Shown: positions 1 through 64,000 of the stretch, piece by piece
Layout of the letters: each line of letters begins with the position of its first letter
Numbering within the stretch: the first letter of the stretch is position 1
DNA from: Chamaelirium japonicum
Lineage: Eukaryota > Streptophyta > Magnoliopsida > Liliales > Melanthiaceae
Assembly (NCBI GenBank): GCA_947650365.1
Contig: OX393555.1
Location: forward strand, 83,767,995-83,831,994
DNA length: 64,000 nt
Direction: 5' to 3'
Translations under genes and position numbers: made by a program
The notes under the pieces: generated by a model
The model's database searches: none
What the model was told of the DNA's origin: nothing
What the model saw: the letters and a program-made list of their open reading frames with translations, nothing else

Positions 1-1344
1 CGTGCGAAAGAATTAGAATAGATCGTATGAATGAATTAGAATGGATCGTATGAATGAAATAGAATGGATCGTACGAATGAATTAGAATGGATCGTGCGAA
101 TGAATTAGAATGGATCGTATGAATGAATTAGAATGGATCGTGTGAATAAATTAGAATGGATCGTATGAATGAATTCGAATGGATCGTACGAAGGAATTAG
201 AATGGATCATATGAATGAATTAGAATGGATCGTACGAATAAATTAGAATGGATCGTATGAATGAATTAGAATGGATCGTACGAATGAATTAGAATGGATC
301 GTGCGAATGAATTAGAATGGATCGTGCGAATGAATTAGAATGGATCGTACGAATGAATTAGAATGGATCGTACGAAGGAATTAGAATTGATCGTACGAAT
401 GAATTAGAATGGATCGTACAAATGAATTAGAATGATTACGAATGGATCGTATGAATGAATTAGAATGGATCGTACGAATGAAATAGAATGGATCGTACGA
501 AGGAATTAGAATGGATCATATGAATGAATTAGAATGGATCGTATGAATGAATTAGAATGGATCGTGCGAATAAATTAGAATGGATCGTATGAATGAATTA
601 GAATGGATCGTACGAATGAATTAGAATAGATTGTGCGAATGGATTAGAATGGATCATACGATTGAGTAAGAATGGATTGTACGAATGAAATAGAATAGAT
701 CGTACGAATGAATTAGAATGGATCGTATGAATGAATTAGAATGGATCGTGCGAATGAATTAGAATGGATCGTATGAATGAATTAGAATGGATCGTAGTAA
801 TGAATTAGAATGGATCGTACGAATGAAATAGACTGGATTGTACGAATGAGATAGAATGGATCATACGAATGAATTAGAATGGATACATTCATGCGAATGA
901 ATTAGAATGGATCATACGAATGAATTAGAATGGATTCATTCGTGCGAATGAATTAGAATGGATCGTACGAATGAGTAAGAATGGATCATACGAATGAATT
1001 AGAATGGATTGAATTAGAATGAATCGTACGAATGAATTAGAATGGATCGTACGAATGAATTCGAATGGATCGTACAAATGAATTAGAATGGATGGAATTA
1101 GAATGAATCGTACGAATGAATTAGAATGAATCATACCGTACGAATGAATTAGAATGGATCATACGAAGGAATTAGAATGGATCGTACGAATGAATTAGAA
1201 TGGATCGTACGAATGAATTAGAATGGATCGTACGAAGGAATTAGAATGGATCGTACGAAGGAATTAGAAATGGATAGTACGAATGAATTAGAATGGATAG
1301 TACGAATGAGTAAGAATGGATCGTACGAATGAGTAAGAATGGAT
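1..1344 (+). repeat. F block
   Basis: Forward units from the window edge. The block includes the composite module at 836-1043, 38-bp units near 1010 and 1093, and the ATACC variant near 1134. It ends with two GAGTAAG units, then GGAT runs directly into the reverse unit TCATTCTAATCC. Confidence 0.93.
836..1043 (+). repeat. 208-bp composite module, copy 1 (F)
   Basis: Fixed order of variant units: GATTGTAC-GAATGAGATAG, a plain unit, a 28-bp unit with GATACATTCATGC, a GATCATAC unit, a 28-bp unit with GATTCATTCGTGC, a GAGTAAG unit, a plain unit, and a 38-bp unit. The same order recurs elsewhere in both orientations, which makes it a true higher-order repeat. Confidence 0.85.
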
Positions 1345-2320
1345 TCATTCTAATCCATTCTAATTCATTCGCACGATCCATTCTAATTCATTCATACAAT
1401 CCATTCTAATTCTTTTGCACGAATGTATCTATTCTAATTCATTCGTACGATCCATTCTAATTCATTCGCACGATCCATTCTAATTCATTCATACGATCCA
1501 TTCTATTTCATTCGTACGATCCATTCTTACTCAATCGTACAATCCATTCTAATTCATTTGCACGAAGGTATCCATTCTAATTCAGTCGTACTATCCATTC
1601 TAATTCCTTCGTACGATCCATTCTAATTCCTTCGTACGATCCATTCTAATTCATTAGTACGATCCATTCTAATTCATTCGTACGATCCATTCTAATTCCT
1701 TCGTATGATCCATTCAAATTCATTCGCATGAATCTATCCATTCTAATTCATTCGTACGATCCATTCTAATTCATTCGCACGATCCATTCTAATTCATTAA
1801 TACGATCCAATCTAATTCATTCATACGATCCATTCTAATTCATTCGCACGAATATATCCATTCCAATTCATTCGTACGATCCATACTAATTCATTCGTAC
1901 GATCCATTCTAATTCATTCGTACGATCCATTCTCATTCATTCGCACAATCTATTCTAATTCATTCGTACGATCCATTCTAATTCATTCGCACGATCCATT
2001 CTAATTCATTCGTACGATCCATATTCTAATTCATTCGCACGATCCATTCTAATTCGAACCATTCTAATTCATTCGTACGATCCATTCTAATTCATTCGTA
2101 TGATCCATTCTAATTCATTCATACTATCCATGCTAATTCTTTTGCACGAATGTATCCATTCTAATTCATTCGTTCGATCCATTCTAATTCATTCGTACGA
2201 TCCATTCCAATTCATTCGCACGATCCATTCTAATTCATGCATACGATCCAATCTAATTCATTCATACGATCCATTCTAATTCATTCGCACGAATGTATCC
2301 ATTCTAATTCATTCGTACAT
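1345..2320 (-). repeat. R block
   Basis: Reverse units with several 28-bp variants (near 1420, 1728, 1845, 2140, 2285) and a CACGAAGGTATCC / CTATCC / CCTTCG variant string at about 1550-1640. That string recurs at 6.6, 10.7, 17.2 and 23.0 kb. The block ends in an odd stretch, CGTACATGTTTGAATGA, one of the least unit-like places in the window. Confidence 0.92.
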
Positions 2321-2700
2321 GTTTGAATGAATTAGAATGGATCGTACGAATAAATTAGATTGGATCGTGCGAATGAATTAGAATGGATCGTACGAATGAA
2401 TTAGAATGGACGTGCGAATGAATTAGAATGGATTGTACGAATGAATTAAAATGGATCGTATTAATGAATTAGAATGGATCGTATGAATGAATTAGAATAG
2501 ATTGTGCGAATGAATTAGAATGGATCGTACGAATGAATTAGAATGGATCGTACGAATGAATTAGAATGGATCGTATGAAAGAATTAGAATGGATCGTTTG
2601 AGTGAATGCGAATGGATCGTGCGAATAAATTAGAATGGATTGTACGAATGAATTAGAATGGATCGTACGAATGAATAAGAATGAATACATTCGTGCGAAT
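2321..2700 (+). repeat. F block
   Basis: Forward units including the rare GTTTGAGTGAATGCG variant near 2595, whose reverse form marks 14.77, 19.20 and 30.11 kb. It ends at the recurrent junction CGTGCGAATCCATTC. Confidence 0.92.
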
Positions 2701-3194
2701 CCATTCTATTTCATTCGTACGATCCATTCTAATTCATTCACACGATCCATTCTAATTCATTCATACGATCCATTCTAATTCATTCGTACGATCCATTCTA
2801 ATTCATTCGTACGATCCATTCTAATTCATTCGTACAATCTATTCTAATTCATTCGTACGATCCATTCTAATTTATTCGCCCGATCCATTCTAATTCCTTC
2901 GTATGATCCATTCTAATTCATTCGTATGGTATGATTCATTCTAATTCATTCGTACGATTCATTCTAATTCAATCCATTCTAATTCATTCGTACGATCCAT
3001 TCTAATTCATTCGTACGATCGATTCTAATTCATTCGTACGATTCATTCTAATTCAATCCATTCTAATTCATTCGTACGATCCATTCTTACTCATTCGTAC
3101 GATCCATTCTAATTCATTCGCACGAATGAATGCATTCTAATTCATTCGTACGATCCATTCTAATTCATTCGTACGATCCATTCTAATTCATTCG
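2701..3194 (-). repeat. R block
   Basis: Reverse units including CGGTATGATTCATTC (reverse of the ATACC variant) near 2930 and two 38-bp units. The block turns back to F inside the palindrome CGTACG at 3193-3198. Confidence 0.92.
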
Positions 3195-3864
3195 TACGAA
3201 TGAAATAGAATGGATCGTACGAAGGAATTAGAAAGGATCGTACAAACGAATTAGAATGGATTGTATGAATGAATTAGTATGGATCGTATGGATGAATTAG
3301 AATAGATTGTGCGAATGAATTAGAATGGATCGTACGAATGAATTAGAATCGATACATTCGTGCGAATGAATTAGAATGGATCATATGAATGAATTAGAAT
3401 CGATCGTACGAATGAATTAGAATGGATCATGCGAATGAATTAGAATGGATCGTGCGAATGAATTAGAATGGATTGTGCGAAGGAATTAGAATGGATCGTA
3501 TGAATGAATTAGAATGGATCGTATGAATGAATTAGAATGGATCGTGCGAATGAATTAGAATGGATCGTACGAATGAAATAGAATTGACTGTGTGAATGAA
3601 TTAGAATGGATCGTGCGAATGAATTAGAATGGATCGTATTAATGAATTAGAATGGATCGTGCGAATGAATTAGAATGGATCGTACGAATGAGTAAGAATG
3701 GATTGTACGAATGAATTAGAATGGATTGAATTAGAATGAATCGTACGAATGAATTAGAATGGATCGTGCGAATGAATTAGAATGGATCGTACGAATGAAT
3801 TAGAATGGATCGTACGAATGAATTAGAATGGATCGTACGAATGAATTAGAAAGGATACATTCGA
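3195..3864 (+). repeat. F block
   Basis: Forward units, with a 38-bp unit near 3722. It ends at AAAGGATACATTC followed by GAATTC (3863-3868), a junction form also seen at 5.66 and 8.11 kb. Confidence 0.92.
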
Positions 3865-4453
3865 ATTCATTCGTACGATCCATTCTAATTCATTCGTACA
3901 ATCTATATTATAATTCATTCGCACGATCCATTCTAATTCATTCATACGATCCATTCTAATTTTTTCGCACGATCCATTCTAATTCATTCGTACGATCCAT
4001 TCTAATTCATTCGCACAATCTATTCTAATTCACTCAAACGATCCATTCTAATTCATTCATATGATCCATTCTAATTCATTCACACGAATGTATCCATTCT
4101 AATTCATTCGTACGATCCATTCTAATTCATTCGCACAATCTATTCTAATTCATTCATACGATCCATTCTAATTTATTCGCACGATCCATTCTAATTCATT
4201 CATACGATCCATTCTAATTCATTCATATGATCCATTCTAATTCATTCGCACGATCCATTCTTACTCATTCGTACGATCCATTCTAATTCATTCGCACGAT
4301 CCATTCTAATTCATTAATACGATCCATTCTAATTCATTCGCACGATCCATTCTAATTCATTCACACTCATATAATCCATTCTAATTTATTCGCACGATCC
4401 ATTCTAATTCATTCGTACGATCCATTCTAATTCATTCATACGATCCATTCTAA
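3865..4453 (-). repeat. R block
   Basis: Reverse units, with CACTCAAACG near 4030 and an unusual CACACTCATATAATCC near 4365, a form also found at 14.93 and 19.35 kb. It switches to F at ATTCTAATGAATTAGAAT, where the two AATTA tails meet. Confidence 0.92.
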
Positions 4454-5658
4454 TGAATTAGAATGGATTGAATTAGAATGAATCGTACGAATGAATTACA
4501 AAGGATACATTCGTGCGAATGAATTAGAATGGATCGTATGAGTGTGAATGAATTAGAATGGATCGTGCGAATGAATTAGAATGGATCGAATTAATGAATT
4601 AGAATGGATCGTGCGAATGAATTAGAATGGATCGTACGAATGAGTAAGAATGGATCGTGCGAATGAATTAGAATGGATCATATGAATGAATTAGAATGGA
4701 TCGTATGAATGAATTAGAATGGATCGTGCGAATAAATTAAAATGGATCGTATGAATGAATTAGAATAGATTGTGCGAATGAATTAGAATGGATCGTACGA
4801 ATGAATTAGAATGGATACATTCGTGCGAATGAATTAGAATGGATCGTATGAATTAATTAGAATCGATCGTACGAATAAATTAGAATGGATCGTGCGAATG
4901 AATTAGAATGGAAACATTCGTACGAATGAATTAGAATGGATCGTATGAATGAATTAGAGTGGATACATTCGTACAAATGGATTAGAATGGATCGTACGAA
5001 TGAATTAGAACGGATACATTCGTGCAAATGAATTAGAATGGATCGTATGAATGAATTAGATTGGATCGTATGAATGAATAAGAATGGATTGTATGAATTA
5101 GAATGGATAACTTCGTGCAAATGAATTAGACTGGATCGTACGAATGAGTAAGAATGGATCGTACGAATGAAAAAGAATGGATCGTACGAAGGAATAAGAA
5201 GGGATCGTACGAAGTAATTAGAATGGATAGTACGAATGAATTAGAATGGATACCTTCGTGCAAATGAATTAGAATGGATCGTACGAATGAGTAAGAATGG
5301 ATCGTACGAATGAAATAGAATGGATCGTATGAATGAATTAGAATGGATCGTGCGAATGAATTAGAATGGATCGTACGAATGAATTAGAATAAATTGTGCG
5401 AATGAATTAGAATGGATCGTACGAATGAATTAGAATGGATCGTAGGAATGAATTAGAATGGATCGTATGAATGAATTAGAATGGATCGTGCGAATGAATT
5501 AGAATGTATCGTGCGAATAAATTAGAATGGATCGTATGCGTGTGAATGAATTAGAATGGATCGTATTAATGAATTAGAATGGATCGTGCGAATGAATTAG
5601 AATGGATCGTACGAATGAATTAGAATTGATCGTATGAATGAATTAGAAAGGATACATT
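4454..5658 (+). repeat. F block
   Basis: Long forward block. At 4857-5120 variant units remove the TAA that the reverse strand normally reads every 69 bp, leaving an accidental 87-codon frame. It contains a CCTTCGTGC-type unit near 5250. It ends with GGATACATTCGAATTC. Confidence 0.92.
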
Positions 5659-6043
5659 CGAATTCATTCGTACGATCCATTCTAATTCATTCATACGATC
5701 TATATTCTAATTCATTCGCACCATCCAGTCTAATTCATTCATACGATCCATTCTAATTCATTCGTACGATCCATTCTAATTCATTCGTATGATCCATTCT
5801 AATTCATTCGTACGATCCATTCTAATTCCTTCGTATGATCCCTTCTAATTCATTCGTACGGTATGATTCATTCTAATTCATTCGTACGATTCATTCTAAT
5901 TCAATCCATGCTAATTCATTCGTACGATCCATTCTAATTCATTCATACGATCCATCCTAATTCATTCGCACGAATGTATCCATTCTAATTCATTCGTACA
6001 ATCCATTCTATTTCATTCGTACGATCCATTTTTACTCATTCGT
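5659..6043 (-). repeat. R block
   Basis: Reverse units with the CGGTATG variant near 5860 followed by a 38-bp unit. It flips to F at CGTACG (about 6041-6046). Confidence 0.92.
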
Positions 6044-6391
6044 ACGAATGAATTAGAATGGATCGTATGAATGAATTAGAATGGATCGTGCGAATGAATT
6101 AGAATGGATCGTACGAATGAATTAGAATAGATTGTGCGAATGAATTAGAATGGATCGTACGAATGAATTAGAATGGATCGTACGAATGAATTAGACTAGA
6201 TTGTGCGAATGGATTAGAATGGATCGTACGAATGAAATAGAATGGATCGTATGAATGAATTAGAATGGATTGAATTAGAATGAATCGTACGATCCATACG
6301 GACGAATGAATTAGAATGGATCGTACGAATGAATTAGAATGGATCGTGCGAATGAATTTGAATGGGTCGTACGAATGAATTAGAAGGGATA
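6044..6391 (+). repeat. F block
   Basis: Forward units with a small hybrid near 6285-6305 (CGTACGATCCATACGGACG), a partial reverse unit inside forward sequence. It ends at the GATACACGATCCAGATCC junction. Confidence 0.9.
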
Positions 6392-6929
6392 CACGATCCA
6401 GATCCATTCTAATTCATTCGCACAATCTATTCTAATTCATTCGTAGGATCCATTCTAATTCATTCGCACGATCCATTCTAATTCATTCGTACGAGCCATT
6501 CTAATTCATTCGTACGATCCATTCTAATTCATTCGCACGATCCATTCTAATTCATTCATACGATCCATTCTATTTCATTCGTATGATCCATTCTTACTCA
6601 TTCGTACGATCCATTCTAATTCATTTGCACGAAGGTATCCATTCTAATTCATTCGTACTATCCATTCTAATTCCTTCGTACGATCCATTCTAATTCCTTC
6701 GTACGATCCATTCTAAGTCATTCATCCTCATTCGTACGATCCATTCTAATTCATTCGCACGAATGAATCCATTCTAATTCATTCGTATGATCCATTCTAA
6801 TTCATTCGCACGAATGTATCGCACGATCCATTCTAATTCATTAGCACGATCCATTCTAATTCATTCGTACGATCCATTCTAATTCATTTATACGATCCAA
6901 TCTAATTCATTCATACGATCCATTCTAAT
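6392..6929 (-). repeat. R block
   Basis: Reverse units. The CACGAAGGTATCC / CTATCC / CCTTCG string lies at about 6625-6710. It ends with TAATCGTGCAAAA, a version of the recurrent GTGCAAAAG switch to F. Confidence 0.92.
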
Positions 6930-7064
6930 CGTGCAAAAAAATTAGAATGGATCGTATGAATGAATTAGAATCGATCGTACGAATGAATTAGAATGGATCA
7001 TGCGAATAAATTAGAATGGATCGTGCGAATGAATTAGAATGGATCGTACGAATGAAATAGAATG

Positions 7065-7272
7065 GATTGTACGAATGAGATAGAATGGATCGTACGAATG
7101 AATTAGAATGGATACATTCATGCGAATGAATTAGAATGGATCATACGAATGAATTAGAATGGATTCATTCTTGCGAATGAATTAGAATGGATCGCATGAA
7201 TGAGTAAGAATGGATCGTACGAATGAATTAGAATGGATTGAATTAGAATGAATCGTACGAATGAATTAGAAT
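7065..7272 (+). repeat. 208-bp composite module, copy 2 (F)
   Basis: Same order of variant units as at 836-1043, with TTGCG in place of GTGCG in the TCATTC unit and GATCGCATG in the GAGTAAG unit. Confidence 0.83.
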
Positions 7273-7514
7273 GGAACGTACGAATGAATTAGAATGGATC
7301 GTACGAATGAATTAGAATGGATCGTACGAAGGAATTAGAAAGGATCGTACGAAGGAATTAGAATGGATAGCACGAATGAATTAGAATGGATAGTACGAAT
7401 GAATTAGAATGGATCGTGCGAATGAAGTAAAATGGATCGTATGAATGAAATAGAATGAATCGTATGAATTAGAATGGATCGTACGAATGAATTAGAATAG
7501 ATTGTGCGAATGGA

Positions 7515-7845
7515 TTAGAATGGATCATACGATTGAGTAAGAATGGATTGTACGAATGAAATAGAATAGATCGTACGAATGAATTAGAATGGATCATGCT
7601 AATGAATTAGAATTGATCGTACGAATGAATTAGAATAGATTGTGCGAATGAATTAGAATGGATCGTACGAATGAATTGGAATGGATACATTCGTGCGAAT
7701 GAATTAGAATGCATCGTATGAATTAGAATGGATCGTACGATTGAGTAAGAATGGATTGTATGAATGAAATAGAATAGATCGTACGAATGAATTAGAATGG
7801 ATCATGCTTATGAATTAGAATTGATCGTACGAATGAGTAAGAATG
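7515..7845 (+). repeat. Local duplication, offset 208 bp
   Basis: The string GATTGAGTAAG, GAAATAGAATAGATCG, CATGCTAATG, GAATTGATCG occurs at about 7531-7630 and again at 7739-7840 (CATGCTTATG in the second). Only a few differences separate the copies. Confidence 0.75.
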
Positions 7846-7941
7846 GATCGTACGAATGAAATAGAATGGATCGTATGAATGAATTAGAATGGATCGTACG
7901 AATGAATTAGAATGGGTCGTACGAATGAATTAGAATGGATA

Positions 7942-8270
7942 CACGATCCAGATCCATTCTAATTCATTCGCACAATCTATTCTAATTCATTCGTAGGATC
8001 GTGCGAATGAATTAGAATGGATCATGCGAATGAGTTAGAATGGATCGTACGAATGAATTAGAATGGATCGTATGAATGAATTCGAAGTACAAATGAATTA
8101 GAAAGGATACATTCGAATTCATTCATACGATCCATTCTAATTCCTTTGTACGATCCAAATTCTAATTCATTCGCACGATCCATTCTATTTCCTTCGTACG
8201 ATCGTATGAATGAATTAGAATGGATCGTATGAATGAAATAGAATGGATCGTACGAATGAATTAGAATGGA
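7942..8270. repeat. Switch complex: R islet, F, R, F
   Basis: R islet 7942-7997, F to about 8114, R to about 8203 (flip near CGTACGATCG), then F to about 8270. The outer ends are GATACACGATCCAGATCC and its exact reverse complement GGATCTGGATCGTGTATC. The segment 7910-8316 therefore has inverted terminal sequences like those at 32.4 and 35.2 kb, but is only about 407 bp long. Confidence 0.82.
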
Positions 8271-8770
8271 TCTGGATCGTGTATCCATTTTAATTCATTC
8301 GTACGACCCATTCAAATTCATTCGCACGATCCATTCTAATTCATTCGTACGATCCATTCTAATTCATTCGTACGATTTATTCTAATTCAATCCATTCTAA
8401 TTCATTCGTACGATCCATTCTTACTCATTCGCACGATCCATTCTAATTCATTCGTACGATCCATTCTAATTCATTCGTCCTATCCATTCTAATTCCTTCG
8501 TACGATCCATTCTAATTCATTTGTACGATCCATTCTAATTCATTCGTACAATCCATTCTAATTCATTCGCACGAACCATTCGCATTCACTAGAACGATAC
8601 ATTCTAATTCATTCATATGATCCATTCTAATTCATTCGCACGAATGTATCCATTCTAATTCATTCGTACGATCCATTCTTACTCATTCGTACGATCCATT
8701 CTAATTCATTCGTTCGATCCATTCTAATTCATTCGTACGATCCATTCTAATTCATTCGTTCGATATATTC
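8271..8770 (-). repeat. R block
   Basis: Reverse units with GCATTCACTAGAACG near 8580, a diverged relative of the GCATTCACTCAAACG variant. It ends at CGATATATTCGTGCAAAAG, switching to F. Confidence 0.91.
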
Positions 8771-10533
8771 GTGCAAAAGAATTAGAATGGATCGTACGAA
8801 TGAAATAGAATGGATCGTATGAATGAATTAGAATGGATCGTGCGAATGAATTAGAATGGATTGAATTAGAATGAATCGTACGAATGAATAAGACTGGATC
8901 GTACGAATGAATTAGAATGGATCGTACGAATGAATTAGAATGGATCGAACGAATGAATTAGAATGGATCGTACGAATGAGTAAGAATGGATCGTACGAAT
9001 GAATTAGAATGGATACATTCGTGCGAATGAATTAGAATGGATCATATGAATGAATTAGAATGTATCGTTCTAGTGAATGCGAATGGTTCGTGCGAATGAA
9101 TTAGAATGGATTGTACGAATGAATTAGAATGGATCGTACGAATGAATTAGAATGGATCGTACGAAGGAATTAGAATGGATAGTACGAATGAATTAGAATG
9201 GATCGTACGAATGAATTAGAATGGATCGTGCGAATGAGTAAGAATGGATCGTACGAATGAATTAGAATGGATTGAATTAGAATGAATCGTACGAATGAAT
9301 AAGACTGGATCGTACGAATGAATTAGAATGGATCGTACGAATGAATTAGAATGGATTGAATTAGAATGAATCGTACGAATGAATTAGAATGAATCATACC
9401 GTACGAATGAATTAGAATGGATCATACGAAGGAATTAGAATGGATCATACGAATGAATTAGAATGGATCATACGAAGGAATTAGAATGGATCGTACGAAG
9501 GAATTAGAATGGATCGTACGAAGGAATTAGAATGGATAGTACGAATGAATTAGAATGGATACCTTCGTGCAAATGAATTAGAATGGATCGTACGAATGAG
9601 TAAGATTGGATCGTGTGAATGAATTAGAATGGATCGTGCGAATGAATTAGAATGGATCGTGCGAATGAATTAGAATGAATCGTACGAATGAATTAGAATG
9701 GATCGTATGAATGAATTAGATTGGATCATATTAATGAATTAGAATGGATCGTACGAATGAATTAGAATAGATCGTACGAATAAATTAGAATGGATACGAA
9801 TGGATCGTACGAATGAGTAAGAATGGATCGTACGAATGAAATAGAATGGATTGTACGAATGAATTAGAATGGATACATTCATGCGAATGAATTAGAATGG
9901 ATCGTACGAATGAATTATAATAGAGCGTACGAATGAATTCGAATGGATACGAATGGATCGTACGAATGAGTAAGAATGGATCGTACGAATGAAATAGAAT
10001 GGATTGTACGAATGAATTAGAATGGATACATTCGTGCGAATGAATTAGGATGGATCGTATGAATGAATTAGAATGGATCGTACGAATGAATTAGCATGGA
10101 TTGAATTAGAATGAATCGTACGAATGAATTAGAATGAATCATACTGTACGAATGAATTAGAATGGATCATACGGAGGAATTAGAATGGATCGTACGAATG
10201 AATTAGAATGGATCGTACGAATGAATTAGAATGGATCGTACGAAGGAATTAGAATGGATCGTACGAAGAAATTAGAATGGATAGTACGAATGAATTAGAA
10301 TGGATACCTTCGTGCAAATGAATTAGAATGGATCGTACGAATGAGTAAGAATGGATCGTACGAATGAAATAGAATGGATCGTATGAATGAATTAGAATGG
10401 ATCGTGCGAATGAATTAGAATGGATCGTGCGAATGAATTAGAATGGATCGTACGAATGAAATAGAATGGGTCGTATGAATGAATTAGAATGGATAGTACG
10501 AATGAATTAGAATGGATACCTTCGTGCAAATGA
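8771..10533 (+). repeat. F block
   Basis: Long forward block rich in 38-bp units (near 8860, 9265, 9355, 10100). It has two ATACC variants (near 9395 and 10140) and two CCTTCGTGC strings (near 9560 and 10310). It ends in TGAATTCATT at about 10531-10540. Confidence 0.92.
9765..10065 (+). repeat. Local tandem duplication, offset 153 bp
   Basis: A shortened unit, GGATACGAATGGATCG, followed by GAGTAAG, GAAATAG, GATTGTAC and a 28-bp unit appears from 9793 and again from 9946. The same string recurs at about 25.02 and 35.30 kb. Confidence 0.78.
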
Positions 10534-11310
10534 ATTCATTCGTACGATCCATTCTAATTCATTCGCACGATCCATTATAATTCATTCGCACAATCTATTC
10601 TAATTCATTCGTACGATCCATTCTAATTCATTCGCACGATCCATTGTAATTCATTCATACGATCCATTCTATTTCATTCGTACGATCCATTCTTACTCAA
10701 TCGTACGATCCATTCTAATTCATTTGCACGAAGGTATCCATTCTAATTCATTCGTACTATCCATTCTAATTCCTTCGTACGATCCATTCTAATTCCTTCG
10801 TACGATCCATTCTAATTCATTCGTACGATCCATTCTAATTCATTCGTACGATCCATTCTAATTCCTTCGTATGATCCATTCTAATTCATTACTACGATAC
10901 ATTCTAATTCATTCGTACGATCTATTCTAATTCATTCATACGATCCATTCTAATTCATTCGTACGACTCATTCTAATTCAATCCATTCTAATTCATTCGT
11001 ACGATCCATTCTAATTCATTCGTATGATCCATTCTAATCCATTCGCACAATCTATTCTAATTCATTCGTACAATCCATTCTATTTCATTCGTACGATTGA
11101 TTCTAATTCATACGATCCATTCTATTTTATTCATACGATCCATTTTAATTCATTCGCACAATCCATTCTAATTCATTAGCACGATCCATTCTAATTCATT
11201 CGTACGATCCATTCTAATTCATTCATACGATCCATTCTAATTCATTCGTACGATTCATTCTAATTCAATCCATTCTAATTCATTCATACGATCCATTCTA
11301 ATTCATTCGC
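10534..11310 (-). repeat. R block
   Basis: Reverse units, with the GAAGGTATCC / CTATCC / CCTTCG string at about 10725-10805 and several 38-bp units. It passes into F through GCATGAGTAAG. Confidence 0.91.
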
Positions 11311-11726
11311 ATGAGTAAGAATGGATCGTGCGAATGAATTAGAATGGATCGTACGAATGAATTAGAATGGATCGTACGAATGACTTAGAATGGATCGTTC
11401 GAATGAATTAGAATGGATCGTACGAAGGAATTAGAATGGATAGTACGAATGAATTAGAATGGATACCTTCGTGCAAATGAATTAGAATGGATCGTACGAA
11501 TGAGTAAGAATGGATCGTACGAATGAAATAGAATGGATCGTACGAATGAAATAGAATGGATCGTATGAATGAATTAGAATGGATCGTGCGAATGAATTAG
11601 AATGGATCGTGCGATTGAATTAGAATGGATCGTGCGAATGAGTTAGAATGGATCGTACGAATGAATTAGAAAGGATCGTACGAATGAATTAGAATTGATC
11701 GTGCGAATGAATTAGAATGGATCTGG
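11311..11726 (+). repeat. F block
   Basis: Forward units, with the CTTCGTGCAAATG / GAGTAAG string near 11465-11510. It ends at GGATCTGGATCGTGTATC, the same junction sequence as at 8.27 and 35.93 kb. Confidence 0.91.
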
Positions 11727-11989
11727 ATCGTGTATCCATTCTAATTTCTTCGTACGATCCATTCTAATTCATTCGTACGATCCATTCAAATTCATTCGCA
11801 CGATCCATTCTAATTCATTCGCACGAATGTATCCATTCTAATTCATACGTACGATCTATTCTAATTCATTCGTACGATCCATTCTAATTCATTCGCACAA
11901 TCCATTCTAATTCATTTGCACGATCCATTCTAATTCATTCATACAATCCATTCTAATTCTTTTGCACGAATGTATCCATTCTAATTTAT
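11727..11989 (-). repeat. R block
   Basis: Reverse units ending in the TTTTGCACGAATGTATCC form. It switches to F at TTATTACGAATGAG, where parts of two units are missing. Confidence 0.9.
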
Positions 11990-12442
11990 TACGAATGAGT
12001 AAGAATGGATTGTACGAATGAATTAGAATGGATACATTCGTGCGAATGAATTAGAATGGATCGTACGAATGAATTAGAATGGATCGTACGAATGAATTAG
12101 AATGGATCGTGCGAATAAATTAGAATGGATCATACGAAGGAATTAGAATGGATCGTACGAATGAATTAGAATGGATCGTAGTAATGAATTAGAATGGATC
12201 GTATGCATGAATTAGAATGGATCGTGCGAATGAATTAGAATGGATCGTACGAATGAATTAGAATGGATCGTACGAAGGAATTAGAATGGATCGTATGAAT
12301 GAATTAGAATGGATCATGCAAATGAATTAGAATGGATCGTACGAATGAGTAAGAATGGATCGTACGAATGAAATAGAATGGATCGTATGAATGAATTAGA
12401 ATGGATCGTATGAATGAATTAGAATGGATACATTCGTGCGAA
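11990..12442 (+). repeat. F block
   Basis: Forward units. From about 12240 this is the start of the first copy of the large tandem duplication. It ends at CATTCGTGCGAATCC. Confidence 0.91.
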
Positions 12443-14137
12443 TCCATTCTATTTCATTCGTACGATCCATTCTAATTCATTCGGACGATCCATTCTAATT
12501 CATTCATACGATCCATTCTAATTCCTTCGTACGATCCATTCTAATTCATTCGTACGATCCATTCTAATTCATTCGCACGAGTCATTCTAATTCATGCATG
12601 CGATCCATTCTAATTCATTCATACGATCCATTCTAATTCATTCGTACGATCCATTCTAATTCATTCGCACAATCGATTCTAATTCATTCGTACGATCCAT
12701 TCTAATTCATTCGCACGATCCATTCTAATTCATTCGTACGATCCATTCTAATTCATTCGTACGATCCATTCTAATTCATTCGTACGATCCATTCTAATTC
12801 ATTCGTACTATCCATTCTAATTCCTTCGTACGATCCATTCTAATTCCTTCGTACGATCCATTCTAATTCATTCGTACGATCCATTCTAATTCATTCGTAC
12901 GATCCATTCTAATTCCTTCGTATAATCCATTCTAATTCATTCGTACGGTATGATTCATTCTAATTCATTCGTACGATTCATTCTAATTCCATCCATTCTA
13001 ATTCATTCGTACGATCCATTCTAATTCATTCGTACGATCCATTCTAATTCATTCGTACGATTCATTCTAATTCAATCCATTCTAATTCATTCGTACGATC
13101 CATTCTTACTCATTCGTACGATCCATTCTAATTCATTCGCACGAATGAATCCATTCTAATTCATTCGTATGATCCATTCTAATTCATTCGCATGAATGTA
13201 TCCATTCTAATTCATTCGTACGATCCATTCTATCTCATTCGTACAATCCAGTCTATTTCATTCGTACGATCTATTCTAATTCATTACTACGATCCATTCT
13301 TATTCATTCATATGATCCATTCTAATTCATTCGTACGATCCATTCTAATTCATTCGCACGATCCATTCTAATTCATTCATTCGATCCATTCTAATTCATT
13401 CGTACGATGTATTCTATTTCTTCGTACAATCCATTCTTACTCAATCGTATGATCCATTCTAATCCATTCGCACAATCTATTCTAATTCATTCGTACGATC
13501 AATTCTAATTCATTCATACGATCCATTCTAATTTATTCGCACGATCCATTCTAATTCATTCATACGATCCATTCTAATTCATTCATATGATCCATTCCAA
13601 TTCCTTCGTACGATCCATTCTATTTCATTCGTACGATCCATTCTAATTCATTCATACGATCCATTCGTATCCATTCTAATTCATTCATTCGATCCATTCT
13701 AATTCATTCGTACGATCCATTCTAATTCCTTCGTACGATCCATTCTAATTCATTCGTACGATCCATTCTAATTCATTCGCACGATCCATTCTAATTCATT
13801 CGCACGATCCATTCTAATTCATTCGTACAATCCATTCTAATTCATTCATACGATCCATTCTAATTTATTCGCACGATCCATTCTAATTCATTCATACGAT
13901 CCATTCTAATTCATTCATATGATCCATTCTAATTCCTTCGTACGATCCATTCTATTTCATTCATACGATCCATTCTAATTCATTCATACGATCCATTCGT
14001 ATCCATTCTAATTCATTCGTACGATCCATTCTAATTCCTTCGTACGATCTATTCTAATTCATTCGTACGATCCATTCTAATTCATTCGCACGATCCATTC
14101 TAATTCATTCATACGATCCATTCTAATTCATTCGTAG
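12443..14137 (-). repeat. R block
   Basis: Reverse units with CATTCGGACG near 12482, the CGGTATG variant at 12945, a reverse composite module (13040-13248), and a 332-bp local duplication. It ends at CGTAGGATCGTGCGAATG. Confidence 0.92.
13040..13248 (-). repeat. 208-bp composite module, copy (R)
   Basis: Exact reverse order of the module at 836-1043: 38-bp unit, CTTACTC unit, GCACGAATGAATCC, CGTATG, GCATGAATGTATCC, plain unit, CTATCTCATTCGTACAATCC. Confidence 0.83.
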
Positions 14138-14140
14138 GAT
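13480..14140 (-). repeat. Local tandem duplication, offset 332 bp
   Basis: The run from CATTCATACGATCC through ATATGATCC to the shortened unit CCATTCGTATCCATTC occurs at 13511-13670 and again at 13843-14002 (CCATTCGTAT at 13661 and 13993). Both copies are inherited by the downstream large duplicate (18075 and 18407), so this event is older. Confidence 0.82.
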
Positions 14141-14580
14141 CGTGCGAATGAATTAGAATGGATCGTGCGAATGAGTTAGAATGGATCCTATGAATGAATT
14201 AGAATGGATCGTGCGAATGAATTAGAATGGATCGTACGAATGAATTAGAATAGATTGTGCGAATGAATAAGAATAGATCATACTAATTCATTCGTACTAA
14301 TCCATTCTATTTCATTCGTACTATCTATTCTAATTCATTCGCACGATCCATTCTTACTCATTCGTACGATCCATTCTAATTCATTCGCACGATCCATTCT
14401 AATTCATTAATATGAATCGTATGAATGAAATAGAATGGATTCATGCGATCCATTCTAATTCATTCGCACGATCCATTCTAATTCATTCATACGATCCATT
14501 CTAATTGGATCGTATGAATGAATTAGAATGGATCGTGCGAATGAATTAGAATGGATCGTACAAATGAAATAGAATGGATT
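14138..14580. repeat. Switch complex: F-R-F-R-F
   Basis: F 14138-14281, R to 14414, a 30-bp F islet (GAATCGTATG to GGAT), R to 14505, and F to 14580, ending GGATTCTCACGAATG. Six switches in under 450 bp. The same pattern recurs at 18573-18993, shifted 4414 bp. Confidence 0.85.
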
Positions 14581-15512
14581 CTCACGAATGTATCCATTCT
14601 AATTCATTCATACGATCCATTCTATTTCATTCATACGATCCATTCTATTTCATTCGTACGATCCATTCTAATTCATTCGTACGATCCATTCTAATTCATT
14701 CATATGATTCATTCTAATTCAATCCATTCTAATTCATTCCATTCTAATTCAATTACACGATCCATTCGCATTCACTCAAACGATCCATTCTAATTCATTC
14801 ATACAATCCATTCTAATTCTTTTGCACGAATGTATCCATTCTAATTCATTCGTACGATCCATTCTAATTCATTTGTACGATCCATTCTAATTCATTCGCA
14901 CAATCCATTCTAATTCATTCACACTCATACGATCCATTCTAATTCATTCGCACGAATGTATCCTTTCTAATTCATTCGTACAATCCATTCTAAATCATTC
15001 GCACAATCTATTCTAATTCATTCGAACGATCCATTCTAATTCATTCGTACGATCCATTCTAATTCATTCGTACGATCCATTCTAATTCATTCGCACGATC
15101 CATTCTATTTCATTCGTACGATCCATTCTAATTCATTCGCACGAATGTATCCATTCCAATTCATTTTTACGATCCATTCTAATTCATTCGCACAATCTAG
15201 TCTAATTCATTCGTACGATCAATTCTAATTTATTCGCACGTATCCATTCTAATTCATTCATACGATCCATTCTATTTCATTCGTACGATCCATTCTTACT
15301 CATTCGTACGATCCATTCTAATTCATTCGTACGATCCATTCTAATTCATTCGTACGATCCATTCTAATTCATTCGCACAATCTATACGTTCCATTCTAAT
15401 TCATTCGTAAGATCCATTCTAATTCATTCGCACGATCCATTCTAATTCATTAATACGATCCAATCTAATTCATTCGTACGATCCATTCTAATTCATTCGT
15501 ACGATCCATTCA
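14581..15512 (-). repeat. R block
   Basis: Reverse units with GCATTCACTCAAACG near 14768, CACACTCATACG near 14927 and an aberrant CTATACGTTCC at about 15382. It ends at CATACGTGCAAAAG. Confidence 0.91.
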
Positions 15513-16115
15513 TACGTGCAAAAGAATTAGAATGGATTGTATGAATGAATTAGAATGGATCGTGCAAATGAAATAGAATGGATCGTATGAATGAATTAGA
15601 ATGGATCGTGCGAATGAATTAGAATGGATCGTACGAATGAATTAGAATTGATCGTACGAAAGAATTAGAATGGATCGTATGAATGAATTAGAATGGATCG
15701 TGCGAATGAATTAGAATGGATCGTACGAATGAATTAGAATGGATCGTGCGAATGAGTAAGAATGGATCGTACGAATGAATTAGAATGGATTGAATTAGAA
15801 TGAATCGTACGAATGAAATAGAATGGATCGTATGAATGAATTAGAATGGATCGTGCGAATGAATTAGAAAAGATCGTACAAATGAATTAGAATAGATTGT
15901 GCGAATGAATTAGAATGGATCGTGCGAATGAATTAGAATGGATCGTACGAAGGAATTAGAATGGATCGTATGAATGAATTAGAATGGATCATGCAAATGA
16001 ATTAGAATGGATCGTACGATTGAGTAAGAATGGATCGTACGAATGAAATAGAATGGATCGTATGAATGAATTAGAATGGATCGTATGAATGAATTAGAAT
16101 GGATACATTCGTGCG
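15513..16115 (+). repeat. F block
   Basis: Forward units. The seam between the two large duplicate copies falls here, near 15.92 kb. It ends at CATTCGTGCGAATCC, as at 12.44 kb. Confidence 0.91.
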
Positions 16116-18572
16116 AATCCATTCTATTTCATTCGTACGATCCATTCTAATTCATTCGGACGATCCATTCTAATTCATTCATACGATCCATTCTAATTCC
16201 TTCGTACGATCCATTCTAATTCATTCGTACGATCCATTCTAATTCATTCGCACGATCCATTCTAATTCATGCATGCGATCCATTCTAATTCATTCGTACG
16301 ATCCATTCTAATTCATTCGTACGATCCATTCTAATTCATTCGCACAATCGATTCTAATTCATTCGTACGATCCATTCTAATTCATTCGCACGATCCATTC
16401 TAATTCATTCGTACGATACATTCTAATTCATTCGCACAATCTATTCTAATTCATTCGTATGATCCATTCTAATTCATTCGTACGATCCATTCTAATTCAT
16501 TCGCACAATCTAATCTAATTTATTCGTACGATCCATTCTAATTCATTCATACGATCCATTCTAATTTATTCGCACGATCCATTCTAATTCATTCGTACGA
16601 TCCATTCTAATTCATTCGCACAATTTATTCTAATTCATTCGAACGATCCATTCTAATTCATTCGCACGATCCATTCTAATTCATTCATGCGATCCATTCT
16701 ATTTCATTCGTACGATCCATTCTAATTCATTCGTACGATCCATTCTAATTCCTTTGTATGATCCATTCTAATTCATTCGTACGGAATGATTCATTCTAAT
16801 TCATTCGTACGATTCATTCTAATTCAATCCATGCTAATTCATTTGTACGATCCATTCTAATTCATTAATACGATCCAATCTAATTCATTCATACGATCCA
16901 TTCTAATTCATTCGTACGATCCATTCTAATTCATTCGTACGATCCATTCTAATTCATTCGCACGATCCATTCTAATTCATGCATACGATCCATTCTAATT
17001 CATTCGTACGATCCATTCTAATTCATTCGTACGATCCATTCTAATTCATTCGCACAATCTATTCTAATTCATTCGTACGATCCATTCTAATTCATTCGCA
17101 CGATCTATTCTAATTCATTCATACGATCCATTCTATTTCATTCGTACGATCCATTCTTACTCATTCGTACGATCCATTCTAATTCATTTGCACGAAGGTA
17201 TCCATTCTAATTCATTCGTACTATCCATTCTAATTCCTTTGTACGATCCATTCTAATTCCTTCGTACGATCCATTCTAATTCATTCGTACGATCTATTCT
17301 AATTCATTCGTACGATCCATTCTAATTCCTTCGTATGATCCATTCTAATTCATTCGTACGGTATGATTCATTCTAATTCATTCGTACGATTCATTCTAAT
17401 TCCATCCATTCTAATTCATTCGTACGATCCATTCTAATTCATTCGTACGATCCATTCTAATTCATTCGTACGATTCATTCTTATTCAATCCATTCTAATT
17501 CATTCGTACGATCCATTCTTACTCATTCGTACGATCCATTCTAATTCATTCGCACGAATGAATCCATTCTAATTCATTCGTATGATCCATTCTAATTCAT
17601 TCGCATGAATGTATCCTTTCTAATTCATTCGTACGATCCATTCTATCTCATTCGTACAATCCAGTCTATTTCATTCGTACGATCCATTCTAATTCATTAC
17701 TACGATCCATTCTAATTCATTCATATGATCCATTCTAATTCATTCGTACGATCCATTCTAATTCTTTCGCACGATCCATTCTAATTTATTCATTCGATCC
17801 ATTCTAATTCATTCGTACGATCTATTCTATTTCATTCGTACAATCCATTCTTACTCAATCGTATGATCCATTCTAATCCATTCGCACAATCTATTCTAAT
17901 TCATTCGTACGATCCATTCTAATTCATTCATACGATCCATTCTAATTTATTCGCACGATCCATTCTAATTCATTCATACGATCCATTCTAATTCATTCAT
18001 ATGATCCATTCCAATTCCTTCGTACGATCCATTCTATTTCATTCGTACGATCCATTCTAATTCATTCATATGATCCATTCGTATCCATTCTAATTCATTC
18101 GTTCGATCCATTCTAATTCAATCGTACGATTCATTCTAATTCCTTCGTACGATCCATTCTAATTCATTCGTAAGATCCATTCTAATTCATTCGCACGATC
18201 CATTCTAATTCATTCGCTCGATCCATTCTAATTCATTCGTACAATCCATTCTAATTCATTCATACGATCCATTCTAATTTATTTGCACGATCCATTCTAA
18301 TTCATTCATACGATCCATTCTAATTCATTCATATGATCCATTCTAATTCCTTCGTACGATCTATTCTATTTCATTCGTACAATCCATTCTAATTCATTCA
18401 TACGATCCATTCGTATCCATTCTAATTCATTCGTACGATCCATTCTAATTCATTCGTACGATCCATTCTAATTCCTTCGTACGATCCATTCTAATTCATT
18501 CGTACGATCCATTCTAATTCATTCGCACGATCCATTCTAATTCATTCATACGATCCATTCTAATTCATTCCT
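16116..18572 (-). repeat. R block (longest R run)
   Basis: About 2.46 kb of uninterrupted reverse units. It contains the ~0.7-kb expansion unique to copy 2, the GAAGGTATCC string (about 17185-17270), the CGGTATG variant (17360) and a composite module. It ends CCTAGGATCGGGCG. Confidence 0.92.
17453..17661 (-). repeat. 208-bp composite module, copy (R)
   Basis: Counterpart of 13040-13248 shifted 4413 bp, sharing the private change CCAGTCTATTTC just after it and carrying GTATCCTTTC where the other has GTATCCATTC. Confidence 0.83.
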
Positions 18573-18993
18573 AGGATCGGGCGAATGAATTAGAATGGAT
18601 CGTATGAATGAATTAGAATGGATCGTGCGAATGAATTAGAATGGATCGTACGAATGAATTAGAATAGATTGTGCGAATGAATAAGAATAGATCATACTAA
18701 TTCACTCGTACTAATCCATTCTATTTCATTCGTACTATCCATTCTAATTCATTCGCACGATCCATTCTTACTCATTCGTACGATCCATTCTAATTCATTC
18801 GCACGATCCATTCTAATTCATTAATATGAATCGTATGAATGAAATAGAATGGATTCATGCGATCCATTCTAATTCATTCGCACGATCCATTCTAATTCAT
18901 TCATACGATCCATTCTAATTGGATCGTATGAATGAATTAGAATGGATCGTGCGAATGAATTAGAATGGATCGTACAAATGAAATAGAATGGAT
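18573..18993. repeat. Switch complex: F-R-F-R-F (copy)
   Basis: Same switches as 14138-14580: F to 18697, R to 18828, short F to 18855, R to 18920, F to 18993. One unit is missing from the first F part, and CACTCG replaces CATTCG near 18702. Confidence 0.85.
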
Positions 18994-19919
18994 TCGCACG
19001 AATGTATCCATTCTAATTCATTCATACGATCCATTCTATTTCATTCATACGATCCATTCTATTTCATTCGTACGATCCATTCTAATTCATTCGTACGATC
19101 CATTCTAATTCATTCGTACGATTCATTCTAATTCAATCCATTCTAATTCAATCCATTCTAATTCATTCCATTCTAATTCAATTGCACGATCCATTCGCAT
19201 TCACTCAAACGATCCATTCTAATTCATTCATACAATCCATTCTAATTCTTTTGCACGAATGTATCCATTCTAATTCATTCGTACGATCCATTCTAATTCA
19301 TTCGTACGATCCATTCTAATTCATTCGCATAATCCATTCTAATTCATTCACACTCATACGATCCATTCTAATTCATTCGCACGAATGTATCCTTTCTAAT
19401 TCATTCGTACGATCCATTCTAATTCATTCGCACAATCTATTCTAATTCATTCGAACGATCCATTCTAAGTCATTCGTACGATCCATTCTAATTCATTCGT
19501 ACGATCCATTCTAATTCATTCGCACGATCCATTCTATTTCATTCGTACGATCCATTCTAATTCATTCGCACGAATGTATCCATTCCTATTCATTTGTACG
19601 ATCCATTCTAATTCATTCGCACAATCTAGTCTAATTCATTCGTACGATCAATTCTAATTCATTCGCACGTATCCATTCTAATTCATTCATACGATCCATT
19701 CTATTTCATTCGTACGATCCATTCTTACTCATTCGTACGATCCATTCTAATTCATTCGTACGATCCATTCTAATTCATTCGCACAATCTATACGTTCCAT
19801 TCTAATTCATTCGTAAGATCCATTCTAATTCATTCGCACGATCCATTCTAATTCATTAATACGATCCAATCTAATTCATTCGTACGATCCATTCTAATTC
19901 ATTCGTACGATCCATTCAT
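18994..19919 (-). repeat. R block
   Basis: Reverse units matching 14581-15512, with 15 extra bases (an additional AATCCATTCTAATTC) near 19145 and one unit fewer near 19.7 kb. It ends at the CATACGTGCAAAAG switch. Confidence 0.91.
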
Positions 19920-22370
19920 ACGTGCAAAAGATTATAATGGATTGTATGAATGAATTAGAATGGATCGTGCAAATGAAATAGAATGGATCGTATGAATGAA
20001 TTAGAATGGATCGTGCGAATGAATTAGAATGGATCGTACGAATGAATTAGAATGGATCGTACGAATGAATTGGAATGGATCGTATTAATGAATTAGAATG
20101 GATCGTGCGAATGAATTAGAATAGATCGTACGAATGAATTAGAATGGATCGTGCGAATGAGTAAGAATGGATCGTACGAATGAATTAGAATGGATCGTAC
20201 GAATGAATTAGATTGGATCGTATGAATGAATTAGAATGGATCGTGCGAATGAATTAGAATGGATCGTACAAATGAATTAGAATAGATTGTGCGAATGAAT
20301 TAGAATGGATCGTGCGAATGAATTAGAATGGATCGTACGAAAGAATTAGAATAGATTGTGCGAATTAATTAGAATGGATCGTACGAATGGATTAGAATGG
20401 ATCGTACGAATGAATTAGAATGGATCGTATGAATGAATTAGAATGGATCGTGCGAATGAATTAGAATGGATCTTACGAATGAATTAGAATGGAACGTATA
20501 GATTGTGCGAATGAATTAGAATGGATCGTACGAATGAATTAGAATGGATCGTACGAATGAATTAGAATGGATCGTATGAATGAGTAAGAATGGATCGTAC
20601 GAATGAAATAGAATGGATCGTATGAATGAATTAGAATGGATACGTGCGAATGAATTAGAATTGATCGTACGAATGAATTAGAATAGATTGTGCGAATGAA
20701 TTAGAATGGATCGTACGAATGAATCGGAATGGATACATTCGTGCGAATGAATTAGAATGGATCGTACGAATGAAATAGAATGGATCGTGCGAATGAATTA
20801 GAATGGATCGTACGAATGAATTAGAATGGATCGTACGAATGACTTAGAATGGATCGTTCGAATGAATTAGAATAGATTGTGCGAATGAATTAGAATGGAT
20901 CGTATGAATGAATTAGAAAGGATACATTCGTGCGAATGAATTAGAATGGATACATTCGTGCAAAAGAATTAGAATGGATTGTATGAATGAATTAGAATGG
21001 ATCGTGCAAATGAATTAGAATGGATTGTACGAATGAATTAGAATGGATACATTCATGCGAATGAATTAGAATGGATCGTATGAATGAATTAGATTGGATC
21101 GTATGCATGAATTAGAATGGATCGTGCGAATGAATTAGAATGGATCGTACGAATGAATTAGAAAGGATATATTCATGCGAATGAATTAGAATAGATCTAT
21201 GAATGAATTAGATTGGATCGTATTAATGAATTAGAATGGATTGTGCGAATGAATTAGAATGGATCGTACGAATGAATTAGAATGGATACATTCGTGCGAA
21301 TGAATTAGAATGGATCGTATGAATGAATTAGAATTGATCGTACGAATGAATTAGAATGGATCATGCGAATGAATTAGAATGGATCGAGCGAATGAATTAG
21401 AATGGATATTACGAATGAAATAGAATGGATTGTACGAATGAGATAGAATGGATCGTACAAATGAATTAGAATGGATACATTCATGCGAATGAATTAGAAT
21501 GGATCATACGAATGAATTAGAATGGATTCATTCGTGCGAATGAATTAAAATGGATCGTACGAATGAGCAAGAATGGATCGTACGAATGAATTAGAATGGA
21601 TTGAATTAGAATGAATCGTACGAATGAATCGTACGAATGAATTAGAATGGATCGTACGAATGAATTACAATGGATTGAATTAGAATGAATCGTACGAATG
21701 AATTAGAATGAATCATACCGTACGAATGAATTAGAATGGATTATACGAAGGAATTAGAATGGATCGTACGAATGAATTAGAATGGATCGTACGAATGAGT
21801 AAGAATGGATCGTACGAATGACATAGAATGGATCGTTCGAATGAATTAGAATGGATCGTGCAAATGAATTAGAATGGATCGTACGAATGAATTAGAATGG
21901 ATCGTATGAATGAATTAGATTGGATCGTATTAATGAATTAGAATGGATCGTGCGAATGAATTAGAATGGATCGTACGAATGAATTAGAATGGTTCGTAAG
22001 AATGACTTAGAATGGATCGTTCGAATGAATTAGAATGGATCGTACAAAGGAATTAGAATGGATCGTACGAATGAATTAGAATGGATCGTACGAATGAATT
22101 AGAATGAATTAGAATGAATCGTACGAATGAATTAGAATGAATCATACCGTACGAATGAATTAGAATGGATCGTACGAATGAATTAGAATGGATCGTACGA
22201 ATGAATTAGATTGAATTAGAATGAATCGTACGAATGAATTAGAATGAATCATACCGTACGAATGAATTAGAATGGATCATACGAATGAAATAGAATGGAT
22301 CGTATGAATGAATTAGAATGGATCGTGCGAATGAATTAGAATGGATCGTACGAATAAAATAGAATGGATT
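19920..22370 (+). repeat. F block (longest F run)
   Basis: About 2.45 kb of forward units. The large duplication ends near 20.34 kb. Composite module copy at 21428-21635; ATACC variants near 21717, 22145 and 22253. It ends GGATTCGCACGAATG. Confidence 0.92.
21428..21635 (+). repeat. 208-bp composite module, copy (F)
   Basis: Same unit order as 836-1043, with GAGCAAG in place of GAGTAAG and a rearranged end where GAATCGTAC is doubled. Confidence 0.8.
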
Positions 22371-22751
22371 CGCACGAATGTATCCATTCTAATTCATTCG
22401 CACGATCCTTTCTTACTCATTCGTACGATCCATTCTAATTCATTCGTACGATCCATTCTAATTCATTCGTACGATCCATTCTAATTTAATCCATACGAAT
22501 GAATACGAATGGATTAGAATGGATCGTACGAATGAATTAGATTGGATCGTATTAATGAATTAGAATGGATCGTACGAATGAATTAGAATGGATACATTCA
22601 TGCGAATGAATTAGAATGGATCATACGAATGAATTAGAATGGATTCATTCGTGCGAATGAATTAGAATGGATCGTACGAATGAGTAAGAATGGATCATAC
22701 GAATGAATTAGAATGGATCGTATGAATGAATTAGAATGGATACATTCGTGC
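22371..22751. repeat. Short R then F
   Basis: R 22371-22494, then an irregular seam (TTTAATCCATACGAATGAA) into F 22495-22751. The F part holds a partial composite module (ACATTCATGC then GATTCATTCGTGC) and ends at CATTCGTGCGATCC. Confidence 0.87.
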
Positions 22752-23178
22752 GATCCATTCTATTTCATTCGCAGGATCCATTCTAATTCATTCGTACGAT
22801 CCATTCTAATTCATTCGTACGATCCATTCTAATTAATTCGCACAATCTATACGTTCCATTCTAATTCATTCGTAAGATCCATTCTAATTCATTCGTACGA
22901 TCCATTCTAATTCATTCGTACGATCCATTCTTACTCATTCGTACGATCCATTCTAATTCATTTGCACGAAGGTATCCATTCTACTTCATTCGTACTATCC
23001 ATTCTAATTCCTTCGTACGATCCATTCTAATTCCTTCGTACGATACATTCTAATTCATTCGTACGATCTATTCTAATTCATTCGTACGATCCATTCTAAT
23101 TCATTCGTACGATCCATTCTAATTCATTCGCACAATCCATTCTAATTCATTCGAACGATCCATTCTTACTCATTCATA
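22752..23178 (-). repeat. R block
   Basis: Reverse units with a second CTATACGTTCC near 22848 and the GAAGGTATCC / CTATCC / CCTTCG string at 22960-23045. It returns to F at CATTCATACGAATG. Confidence 0.91.
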
Positions 23179-24408
23179 CGAATGAATTAGAATGAATGGA
23201 TTGTTTGAGTGAATGCGAATGGATCGTGCGAATGAATTAGAATGGAATGAATTAGAATGGATTGAATTAGAATGAATCGTACGAATGAATTAGAATGGAT
23301 ACATTCGTGCGAATGAATTAGAATGGATCATATGAATGAATTAGAATGGATCGTACGAATGAAATAGAATGGATCGTATGAATGAATTAGAATGGATCGT
23401 GCGAATGAATTAGAATGGATCGTGCGAATGAATTAGAATGGATCGTGCGAATGAATTAGAATGGATCGTACGAATGAATTGGAATGGATACATTCATGCG
23501 AATGAAATAGAATAGATCGTATGAATGAATTAGAGTGGATACATTCGTACAAATGGATTAGAATGGATCGTACGAATGAATTAGAATCGATACATTCGTG
23601 CGAATGAATTAGAATGGATCGTATGAATGAATTAGATTGGATCGTATGAATGAATTAGAATGGATTGTATGAATTAGAATGGATACCTTCGTGCGAATGA
23701 ATTAGAATGGATCGTACAAATGAAATAGAATGGATTGTGTGAATGAATTAGAATGGATCGTGCGAATGAATTATAATGGATCGTATTATTGAATTAGAAT
23801 GGATCGTGCGAATGAATTAGAATGGATCGTACGAATGAGTAAGAATGGATCGTACGAATGAATTAGAATGAATCGTACGAATGAATTAGAATGGAATGTA
23901 CGAATGAATTAGAATGGATCGTAGAATGGATCGTATGAATGAATTAGATTGGATCGTACGAATGAGTAAGAATGGATCATACGAATGAATTAGAATGGAT
24001 CGTACGAATGAATTAGAATGGATCGTATGAATGGATTAGAATAGATTGTATGAATGAATTAGAATGGATCGTGCGAATGAATTAGAATGGATCGTACGAA
24101 TAAATTAGAATGGATCGTACGAATGAATTAGAATGGATACATTCGTGCAAAAGAATTAGAATGGATCGTATGAATGAAATAGAATAGATTGTGCGAATGA
24201 ATTACAATGGATCGTACGAATGAATTAGAATGGATCGTGCGAATGAATTAGAATGGATCGTATTAATGAATTAGAATGGATCGTGCGAATGAATTAGAAT
24301 GGATCGTACGAATGAGTAGGAATGGATCGTGCGAATGAATTAGAATGGATTGTACGAATGAATTAGAATGGATCGTACGAATGAATTAGAATGGATACAT
24401 TCGTGCGA
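23179..24408 (+). repeat. F block
   Basis: Forward units with GTTTGAGTGAATGCG near 23200. From 23541 onward it is the first copy of the 1.47-kb duplication shared with 28.31 kb. It ends at CATTCGTGCGAATC. Confidence 0.92.
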
Positions 24409-25008
24409 ATCTATTCTATTTCATTCGTAAGAATCGATTCTAATTCATTCGCACGATCCATTCTAATTCATTCATACGATCCATTCTAATTCATTCGTAC
24501 GATCCATTCTAATTCATTCGTACAATCTATTCTAATTCATTCGTAGGATCCATTCTAATTCATTCGCACGATCCATTATAATTCATTCATACGATCCATT
24601 CTATTTCATTCGTACGATCCATTCCTACTCATTCGTACGATCCATTCTAATTTATTTGCACGAAGGTATCCATTATAATTCATTCGTATGATCCATTCTA
24701 ATTCATTCGCATGAATGTATCCATTCTAATTCATTCGTACGATGCATTCTATCTCATTCGTACAATCCATTCTATTTCATTCGTACGATCCATTCTAATT
24801 CATTCGCACGATCCATTCTACTCATTCGTACGATCCATTCTAATTCATTCGCACGAATGAATCCATTCTAATTCATTCGTATGATCCATTCTAATTCATT
24901 CGTACAATCCATTCTATTTCATTCGTACGATCCATTCTTACTCATTCGTACGATCCATTCGTATCCATTCTAATTTATTCATACGATCTATTCTAATTCA
25001 TTCGTACG
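23541..25008. repeat. 1.47-kb dispersed duplication, copy 1
   Basis: Matches 28310-29792. Anchors: AAATGGATTAG 23551 and 28320; GAGTAGG 24314 and 29098; CTATTCTATTTC 24411 and 29195; CCTACTC 24624 and 29408; CCATTCGTAT 24955 and 29739. The offset is 4769, then 4784 after a 15-bp gain in copy 2. The F-to-R junction is included in both copies. Confidence 0.87.
24409..25005 (-). repeat. R block
   Basis: Reverse units with CGTAAGAATCG near 24430, a partial composite module (GCATGAATGTATCC then CTATCTC), and the shortened CCATTCGTATCC unit. It flips at CGTACG 25003-25008, flanked by a 32-bp palindrome. Confidence 0.91.
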
Positions 25009-25220
25009 AATGAATTAGAATGGATACGAATGGATCGTACGAATGAGTAAGAATGGATCGTACGAATGAAATAGAATGGATTGTACAAATGAATTAGAAT
25101 GGATCATACGAATGAATTAGAATGGATTCATTCGTGCGAATGAATTAGAATGGATCGTACGATTGAGTAGAATGGATCGTGCGAATGAATTAGAATGGAT
25201 CGTACGAATGAAATAGAATG

Positions 25221-25428
25221 GATTGTACGAATGAGATAGAATGGATCGTACGAATGAATTAGAATGGATATATTCATGCGAATGAATTAGAATGGATCAT
25301 ACGAATGAATTAGAATGGATTCATTCGTGCGAATGAATTAGAATGGATCGTACGAATGAGTAAGAATGGATCGTACGAATGAATTAGAATGGATTGAATT
25401 AGAATGAATCGTACGATTGAATTAGAAT
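25221..25428 (+). repeat. 208-bp composite module, copy (F)
   Basis: Same unit order as 836-1043, with ATATTCATGC in the first 28-bp unit and a GATTGAATTAG change after the 38-bp unit. Confidence 0.83.
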
Positions 25429-26233
25429 GGATCGTACGAATGAATTAGAATGGATCGTACGAATGAATTAGAATGGATTGAATTAGAATGAATCGTACGA
25501 ATGAATTAGAATGAATCATACCGTACGAATGAGATAGAATGGATCGTACGAATGAATTAGAATGGATACATTCACGCGAATGAATTAGAATGGATCATAC
25601 GAATGAATTAGAATGGATCCTACAAATGAAATAGAATGGATTGTACGAATGAGATAGAATGGATCGTATGAATGAATTAGAATGGATCGTGCGAATGAAT
25701 TAGAATGGATCGTGCGAATGAATTAGAATGGATCGTACGAATGAATTAGAATGGATCGTACGAATGAATTAGAATGGATCATGCGAATGAATTAGAATGG
25801 ATCGTGCGAATGAATTAGAATGGATAATATGAATGAATTTGAATGGATCATTTGAGTGAATGCGAATGGATCGTACGAATGAATTAGAAAAGATTAGATT
25901 GGATCGTATGCATGAATTAGAATGGATCGTGCGAATGAATTAGAATGGATCGTATGAATGAATTAGAAAGGATATATTCGTGCGAATGAATTAGAATAGA
26001 TCGTATGAATGAATTAGATTGGATCGTATTAATGAATTAGAATGGATTGTGCGAATGAATTAGAATGGATCGTACGAATGAATTAGAATGGATACATTCG
26101 TGCGAATGAATTAGAATGGATCGTATGAATGAATTAGAATCGATCGTACGAATAAATTAGAATGGATCATGCGAATGAATTAGAATGGATCGTGCGAATG
26201 AATTAGAATGGATCGTACGAATGAAATAGAAGG

Positions 26234-26440
26234 GATTGTACGAATGAGATAGAATGGATCGTACGAATGAATTAGAATGGATACATTCATGCGAATGAAT
26301 TAGAATGGATCATACGAATGAATTAGAATGGATTCATTCGTGCGAATGAATTAGAATGGATCGTACGAATAAGTAAGAATGGATCGTACGAATGAAATAG
26401 AATGGATTAAATTAGAATGAATCGTACGAATGAATTAGAA
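26234..26440 (+). repeat. 208-bp composite module, copy (F)
   Basis: Same order, with AAGTAAG for GAGTAAG and a GATTAAATTAG form of the 38-bp unit. A GAAATAG unit precedes the 38-bp unit. Confidence 0.8.
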
Positions 26441-26539
26441 TGGATCGTACGAATGAAATAGAATGGATCGTATGAATGAATTAGAATGGATCGTGCGAAT
26501 GAATTAGAATGGATCGTACGAATGAAATAGAATGGATTC

Positions 26540-26844
26540 GCACGAATGTATCCATTCTAATTCAATGGATCGTGCGAATGAATTAGAATGGATCGTATGA
26601 ATGAATTAGAATGGATCGTACGAAGGAATTAGAATGGATCGTACGAATGAATTAGAATAGATCGTACGAATGAATTAGAATGGATTGAATTAGAATGAAT
26701 CGTACGAATGAATTAGAATGAATCATACCGTACGAATGAATTAGAATGGATCATACGAATGAAATAGAATGGATCGTATGAATGAATTAGAATGGATCGT
26801 GCGAATGAATTAGAATGGATCGTACGAATGAAATAGAATGGATT
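26540..26844. repeat. R islet followed by F
   Basis: A 33-bp R islet (26540-26572), then F to 26844 with a 38-bp unit and ATACC variant. Both edges use GGATTCGCACGAATGTATCC, so this looks like two copies of the same junction bracketing a short forward stretch. Confidence 0.85.
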
Positions 26845-27517
26845 CGCACGAATGTATCCATTCTAATTCATTCGCACGATCCATTCTTACTCATTCGTAC
26901 GATCCATTCTAATTAATTCGTACGATCCATTCTAATTCATTCGTACGACCCATTCTAATTCATTCGTACGATCCAATCTAGTTCATTCGTATGATCCATT
27001 CTTACTCATTCGTACGATCCATTCTAATTCATTCGTACGATCCATTCTAATTCATTCGTACGATCCATTCTAATTCATTTGTACGATCCATTCGTACGAT
27101 CAATTCTATTTCATTCGTACGATCCATTCTAATTCATTCGCACGATCTATTTTAATTCATTCGTACTATCCATTCTAATTCCTTCGTACGATCCATTCTA
27201 ATTCCTTCGTACGATCCATTCTAATTCATCCGTACGATTCATTCTAATGCAATCCATTCTAATTCATTCGTACGATCCATTCCAAATCATTCGTACGATC
27301 CATTCTAATTCATTCTAATTCAATCGCACAATCCATTCTAATTCATTCGTACGAAGGTATCCATTCTAATTCATTCGCACAATCTATTCTAATTGAATAG
27401 ATTCTAATTCATTCGTACGGTATGATTCCATTCTAATTCATTCGCACGATCCATTCTAATTCATTCATACGATCCATTCTATTTCATTCGTACGATCCAT
27501 TCTTACTCATTCGTACG
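26845..27517 (-). repeat. R block
   Basis: Reverse units. From about 26940 it belongs to the third copy of the palindrome's outer segment. It contains CGGTATGATTCC near 27418 and ends at CGTACGATCGTACC. Confidence 0.91.
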
Positions 27518-27950
27518 ATCGTACCAATGAATCAGAATGGATTAGAATGGATCCATTCCAATTAGAATGGATCATACGAAGGAATTAGAATGGATCGTGC
27601 GAATAAATTAGAATGGATCGTATGAATGAATTAGAATAGATTGTGCGAATGGATTAGAATGGATCATACGATTGAGTAAGAATGGATTGTACGAATGAAA
27701 TAGAATAGATCGTACGAATGAATTAGAATGGATCGTGCGAATAAATTAGAATGGATCGTATGAATGAATTAGAATGGATCGTGCGAATGAATTAGAATAT
27801 AGATCGTACGAATGAATTAGAATGGATCGTATGAATGAACTAGAATGGATCGTGCGAATGAATTAGAATGGATCGTACGAATGAAATAGAATTGATCGTA
27901 CGAATGGATCGTACGAATGAATTAGAATGGATCGTACGAATGAATTAGAA
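26940..27950. repeat. Third copy of the palindrome outer segment
   Basis: Matches 35.94-36.92 kb directly (offset 8995, dropping to 8972 after one unit is lost) and 31.39-32.34 kb in reverse. Shared rare markers are CTTATTTTAATTC-region variants, AATGCAATCC, TTGAATAGATTC, TATGATTCC, the GGATCC hairpin, GAATATAGATCG and GAATTGATCG. Confidence 0.86.
27081..27914. repeat. 834-bp segment with 67-bp perfect inverted ends
   Basis: 27081-27147 is the exact reverse complement of 27848-27914; both carry the rare GATCAATTC / GAATTGATC and a shortened CCATTCGTAC unit. Equivalent segments of 811 bp lie at 31414-32224 (inverted) and 36076-36886. No coding sequence lies inside, so I treat it as a satellite segment rather than a transposon. 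Confidence 0.83.
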
Positions 27951-27968
27951 TGGATACATTCGTGCGAA
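27518..27968 (+). repeat. F block with GGATCC hairpin
   Basis: Forward units beginning GTACCAATGAATCAG. Near 27550 a GGATCCATTCCAATTAG stretch gives a small internal palindrome. It contains a GAATATAGATCG unit near 27797 and ends at CATTCGTGCGAATCC. Confidence 0.9.
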
Positions 27969-28317
27969 TCCATTCTAATTCAATCCATTCTTATTCATTT
28001 GCACGATCCATTCGTATTCACTCAAACGATCCATTCTAATTCATTCATACGATCCATTCTAATTCATTCGTACGATCCATTCTAATTCATTCGTACGATC
28101 TATTCTATTTCATTCGTACAATCCATTCTTACTCAATCGTATGATCCATTCTAATTCATTCGCACGATCCATTCTAATTCATTCGCACGATCCATTCTAA
28201 TTCATTCGTACGATGATCCATTCTAATTCATTCGTAAGATCCATTCGTACGATCAATTCTATTTCATTCGTACGATCCATTCTAATTCATTCGTACGATC
28301 CATTCTAATTTATTCGT
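27969..28317 (-). repeat. R block
   Basis: Reverse units with GTATTCACTCAAACG near 28015 and another copy of the GATCAATTC end motif at about 28246-28300. It switches to F at TTCGTACAAATGG, where the 1.47-kb duplication starts. Confidence 0.9.
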
Positions 28318-29792
28318 ACAAATGGATTAGAATGGATCGTACGAATGAATTAGAATCGATACATTCGTGCGAATGAATTAGAATGGATCGTATGAATGAA
28401 TTAGATTGGATCGTATGAATGAATTAGAATGGATTGTATGAATTAGAATGGATATCTTCGTGCGAATGAATTAGAATGGATCGTACGAATGAAATAGAAT
28501 GGATTGTGTGAATGAATTAGAATGGATCGTGCGAATGAATTATAATGGATCGTATTAATGAATTAGAATGGATCGTGCGAATGAATTAGAATGGATCGTA
28601 CGAATGAGTAAGAATGGATCGTACGAATGAATTAGAATGGATTGAATTAGAATGAATCGTACGAATGAATTAGAATGGAATGTACGAATGAATTAGAATG
28701 GATCGTAGAATGGATCGTATGAATGAATTAGATTGGATCGTACGAATGAGTAAGAATGGATCATACGAATGAATTAGAATGGATCGTACGAATGAATTAG
28801 AATGGATCGTACGAATGAATTAGAATAGATTGTATGAATGAATTAGAATGGATCGTGCGAATGAATTAGAATGGATCGTACGAATGAATTAGAATGGATC
28901 GTACGAAAGAATTAGAATGGATACATTCGTGCAAAAGAATTAGAATGGATCGTATGAATGAAATAGAATAGATTGTGCGAATGAATTAGAATGGATCGTA
29001 CGAATGAATTAGAATGGATCGTGCGAATGAATTAGAATGGATCGTATTAATGAATTAGAATGGATCGTGCGAATGAATTAGAATGGATCGTACGAATGAG
29101 TAGGAATGGATCGTGCGAATGAATTAGAATGGATTGTACGAATGAATTAGAATGGATCGTACGAATGAATTAGAATGGATACATTCGTGCGAATCTATTC
29201 TATTTCATTCGTAAGAATCGATTCTAATTCATTCGCACGATCCATTCTAATTCATTCGTACGATCCATTCTAATTCATTCGTACGATCCATTCTAATTCA
29301 TTCGCACAATCTATTCTAATTCATTCGTACGATCCATTCTAATTCATTCGCACGATCCATTCTAATTCATTCATACGATCCATTCTATTTCATTCGTACG
29401 ATCCATTCCTACTCATTCGTACGATCCATTCTAATTCATTTGCACGAAGGTATCCATTATAATTCATTCGTATGATCCATTCTAATTCATTCGCATGAAT
29501 GTATCCATTCTAATTCATTCGTACGATGCATTCTATCTCATTCGTACAATCCATTCTATTTCATTCGTACGATCCATTCTAATTCATTCGCATGATCCAT
29601 TCTACTCATTCGTACGATCCATTCTAATTCATTCGCACGAATGAATCCATTCTAATTCATTCGTATGATCCATTCTAATTCATTCGTACAATCCATTCTA
29701 TTTCATTCGTATGATCCATTCTTACTCATTCGTACGATCCATTCGTATCCATTCTAATTTATTCGTACGATCTATTCTAATTCATTCGTACG
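28310..29792. repeat. 1.47-kb dispersed duplication, copy 2
   Basis: Second copy of 23541-25008. It has a complete 38-bp unit near 28650 where copy 1 lacks 15 bp, and GCATGATCC near 29591 in place of GCACGATCC. Confidence 0.87.
28318..29193 (+). repeat. F block
   Basis: Forward units, all within the 1.47-kb duplicate: GGATATCTTCGTGC near 28451, GATCGTAGAATGG (a 13-bp short unit) near 28700, GAGTAGG at 29098. It ends CGTGCGAATC. Confidence 0.91.
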
Positions 29793-30371
29793 ATCCATTC
29801 TAATTCATTTGTATGATCCATTCGTACGATCCATTCTAATTCATTTGTACGATCCATTCGTACGATCCATTCTAATTCATTCGCACGATCCATTCTAATT
29901 CATTCATACGATCCATTCTAATTCATTCGTACGATCCATTCTAATTCATTTGTACGATCCATTCTAATTCATTCGCACAATCTATTCTAATTCATTCGTA
30001 CGATCCATTCTAATTCATTTGTACGATCCATTCTAATTCATTCGTACGATTCATTCTAATTCAATCCATTCTAATTCATTCCATTCTAATTCATTCGCAC
30101 GATCCATTCGCATTCACTCAAACGATCCATTCTAATTCATTCATACAATCCATTCTAATTCTTTTGCACGAATGTATCCATTCTAATTCGTTCATACGAT
30201 CCATTCGTGCGAATCCATTCTATTTCATTCGTACGATCCATTCTATCTCATTCGTACAATCCATTCTATTTCATTCGTATGATCCATTCTAATTCATTCG
30301 TACGGTATGATTCATTCTAATTCATTCGTACGATTCATTCTAATTCAATCCATTCTAATTCATTCGTACGA
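29194..30371 (-). repeat. R block
   Basis: Reverse units. The 1.47-kb duplicate ends near 29.79 kb. It has two shortened CCATTCGTACGATCC units near 29820-29860 and GCATTCACTCAAACG at about 30108. It contains a CGTGCGAATCC seam near 30205 in which an F remnant of only about 8 bp survives. It ends CGTACGATCGTACG. Confidence 0.9.
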
Positions 30372-30563
30372 TCGTACGAATGAAATAGAATGGATCCTAC
30401 GAATGAATTAGAATGGATCCATTCTAATTCATTCGTACGATCCATTCTAATTCATTCGTACAATCCATTCTAATTCCTTCGTACGATCCATTCTAATTCA
30501 TTCGTACGATCCATTCTAATTCATTCGCACGATCCATTTAATTAGAATGGATACATTCGTGCG
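30372..30563. repeat. Switch complex with 40-bp perfect palindrome
   Basis: F 30372-30417, R to 30538, F 30540-30563, then CGTGCGAATCC into R. The F-to-R turn is a perfect 40-bp palindrome (30398-30437) centred on GGATCC, nearly two whole units back to back. Confidence 0.88.
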
Positions 30564-31786
30564 AATCCATTCTATTTCATTCGTACGATCCATTCTAATT
30601 CATTCGCACGATCCATTCTAATTCATTCGTGCGATCCATTCTAATTCATTCGTACGATCCATTCTAATTCATTCGTACAATCCATTCTAATTCATTCGTA
30701 CGATCCATTCTAATTCATTCATACGATCCATTCTAATTCATTAGCACAATCTATTCTAATTCATTCGTACGATCCATTCTAATTCATTCGCACGATCCAT
30801 TCTAATTCATTCGCACGAATGTATCCATTCTAATTCATTTGCACGAATGTATCCACTCTAATTCATTCGTACGATCCATTCTAATTCATTAGCACGATCC
30901 ATTCTAATTCATTCGTACGATCTATTCTAATTCATTTATACGATCCAATCTAATTTATTCATACGATCCATTCTAATTCATTCGTACGATCCATTCTAAT
31001 TCATTCGTACGATCCATTCTAATTCGTGCGAATGTATCCATTCTAATTCATTCGTACGATCCATTCTAATTCATTCGTACGAATGTATCCATTCTAATTC
31101 ATTTGTACGAATGTATCCACTCTAATTCATTCGTACGATCCATTCTAATTCATTAGCACGATCCATTCTAATTCATTCGTACGATCCATTCTAATTCATT
31201 TATACGATCCAATCTAATTCATTCGCACGATCAATTCGCATTCACTCAAACGATCCATTCTAATTCATTCATATGATCCATTCTAATTCATTCGCACGAA
31301 TGTTTCCATTCTAATTCATTAGCACGATTCATTCTAATTCATTCGTACGATCTATTCTAATTCATTCATACAATCCATTCTAATTCATTCGTACGATCCA
31401 TTCTAATTCATTCGTACGATCCATTCGTACGATCAATTCTATTTCATTCGTACGATCCATTCTAATTCATTCGCACGATCCATTCTAGTTCATTCATACG
31501 ATCCATTCTAATTCATTCGTACGATCTATATTCTAATTCATTCGCACGATCCATTCTAATTCATTCATACGATCCATTCTAATTTATTCGCACGATCCAC
31601 TCTAATTCATTCGTACGATCTATTCTATTTCATTCGTACAATCCATTCTTACTCAATCGTATGATCCATTCTAATCCATTCGCACAATCTATTCTAATTT
31701 ATTCGCACGATCCATTCTAATTCCTTCGTACGATCCATTCTAATTGGAATGGATCCATTCTAATCCATTCCGATTCATTGGTACGA
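30564..31786 (-). repeat. R block
   Basis: Reverse units. Two near copies of a CACGAATGTATCC / ATTAGCACG / TTTATACG string lie at about 30820-30960 and 31080-31225. The left arm of the giant palindrome begins near 31385. A GGATCC turn lies near 31750, and the block ends at GGTACGATCGTACG. Confidence 0.9.
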
Positions 31787-32224
31787 TCGTACGAATGAGT
31801 AAGAATGGATCGTACGAATGAAATAGAATGGATCGTATGAATGAATTAGAATGGATCGTGCGAATGAATTAGAATGGAATCATACCGTACGAATGAATTA
31901 GAATCTATTCAATTAGAATAGATTGTGCGAATGAATTAGAATGGATACCTTCGTACGAATGAATTAGAATGGATTGCGCGATTGAATTAGAATGAATTAG
32001 AATGGATCGTACGAATGAATTGGAATGGATCGTACGAATGAATTAGAATGGATTGCATTAGAATGAATCGTACGGATGAATTAGAATGGATCGTACGAAG
32101 GAATTAGAATGGATCGTACGAAGGAATTAGAATGGATAGTACGAATGAATTAAAATAGATCGTGCGAATGAATTAGAATGGATCGTACGAATGAAATAGA
32201 ATTGATCGTACGAATGGATCGTAC
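31414..32224. repeat. 811-bp segment with inverted ends (inverted copy)
   Basis: 31414-31480 and 32158-32224 are the 67-bp inverted ends found at 27081 and 27848. The interior is the reverse complement of the interior at 36076-36886 and lacks the one extra unit of the 27-kb copy. Confidence 0.82.
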
Positions 32225-32386
32225 AAATGAATTAGAATGGATCGTACGAATGAATTAGAATGGATCGTACGAATGAATTAGAATGGATCGTACGAATGAG
32301 TAAGAATAGATAATGCGAATGAACTAGATTGGATCGTACGAATGAATTAGAATGGGTCGTACGAATGAATTAGAATGGATACACGA
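31787..32386 (+). repeat. F block
   Basis: Forward units with GGAATCATACCG near 31890, TCTATTCAATTAG near 31910, GATTGCATTAG near 32052 and GATAATGCG near 32307. Each is mirrored in the right palindrome arm or at 27 kb. It ends at GATACACGATCCAGATCC. Confidence 0.9.
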
Positions 32387-32543
32387 TCCAGATCCATTCT
32401 AATTCATTTGCACAATCTATTCTAATTCATTCGTAGGATCGTGCGAATGAATTAGAATGGATCGTACGAATGTGTAAGAATGGATCGTACGAATGAATTA
32501 GAATGGATCGTATGAATGAATTAGAATGGATACATTCGTGCAA
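32387..32543. repeat. R islet then F
   Basis: R 32387-32438 (GATCCAGATCC to CGTAGGATCG), then F to 32543 ending ACATTCGTGCAAATCC, a variant of the CGTGCGAATCC junction. Confidence 0.88.
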
Positions 32544-33068
32544 ATCCATTCTATTTCATTCGTACGATCCATTCTAATTCATTCGCACGATCCATTCTTA
32601 CTCATTCGTATGATCCATTCTAATTCATTCGTACGATCCATTCTAATTCAATCCATTCTAATTCATTCGTACGATCCATTCTTACTCATTCGTACGATCC
32701 ATTCTAATTCATTCGCACGAATGAATCCATTCTAATTCATTCGTATGATCCATTCTAATTCATTCGCATGAATGTATCCATTCTAATTCATTCGTACGAT
32801 CCATTCTATCTCATTCGTACAATCCATTCTATTTCATTCGTACGATCCATTCTAATTCATTCGCACGATCCATTCTACTCATTCGTACGATCCATTCTAA
32901 TTCATTCGCACGAATGAATCCATTCTAATTCATTCGTATGATCCATTCTAATTCATTCGTACAATCCATTCTATTTCATTCGTACGATCCATTCTTACTC
33001 ATTCGTACGATCCATTCGTATCCATTCTAATTCATTCGTACGATCTATTCTAATTCATTCGTACGATC
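32544..33068 (-). repeat. R block
   Basis: Reverse units. The first ~280 bp hold a composite module. The rest (to about 33060) is a third copy of the end of the 1.47-kb duplication: CTACTC at 32875 versus 24818 and 29602, and the shortened CCATTCGTATCC unit near 33010. Confidence 0.9.
32620..32826 (-). repeat. 208-bp composite module, copy (R)
   Basis: Reverse of the module at 836-1043. It lies over the accidental + strand frame 32526-32735 caused by TTACTC and TATTTC replacing TAATTC. Confidence 0.82.
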
Positions 33069-33532
33069 CTATGAATGAATTAGAATAGATTGTGCGAATG
33101 AATTAGAATGGATATGGATCGTGTATCCATTCTAATTCATTCGTACGACCCATTCTAATTCATTCGTACGATCCATTCTAATTCATTCGCACGATCAATT
33201 CTAATTCATTCGCACGATCCATTCTAATTCATTACTACGATCCATTCTAATTCATTCATACGATCCATTCTAATTCATTCATACGATCCATTCTAATTCA
33301 TTCGCACGATCCATTCGCATTCATTCGCACGATCCATTCTAATTCATTCGTACGATCCATTTTAATTCATGCGCACAATCTATTCTAATTCATTCGCACA
33401 ATCTATTCTAATTCATTCGTACGATCCATTCTAATTCATTCGTACGATCCATTCTAATTCATTCGTACGATCCATTCTAATTCATTCGCACGCTATTCTA
33501 ATTCATTCGTAGGATCCATTCTAATTCATTCG
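33069..33532. repeat. Short F then R block
   Basis: F 33069-33113 ends GGATATGGATCGTGTATC; R follows to 33532 with TTACTACG, GCATTCATTCGCACG and the truncated unit CGCACGCTATTC (33489). It ends at CGTGCAAAAG. Confidence 0.89.
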
Positions 33533-33818
33533 TGCAAAAGAATTAGAATGGATCATACGAATGAATTAGAATGGATCGTATGCATGAATTAGAATGGATC
33601 GTACGAATGAATTAGAATGGATCGTACGAATGAATTAGAATGGATCGTATGAATGAATTAGAATGGATCGTATGAATGAATTAGAATGGATCGTGCGAAT
33701 AAATTAGAATGGATCGTATGAATGAATTAGAATGGATCGTACGAATTAAATAGAATGGATTGTACGAATGAGATAGAATGGATCGTACGAATGAATTAGA
33801 ATGGATACATTCGTGCGA
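33533..33818 (+). repeat. F block
   Basis: Forward units with GTATGCATG near 33580 and GATTGTACGAATGAGATAG near 33757, mirrored at 34.56-34.84 kb. It ends CATTCGTGCGAATCC. Confidence 0.9.
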
Positions 33819-34552
33819 ATCCATTCTATTTCATTCGTACGATCCTTTCTAATTCATTCGCACAATCCATTCTAATTCATTCATACGATCCATTCTAATT
33901 CTTTCGTATGATCCATTCTATTTCATTCGTACGATCGTACGAATGAATTAGAATGGATTGAATTAGAATGAATCGTACAAATGAATTAGAATGAATCGTA
34001 CGAATGAATTAGAATTCATTCGTACGATCCATTCTAATTTATTCGTACAATCCATTCTAATTCATTCGTACGATCCATTCTAATTCATTCGCACGCTATT
34101 CTAATTCATTCGTAGGATCCATTCTAATTCATTCGTGCAAAAGAATTAGAATGGATCGTACGAATGAATTAGAATGGATCGTATGCATGAATTAGAATGG
34201 ATTGTGCGAATGAATTAGAATGGATCGTACGAATGAATTAGAATGGCGTACGATCCATTCTAATTCATTCGTACGATCCATTCTAATTCATTCATATGAT
34301 CCATTCTAATTCATTCATACGATCCATTCTATTTCATTTGTATGAACCATTCTAATTCATTCGTACGGTATGATTCATTCTAATTCATTCGTACGATTCA
34401 TTCTAATTCAATCCATTCTAATTCATTCGTACGATCGTACGAATGAAATAGAATGGATCGTACGAATGAATTAGAATGGATCGTATGAATGAATTAGAAT
34501 GGATCGTGCAAATGAATTAGAATGGATCGTACGAATGAAATAGAATGGATTC
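33819..34552. repeat. Palindrome centre: R-F-R-F-R-F
   Basis: R to 33935, F to 34012 (turn at AGAATTCATTCG), R to 34130, F to 34249 (turn at GGCGTACGATCC), R to 34434, F to 34552. The symmetry axis lies near 34.15-34.19 kb; 34.01-34.365 kb is the non-mirrored spacer. Confidence 0.86.
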
Positions 34553-34838
34553 GCACGAATGTATCCATTCTAATTCATTCGTACGATCCATTCTATCTCA
34601 TTCGTACAATCCTTTCTATTTCATTCATACGATCCATTCTAATTCATTCATACGATCCATTCTAATTTATTCGCACGATCCATTCTAATTCATTCATACG
34701 ATCCATTCTAATTCATTCATATGATCCATTCTAATTCAATCACACGATCCATTCTAATTCATTCGTACGATCCATTCTAATTCATGCATACGATCCATTC
34801 TAATTCATTCGTACGATCCATTCTAATTCTTTTGCACA
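34553..34838 (-). repeat. R block
   Basis: Mirror of 33533-33818. Ends TTTTGCACAAATG, where the left arm reads CGTGCAAAAG. Confidence 0.9.
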
Positions 34839-35203
34839 AATGAATTAGAATGGATCCTACGAATGAATTAGAATAGCGTGCGAATGAATTAGAATGGATC
34901 GTACGAATGAATTAGAATGGATCGTACGAATGAATTAGAATAGATTGTGTGAATGAATTTGAATAGATAGTGCGCATGAATTAGAATGGATCGTACGAAT
35001 GAATTAGAATGGATCGTGCGAATGAATGCGAATGGATCGTGCGAATGAATTAGAATGGATCGTATGAATGAATTAGAACGGATCGTAGTAATGAATTAGA
35101 ATGGATCGTGCGAATGAATTAGAATGGATCGTGCGAATGAATTAGAATGGATCGTACGAATGAATTAGAATGGGTCGTACGAATGAATTAGAATGGATAC
35201 ACG
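34839..35203 (+). repeat. F block
   Basis: Forward units with the truncated GAATAGCGTGCG unit near 34870, GATAGTGCGCATG near 34966, GAATGCGAATGG near 35025 and GTAGTAATG near 35088. It ends at GATACACGATCC. Confidence 0.9.
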
Positions 35204-35783
35204 ATCCAGATCCATTCTAATTCATTCGCACAATCTATTCTAATTCATTCGTAGGAGCGTACGAATGAATTAGAATAGATCGTACGAATGAATTAGAATG
35301 GATACGAATGGATCGTACGAATGAGTAAGAATGGATCGTATGAATGAAATAGAATGGATTGTACGAATGAATTAGAATGGATCATACGAATGAATTAGAA
35401 TGGATTCATTCGTGCGAATGAATTAGAATGGATCGTACGAATGAGTAGAATGGATCATGCGAATGAATTAGAATGGATCGTACGAATGAAATAGAATGGA
35501 TTGCACGAATGAGATAGAATGGATCGTACGAATGAATTAGAATGGATACATTCATGCGAATGAATTAGAATGGATCATACGAATGAATTAGAATGGATTC
35601 ATTCGTGCGAATGAATTAGAATGGATCGTACGAATGAGTAAGAATGGATCGTACGAATGAATTAGAATGGATTGAATTAGAATGGATCGTACGAATGAAT
35701 TAGAATGGATCGTACGAATAAGTAAGAATAGATCGTGCGAAAGAATTAGAATGGATCGTACAAATGAAATAGAATGGATTCGC
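35204..35783. repeat. R islet then F block
   Basis: R islet to 35256 (ends CGTAGGAGCG), then F with GGATACGAATGG near 35300, a 22-bp GAGTAGAATGG unit near 35443 and a composite module. It ends GGATTCGCACGAATG. Confidence 0.89.
35499..35700 (+). repeat. 208-bp composite module, copy (F)
   Basis: Begins GATTGCACGAATGAGATAG. The 38-bp unit carries GGATCG instead of GAATCG near 35680. It underlies the accidental minus-strand frame at 35588-35797. Confidence 0.81.
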
Positions 35784-35932
35784 ACGAATGTATCCATTCT
35801 AATTCATTCATACGATCCATTCTAATTCATTCGTACGATCCATTCTTACTCATTCGTACGATACATTCTAATTCATTCGCACGATCCTACGAATGAATTA
35901 GAATAGATTGTGCGAATGAATTAGAATGGATC
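35784..35932. repeat. Short R then F
   Basis: R 35784-35885, then CGATCCTACGAATG into a 46-bp F piece ending GGATCTGGATCGTGTATC. Confidence 0.88.
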
Positions 35933-36512
35933 TGGATCGTGTATCCATTCTAATTCATTCGTACGACCCATTCAAATTCATTAGTACGATCCATTCTAAT
36001 TCATTCGCACGATCCATTCTTACTCATTCGTACGATCCATTCTAATTCATTCGTACGATCCATTCTAATTCATTCGTACGATCCATTCGTACGATCAATT
36101 CTATTTCATTCGTATGATCCATTCTAATTCATTCGCACGATCTATTCTAATTCATTCATACTATCCATTCTAATTCCTTTGTACGATCCATTCTAATTCC
36201 TTCGTACGATCCATTCTAGTTCATCCGTACGATTCATTCTAATGCAATCCATTCTAATTCATTCGTACGATCCATTCCAATTCATTCGTACGATCCATTC
36301 TAATTCATTCTAATTCAATCGCACAATCCATTCTAATTCATTCGTACGAAGGTATCCATTCTAATTCATTCGCACAATCTGTTCTAATTGAATAGATTCT
36401 AATTCATTCGTACGGTATGATTCCATTCTAATTCATTCGCACGATCCATTCTAATTCATTCATACGATCCATTCCATTTCATTCGTACGATCCATTCTTA
36501 CTCATTCGTACG
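35933..36512 (-). repeat. R block
   Basis: Reverse units with GACCCATTC near 35965, AATGCAATCC near 36240, TTGAATAGATTC near 36388 and TATGATTCC at 36416, all mirrored in the left arm. It ends CGTACGATCGTAC. Confidence 0.9.
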
Positions 36513-37167
36513 ATCGTACTAATGAATCGGAATGGATTAGAATGGATCCATTCCAATTAGAATGGATCGTACGAAGGAATTAGAATGGATCGTGCGAATA
36601 AATTAGAATAGATTGTGCGAATGGATTAGAACGGATCATACGATTGAGTAAGAATGGATTGTACGAATGAAATAGAATAGATCGTACGAATGAATTAGAA
36701 TGGATCGTGCGAATAAATTAGAATGGATCGTATGAATGAATTAATATGGATCGTGCGAATGAATTAGAATATAGATCGTACGAATGAATTAGAATGGATC
36801 GTATGAATGAACTAGAATGGATCGTGCGAATGAATTAGAATGGATCGTACGAATGAAATAGAATTGATCGTACGAATGGATCGTACGAATGAATTAGAAT
36901 GGATCGTACGAATGAATAAGAATGGATCGTACGAATGAAATAGAATGGATTGTGCGAATGAATTAGAATGGATCGTACGAATGAATTAGAATGGATCGTG
37001 TGAAAGAATTAGAATGGATTGTATGAATGAATTAGAATAGATCGTATGAATGAATTAGAATGGATCGTACGAATGAATTAGAATAGATCGTATGAATGAA
37101 CTAGAATGGATACATTCGTGCGAATGAATTAGAATGGATCGTACGAATGAATTAGAATGGATCGTAC
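36513..37167 (+). repeat. F block spanning the domain border
   Basis: Starts inside the palindrome (GGATCC turn near 36545, GAATATAGATCG near 36770) and leaves it at about 36915. GTGTGAAAGAATTAG, the hallmark of the right-hand domain, first appears at about 36990. It ends ATCGTACGATTC. Confidence 0.9.
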
Positions 37168-37396
37168 GATTCATTCTAATTCATTCGTACGATCCATTCT
37201 AATACATTCGTACGATTCATGCTAATTCATTCGCACGATCCATTCTAATTCATTCGTACGATCCATTCTTATTCATTCATACGATCCATTCTAATTCATT
37301 CGCACAATCCATTCTAATTCATTCGTACGATCCATTCTAATTCATATGCACAAAGGTATCCATTCTAATTCATTCGTACGATCCATTCTAATTCAG
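37168..37396 (-). repeat. R block
   Basis: Reverse units with AATACATTCG near 37202, CATATGCACAAAGG near 37344 and end junction AATTCAGGATCGTACG. The last ~60 bp recur at 47.48 and 58.84 kb. Confidence 0.91.
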
Positions 37397-38186
37397 GATC
37401 GTACGAATGAATTACAATGGATACATTCGTGCGAATGAATTAGAATTGATCGAACGAATGAATTAGAATGGATCGTGCGAATGAATTAGAATAGATCGTA
37501 CGAATGAACTAGAATGGATACATTCGTGCGAATGAATTAGAATGGATCATACGAATGAATTAGAATGGTTCGTACGAATGAATTAGAATGGATCTTATGA
37601 ATGAATTAGAATGGATCGTACGAATGAAGTAGAATGGATCGTACGAATGAATTAGAATGGATACATTCGTGCGAATGAATTAGAATGGATCGGACGAATG
37701 AATTAGAATAGATCGTACGAATGAATTAGAATGGATCAAATGAATGAATTAGAATGGTTACATTCATGCGAATGAATTAGAATGGATCGTACAAATGGAT
37801 TAGAATGGATCGTACGAATGGATACATTCGAGCGAATGAATTAGAATGGATCGTACGAATGAAATTAGAATGGATCGTACGAATGAATTAGAATAGATCG
37901 TACGAATGAATTAGAATGGATCGTACGAATGAATTAGAATGGATCGTACGAATAAATTAGAATGGATACATTCGTCCGAATGAATTAGAATGGATCATAC
38001 GAATGAGTAAGAATGGATCGTACGAATGAAATAGAATAGATTGTACGAATGAATTAGAATGGATCCTACGAATGAATTAGAATGGATCGTGTGAAAGAAT
38101 TAGAATGGATTGTATGAATGAATTAGAATGGATCGTATGAATGAATTAGAATGGATCGTGCGAATGAATTCGAATGGATCGTACGA
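37397..38186 (+). repeat. F block
   Basis: Forward units with a GAACTAG / GATCTTATG / GATCGGACG / GATCAAATG / GGTTACATTCATGC string at about 37505-37760. That string recurs at 40.44, 59.02 and (in part) 60.0 kb. It ends CGTACGAATTC at 38184. Confidence 0.92.
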
Positions 38187-38340
38187 ATTCATTCTAATTC
38201 ATTCATATAAACCATTCTAATTCTTTCACATGATCCATTCTAATTCATTCGTACGTTCCATTCTAATTCATTAGCACGATCCATGCTAATTCATTCGTTC
38301 GATCAATTCTAATTCATTAGCACGATCCATTCTAATTCAT
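38020..38340. repeat. Junction module, copy 1
   Basis: F side: GAAATAGAATAG, GATCCTACG, GTGTGAAAG, GATTGTATG, GAATTCGAATGG. Turn at CGAATTC. R side: CATTCATATAAACC, CTTTCACATG, CGTACGTTCC, TTAGCACG, CCATGCTAATTC, GTTCGATCAATTC. The turn is also found at 42329, 44533, 46589 and 51241. Confidence 0.84.
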
Positions 38341-38592
38341 TCGTACGATCCATTCTAATTCCTTCGTACGATCCATTCTAATTCATTCGTACGATCTATT
38401 CTAATTCATTCGTACGATCCATTCTAATTCATTCGTACGATCCATTCTAATTCCTTCGTACGGTCCATTCTAATTCATTCGTACGATCCATTCTAATTCA
38501 TTCGTGCAATCCATTCTATTTCATTCGTACGATCCATTCTTACTCATTCGTACGATCCTTTCTAATTCATTCATACGAATGTATCCATTCGT
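38187..38592 (-). repeat. R block
   Basis: R side of the junction module, then ordinary units. From about 38480 it is the first copy of a duplication shared with the window's right end. It flips at CGTACG near 38590. Confidence 0.91.
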
Positions 38593-38975
38593 ACGAATGA
38601 ATTAGAATAGATTGTACGAATGAATTAGAATGGATCGTACGAATGAATTAGAATGGATCGTACGAAGGAATTAGAATGGATCATACGAATGAATTAGAAT
38701 GGATTGTACGAATGAATTAGAGTAGATCGTACGAATGAATTAGAATGGATCGTACGAAGGAATTAGAATGGATCGTACGAATGAATTTGAATGGATATAT
38801 TCATGCAAATGAATTAGAATGGATCATATGAATGTATTAGAATGGATCGTATGAGTGAATTAGAATGGATCGTACGAATGAATTAGAATGGGTTGTATGA
38901 ATGAATTAGAATGGATCGTACGAATGAATTAGAATGGATCATACGAATTAATTAGAATGGATCATACGAATGAAT
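38480..38975. repeat. ~0.49-kb duplication shared with 63.39 kb, copy 1
   Basis: CCATTCGTACGAATG at 38585 and 63493, GATATATTCATGC at 38794 and 63702: a constant offset of 24908 bp with only scattered differences, including the R-to-F turn. Confidence 0.82.
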
Positions 38976-39017
38976 TAGAATGGATCGTACGAATGAATTA
39001 GAATGGATACATTCGTG
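38593..39017 (+). repeat. F block
   Basis: Forward units with GGATATATTCATGC, ATGTATTAG and GTATGAGTGAATTAG in sequence near 38794-38865. That string also occurs at 41.73, 50.04, 54.06, 59.41 and 63.70 kb. It ends CATTCGTGCGATCC. Confidence 0.91.
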
Positions 39018-39985
39018 CGATCCATTCTAATTCATTCGCACAATCCATTCTATTTCATTCGTACGATCCATTCTTACTCATTGGTACGATCCATTCTAAT
39101 TCATTCGCACGAATGTATCCATTCTAATTCATTCGTACGAATCCATTCTAATTCATTCGTACAATCTATTCTATTTCATTCGTAAGATCCATTCTAATTC
39201 ATTCGTACGATCCATTCTAATTTATTCTCACGAATGTATCCATTCTAGTTCATTCGTACGATCTATTCTAATTCATTCGTACGATCCATTCTAATTCATT
39301 CGCATGATCCATTCTAATTCATTCGTACGATCCATTCTAATTCATTCATACGATCCATTCTAATTCATTTGTACGATCCATTCTAATTCATTCGCACAAA
39401 TGTATCCATTCTAATTCATTCGTACGATCCATTCTTATTCATTGGCACGATCCATTCTAATTCATTCGTACGATCCATTCTAATTCATTCGCACGATCTG
39501 TTCTTATTCATTCGCACAATCCATTCTAATTCATTCGCATGAATGTATCCATTCTAATTCATTTGTATGATCCATTCTAATTCATTCGTACGATCCATTC
39601 TAATTCATTCGTATGATCCATTCTAATTAATTCGTATGATCCATTCTAATTCATTCGTACGATCCATTCTTATTCATTGATACAATCCATTCTAATTCAT
39701 TCGCACGAATGTATCTATTCTAATTAACTCGTACGATCCATTCTAATTCATTCGTATGATCCATTCTAATTCATTCGCATAATCCATTCTATTTCATTCG
39801 TACGATCCATTCTTACTCATTGGTACGATCCATTCTAATTCATTCGCACGAATGTATCCATTCTAATTCATTCGTACGAATCGATTCTAATTCATTCGTA
39901 CAATCTATTCTATTTCATTCGTACGATCCATTCTTACTCATTCGTATGATCCATTCTAATTCATTCGGACGAATGTATCCATTCT
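39018..39985 (-). repeat. R block
   Basis: Reverse units. Two related strings of CGCACAATCC / CTATTTC / CTTACTCATTGG / CACGAATGTATCC / CGTACGAATCC lie at about 39030-39190 and 39770-39930. It ends with CGGACGAATGTATCC and turns at ATTCTGAATG. Confidence 0.91.
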
Positions 39986-42331
39986 GAATGAATTAGAATG
40001 GATACATTCGTGCGAATGAATTAGAATGGATACATTCGTGCGAAAGAATTAGAATAGATCGTATGAATGAATTAGAATGGATCCTATGAATGAATTAGAA
40101 TGGATCATGCGAATGAATTAGAATGGATCGTACGAATGAATTAGAATGGATCGTGTGAAAGAATTAGAATGGATCGTACGAATGAATTAGAATGGATCGT
40201 GCGAATGAATTAGAATGGATCATACGAATGAATTAGAATGGATACATTTGTGCGAATGAATTAGAATGGATTGTACGAATGAATTATAATGGATACAGTC
40301 GTGCGAATGAATTAGAATGGATTGTGCGAATGAATAAGAACAGATCGTGCGAATGAATTAGAATGGATCGTACGAATGAATTAGAATGGATCGTGCGAAT
40401 GAATTAGAATGGATCGTACGAATGAATTAGAATGGATCGTACGAATGAACTAGAATGGATACATTCGTGCGAATGAATTAGAATGGATCGTACGAATGAA
40501 TTAGAATGGATCGTACGAATGAATTAGAATGGATCTTACGAATGAATTAGAATAGATCGTACGAATGAATTAGAATGGATACATTCGTGCGAATGAATTA
40601 GAATGGATCGGACGAATGAATTAGAATGGATCGTACGAATGAATTAGAATGGATCAAATGAATGAATTAGAATGGTTACATTCATGCGAATGAATTAGAA
40701 TGGATCGTACGAATGTATTAGAATAGATTGTACGAATGAATTAGAATGGATCCTACGTACGAATGAATTAGAATGGATCGTACGAATGAATTAGAATGGA
40801 TCATACAAATTAATTAGAATGGATCATACGAATGAATTAGAATGGATCGTACGAATGAATTAGAATGGATCGTATGAATGAATTAGAATGGATATATTCG
40901 TGCGAATGAATTAGAATAGATTGTGCGAATGAATAAGAACAGATCGTGAGAATGAATTAGAATGGATCGTACGAATGAATTAGAATGGATCGTGCGAATG
41001 AATTAGAATGGATCGTACGAATGAATTAGAATGGATCTTACGAATGAATTAGAATGGATCGTACGAATGAATTAGAATGGATCGTACGAATGAATTAGAA
41101 TGGATCGTACGAATGAATTAGAATGGATCGTGCGAATGAATTAGAATGGATCGTACCAATGAGTAAGAATGGATTAAACGAATGAATAGAATGGATCGTA
41201 TGAATGAATTAGAATGGGTACATTCGTGTGAATGAATTAGAATGGATCGTATGAATGAATTAGAATAGATTTTGTGATAGAATTAGAATGGATTAGAATG
41301 GATCGTACGAATGAATTAGAATGGATACATTCGTGCGAATGAATTAGACTGGATCGGACGAATAAATTAGAATGGATCGTACGAATGAATTAGAATGGAT
41401 TGTTCGAATGAATTAGAATAGATTGTGCGAATGAATTAGAATGGATCGTACGAATGAATTAGAATGGATCATACTAATGAATTAGAATGGATCATACGAA
41501 TGAGTAAGAATGGATCGTACGAATGAATTAGAATGGATCGTACGAATGAATTAGAATGGATCGTACGAATAAATTAGAATCGATACATTCGTCCGAATGA
41601 ATTAGAATGGATCATACGAATGAGTAAGAATGGATCGTACGAATAAAATAGAATAGATTGTACGAATGAATTAGAATGGATCCTACGAATGAATTAGAAT
41701 GGATCGTGTGAAATACGAATGAATTAGAATGGATATATTCGTGCAAATGAATTATAATGGATCGTATGAATGTATTAGAATGGATCGTATGAGTGAATTA
41801 GAATGGATCGTGCGAATGAATTAGAATGGATTGTATGAATGAATTAGAATGGATCGTACGAATGAATTAGAATGGGTCGTACGAATGAATTAGAATGGAT
41901 CGTACGAATGAACTAGAATGGATACATTCGTGCGAATGAATTAGAATGGATCGTACGAATGAATTAGAATGGATCGTGCGAATGAATTAGAATGGATCGT
42001 ATGAAAGAATTATTATAGATCGTATGAATGAATTAGAATGGATCGTACGAATGAATTAGAATAGATGGTACGAATGAATTAGAATGGATCATACGAATAA
42101 ATTAGAATGGATACATTCGTCCGAATGAATTAGAATGGCTCATACGAATGAGTAAGAATGGATCGTACGAATGAAATAGAATAGATTGTACGAATGAATT
42201 AGAATGGATCCTATGAATGAATTAGAATGGATCGTGTAAAAGAATTAGAATGGATTGTATGAATGATTTAGAATGGATCGTATGAATGAATTAGAATGGA
42301 TCGTGCGAATGAATTCGAATGGATCGTACGA
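39986..42331 (+). repeat. F block
   Basis: Nearly 2.35 kb of forward units. It holds the GAACTAG / GATCTTACG / GATCGGACG / GATCAAATG string (40440-40690), GAATAAGAACAG twice (about 40332 and 40930), GATATATTCGTGC near 41730, and the F side of a junction module. It ends CGTACGAATTC at 42329. Confidence 0.92.
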
Positions 42332-42760
42332 ATTCATTCTAATTCATTCATACAATCTATTCTAATTCTTTCACACGATCTATTCTAATTCATTCGTAGG
42401 ATCCATTCTAATTCATTCGTACAATCTATTCTATTTCATTCGTACGATCCATTCTTACTCATTCGTATGATCCATTCTAATTCATTCGGACGAATGTATC
42501 CATTCTAATTTATTCGTATGATCCATTCTAATTCATTCGTACGATCTATTCTAATTCATTCGTACGATCCATTCTAATTCATTCATACAATCTATTCTAA
42601 TTCATTCATACAATCCATTCTAATTCTTTCACACGATCCATTCTAATTCATTCGTACGATCCATTCCAATTCATTCGCACAATCCATTCTATTTCATTCG
42701 TACGATCCATTCTTACTCATTCGTATGATCCATTCTAATTCATTCGCACAAATGTATCTA
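42332..42760 (-). repeat. R block
   Basis: Begins CATACAATCTATTC, CTTTCACACG, CGTAGGATCC, then CGGACGAATGTATCC near 42490. It ends irregularly at GTATCTATAATGGATC. Confidence 0.91.
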
Positions 42761-44535
42761 TAATGGATCATACGAATGAGTAAGAATGGATCGTACGAAT
42801 GAAATAGAATGGATTGTGCGAATGAATTAGAATGGACCGTACGAATGAATTAGAATGGATACATTCGTGCGAATGAATTAGAATGGATCGGACGAATGAA
42901 TTAGAATGGATCGTACGAATGAATTAGAATGGATCGTACGAATGAATTAGAATGGATACATTCGTCCGAATGAATTAGAATGGATCATACGAATGAGTAA
43001 GAATGGATCGTACGAATGAAATAGAATTGATTGTACGAATGAATTAGAATGGATTCGTACGAATGAATTAGAATGGATACATTCGTGCGAATGAATTAGA
43101 ATGGATCGTACCAATGAATTAGAATGGATCGTACGAATGAATTAGAATGGATCGTACGAATGAATTAGAATGGATACATTCGTGCGAATGAATTAGAATG
43201 GATTATGCTAATGAATAAGAACTGATCGTACGAATGAATTAGAATGGATCGTACGAATGAATTAGAATGGATCTTACGAATGAATTAGAATGGATTGTAC
43301 GAATGAATTAGAATGGATCGTACAAATGAATTAGAATGGATCGTACGAATGAATTAGAATGGATCGTACGAATGAATTAGAATGGATCGTACGAATGAAC
43401 TAGAATGGATCGTACCAATGAGTAAGAATGGATCGTACGAATGAATAGAATGAATTAGAATGGATCGGACGAATGAATTAGAATGGATCGTACGAATGAA
43501 TTAGAATGGATCGTATGAATGAATTAGAATGGATCGTACGAATGAATTAGAATGGATCGTGTGAATGAATTAGAATGGATCGTACGAATGAATAAGAATG
43601 GATCGTGTGAAAGAATTAGAATGGATCGTACGAATGAATTAGAATGGATCTTGCGAATAAATTAGAATGGATCGTACGAATGAATTAGAATGGATACATT
43701 TGTGCGAATGAATTAGAATGGATCGTACGAATGAATTAGAATGGATCGTATGAATGAATTAGAATGGATCGTACGAATGAATTAGAATGGATCGTGCGAA
43801 TGAATTAGAATGGATCGTACGAATGAATTAGAATGGATCGTACGAATGAACTAGAATGGATACATTCGTGCGAATGAATTAGAATGGATCTTACGAATGA
43901 ATTAGAATGGATCGTATGAATGAATTATAATGGATCTTTCGAATGAATTAGAATAGATCGTACGAATGAATTAGAATGGATCGCACGAATGAATTAGAAT
44001 GGATCGTACGAATGAATTAGAATGGATCGTACGAATGAATTAGAATGGATCGTCCGAATGAATTAGAATGGATCGTACCAATGAGTACGAATGGATCGTA
44101 CGAATGAATAGAATGGATCGTATGAATGAATTAGAATGGATACATTCGTGTGAATGAATTAGAATGGATCGTATGAATGAATTAGAATAGATTTTGTGAA
44201 TGAATTAGAACTGATCGTACGAATGAATTAGAATGGATCGTGCGAATGAATTAGAATAGATCGTATGAATGAATTAGAATGGTTACATTCATGCGAATGA
44301 ATTAGAATGGATCGTACGAATGGATTAGAATGGATCGTACGAATGGATTAGAATGGATACATTCGAGCGTACGAATGAAATAGAATAGATTGTACGAATG
44401 AATTAGAATGGATCCTACGAATGAATTAGAATGGATCGTGTGAAAGAATTAGAATGGATTGTATGAATGAATTAGAATGGATCGTATGAATGAATTAGAA
44501 TGGATCGTGCGAATGAACTCGAATTGATCGTACGA
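42761..44535 (+). repeat. F block
   Basis: Forward units with many 28-bp GATACATTCGTGC copies, GATCGTACCAATGAG near 43411 and 44082, and GATTTTGTG near 44192. The F side of the junction module (about 44370-44535) ends GAACTCGAATTG, CGTACGAATTC. Confidence 0.92.
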
Positions 44536-46334
44536 ATTCATTCTAATTCATTCATACAATCCATTCTAATTCTTTCACACGATCCATTCTAATTCATTCG
44601 TACGTTCCATTCTAATTCATTAGCATGATCCATGCTAATTCATTCGTTCGATCAATTCTAATTCATTAGCACGATCCATTCTAATTCATTCGTACGACCC
44701 ATTCTAATTCATTCATAGGATCCATTCTAATTCATTCATACAATCCATTCTAATTCATTCGCACGAATGTATCCATTCTAATTCATTTGTACGATCAGTT
44801 CTAATTCATTCACAAAATCTATTCTAATTCATTCATACGATCCATTCTAATTCATTCACACGAATGTATCCATTCTAATTCATTCATACGATCCATTCTA
44901 ATTCATTCGTACGATCCATTCTAATTCACTCATACGATCCATTCTAACACATTCATACGATCCATTCTAATTCATTTGCACGAATATATCCATTCTAATT
45001 CATTCGTACGATCCATTCTAATTCCTTCGTACGATCCATTCTAATTCATTCGCACGAATGTATCCATTCTAGTTCATTCGTATGATCTATTCTAATTCAT
45101 TCGCATGGATCGTGCATTCGTACGATCCATTCTAATTCATTCGTAAGATCCAGTCTAATTCATTCGTACGATCCATGCTAATTCATTCGTACGATCCATT
45201 CTAATTCATTCGCACGAATGTACCAATTCTAGTTCATTCGTACGATCTATTCTAATTCATTCGCATGGATCGTGCATTCGTACGATCCATTCTAATTCAT
45301 TCGTAAGATCCATTCTAATTCATTCGTACGATCCATTCTAATCCATTCGGACGATCCATTCTAATTCATTCGCACGAATGTATCCATTCTAGTTCATTCG
45401 TACGATCCATTCGAATTCATTCGTACGATCCATTCTAATTCATTCATACGATCTATTCTAATTCATTCATACAATCCATTATAATTCTTTCACACGATAC
45501 ATTCTAATTCATTCGTACGATCCATTCTAACTCATTCGTACGATCCATTCTAAATCATTCGTACAATCCATTCTAATTCTTTCACACGATCCATTCTAAT
45601 TCATTCGTACGATCCATTCTAATTCATTCGCACGATCCATTCTAATTCATATGCACAAAGGTATCCATTCTAATCCATTCGTAGGATCCATTCTAATTCA
45701 TTCGCACGATCCATTCTAATTCATTCGTACGATCCATTCTAATTCATTCGTATGATCCATTCTAATTCATTCGTACGATCCCTTCTAATTCATTTGTAAG
45801 ATCCATTCTAATTCATTCGTACGATCCATTCTAATTCATTCGTACGATCCATTCTAATTCATTCGCACGAATGTATCCATTCTAGTTCATTCGTAGATCC
45901 ATTCTAATTCATTTGTACGATCCATTCTAATTCATTCGTACGATCCATTCTCATTCATTCGTATGATCCATTCTAATTAATTCGTATGATCCATTCTAAT
46001 TCATTCGTATGATCCATTCTAATTCATTCATACAATCCATTCTAATTCATTCGTACGATCCATTCTAATTCACTCATACATTCCATTCTAATACATTCAT
46101 ACGATCCATTCTAATTCATTTGAACGAATATATCCATTCTAATTCATTCGTATGATCCTTCTAATTCCTTCGTACGATCCATTCTAATTCATTCATACGA
46201 TCTATTCTAATTCATTCGTACGATCCATTCTAATTCATTCGTACGATCCATTCTAATTCCATCATACGATCCATTCTAATTCATTCGTACGATCCATTCT
46301 AATTCATTCGTACAATCTATTCTGATTCATTCGT
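44536..46334 (-). repeat. R block
   Basis: About 1.8 kb of reverse units starting with the R side of the junction module. It has a 160-bp local duplication near 45.1 kb, TCTAGTTC marks near 45070, 45230, 45390 and 45888, and CACTCATACATTCC near 46070. It flips at CGTACG about 46332. Confidence 0.92.
45035..45355 (-). repeat. Local tandem duplication, offset 160 bp
   Basis: Each copy carries TCTAGTTC, then GCATGGATCGTGCATTCG (45103 and 45263) and CGTAAGATCC. The marker contains a 9-10-base fragment of the forward unit, GGATCGTGC, inside reverse sequence, so a single micro-inversion was later duplicated. Confidence 0.82.
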
Positions 46335-46591
46335 ACGAATGGATACATTCGTGTGAATGAATTAGAATGGATCGTACGAATGAGTAAGAATGGATCGTAC
46401 GAATGAAATAGAATGGATTGCCCGAACGAATTAGAATGGATCGTGCGAATGAATTAGAATGGATCGTACGAATGAATTAGAATTGATACATTTGTGCGAA
46501 TGAATTAGAATGGATCATACGAATGAATTAGAATGGATCGTATGAATGAATTAGAATGGATCGTGCGAATGAACTCGAATGGATCGTACGA
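46335..46591 (+). repeat. F block
   Basis: Starts GAATGGATACATTCGTGTG after the CGTACG turn, a seam also present at 53.51 kb with the same next units (GAGTAAG, GAAATAG, GATTGCC/ACG). It ends at GAACTCGAATGG, CGTACGAATTC. Confidence 0.91.
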
Positions 46592-47536
46592 ATTCATTAT
46601 AATTCATTCATACAATCCATTCTAATTCTTTCACACGATCCATTCTAATTCATTCGTACGTTCCATTCTAATTCATTAGCACGATCCATGCTAATTCATT
46701 CGTTCGATCAATTCTAATTCATTAGCACGATATATTCTAATTCATTCGTACGATCCATTCTAATTCATTCGCACGATCCATTCTAATTCATTCATAGGAT
46801 CCATTCTAATTCATTCATACGATCTTTTCTAATTCTTTTGCACGAATATATCCATTCTAATTCATTCGTACGATCTATTCTAATTCATTCGTACGATCCA
46901 TTCTAATTCATTCGTACGATCCATTCTAATTCCTTCGTACGATCCATTCTAATTCATTCGTACGTTCTATTCTAATTCATTCGTACGATCCATTCTAATT
47001 CATTCTTATGATCTATTTTAATTCATTCGTACGATCCATTCTAATTTCATTCGTACGATCCATTCTAATTCATTCGCTCGAATGTATCCATTCTAATCCA
47101 TTCGTACGATCCATTCTAATCCATTCGTACGATCTATTTTAATTCATTCGTACGATCCATTCTAATTTCATTCGTACGATCCATTCTAATTCATTCGCTC
47201 GAATGTATCCATTCTAATCCATTCGAACGATCCATTCTAATTCATTCGCATGAATGTAACCATTCTAATTCATTCATTTGATCCATTCTAATTCATTCGT
47301 ACGATCCATTCTAATTCATTCGTCCGATCCATTCTAATTCATTCGCACGAATGTATCCATTCTAATCCATTCGTAAGATCCATTCTAATTCATTCGTACC
47401 ATCCATTCTAATTCATTCGTACGATCCATTCTAATTCATTAATATGATCCATTCTAATTCATTCGTACGATCCATTCTAATTCATATGCACAAAGGTATC
47501 CATTCTAATTCATTCGTACGATCCATTCTAATTCAG
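46592..47536 (-). repeat. R block
   Basis: Junction-module R side (to about 46745), then a 121-bp local duplication, then GTAACC / CATTTGATCC / GTCCGATCC variants near 47265-47330. It ends CATATGCACAAAGG and AATTCAGGATCGTACG. Confidence 0.91.
47010..47235 (-). repeat. Local tandem duplication, offset 121 bp
   Basis: CTATTTTAATTC, a 24-bp TAATTTCATTCG unit, GCTCGAATGTATCC and TAATCCATTCG appear in that order twice (AATGTATCCA at 47081 and 47202). Confidence 0.83.
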
Positions 47537-48000
47537 GATCGTACGAATGAATTAGAATGGATACATTCGTGCGAATGAATTAGAATTGATCGTACGAATG
47601 AATTAGAATGGATCGTGCGAATGAATTAGAACGGATAGTACGAATGAATTAGAATGGATCGTACGAATGAACTAGAATGGATACATTCGTGCGAATGAAT
47701 TAAAATGGATCGTACGAATGAATTAGAATGGATCGTACGATCCATTCTAATTCATTCATACGATCCATTCTAATTCATTCGTACGATCCATTCTAATTCA
47801 TTCGTACGATCCATCCTAATTCATTCGTACAATCCATTCTATTTCATTCGTACGATCCATTCTTACTCATTCGTATGATCCATTCTATTTCATTCGTATG
47901 ATCCATTCTATTTCATTCGTACGATCCACTCTAATTCATTCGTACGATCCATTCTAATTCATTCGCACGAATGTATCCATTTCATTCGTATGATCCATTA
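47537..48000. repeat. Short F then R
   Basis: F 47537-47735 with GAATTGATCG and GAACTAG (same order as 37.4 and 58.9 kb), turning at CGTACGATCC. R 47736-48000 ends irregularly at GTATGATCCATTAAAATAG. Confidence 0.9.
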
Positions 48001-48429
48001 AAATAGAATGAATTAGAATTAGAATGGATCGTACGAATGAAATAGAATGGATTGTGCGAATGAATTAGAATGGATCGTACGAATAAATTAGAATGGATCG
48101 TGCGAATGAATTAGAATGGATCGTACGAATGAATTAGAATGGATACATTCGTGCGAATGAATTAGAATGGATACATTCGTGCGAAAGAATTAGAATAGAT
48201 CGTATGAATGAATTAGAATGGATCCTATGAATGAATTAGAATGGATCGTGTGAATGAATTAGAATGGATCGTACGAATGAATTAGAATGGATCGTGCTAA
48301 TGAATTAGAATTGATCGAACGAATGAATTAGCAAGGATCGTGCTAATGAATTAGAATGGAATGTACGAATGAATTAGAATGGATCGTGTGAAAGAATTAG
48401 AATGGATTGTATGAATGAATTAGAATGAA
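48001..48429 (+). repeat. F block
   Basis: Begins with a doubled AATTAGAATTAG. It has GATCGTGCTAATG / GATCGAACG / GCAAGG near 48290-48340, a string also seen at 60.43 and 62.51 kb. It ends GAATTCGTACGATCC at 48427. Confidence 0.91.
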
Positions 48430-49144
48430 TTCGTACGATCCATTCGAATTCATTCGCACGATCCATTCTAATTCATTCATACGATCCATTCTAATTCATT
48501 CATACAATCCATTCTAATTCTTTCACACGATCCATTCTAATTCATTCGTAGGATCCATTCTAATTCATTCGTACAATCTATTCTATTTCATTCGTACGAT
48601 CCATTCTTACTCATTCATATGATCCATTCTAATTCATTCGGACGAATGTATCCATTCTAATTTATTCGTACGATCCATTCTAATTCATTCGTACGATCCA
48701 TTCTAATTCATTCATACGATCCATTCTAATTCATTTGTCCGATCCATTCTAATTCATTCGCACGAATGTATCCATTCTAATTCATTCGTACGATCCATTC
48801 TAATTCATTCGTACGATCCATTCTAATTCATTCGTACTATCCATTCTAATTCATTCGTACGATCCATTCTAATTCATTCGCACGAATGTATCCATTCTAG
48901 TTCATTCGTACGATCCATTCTAATTCATTCGTACGATCCATTCTCATTCAGTCGCACGATCCATTCTAATTCATTCGTACGATCCATTCTAATTCATTCA
49001 TACAATCCATTCTAATTCATTCGCACGAATGTATCCATTCTAATTCATTCGTATACGATCCATTCTAATTCATTCGCACGAATGTATCCATTCTAATTCA
49101 TTCATACGATCCATTCTAATTCACTCATGCGATCCATTCTAATA
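48430..49144 (-). repeat. R block
   Basis: Reverse units. The first ~280 bp match 57294-57580 (GAATTC turn at 48427 and 57291, offset 8864, dropping to 8841 after one unit). CGGACGAATGTATCC lies near 48640. It ends ATTCTAATACGAATG. Confidence 0.91.
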
Positions 49145-50491
49145 CGAATGAATTAGAATGGATCGTGCGAATGAATTAGAATGGATCGTACGAATGAAAT
49201 AGAATGGATCGTTTGAAAGAATTAGAATGGATCGTACGAATGAATTAGAATGGATCGTGCGAATGAATCAGAATGGATCGTACGAATGAATTAGAATGGA
49301 TACATTTGTGCGAATGAATTAGAATGGATCGTACGAATGAATTAGAATGGATCGTATGAATGAATTAGAATGGATCGTACGAATGAATTATAATGGATCG
49401 TGCAAATGAATTAGAATGGATCGTACGAATGAATTAGAATGGATCGTACGAATGAACTAGAATGGATACATTCGTGCGAATGAATTAGAATGGATCGTAC
49501 GAATGAATTAGAATGGATCGTACGAATGAATTAGAATGGATCTTACGAATGAATTAGAATGGATCGTACGAATGAATTAGAATGGATCGTACGAATGAAT
49601 TAGAATGGATCTTACGAATGAATTAGAATGGATCGTATGAATGAACTAGAATGGATACATTCGTGCGAATGAATTAGAATGGATCGTACGAATGAATTAG
49701 AATGGATCGTGTGAAAGAATAAGAATGGATTGTATGAATGAATTAGAATAGATCGTATGAATGAATTAGAATGGATCGTACGAATGAATTAGAATGGATC
49801 GTACGAATGAATTAGAATGGATACATTCGTGCGAATGAATTAGAATGGATACATTCGTGCGAATGAATTAGAATAGATTGTATGAATGAATTAGAATGGA
49901 TCCTATGAATGAATTAGAATGGATCGTGCGAATGAATTAGAATGGATCATACGAATGAATTAGAAAAGATCATACGAATGAATTAGAATGGATCGTACGA
50001 AGGAATTAGAATGGATCGTACGAATGAATTAGAATGGATATATTCGTGCAAATGAATTAGAATGGATCGTATGAATGTATTAGAATGGATCGTATGAGTG
50101 AATTAGAATGGATCGTATGAATGAATTAGAATGGATTGTATGAATGAATTAGAATGGTTCGTATGAATGAATTAGAATGGATCGTACGAATAAATTAGAA
50201 TGCATATATTCGTGCGAATGAATTAGAATGGATCGGACGAATGAATTAGAATGGATCGTACGAATGAATTAGAATGGATCGTACGAATGAATTAGAATGG
50301 ATCGTACGAATAAATTAGAATGGATACATTCGTCCGAATGAATTAGAAAGGATCGTGCGAATGAATTAGAAAGGATCGTGCGAATGAATTAGAATGGATC
50401 GTACGAATGAATTAGAATGGATCGTACGAATGAACTAGAATGGATACATTCGTGCGAATGAATTAGAATGGATCGTACGAATGAATTAGAA
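49145..50491 (+). repeat. F block
   Basis: Forward units with GATCGTTTGAAAG near 49207, repeated GATCTTACG, GAACTAG (49450, 49638, 50427) and GGATATATTCGTGC / ATGTATTAG / GAGTGAATTAG at 50036-50105. It turns at ATCGTACGATTC. Confidence 0.92.
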
Positions 50492-50818
50492 TGGATCGTA
50501 CGATTCATTCTAATTCATTCGTACGATCCATTCTAATACATTCGCACGATTCATGCTAATTCATTCGTACGATCCATTCTAATTCATTCGTACGATCCAT
50601 TCTTATTCATTCATACGATCCATTCTAATTCATTCATACGATTCATACGATCCATTCTAATTCATTCGTACAATCCATTCTAATTCATTCGTACAATCTA
50701 TTCTAATTCATTCGCACGAATGTATCCATTCTAGTTCATTCGTACGATCCATTCTAATTCATTCATACAATCCATTCTAATTCATTCCGTACGATCCATT
50801 CTAATTCATTCGTACGAT
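50492..50818 (-). repeat. R block
   Basis: Begins like 37168 (AATACATTCGCACGATTCATGC). It has a 10-bp ATTCATACG stutter near 50638 and CATTCCGTACG near 50786, and turns at CGTACGATCGTACG. Confidence 0.91.
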
Positions 50819-51377
50819 CGTACGAATGAATTAGAATGGATCGTACGAATGAAATAGAATAGATAGTGTGAATGAATTAGAATGGATTGTACGAATGAAT
50901 TAGAATGGTCGTACGAATGAATTAGAATGGATCATACGAATGAGTAAGAATGGATCGTACGAATGAATTAGAATGGATCGTACGAATGAATTAGAATGGA
51001 TCGTAGGAATCAATTAGAATGGATACATTCGTCCGAATGAATTAGAATGGATCATACGAATGAGTAAGAATGGATCGTATGAATGAAATAGAATAGATTG
51101 TGCGAATGAATTAGAATGGATCCTACAAATGAATTAGAATGGATCGTGTGAAAGAATTAGAATAGATTGTATGAATGAATTAGAATGGATCGTATGAATG
51201 AATTAGAATGGATTGTACGAATGAATTTGAATGGATCGTACGAATTCATTCTAATTCATTCATACAATCCATTCTAATTCTTTCACACAATCCATTCTAA
51301 TGGATCGTGCGAATGAATTAGCATGAATCGTACGAATGTATTAGAATTGATCGTACGAATGAATTAGAATGAATCGT
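50819..51377. repeat. F, short R, F
   Basis: F 50819-51243 with the junction-module F side. R is only 57 bp (CATACAATCC, CTTTCACACAATCC). Then F 51301-51377, turning at CGTACGATCC. This is the most truncated junction-module copy. Confidence 0.88.
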
Positions 51378-52569
51378 ACGATCCATTCTAATTCATTCGT
51401 ACGATCCATTCTAATTCATTCGCACGAATGTATCCATTCTAGTTCATTCGTAGGATCCTTTCTAGATCATTCGTACGATCCATTCTAATTCATTCGTACG
51501 ATCCATTCTAATTCATTCGTATGATCCATTCTAATTAATTCATATGATCTATTCTAATTCATTCGTACGATCCATTCTAATTCATTCATACAATCCATTC
51601 TAATTCATTCGCACGAATATATCCATTCTAATTAATTCGTACGATCCATTCTAATCCATTCGTATGATCCATTCTTATTCATTCGCACGATCCAGTCTAA
51701 TGGATTCGCACGATCCATTCTAATTCATTCGCACGAATGTATCCATTCTAATTCATTCATATGATCCATTCTAATTCATTCGTACGATCCATTCTAATTC
51801 ATTCGCACAAATGTATCCATTCTAATTCATTCGTACGATCCATTCTAATTCATTCGTACGATCAGTTCTAATTCATTCAAAAAATCTATTCTAATTCGTT
51901 CATACGATCCATTCTAATTCATTCGCACGATCCATTCTAATTTATTTGTACGATCCATTCTAATTCTTTCACACGATCCATTCTAATTCATTCATACGAT
52001 CCCTTCTAATTCATTCGCACGATCCATTCTAATTCATTCAAACGATCCATTCTAATTCATTCATACGATCCATTCTAATTCATTCGTACGATCCATTCTA
52101 TTTCATTCGCACAAATGTATCCATTCTAATTCATTCGTACGATCCATTCTAATTCATTCGCACGATCCATTCTAATTCATTCGTACTATCCATTCTAATT
52201 CATTCGTACGATCCAATCTAATTCATTCATATGATCCATTCTAATTAATTCGTATGATCCATTCTAATTCATTCGTACGATCCATTCTAATTCATTCATA
52301 CAATCCATTCTAATTCATTCGCACGAACGTATCCATTCTAATTAATTCGTACGATCCATTCTAATTCATTCGTATGATCTATTCTTATTCTTTCGCACGA
52401 TCCAGTCTAATTGATTCGCACGATCCATTCTAATTCATTCGCACGAATGTATCCATTCTAATTCATTCATACGATCCATTCTAATTCATTAATATGATCC
52501 ATTCTAATTCATTCGTACGATCCATTCTAATTCATATGCACAAAGGTATCCATTCTAATTCATTCGCAC
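51378..52569 (-). repeat. R block
   Basis: Reverse units. CCAGTCTAAT strings at 51692 and 52402 mark a 710-bp-offset duplication. The part from about 51920 to the end is shared with 58.22-58.86 kb. It ends CATTCGCACGAAAGAATTAG. Confidence 0.92.
51920..52560 (-). repeat. ~0.64-kb duplication shared with 58.22 kb, copy 1
   Basis: CACAAATG at 52110 and 58412, CGAACGTATCC at 52324 and 58626, CATATGCA at 52533 and 58835: a constant 6302-bp offset with scattered substitutions. Confidence 0.84.
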
Positions 52570-52919
52570 GAAAGAATTAGAATGGATTGTATGAAAGAAT
52601 TAGAATGGATCGTGCGAATGAATTAGAATGGATCGTACGAAGGAATTAGAATGGATCATACGAAGGAATTAGAATGGATCGTACGAATGAGTAAGAATGG
52701 ATCGTACGAATGAATTAGAATGGATCGTACGAATAAATTAGAAACGATACATTCGTCCGAATGAATTAGAATGGATCATACAAATGAGTAAGAATGGATC
52801 GTACGAATGAAATAGAATAGATTGTACGAATGAATTAGAATGGATCCTACGAATGAATTAGAGTAGATCGTGTGAAAGAATTAGAATGAATTGTATGAAT
52901 GAATTAGCATGGATCCACA
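52570..52919 (+). repeat. F block
   Basis: Forward units with GAAACGATACATTCG near 52741 and the F side of a junction module. It ends at GCATGGATCCACAAATG, a GGATCC turn unlike the other module ends. Confidence 0.91.
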
Positions 52920-53506
52920 AATGAATCCATTCTAATTCATTCGTACGATCCATTCTAATTCATTCGCACGATCCATTCTAATTCATTCGTATGATCCATT
53001 CTAATTCATTCGCACGAATGTATCCATTCTAATTCATTCGTACGATCCATTCTAATTCATTCGTACGATCCATTCTAATTCAGTCGTATGATCCATTCTA
53101 ATTAATTCGTATGATCCATTCTAATTCATTCGTACGATCTATTCTAATTCATTCATACAATCCATTCTAATTCATTCGTACGATCCATTCTAATTCATTC
53201 GTACGATCCATTCTAATTCATTCATACAATCCATTCTAATTCATTCGTACGATCCATTCTAATTCACTCATACGATCCATTCTAATACATTCATACGATC
53301 CATTCTAATTCATTTGCTTGAATATATCCATTCTAATTCATTTGTATGATCCATTCTAATTCCTTTGTACGATCCATTCTAATTCATTCGTACGATCTAT
53401 TCTAATTCATTCGTACGATCCATTCTAATTCCTTCGTATGATCCATTCTAATTCATTCGTACGATCCATTCTAATTCATTCGTACAATCTATTCTAATTC
53501 ATTCGT
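52920..53506 (-). repeat. R block
   Basis: Reverse units with TAATTAATTCG near 53101, CACTCATACG and TAATACATTCATACG near 53265-53290, and TTGCTTGAATATATCC near 53312. The order matches 45.96-46.33 kb. It turns at CGTACG 53504-53509. Confidence 0.91.
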
Positions 53507-55191
53507 ACGAATGGATACATTCGTGTGAATGAATTAGAATGGATCGTACGAATGAGTAAGAATGGATCGTACGAATGAAATAGAATGGATTGCACGAATG
53601 AATTAGAATGGATCGTACGAATGAATGAGAATGGATCGTGTGAATGAATTAGAATGGATTGTATGAATGAATTAGAATGGATCGTACGAATGAATTAGAA
53701 TGGATCGTACGAATGAATTAGAATGGATCGTACGAATGAATTAGAATAGATCGTACGAATGAATAAGAATAGATCATACGAATGAATTAGAATGGATCGT
53801 ACGAATTAATTAGAATGGATACATTCGTGCGAATAAATTAGAATGGATTGTATGAATGAATTAGAATGGATCGTACGAATGAATTAGAATGGATCATATG
53901 AATTAATTAGAATGGATCGTACGAATGAATTAGAATGGATACATTCGTGCGAATGAATTAGAATGGATCGGACGAATGAATTAGAATAGATCGTACGAAT
54001 GAATTAGAATGGATCGTACGAAGGAATTAGAATGGATCGTACGAATGAATTAGAATGGATATATTCGTGCAAATGAATTAGAATGGATCGTATGAATGTA
54101 TTAGAATGGATACATTCGTGCGAATGAATTAGAATGGATCGGACGAATGAATTAGAATAGATCGTACGAATGAATTAGAATGGTTCGTACGAAGGAATTA
54201 GAATGGATCGTACGAATGAACTAGAATGGATTAGAATGGATCGTATGAATGAATTAGAATGGATCGTACGAATGAATTAGAATGAATCGAATGAATGAAT
54301 TAGAATGGATCGTACGAATGAATTAGAATGGATCGTACGAATGAATTAGAATGGATCGTACGAATGAATTAGAATGGATCGTACGAATGAATTAAAAAGG
54401 ATCGTACGAATGAATTAGAACGAATCTTACGAATGAATTAGAATGGATCGTACGAATGAATTAGAATGGATCGTACGAATAAATTAGAATGGATACATTC
54501 GTCCGAATGAATTAGAATGGATCATACGAATGAGTAAGAATGGATCGTGCGAATGAATTAGAATGGATCGTACGAATGAATTAGAATGGATACATTTGTG
54601 CGAATGAATTAGAATGGATCGTACGAATGAATTAGAATGGATCGTATGAATGAATTAGAATGGATCGTACGAATGAATTAGAATGGATCGTGCGAATGAA
54701 TTAGAATGGATCGTACGAATGAATTAGAATGGATCATCGAATGAACTAGAATGGATACATTCATGCGAATGAATTAGAATGGATCGTACGAATGAATTAG
54801 AATGGATCGTACGAATGAATTACAATGGATCTTACGAATGAATTAGAATGGATCGTACGAATGAATTAGAATGGATCGTACGAATGAATTAGAATGGATA
54901 CATTCGTGCGAATGAATTAGAATGGATCGGACAAATGAATTAGAATGGATCTTACGAATGAATTAGAATGGATCGTACGAATGAATTAGAATGGATCGTG
55001 CTAATGAATTAGAATGGATCGTGTGAAAGAATTAGAATGGATTGTAAGAATGAATTAGAATGGATCGTACGAATGAATTAGAATGGATCATATGAATGAA
55101 TTAGAATGGATCGTACGAATGAATTAGAATGGATCGTACGAATGAATTAGAATGGATACATTCGTGCGAATGAATTAGAATGGATCGTGCA
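53507..55191 (+). repeat. F block
   Basis: Forward units with GATCGGACG (near 53970, 54140, 54926), GGATATATTCGTGC at 54059, GAATCGAATG near 54284, and a 20-bp unit GATCATCGAATG near 54731. It ends CGTGCATGAATGTATCC. Confidence 0.92.
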
Positions 55192-57122
55192 TGAATGTAT
55201 CCATTCTAATTCATTCGTACGATCCATTCTAATTCATTAATATGATCCATTCTAATTCGTTCGTACGATCCATTCTAATTTATATGCACAAAGGTATCCA
55301 TTCTAATCCATTCGTAGGATCCATTCTAATCCATTCGTACGATCCATTCTAATTCATTCGTACGATCCATTCTAATTCATTCGCTCGAATGTATCCATTC
55401 TAATCTATTTGTACGATCCATTCTAATCCATTCGTACGATCCATTCTAATTGATTCACATGAATGTAACCATTCTAATTCATTCATTTGATCCATTCTAA
55501 TTCATTCGTATGATCCATTCAAATTCATTCGTCCGATCCATTCTAATTCATTTGCACGAATGTATCCATTCTAATTCATTCATACGATCCATTCTAATTC
55601 ATTCGTACGATCCATTCTAATTCATTCGCACAAATGTATCCATTCTAATTCATTCATACGATCCATTCTAATTCATTCGCACGATCCATTCTAATTCATT
55701 CGTACGATCCATTCTAATTCTTTCACACGATCCATTCTAATTCATTCGTACGATCCATTCTAATACATTCATACGATCCATTCTAATTCATTTGCACGAA
55801 TATATCCATTCTAATTCATTCGTACGATCCATTCTAATTCCTTCGTACGATCTATTCTAATTCATTCGTACGATCCATTCTAATTCATTCGCACGATCCA
55901 TTCTAATTCCTTCGTACGATCCATTCTAATTCATTCATATGATCCATTCTAATTCATTCATACAATCCATTCTAATTCTTTCAGACGATCTATTCTAATT
56001 CAGTCATAGGATCCATTCTAATTCATTCGTACAATCTATTCTATTTCATTCGTACGATCCATTCTTACTCATTCGTATGATCCATTCTAATTCATTTGCA
56101 CGAATATATCCATTCTAATTCATTCGTACGATCCATTCTAATTCCTTCGTACGATCCATTCTAATTCATTCGTACGATCTATTCTAACTCATTCGTATGA
56201 TCCAGTCTAATTCATTCGGACGAATGTATCCATTCTAATTTATTCGTACGATCCATTCTAATTTATTCGTACGATCCATTCTAATTCATTCGTACGATCC
56301 ATTCTAATTCATTCGTACGATCCATTCTAATTCATTCGTACGATCGATTCCAATTCATTCGCACTATCCATTCTAATTCATTCGTACGATCCATTCTAAT
56401 TCATTCGTATGATCCATTCTAATTTATTCGTTCAAATATATCCATTTATGATCCATTCTAATTCATTCGCACAATCCATTCTATTTCATTCCTACGATCC
56501 ATTCTTACTCATTGGTACGATCCATTCTAATTCATTCGCACGAATGTATCCATTCAAATTCATTCGTATGAATCCATTCTAATTCATTCGTACGATCCAT
56601 TCTAATTCATTCGCACGATCCATTCTAATTCATTCGTACGATCCATTCTAATTCATTCGCACGAATGTATCCATTCTAATTCATTCGTACGATCCATTCT
56701 AATTCATTCGTACGATCCATTCTAATTCATTCGCACGAATGTATCCATTCTAGTTCATTCGTACGATCCATTCTAATTCATTCGTACGATCCATTCTAAT
56801 TCATTCGCACAATCCATTCTAATTCATTAGCACAATCCATGCTAATTCATTCGTTCGATGAATTCTAATTCATTCGCACGATCCATTCTAATTCATTCAT
56901 ACAATCCATTCTAATTCTTTCACATGATTCATTCTAATTCATTCGTATGTTCCATTCTAATTGATTAGCACGATCCATGCTAATTCATTCGTCCGATCCA
57001 TTCTTATTCATTCGCACGAATGTATCCATTCTAATTCATTCGTACGGTCCATTCTAATTCATTCGCACAATCCATTCTATTACATTCGTACGATCCATTC
57101 TTACTCATTTGTATGATCCATT
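55192..57122 (-). repeat. R block
   Basis: About 1.93 kb of reverse units. CATATGCACAAAGG lies near 55273, the GTAACC / CATTTGATCC / GTCCGATCC string near 55465-55540, CACAAATG near 55630, CAGACG and CGGACG marks near 55985 and 56218, and a junction-module R-side fragment near 56900-57000. It ends at GTATGATCCATTATGG. Confidence 0.92.
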
Positions 57123-57293
57123 ATGGATACATTCGTGCGAATGAATTAGAATGGATCATACGAATGAGTAAGAATGGATCGTACGAATGAAATAGAATAG
57201 ATTGTACGAATGAATTAGAATGGATACTACAAATGAATTAGAATAGATCGTGTGAATGAATTAGAATGGATTGTATGAATGAATTAGAATGAA
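57123..57293 (+). repeat. F block
   Basis: Seven or so forward units (GAGTAAG, GAAATAGAATAG, GATACTAC, GTGTGAATG, GATTGTATG), then GAATTCGTACGATCC at 57291. Confidence 0.9.
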
Positions 57294-57801
57294 TTCGTAC
57301 GATCCATTCAAATTCATTCGCACGATCCATTCTAATTCATTCATACGATCCATTCTAATTCATTCACACGATCCATTCTAATTCATTCATAGGATCCATT
57401 CTAATTCACTTGTACAATCTATTCTATTTCATTCGTACGATCCATTCTTACTCATTCGTATGATCCATTCTAATTCATTCGGACGAATGTATCCATTTTA
57501 ATTTATTCGTACGATCCATTCTAATTCATTCGTACGATCCATTCTAATTCATTCGTACGATCCATTCTAATTCATTCATAAGATCCATTCTAATTCATTC
57601 GTACGATCCATTCTAATTCATTCGTACGATCCATTATAATTCATTCGCACGAATGTATCCATTCTAGTTCATTCTTACGATCCATTCTAATTCATTCGTA
57701 CGATCCATTCTAATTCATTCATACGATCCATTCTAATTCATTCGTACGATCCATTCCAATTCATTCGCACAATCCATTCTATTTCATTCGTTCGATCAAT
57801 T
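57294..57801 (-). repeat. R block
   Basis: First ~280 bp match 48430 onward. CGGACGAATGTATCC lies at 57481 and TCTAGTTC near 57665. It ends CGTTCGATCAATTCGTGCG. Confidence 0.91.
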
Positions 57802-58109
57802 CGTGCGAATGAATTAGAATGGATCATACGAATGAGTAAGAATGGATCGTACGAATGAAATAGAATGGATTGAACGAATGAATTAGAATGGATTCGTACG
57901 TATGAATTAGAATGGATACATTCGTGCGAATGAATTAGAATGGATCGTACCAATGAGTAAGAATGGATCGTACGAATGAAATAGAATGGATTGTGCGAAT
58001 GAATTAGAATGGATCGTACGAATGAATTAGAATGGATCGTGTGAAAGAATTTGAATGGATTGTGTGAATGAATTAGAATAGATCATATGAATGAATTAGA
58101 ATGGATCGT
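57802..58109 (+). repeat. F block
   Basis: Forward units with GATTCGTACGTATG near 57891, a 24-bp variant also seen near 43050, and GTGTGAAAG near 58030. It turns at CGTACGACC near 58107. Confidence 0.91.
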
Positions 58110-58887
58110 ACGACCATTCTAATTCATTCATACGATCCATTCTAATTCATTCGTACGATCCATTCTAATTCATTCGCACAAATGTATCCATTCTAATTCA
58201 TTCGTACGATCCATTCTAATTCATTCGCACGATCCATTCTAATTCATTCGTACGATCCATTCTAATTCTTTCACACGATCCATTCGAATTCATTCGTACG
58301 ATCCATTCTAATTCATTCGCACGATCCATTCTAATTCATTCGTACGATCCATTCTAATTCATTCATACGATCCATTCTAATTCATTCGTACGATCCATTC
58401 TAATTCATTCGCACAAATGTATCCATTCTAATTCATTCGTACGATCCATTCTAATTCATTCGCACGATCCATTCTAATTCATTCGTACGATCCATTCTAA
58501 TTCATTCGTACGATCCATTCTAATTCATTCGTATGATCCACTCTAATTAATTCGTATGATCCATTCTAATTCATTCGTACGATCCATTCTAATTCATTCA
58601 TACAAGCCATTCTAATTCATTCGCACGAACGTATCCATTCTAATTAATTCGTACGATCCATTCTAATTCATTCGTATGATCTATTCTTATTCATTCGCAC
58701 GATCCAGTCTAATTGATTCGCATGATCCATTCTAATTCATTTGCACGAATGTATCCATTCTAATTCATTCGTACGATCCATTCTAATTCATTAATATGAT
58801 CCATTCTAATTCATTCGTACGATCCATTCTAATTCATATGCACAAAGGTATCCAGTCTAATTCATTCGTACGATCCATTCTAATTCA
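58110..58887 (-). repeat. R block (6.3-kb-offset duplicate, copy 2)
   Basis: From about 58220 it matches 51920-52560. Two direct copies of CACAAATGTATCC through CTTTCACACG or plain units begin near 58175 and 58412. It ends CATATGCACAAAGG, AATTCAGGATCGTACG. Confidence 0.91.
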
Positions 58888-60975
58888 GGATCGTACGAAT
58901 GAATTAGAATGGATACATTCGTGCGAATGAATTAGAATTGATCGTACGAATGAATTAGAATTTATCGTGCGAATGAATTAGAATGGATCGTACGAATGAA
59001 TTAGAATGTATCGTACGAATGAACTAGAATGGATACATTCGTGCGAATGAATTACAATGGATCATACGAATGAATTAGAATGGATCGTACGAATGATTTA
59101 GAATGGATCTTACGAATGAATTAGAATGGATCGTACGAATGAATTAGAATGGATCGTACGAATGAATTAGAATGGATACATTCGTGCGAATGAATTAGAA
59201 TGGATCGGACGAATGAATTAGAATGGATCGTACGAATGAATTAGAATGGATCAAATGAATGAATTAGAATGGATCGTACGAATGAATTAGAATGGATACA
59301 TTCGTGTGAATGAATTAGAATGGATCGGACGAATTAATTAGAATAGATCATACGAATGAATTAGAATGGATCGTACGAAGGAATTAGAATGGATCGTACG
59401 AATGAATTAGAATGGATATATTCGTGCAAATGAATTAGAATAGATTGTATGAATGTATTAGAATGGATCATATGAGTGAATTAGAATGGATCGTATGAAT
59501 GAATTAGAATGGATCGTATGAATGAATTAGAATGGATACATTCGTGTGAATGAATTAGAATAGATCGTATGAATAAATTAGAATAGATTTTGTGAATGAA
59601 TTAGAACTGATCATACGAATGAATTAGAATGGATACATTCGTGTGAATGAATTAGAATGGATTGTATGAATGAATTAGAATGGATCGTACGAATGAATTA
59701 GAATGGATCGTATGAGTGAATTAGAATGGATACGAAGGAATTAGAATGGATCGTAAGAAGGAATTAGAATGGATCATACGAATAAAATAGAATGGATCGT
59801 ACGAAGGAATTAGAATGGATCGTACGAAGGAATTAGAATGGATCGTACGAATGAATTAGAATGGATTTATTCGTGCAAATGAATTAGAATAGATCGTATG
59901 AATGAATTAGAATGGATCGTATGAGTGAATTAGAACGGATAGTACGAATGAAGTAGAATGGATCGTATGAATGAATTAGAATGGATACATTTGTGCGAAT
60001 GAATTAGAATGGATCGTACGAATGAATTAGAATGGATCAAATGAATGAATTAGAATGGTTACATTCATGCGAATGAATTAGAATGGATCGTACGAATGGA
60101 TTAGAATGGATCGTACGAATGGATTAGAATGGATCGTACGAATGGATTAGAATGGATCAAATGAATGAATTAGAATGGTTACATTCATGCGAATGAATTA
60201 GAATGGATCGTACGAATGGATTAGAATGGATCGTACGAATGGATTAGAATGGATACATTCGAGCGAATGAATTAGAATGGATCGTACGAATGAATTAGAA
60301 TGGATCGTACGAATGGATTAGAATGGATCCTACGAATGGATTAGAATGGATACCTTTCTGCATATGAATTAGAATGGATCGTACGAATGAATTAGAATGG
60401 ATCGTACGAATGAATTAGAATGGATCGTGCTAATGAATTAGAATTGATCGAATGAATGAATTAGCATGGATCGTGCTAATGAATTAGAATGGAACGTACG
60501 AATGAATTAGAATGGATCGTGTGAAAGAATTAGAATGGATTGTACGGAATGAATTAGAATGGATTGTACGAATGAATTAGAATGGATACATTCGTGCGAA
60601 TGAATTAGAATGGATCATACGAATGAGTAAGAATGGATCGTACGAATGAAATAGAATGGATTGTACGAATGAATAAGAATGGATCGTACAAATGAATTAG
60701 AATGGATCGTACGAATGAATTTGAATGGATCATACGAATCAATTAGAATGGATCATGTGAAAGAATTAGAATGGATTGTATGAATGAATTAGAATAGATC
60801 GTATGAATGAATTAGAATGGATCGTACGAATGAATTAGAATGGATCGTACGAATGAACTAGAATGGATACATTCGTGCGAATGAATTAGAATGGATCGTA
60901 CGAATGAATTAGAATGGATCGTATGAATGAATTAGAATGGATCTTACGAATGAATTAGAATGGATCGTACGAATG
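58888..60975 (+). repeat. F block
   Basis: About 2.09 kb of forward units. The GAACTAG / GATCTTACG / GATCGGACG / GATCAAATG string lies at about 59020-59250, GGATATATTCGTGC at 59408 and TTTATTCGTGC near 59865, and a 120-bp perfect duplication at 60.0 kb. It ends CGTACGAATGCACGATCC. Confidence 0.92.
60002..60254 (+). repeat. Local tandem duplication, 120 bp
   Basis: GATCAAATG, GGTTACATTCATGC, then GGATTAG units, repeated at exactly 120 bp (four 23-bp units plus one 28-bp unit). The two copies are identical over at least 100 bp, the cleanest recent duplication I see in the window. Confidence 0.9.
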
Positions 60976-62400
60976 CACGATCCATGCTAATTCATTCGTA
61001 TGATCCAATCTAATTCATTCGCACGATCCATTCTAATTCATTCATATAATCTATTCTAATTCATTCATGCAATCCATTCTAATTCTTTCACACGATCCAT
61101 TCTAATTCATTCGTACGATCCATTCTAATTCATTCATACAATCCATTCTAATTCGTTCACACGATCCATTCTAATTCATTCGTACGTTCCATTCTAATTC
61201 ATTAGCACGATCCATGTTAATTCATTCGTTCTATCAATTCTAATTCATTAGCACGATCCATTCTAATTCATTCGTACGATCCATTCTAATTCATACGCAC
61301 GATCCATTCTAATTTATTCATAGGATACATTCTAATTCATTCATACGATCTATTCTAATTCTTTCGCACGAATGTATCCATTCTAATTCATTCGCACGAA
61401 TGTATCCATTCTAATTCATTCGTACGATCCATTCTAATTCATTCGTACGATCCATTCTAATTCATTCGTACGATCCATTCTAATTCATTCATACGATCCA
61501 TTCTAATTCATTCGTACAATCCATTCTAATTCTTTCACACGATCCATTCTAATTCATTCGTACGATCCATTCTAATTCATTCGCACAATCCATTCTATTT
61601 CATTCGTACGATCCATTCTTACTCATTGGTACGATCCATTCTAATTCATTCGCACGAATATATCCATTCTAATTCATTCGTACGAATCCATTCTAATTCA
61701 TTCGTACAATCTATTCTATTTCATTCATACGATCCATTCTTACTCATTCGTATGATCCATTCTAATTCATTCGCACGAATGTATCCATTCTAAATCATTC
61801 GTACCATCCATTCTAATTCATTCGTACGATCCATTCTAAATCATTCGTACAATCCATTCTATTTCATTCGTACGATCAATTCTAATTCATTAGCACGATC
61901 CATTCTAATTCATTCGTATGATCCATTCAAATTCATTCGCACGATCCATTCTAATTCATTCGTACAATCCATTCTATTTCATTCGTACGATCCATTCTTA
62001 CTCATTCGTATGATCCATTCTAATTCATTCGGACGAATGTATCCATTCTAATTTATTAGTACGATCCATTCTAATTCATTCGTACGATCCATTCGAATTC
62101 ATTCGCACGATCCATTCTAATTCATTCGTACGATCCATTCTAATTCATTCATACGATCCATTCTAATTCATTCGTACGATCCATTCTAATTCATTCGCAC
62201 AAATGTATCCATTCTAATTCATTCGTACGATCCATTCCAATTCATTCGCACGATCCATTCTAATTCATTCGTATGATCCATTCTAATTCATTCGTACGAT
62301 CCATTCTAATTCATTCGTACGATCCATTCTAATTCATTCGTATGATCCATTCAAATAAATTAGCACGATCCATTCTAATAGATTCATACGATCCATTCTA
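60976..62400 (-). repeat. R block
   Basis: Reverse units. The junction-module R side (CTTCGTTCACACG-type, CGTACGTTCC, TTAGCACG, CCATGTTAATTC, CGTTCTATCAATTC) lies at about 61130-61265, without its F partner. CTTACTCATTGG lies near 61620 and CGGACGAATG near 62030. It turns at CATTCTAGAATGG (TCTAGA near 62400). Confidence 0.92.
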
Positions 62401-62685
62401 GAATGGATACATTCATGCGAATGAATTAGAATGGATACATTCGTGCGAAAGAATTAGAATAGATCGTATGAATGATTTAGAATGGATCCTATGAATGAAT
62501 TAGAATGGATCGTGCTAATGAATTAGAATTGATCGAACGAATGAATTAGCATGGATCGTGCTAATGAATTAGAATGGATCGTACGAATGAATTAGAATGG
62601 ATCGTGTGAAAGAATTAGAATGGATTGTATGAATAAATTAGAATGGATCGTACGAATGAATTAGAATGGATCGTAAGAAGGAACC
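62401..62685 (+). repeat. F block
   Basis: Two 28-bp units in a row, then GTGCTAATG / GATCGAACG / GCATGG near 62511-62550 as at 48.30 and 60.43 kb. It ends irregularly at GTAAGAAGGAACCAATCC. Confidence 0.91.
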
Positions 62686-63500
62686 AATCCATTCTAATTC
62701 ATTCGCACGAATGTATCCATTCTAATCCATTCGTACGATCCATTCTAGTCCATTCGTACGATCCATTCTAATTCATTCGCATGAATGTAACCATTCTAAT
62801 TCATTCATTTGATCCATTCTAATTCATTCGTACGATCCATTCTAATTCATTCGTCCGATCCATTCCAATTCATTCGGACGAATGTATCCATCCTAATTCA
62901 TTCGTACGATCCATTCTAATCCATTCTAATTCTTTCACACGATCCATTCTAATTCATTCGTAAGATCCATTCTAATTCATTCGTACAATCTATTCTATTT
63001 CATTCGTACGATCCATTCTTACTCATTCGTATGATCCATTCTAATTCATTCAGACGAATGTATCCATTCTAATTCATTCGTACGATCCATTCTAATTCAT
63101 TCGCATGAATGTATCCATTCTAGTTCATTCGTACGATCCATTCTAATTCATTCGTACGATCCATTCTAATTCATTCGCACGATCCATTCTAATCCATTTG
63201 TACGATCCATTCTAATTCATTCATACGATCCATTCTAATTCATTCGTACGATCCATTCTAATTCATTCGCACAAATGTATCCATTCTAATTCATTCGTAC
63301 GATCCATTCTAATTCATTCGCACGATCCATTCTAATTCATTCGTACGATCCATTCTAATTCTTTCACACGATCCATTCTAATTCATTCGTACGATCCATT
63401 CTAATTCATTCGTGCAATCCATTCTATTTCATTCGTACGATCCATTCTTACACATTCGTACGATCCATTCTAATTCATTCACACGAATGTATCCATTCGT
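62686..63500 (-). repeat. R block
   Basis: Reverse units. The GTAACC / CATTTGATCC / GTCCGATCC string at 62785-62860 is shared with 47.26 and 55.46 kb. CACAAATG lies near 63272. From 63390 it is the second copy of the 24.9-kb-offset duplication. It turns at CGTACG about 63498. Confidence 0.91.
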
Positions 63501-63880
63501 ACGAATGAATTAGAATAGATTGTACGAATGAATTAGAATGGATCGTACGAATGAATTAGAATGGATCGTACGAAGGAATTAGAATGGATCGTACGAATGA
63601 ATTAGAATGGATCGTACGAATGAATTAGAATAGATCGTACGAATGAATTAGAATGGATCGTACGAAGGAATTAGAATGGATCGTACGAATGAATTAGAAT
63701 GGATATATTCATGCAAATGAATTAGAATGGATCATATGAATGTATTAGAATGGATCGTATGAGTGAATTAGAATGGATTGTACGAATGAATTAGAATGGA
63801 TCGTACGAATGAATTAGAATGGATCATACCAATGAATTAGAATGGATCATACGAATGAGTAAGAATGGATCGTACGAATG
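63390..63880. repeat. ~0.49-kb duplication shared with 38.48 kb, copy 2
   Basis: Same CGTGCAATCC, CTTAC, CCATTCGTACGAATG turn and GATATATTCATGC / ATGTATTAG / GAGTGAATTAG order as 38480-38975. It has TTACACATTCG in place of TTACTCATTCG. Confidence 0.82.
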
Positions 63881-64000
63881 AATTAGAATGGATCGTACGA
63901 ATAAATTAGAATAGATTGTGCGAATAAATTAGAATGGATTGTACGAATGAATTAGAATGGATCATATTAATGTATTAGAATGGATCGTACGAATGAATTA
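63501..64000 (+). repeat. F block, open at the window end
   Basis: Forward units running off the right edge, still typical satellite with no sign of an array border. The final units include GATCATATTAATG and ATGTATTAG. Confidence 0.93.

What the first reader, a model, noticed from the sequence alone, without database searches (positions are those of the whole stretch)
31385..36915. Giant imperfect palindrome inside the satellite
Arms of about 2.6 kb (31.385-34.012 and 34.365-36.915 kb) mirror each other unit by unit, including about ten internal strand switches and many private variants, around a ~0.35-kb spacer. Because the arms have diverged by point changes and unit indels, this is not a simple foldback sequencing artefact.
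Basis: seen in the sequence. Interest (0 to 1): 0.8.

Follow-up and report, generated by a model that had tools for sequence, protein, structure and literature searches.

The report
Travelling palindrome in a plant's centromeres
A multi-kilobase mirror-image stretch in the centromere repeat DNA of a flowering plant is real, but it seems to have arisen once and been copied around the genome inside much larger blocks of centromere DNA, which offers a way to trace how centromere DNA spreads between chromosomes.

Summary
The palindrome is real and its coordinates are accurate. Arms 31383-34012 and 34366-36917 are 97.7% identical: 58 substitutions in 2552 aligned bases, three one-unit (23-bp) indels, nine paired strand switches per arm. 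Of 53 random inverted blocks the best reaches 91.8%. Assembly and repeat match the published holocentric plant Chionographis japonica and its CENH3-binding satellite Chio1/Chio2.

A marker at its centre lies at 36 loci on 10 of 12 chromosome scaffolds and 10 small contigs. All 7 loci fetched (chosen for a facing marker pair) show arm, asymmetric loop, inverted arm. Arms resemble same-side arms at other loci (nearest neighbour same type 14 of 16, own partner 0 of 16), so the palindrome most likely formed once and was copied whole, without arm-to-arm homogenisation. Two outside markers recur beside many of these loci in the same order and polarity, so it rides in a colinear block of about 47 kb or more.

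Best mechanism: one old fold-back duplication, then long-tract ectopic copying between centromere units. No raw reads were available.

The parts
31383..34012 (+). Left (L-type) arm of the palindrome
   Evidence: 97.73% to the right arm, 9 corresponding strand switches
34366..36917 (-). Right (R-type) arm; lacks three 23-bp units that the left arm has
   Evidence: closest relative among 15 other arms is the R-type arm on C14, 0.6-0.9%
34013..34365 (+). Spacer; asymmetric loop plus the innermost piece of the right arm as it stands at other loci
   Evidence: Near-invariant in 8 loci
34030..34189 (+). Third copy of left-arm sequence (33427-33586) inside the loop; gives the palindrome a direction
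   Evidence: 98 and 99 of 100 matches in two windows; present in the spacer of all 7 fetched loci
34238..34266 (+). Odd inner junction used as centre marker
   Evidence: 45 genome hits, 36 loci
30540..31382 (+). Further part of the ancestral arm, kept on the left side only; 30540 is the window's own break
   Evidence: 1.5-2.7% from arms at other loci, while the stretch beyond 36917 is 9.9-13.1% away; homology between L029 and L030 runs on past this point
26660..27955 (-). Third local copy of the outer arm
   Evidence: 98.85% to 31373-32676 inverted; 97.10% to 35673-36927 direct
14422..14466 (+). Outside (control) marker, first copy, in a direct duplication
   Evidence: 33 genome hits, 28 within 60 kb of a palindrome-family locus, the window's own two included
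18836..18880 (+). Outside (control) marker, second copy

Best explanation
The feature is one copy of a palindromic segment (both arms at least 3.1 kb at the best-kept fetched locus, C12, around an asymmetric loop) in the Chio1/Chio2 centromere satellite of the holocentric plant Chionographis japonica. SHOWN: the palindrome and its sharp edges; the shared architecture at 7 of 7 fetched loci (selected for a facing marker pair); its centre marker at 36 loci; arms that group by side rather than by locus; outside markers in the same order and polarity over about 47 kb. INFERRED: it arose once by an inverted duplication (fold-back or template switch, perhaps helped by the unit's 8-bp dyad TCGTACGA or the Chio2 dyad CATTCGTGCGAATG), and was later copied whole, inside blocks of about 40 kb or more, between centromere units of different chromosomes by long-tract ectopic repair (break-induced replication or exchange of chromosome ends). 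No job of the palindrome itself is shown; its DNA is centromere satellite and may carry CENH3 like the rest.
For: Arms far above background. Seven fetched loci on C14, C9, C41, C12, C193, C6 and C25 all hold arm, loop with a third copy, inverted arm, some arms broken or cut by the fetch; loop and odd junctions near-invariant. Nearest neighbour of an arm is same-type in 14 of 16 and never the own partner; mean L-R distance within a locus 2.29% (8 pairs) and between loci 2.28% (56 pairs); label test 6 of 256 as extreme, two of them equivalent to the observed. Centre marker 21 forward + 24 reverse hits = 36 loci on C1-C7, C9, C11, C12 and ten small contigs. Middle marker: 28 of 33 hits within 60 kb of a family locus, where at most 2.2% of the satellite lies; polarity as here in 27 of 28; without the window's own two hits 26 of 31 and 25 of 26. 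Left marker: 22 of 41 hits within 100 kb of a family locus, polarity right in 22 of 22 (20 of 39 and 20 of 20 without the window's own); nine loci carry all three markers in order: the window, C2, C4, C12 and five small contigs. Loop direction agrees with outside-marker direction at L029-L033, 5 of 5. Identity of organism.
Against: No reads: satellite may be mis-joined, and Hi-C placement of satellite contigs is uncertain. Small contigs may be haplotigs (assembly about 1.52 Gb, 1C 1368 Mb in the paper), so copy numbers on C13 and above are soft. L-type and R-type arms do not form two clean clades; deep nodes have low support, and L032_R and L035_R have an L-type nearest neighbour. Five of 33 middle-marker and 19 of 41 left-marker hits have no family locus near; of 19 left-marker hits within 60 kb of a middle marker, 17 have the expected order and 17 the same strand. 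Colinearity rests on three short markers, not on continuous alignment; 251-base probes from C12 and C9 could not be placed clearly. Random 10-kb samples, seven of them from the same chromosome, also share segments of 500 bp or more with the 122-kb stretch (7 of 9), so sharing is general and the palindrome is not special in being shared.
Confidence: 0.72

Rival explanations
1. A local fold-back (inverted) duplication made this palindrome at this place, and similar ones arose independently elsewhere.
For: Inverted duplications are common in the array: 252 inverted against 238 direct in 122 kb, so palindromes do form often.
Against: The loop with its third copy and odd junctions is the same at 8 loci; the right arm's closest relative is on C14, not its own partner; no arm of 16 has its own partner as nearest neighbour.
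Confidence: 0.06
2. Blocks spread as circular DNA that re-inserted at new centromere units.
For: Proposed in the 2023 paper as one of the options (section 14). A tandem pair with a 37,935-bp period on C12 is what insertion of a multimer, or simple tandem duplication, would give.
Against: Markers keep one order at nine loci with no sign of rotated order, and direction relative to the scaffold end is the same at 7 of 7 terminal loci (hand tally); circles should give rotated start points and random direction. Only three markers were placed, so rotation could be missed.
Confidence: 0.15
3. Short-tract interlocus gene conversion spread the palindrome piece by piece.
For: Favoured in general terms by both papers; shared segments of 0.5-1.8 kb are common between random samples.
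Against: Markers 20-47 kb apart travel together in order and polarity.
Confidence: 0.15
4. Assembly artefact: the palindrome or its many copies come from haplotigs, mis-joins or collapsed reads.
For: Assembly larger than the genome; half the contigs with the centre marker are small ones (10 of 20).
Against: Copies on ten large scaffolds; arms and loci differ by 0.6-4.6% with private variants and unit indels.
Confidence: 0.1
5. The palindrome is kept for a structural role in the centromere (hairpin or cruciform), as proposed for Tribolium macro-dyad symmetries.
For: Conserved centre; the beetle precedent.
Against: About 36 loci of a 232-Mb satellite; the copy here has lost the inner end of one arm and the outer part of the other; arms are not homogenised.
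Confidence: 0.05

Closest known systems
Chio1/Chio2 centromere satellite of Chionographis japonica (Kuo et al. 2023, PMC10264360)
   Same: 23-bp unit, 28-bp variant with a 5-bp difference and one substitution, 8-bp dyad, mixed forward and reverse arrays, about 16% of the genome, megabase units (section 8)
   Different: What I saw of that paper (abstract, sections 8 and 14, passages) tells of mixed orientation and monomer-level hairpins, not of kilobase palindromes, their dispersal or colinear blocks; it names a higher-order repeat cluster (CL73) that may overlap; supplement and figures not seen
Macro-dyad symmetries of Tribolium satellites (Veseljak et al. 2026, PMC13081366)
   Same: Multi-kilobase inverted satellite subarrays with conserved inversion points in putative centromere DNA
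   Different: There two satellites built from a ~110-bp unit, with thousands of copies of few inversion sites; here a 23/28-bp satellite and one specific palindrome at about 36 loci inside blocks of about 47 kb. The paper says such symmetries were documented only in Tribolium
Chama satellite of Chamaelirium luteum (Kuo et al. 2025, PMC12722358, passages)
   Same: Sister genus; shares the 9-mer TTCGTACGA with Chio
   Different: Chama arrays are consistently oriented
Large palindromes of mammalian sex chromosomes (recalled, not looked up)
   Same: Long near-identical inverted arms
   Different: Those keep arms alike by arm-to-arm conversion; here arms are no more alike within a locus than between loci

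Membership tests
Chio1/Chio2 centromere satellite | 23-bp monomer and a 28-bp variant differing by 5 bp and one substitution | tested here: met
   Tandem period 23; linker ACATTCGTGC 65 times beside CGTAC 417 times; published description
Chio1/Chio2 centromere satellite | TTCGTACGA in the monomer | tested here: met
   The unit contains TCGTACGAA, its reverse complement; 9-mer stated in the 2025 paper
Chio1/Chio2 centromere satellite | About 16% of an assembly with 12 scaffolds of 1090.73 Mb, N50 81.11 Mb | tested here: met
   15.3% estimated; scaffold lengths sum by hand to 1090.67 Mb, C8 = 81.11 Mb
Chio1/Chio2 centromere satellite | CENH3 occupancy at this place | not testable with these tools
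   No ChIP data here; published for Chio arrays in general
Satellite macro-dyad symmetry (Tribolium type) | Inverted multi-kilobase satellite subarrays around an inversion point | tested here: met
Satellite macro-dyad symmetry (Tribolium type) | Conserved inversion site shared by many arrays | tested here: met
   Near-invariant centre at 8 loci, centre marker at 36 loci
Satellite macro-dyad symmetry (Tribolium type) | Arrays predominantly of two opposed subarrays | tested here: not met
   301 strand switches in 191.6 kb, nine in each arm
Satellite macro-dyad symmetry (Tribolium type) | Hairpin or cruciform in the cell | not testable with these tools
   Hypothetical in the beetles too
Fold-back type transposon (features recalled) | Discrete ends | tested here: not met
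   Homology between L029 and L030 runs on past the window's break; outside markers co-travel
Fold-back type transposon (features recalled) | Target-site duplication | not tested
   No ends to test
Arm-converting palindrome, sex-chromosome type (feature recalled) | Arms of one locus more alike than arms of different loci | tested here: not met
   L-R distance 2.29% within, 2.28% between loci; 0 of 16 nearest neighbours is the own partner

The most novel reading that the evidence does not exclude
Holocentromere DNA of this plant spreads by copying or exchanging very long tracts (40 kb and more) between centromere units of different chromosomes, keeping direction relative to the chromosome end as break-induced replication or end exchange would; the palindrome with its direction-giving loop is a natural barcode of these events, so that units can be traced to donors.
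Probability: 0.35. Interest if true: 0.8.

Novelty: new variant of a known kind. Interest (0 to 1): 0.6.

Why it matters
How about 100 centromere units came to lie along the 12 chromosomes of this plant is left open by the papers on it, which offer gene conversion, circular DNA or inversions (section 14; passages). A palindrome whose loop gives direction, present at some 36 loci and embedded in colinear blocks, lets one order copying events, seek donors, measure tract length and test polarity with existing assembly and read data. It would also be a multi-kilobase satellite palindrome outside the beetle genus to which a 2026 paper says macro-dyad symmetries were limited.

Tried and rejected
Local inverted duplication: rejected. 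Fold-back transposon: rejected for lack of discrete ends. Arm-to-arm gene conversion: no excess similarity within loci; the longest mismatch-free run, 208 columns, is what an even spread gives (simulated median 198, 95% point 300). My notebook remark that the C2 array shows one orientation of a junction: withdrawn as a listing artefact; the C2 samples hold 5 forward and 1 reverse. Ordering the three local copies by private changes: left arm 7, right arm 21, upstream copy 18; no clean order. Strand-switch sites: concentrated in few junction classes, but copies of one junction are not independent events, so no rate is drawn. Short palindromic motifs as a general cause of switches: the commonest forward-to-reverse class is not the one with the longest self-match in the consensus unit, so the idea is not borne out in its simple form. 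Placing 251-base probes: too many near-equal matches. Text search for monomer letters: 0 papers. A first DNA-mode search for the unit found nothing because that mode skips common words. One self-comparison printed no rows (most likely the gap setting) and was rerun with another setting. Some rows are self-matches of overlapping stretches; I dropped them, and pairs contained in better ones, before the counts (490 kept). Never answered: an outer-arm marker and two right-hand markers, so the right edge of the block is unknown.
Full report
1. What is there. The window is one 23-bp satellite, CGTACGAATGAATTAGAATGGAT, in both orientations; no ORF of 150 aa or more. A Viterbi reading of strand gives 51% forward and 108 strand switches in the window (method). 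It is C7:83767995-83831994 of a 1.52-Gb assembly. Seven of seven 10-kb samples from C7 83.0 to 84.2 Mb are satellite; those at 82.0 and 84.6 Mb are not, so the array is about 1.2 to 2.6 Mb long if continuous, and the window lies about 2 Mb from the end of an 85.9-Mb scaffold.

2. The palindrome. Self-comparison puts 31131-34015 / 34349-37169 above all other inverted pairs. Trimmed to its sharp edges, 31383-34012 and 34366-36917, it has 58 substitutions in 2552 aligned bases (97.73%), three 23-bp gaps and a 9-base gap. Of the 58, 39 are transitions, 25 of these at a CpG of one arm, which fits the CpG methylation reported for Chio arrays (passage). Nine strand switches in each arm correspond. 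Fifty-three random inverted blocks reach 91.8% at most. At recalled plant rates of about 0.7 to 1.3 x 10^-8 per site, K = 0.023 would mean roughly one to two million years or generations; CpG decay makes this an over-estimate.

3. It is one of many duplications. In 122 contiguous kb (window plus six adjacent stretches) 238 direct and 252 inverted duplications remain after clean-up. Equal numbers mean that unequal crossing-over alone, which makes direct copies, cannot explain the array (inference). Ours is the largest inverted pair; three direct pairs are larger (4.9, 4.8 and 3.2 kb aligned, 97.5-98.2%).

4. It was probably not made here. A 45-base marker shared by the arms has 29 forward and 34 reverse copies in the genome, several in facing pairs 1.6-1.8 kb apart (ours 1676). 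I fetched seven loci picked because they hold such a pair. All seven have arm, spacer with a copy of about 33405-33643, inverted arm; in some the arms are broken or cut by the fetch. The centres of all eight align almost without change, including two odd junctions; the window lacks about 117 bp at the inner end of its left arm. The loop has a direction, so arms can be called L-type and R-type. The window's right arm is 0.6% (inner) and 0.9% (outer) from the R-type arm on C14 but 2.3% and 2.0% from its own partner. Nearest neighbours are same-type in 14 of 16 arms (exceptions L032_R and L035_R) and never the own partner; the grouping by type beats all but 4 of 254 other labellings. Some pairs are firm (win_R with L029_R 100, L030_R with L033_R 100, L030_L with L033_L 99, win_L with L029_L 100) but deep nodes are weak, as a burst would leave them. 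At other loci arms run on to what is 30540 here; in the window the sequence beyond 36917 is 9.9-13.1% away from them.

5. Copy number. A 29-base marker at the inner junction, not chosen by pairing, has 45 hits, 18 of them in nine facing pairs 252 or 229 bp apart: 36 loci on C1, C2, C3, C4, C5, C6, C7, C9, C11 and C12 and ten small contigs. Exact matching makes this a lower bound.

6. It rides in a bigger block. A control marker from a direct duplication (window 14422 and 18836) was meant to show background. Of its 33 hits, the window's own two included, 28 lie within 60 kb of a palindrome-family locus, where at most 2.2% of the satellite lies, and polarity agrees in 27; the exception lies between two tandem copies and has a correct partner too. 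Five hits have no family locus near. A marker further left (window -12383 and -6654) has 41 hits, own two included: 22 lie within 100 kb of a family locus, all 22 with the right polarity; 19 do not. Nine loci, the window among them, carry all three in order: C2, C4, C7, C12, C14, C16, C41, C62, C99. At these the left marker lies 38-90 kb from the palindrome (one further hit on C99 at 24 kb). On C12 three markers repeat at exactly 37,935 bp. So blocks of about 40 kb and more, not the palindrome, look like the thing copied. The right edge is unknown because the server stayed busy. Against special status: 7 of 9 random 10-kb samples (seven from C7, two from C2) share a segment of 500 bp or more with the 122-kb stretch outside the palindrome, so sharing is general.

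7. Direction. At the seven family loci nearest scaffold ends (C2 2.2, C3 1.8, C4 92.7, C6 88.1, C7 83.8, C11 0.6, C12 67.8 Mb) the block or loop points the same way relative to the end (hand tally from strands and lengths; chance 2^-6). Of four interior loci with known direction three point to the nearer end and C3 91.7 Mb does not. This weakly favours end exchange or break-induced replication over free insertion and depends on Hi-C placement.

8. Organism. Twelve scaffold lengths sum by hand to 1090.67 Mb with C8 = 81.11 Mb; the paper on Chionographis japonica gives 12 scaffolds of 1090.73 Mb, N50 81.11 Mb, Chio1 of 23 bp, Chio2 of 28 bp, 16.11% of the genome, 100 CENH3-positive units of 1.89 Mb on average, mixed orientation (section 8). 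My estimate from 47-mer counts is 232 Mb, 15.3% (282 copies in 212 kb sampled, mostly C7). The 2025 paper gives TTCGTACGA for Chio.

9. Literature seen. PMC10264360: abstract, sections 8 and 14, passages. PMC12722358: passages only. PMC13081366: abstract, part 1 of sections 7 and 10, passages. Others: search listings only. In the 2023 main text 'palindrom' occurs once, in the abstract, and 'inverted' not at all; in the 2025 main text neither occurs. Supplements and figures were not seen, so I cannot say that kilobase palindromes in Chio are unpublished, only that those searches did not show them.

10. Verdict. No function of the palindrome itself is shown.

Noticed in passing
G000 C12:38467825-38526979: Three markers repeat at exactly the same 37,935-bp spacing: a tandem duplication with a period of about 38 kb inside an interior satellite array.
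   Followed up: partly
window and C7 samples: The commonest forward-to-reverse switch class (69 of 151) sits on the 28-bp Chio2-type unit, whose extra ACATT makes the dyad CATTCGTGCGAATG; one exact junction of this kind has 11,954 copies in the genome. An inversion hot spot, or an old junction copied many times.
   Followed up: partly
G000 loci near scaffold ends on C2, C3, C4, C6, C7, C11, C12: The block or loop has the same direction relative to the scaffold end in 7 of 7 cases (hand tally).
   Followed up: partly
L005 1-335 (C7:83740000-83740334): A non-satellite piece ends here, 28 kb left of the window; it looks like the end of a plant LTR element, which is recalled and was not searched.
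   Followed up: no
L010 1-2482 and 4376-6858 (C7:84.0 Mb): A direct duplication of 2.5 kb at 99.2%, more alike than those in the window.
   Followed up: no
window -9624 to -6155 (C7:83758370-83761839): Another large palindrome, arms about 1.6 kb at 96.1% with a 239-bp spacer, overlapping a 4.9-kb direct duplication.
   Followed up: no
window 31383-34012 against 34366-36917: All three unit indels between the arms are exactly one 23-bp unit, and all three are extra in the left arm.
   Followed up: no
G000 C3, C6, C9, C11, C12, C14 loci: Besides the facing pairs, the arm marker recurs in back-to-back pairs about 4.0 kb apart, pointing to a third arm next to the palindrome at several loci; L029 and L030 hold a more diverged one.
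   Followed up: partly
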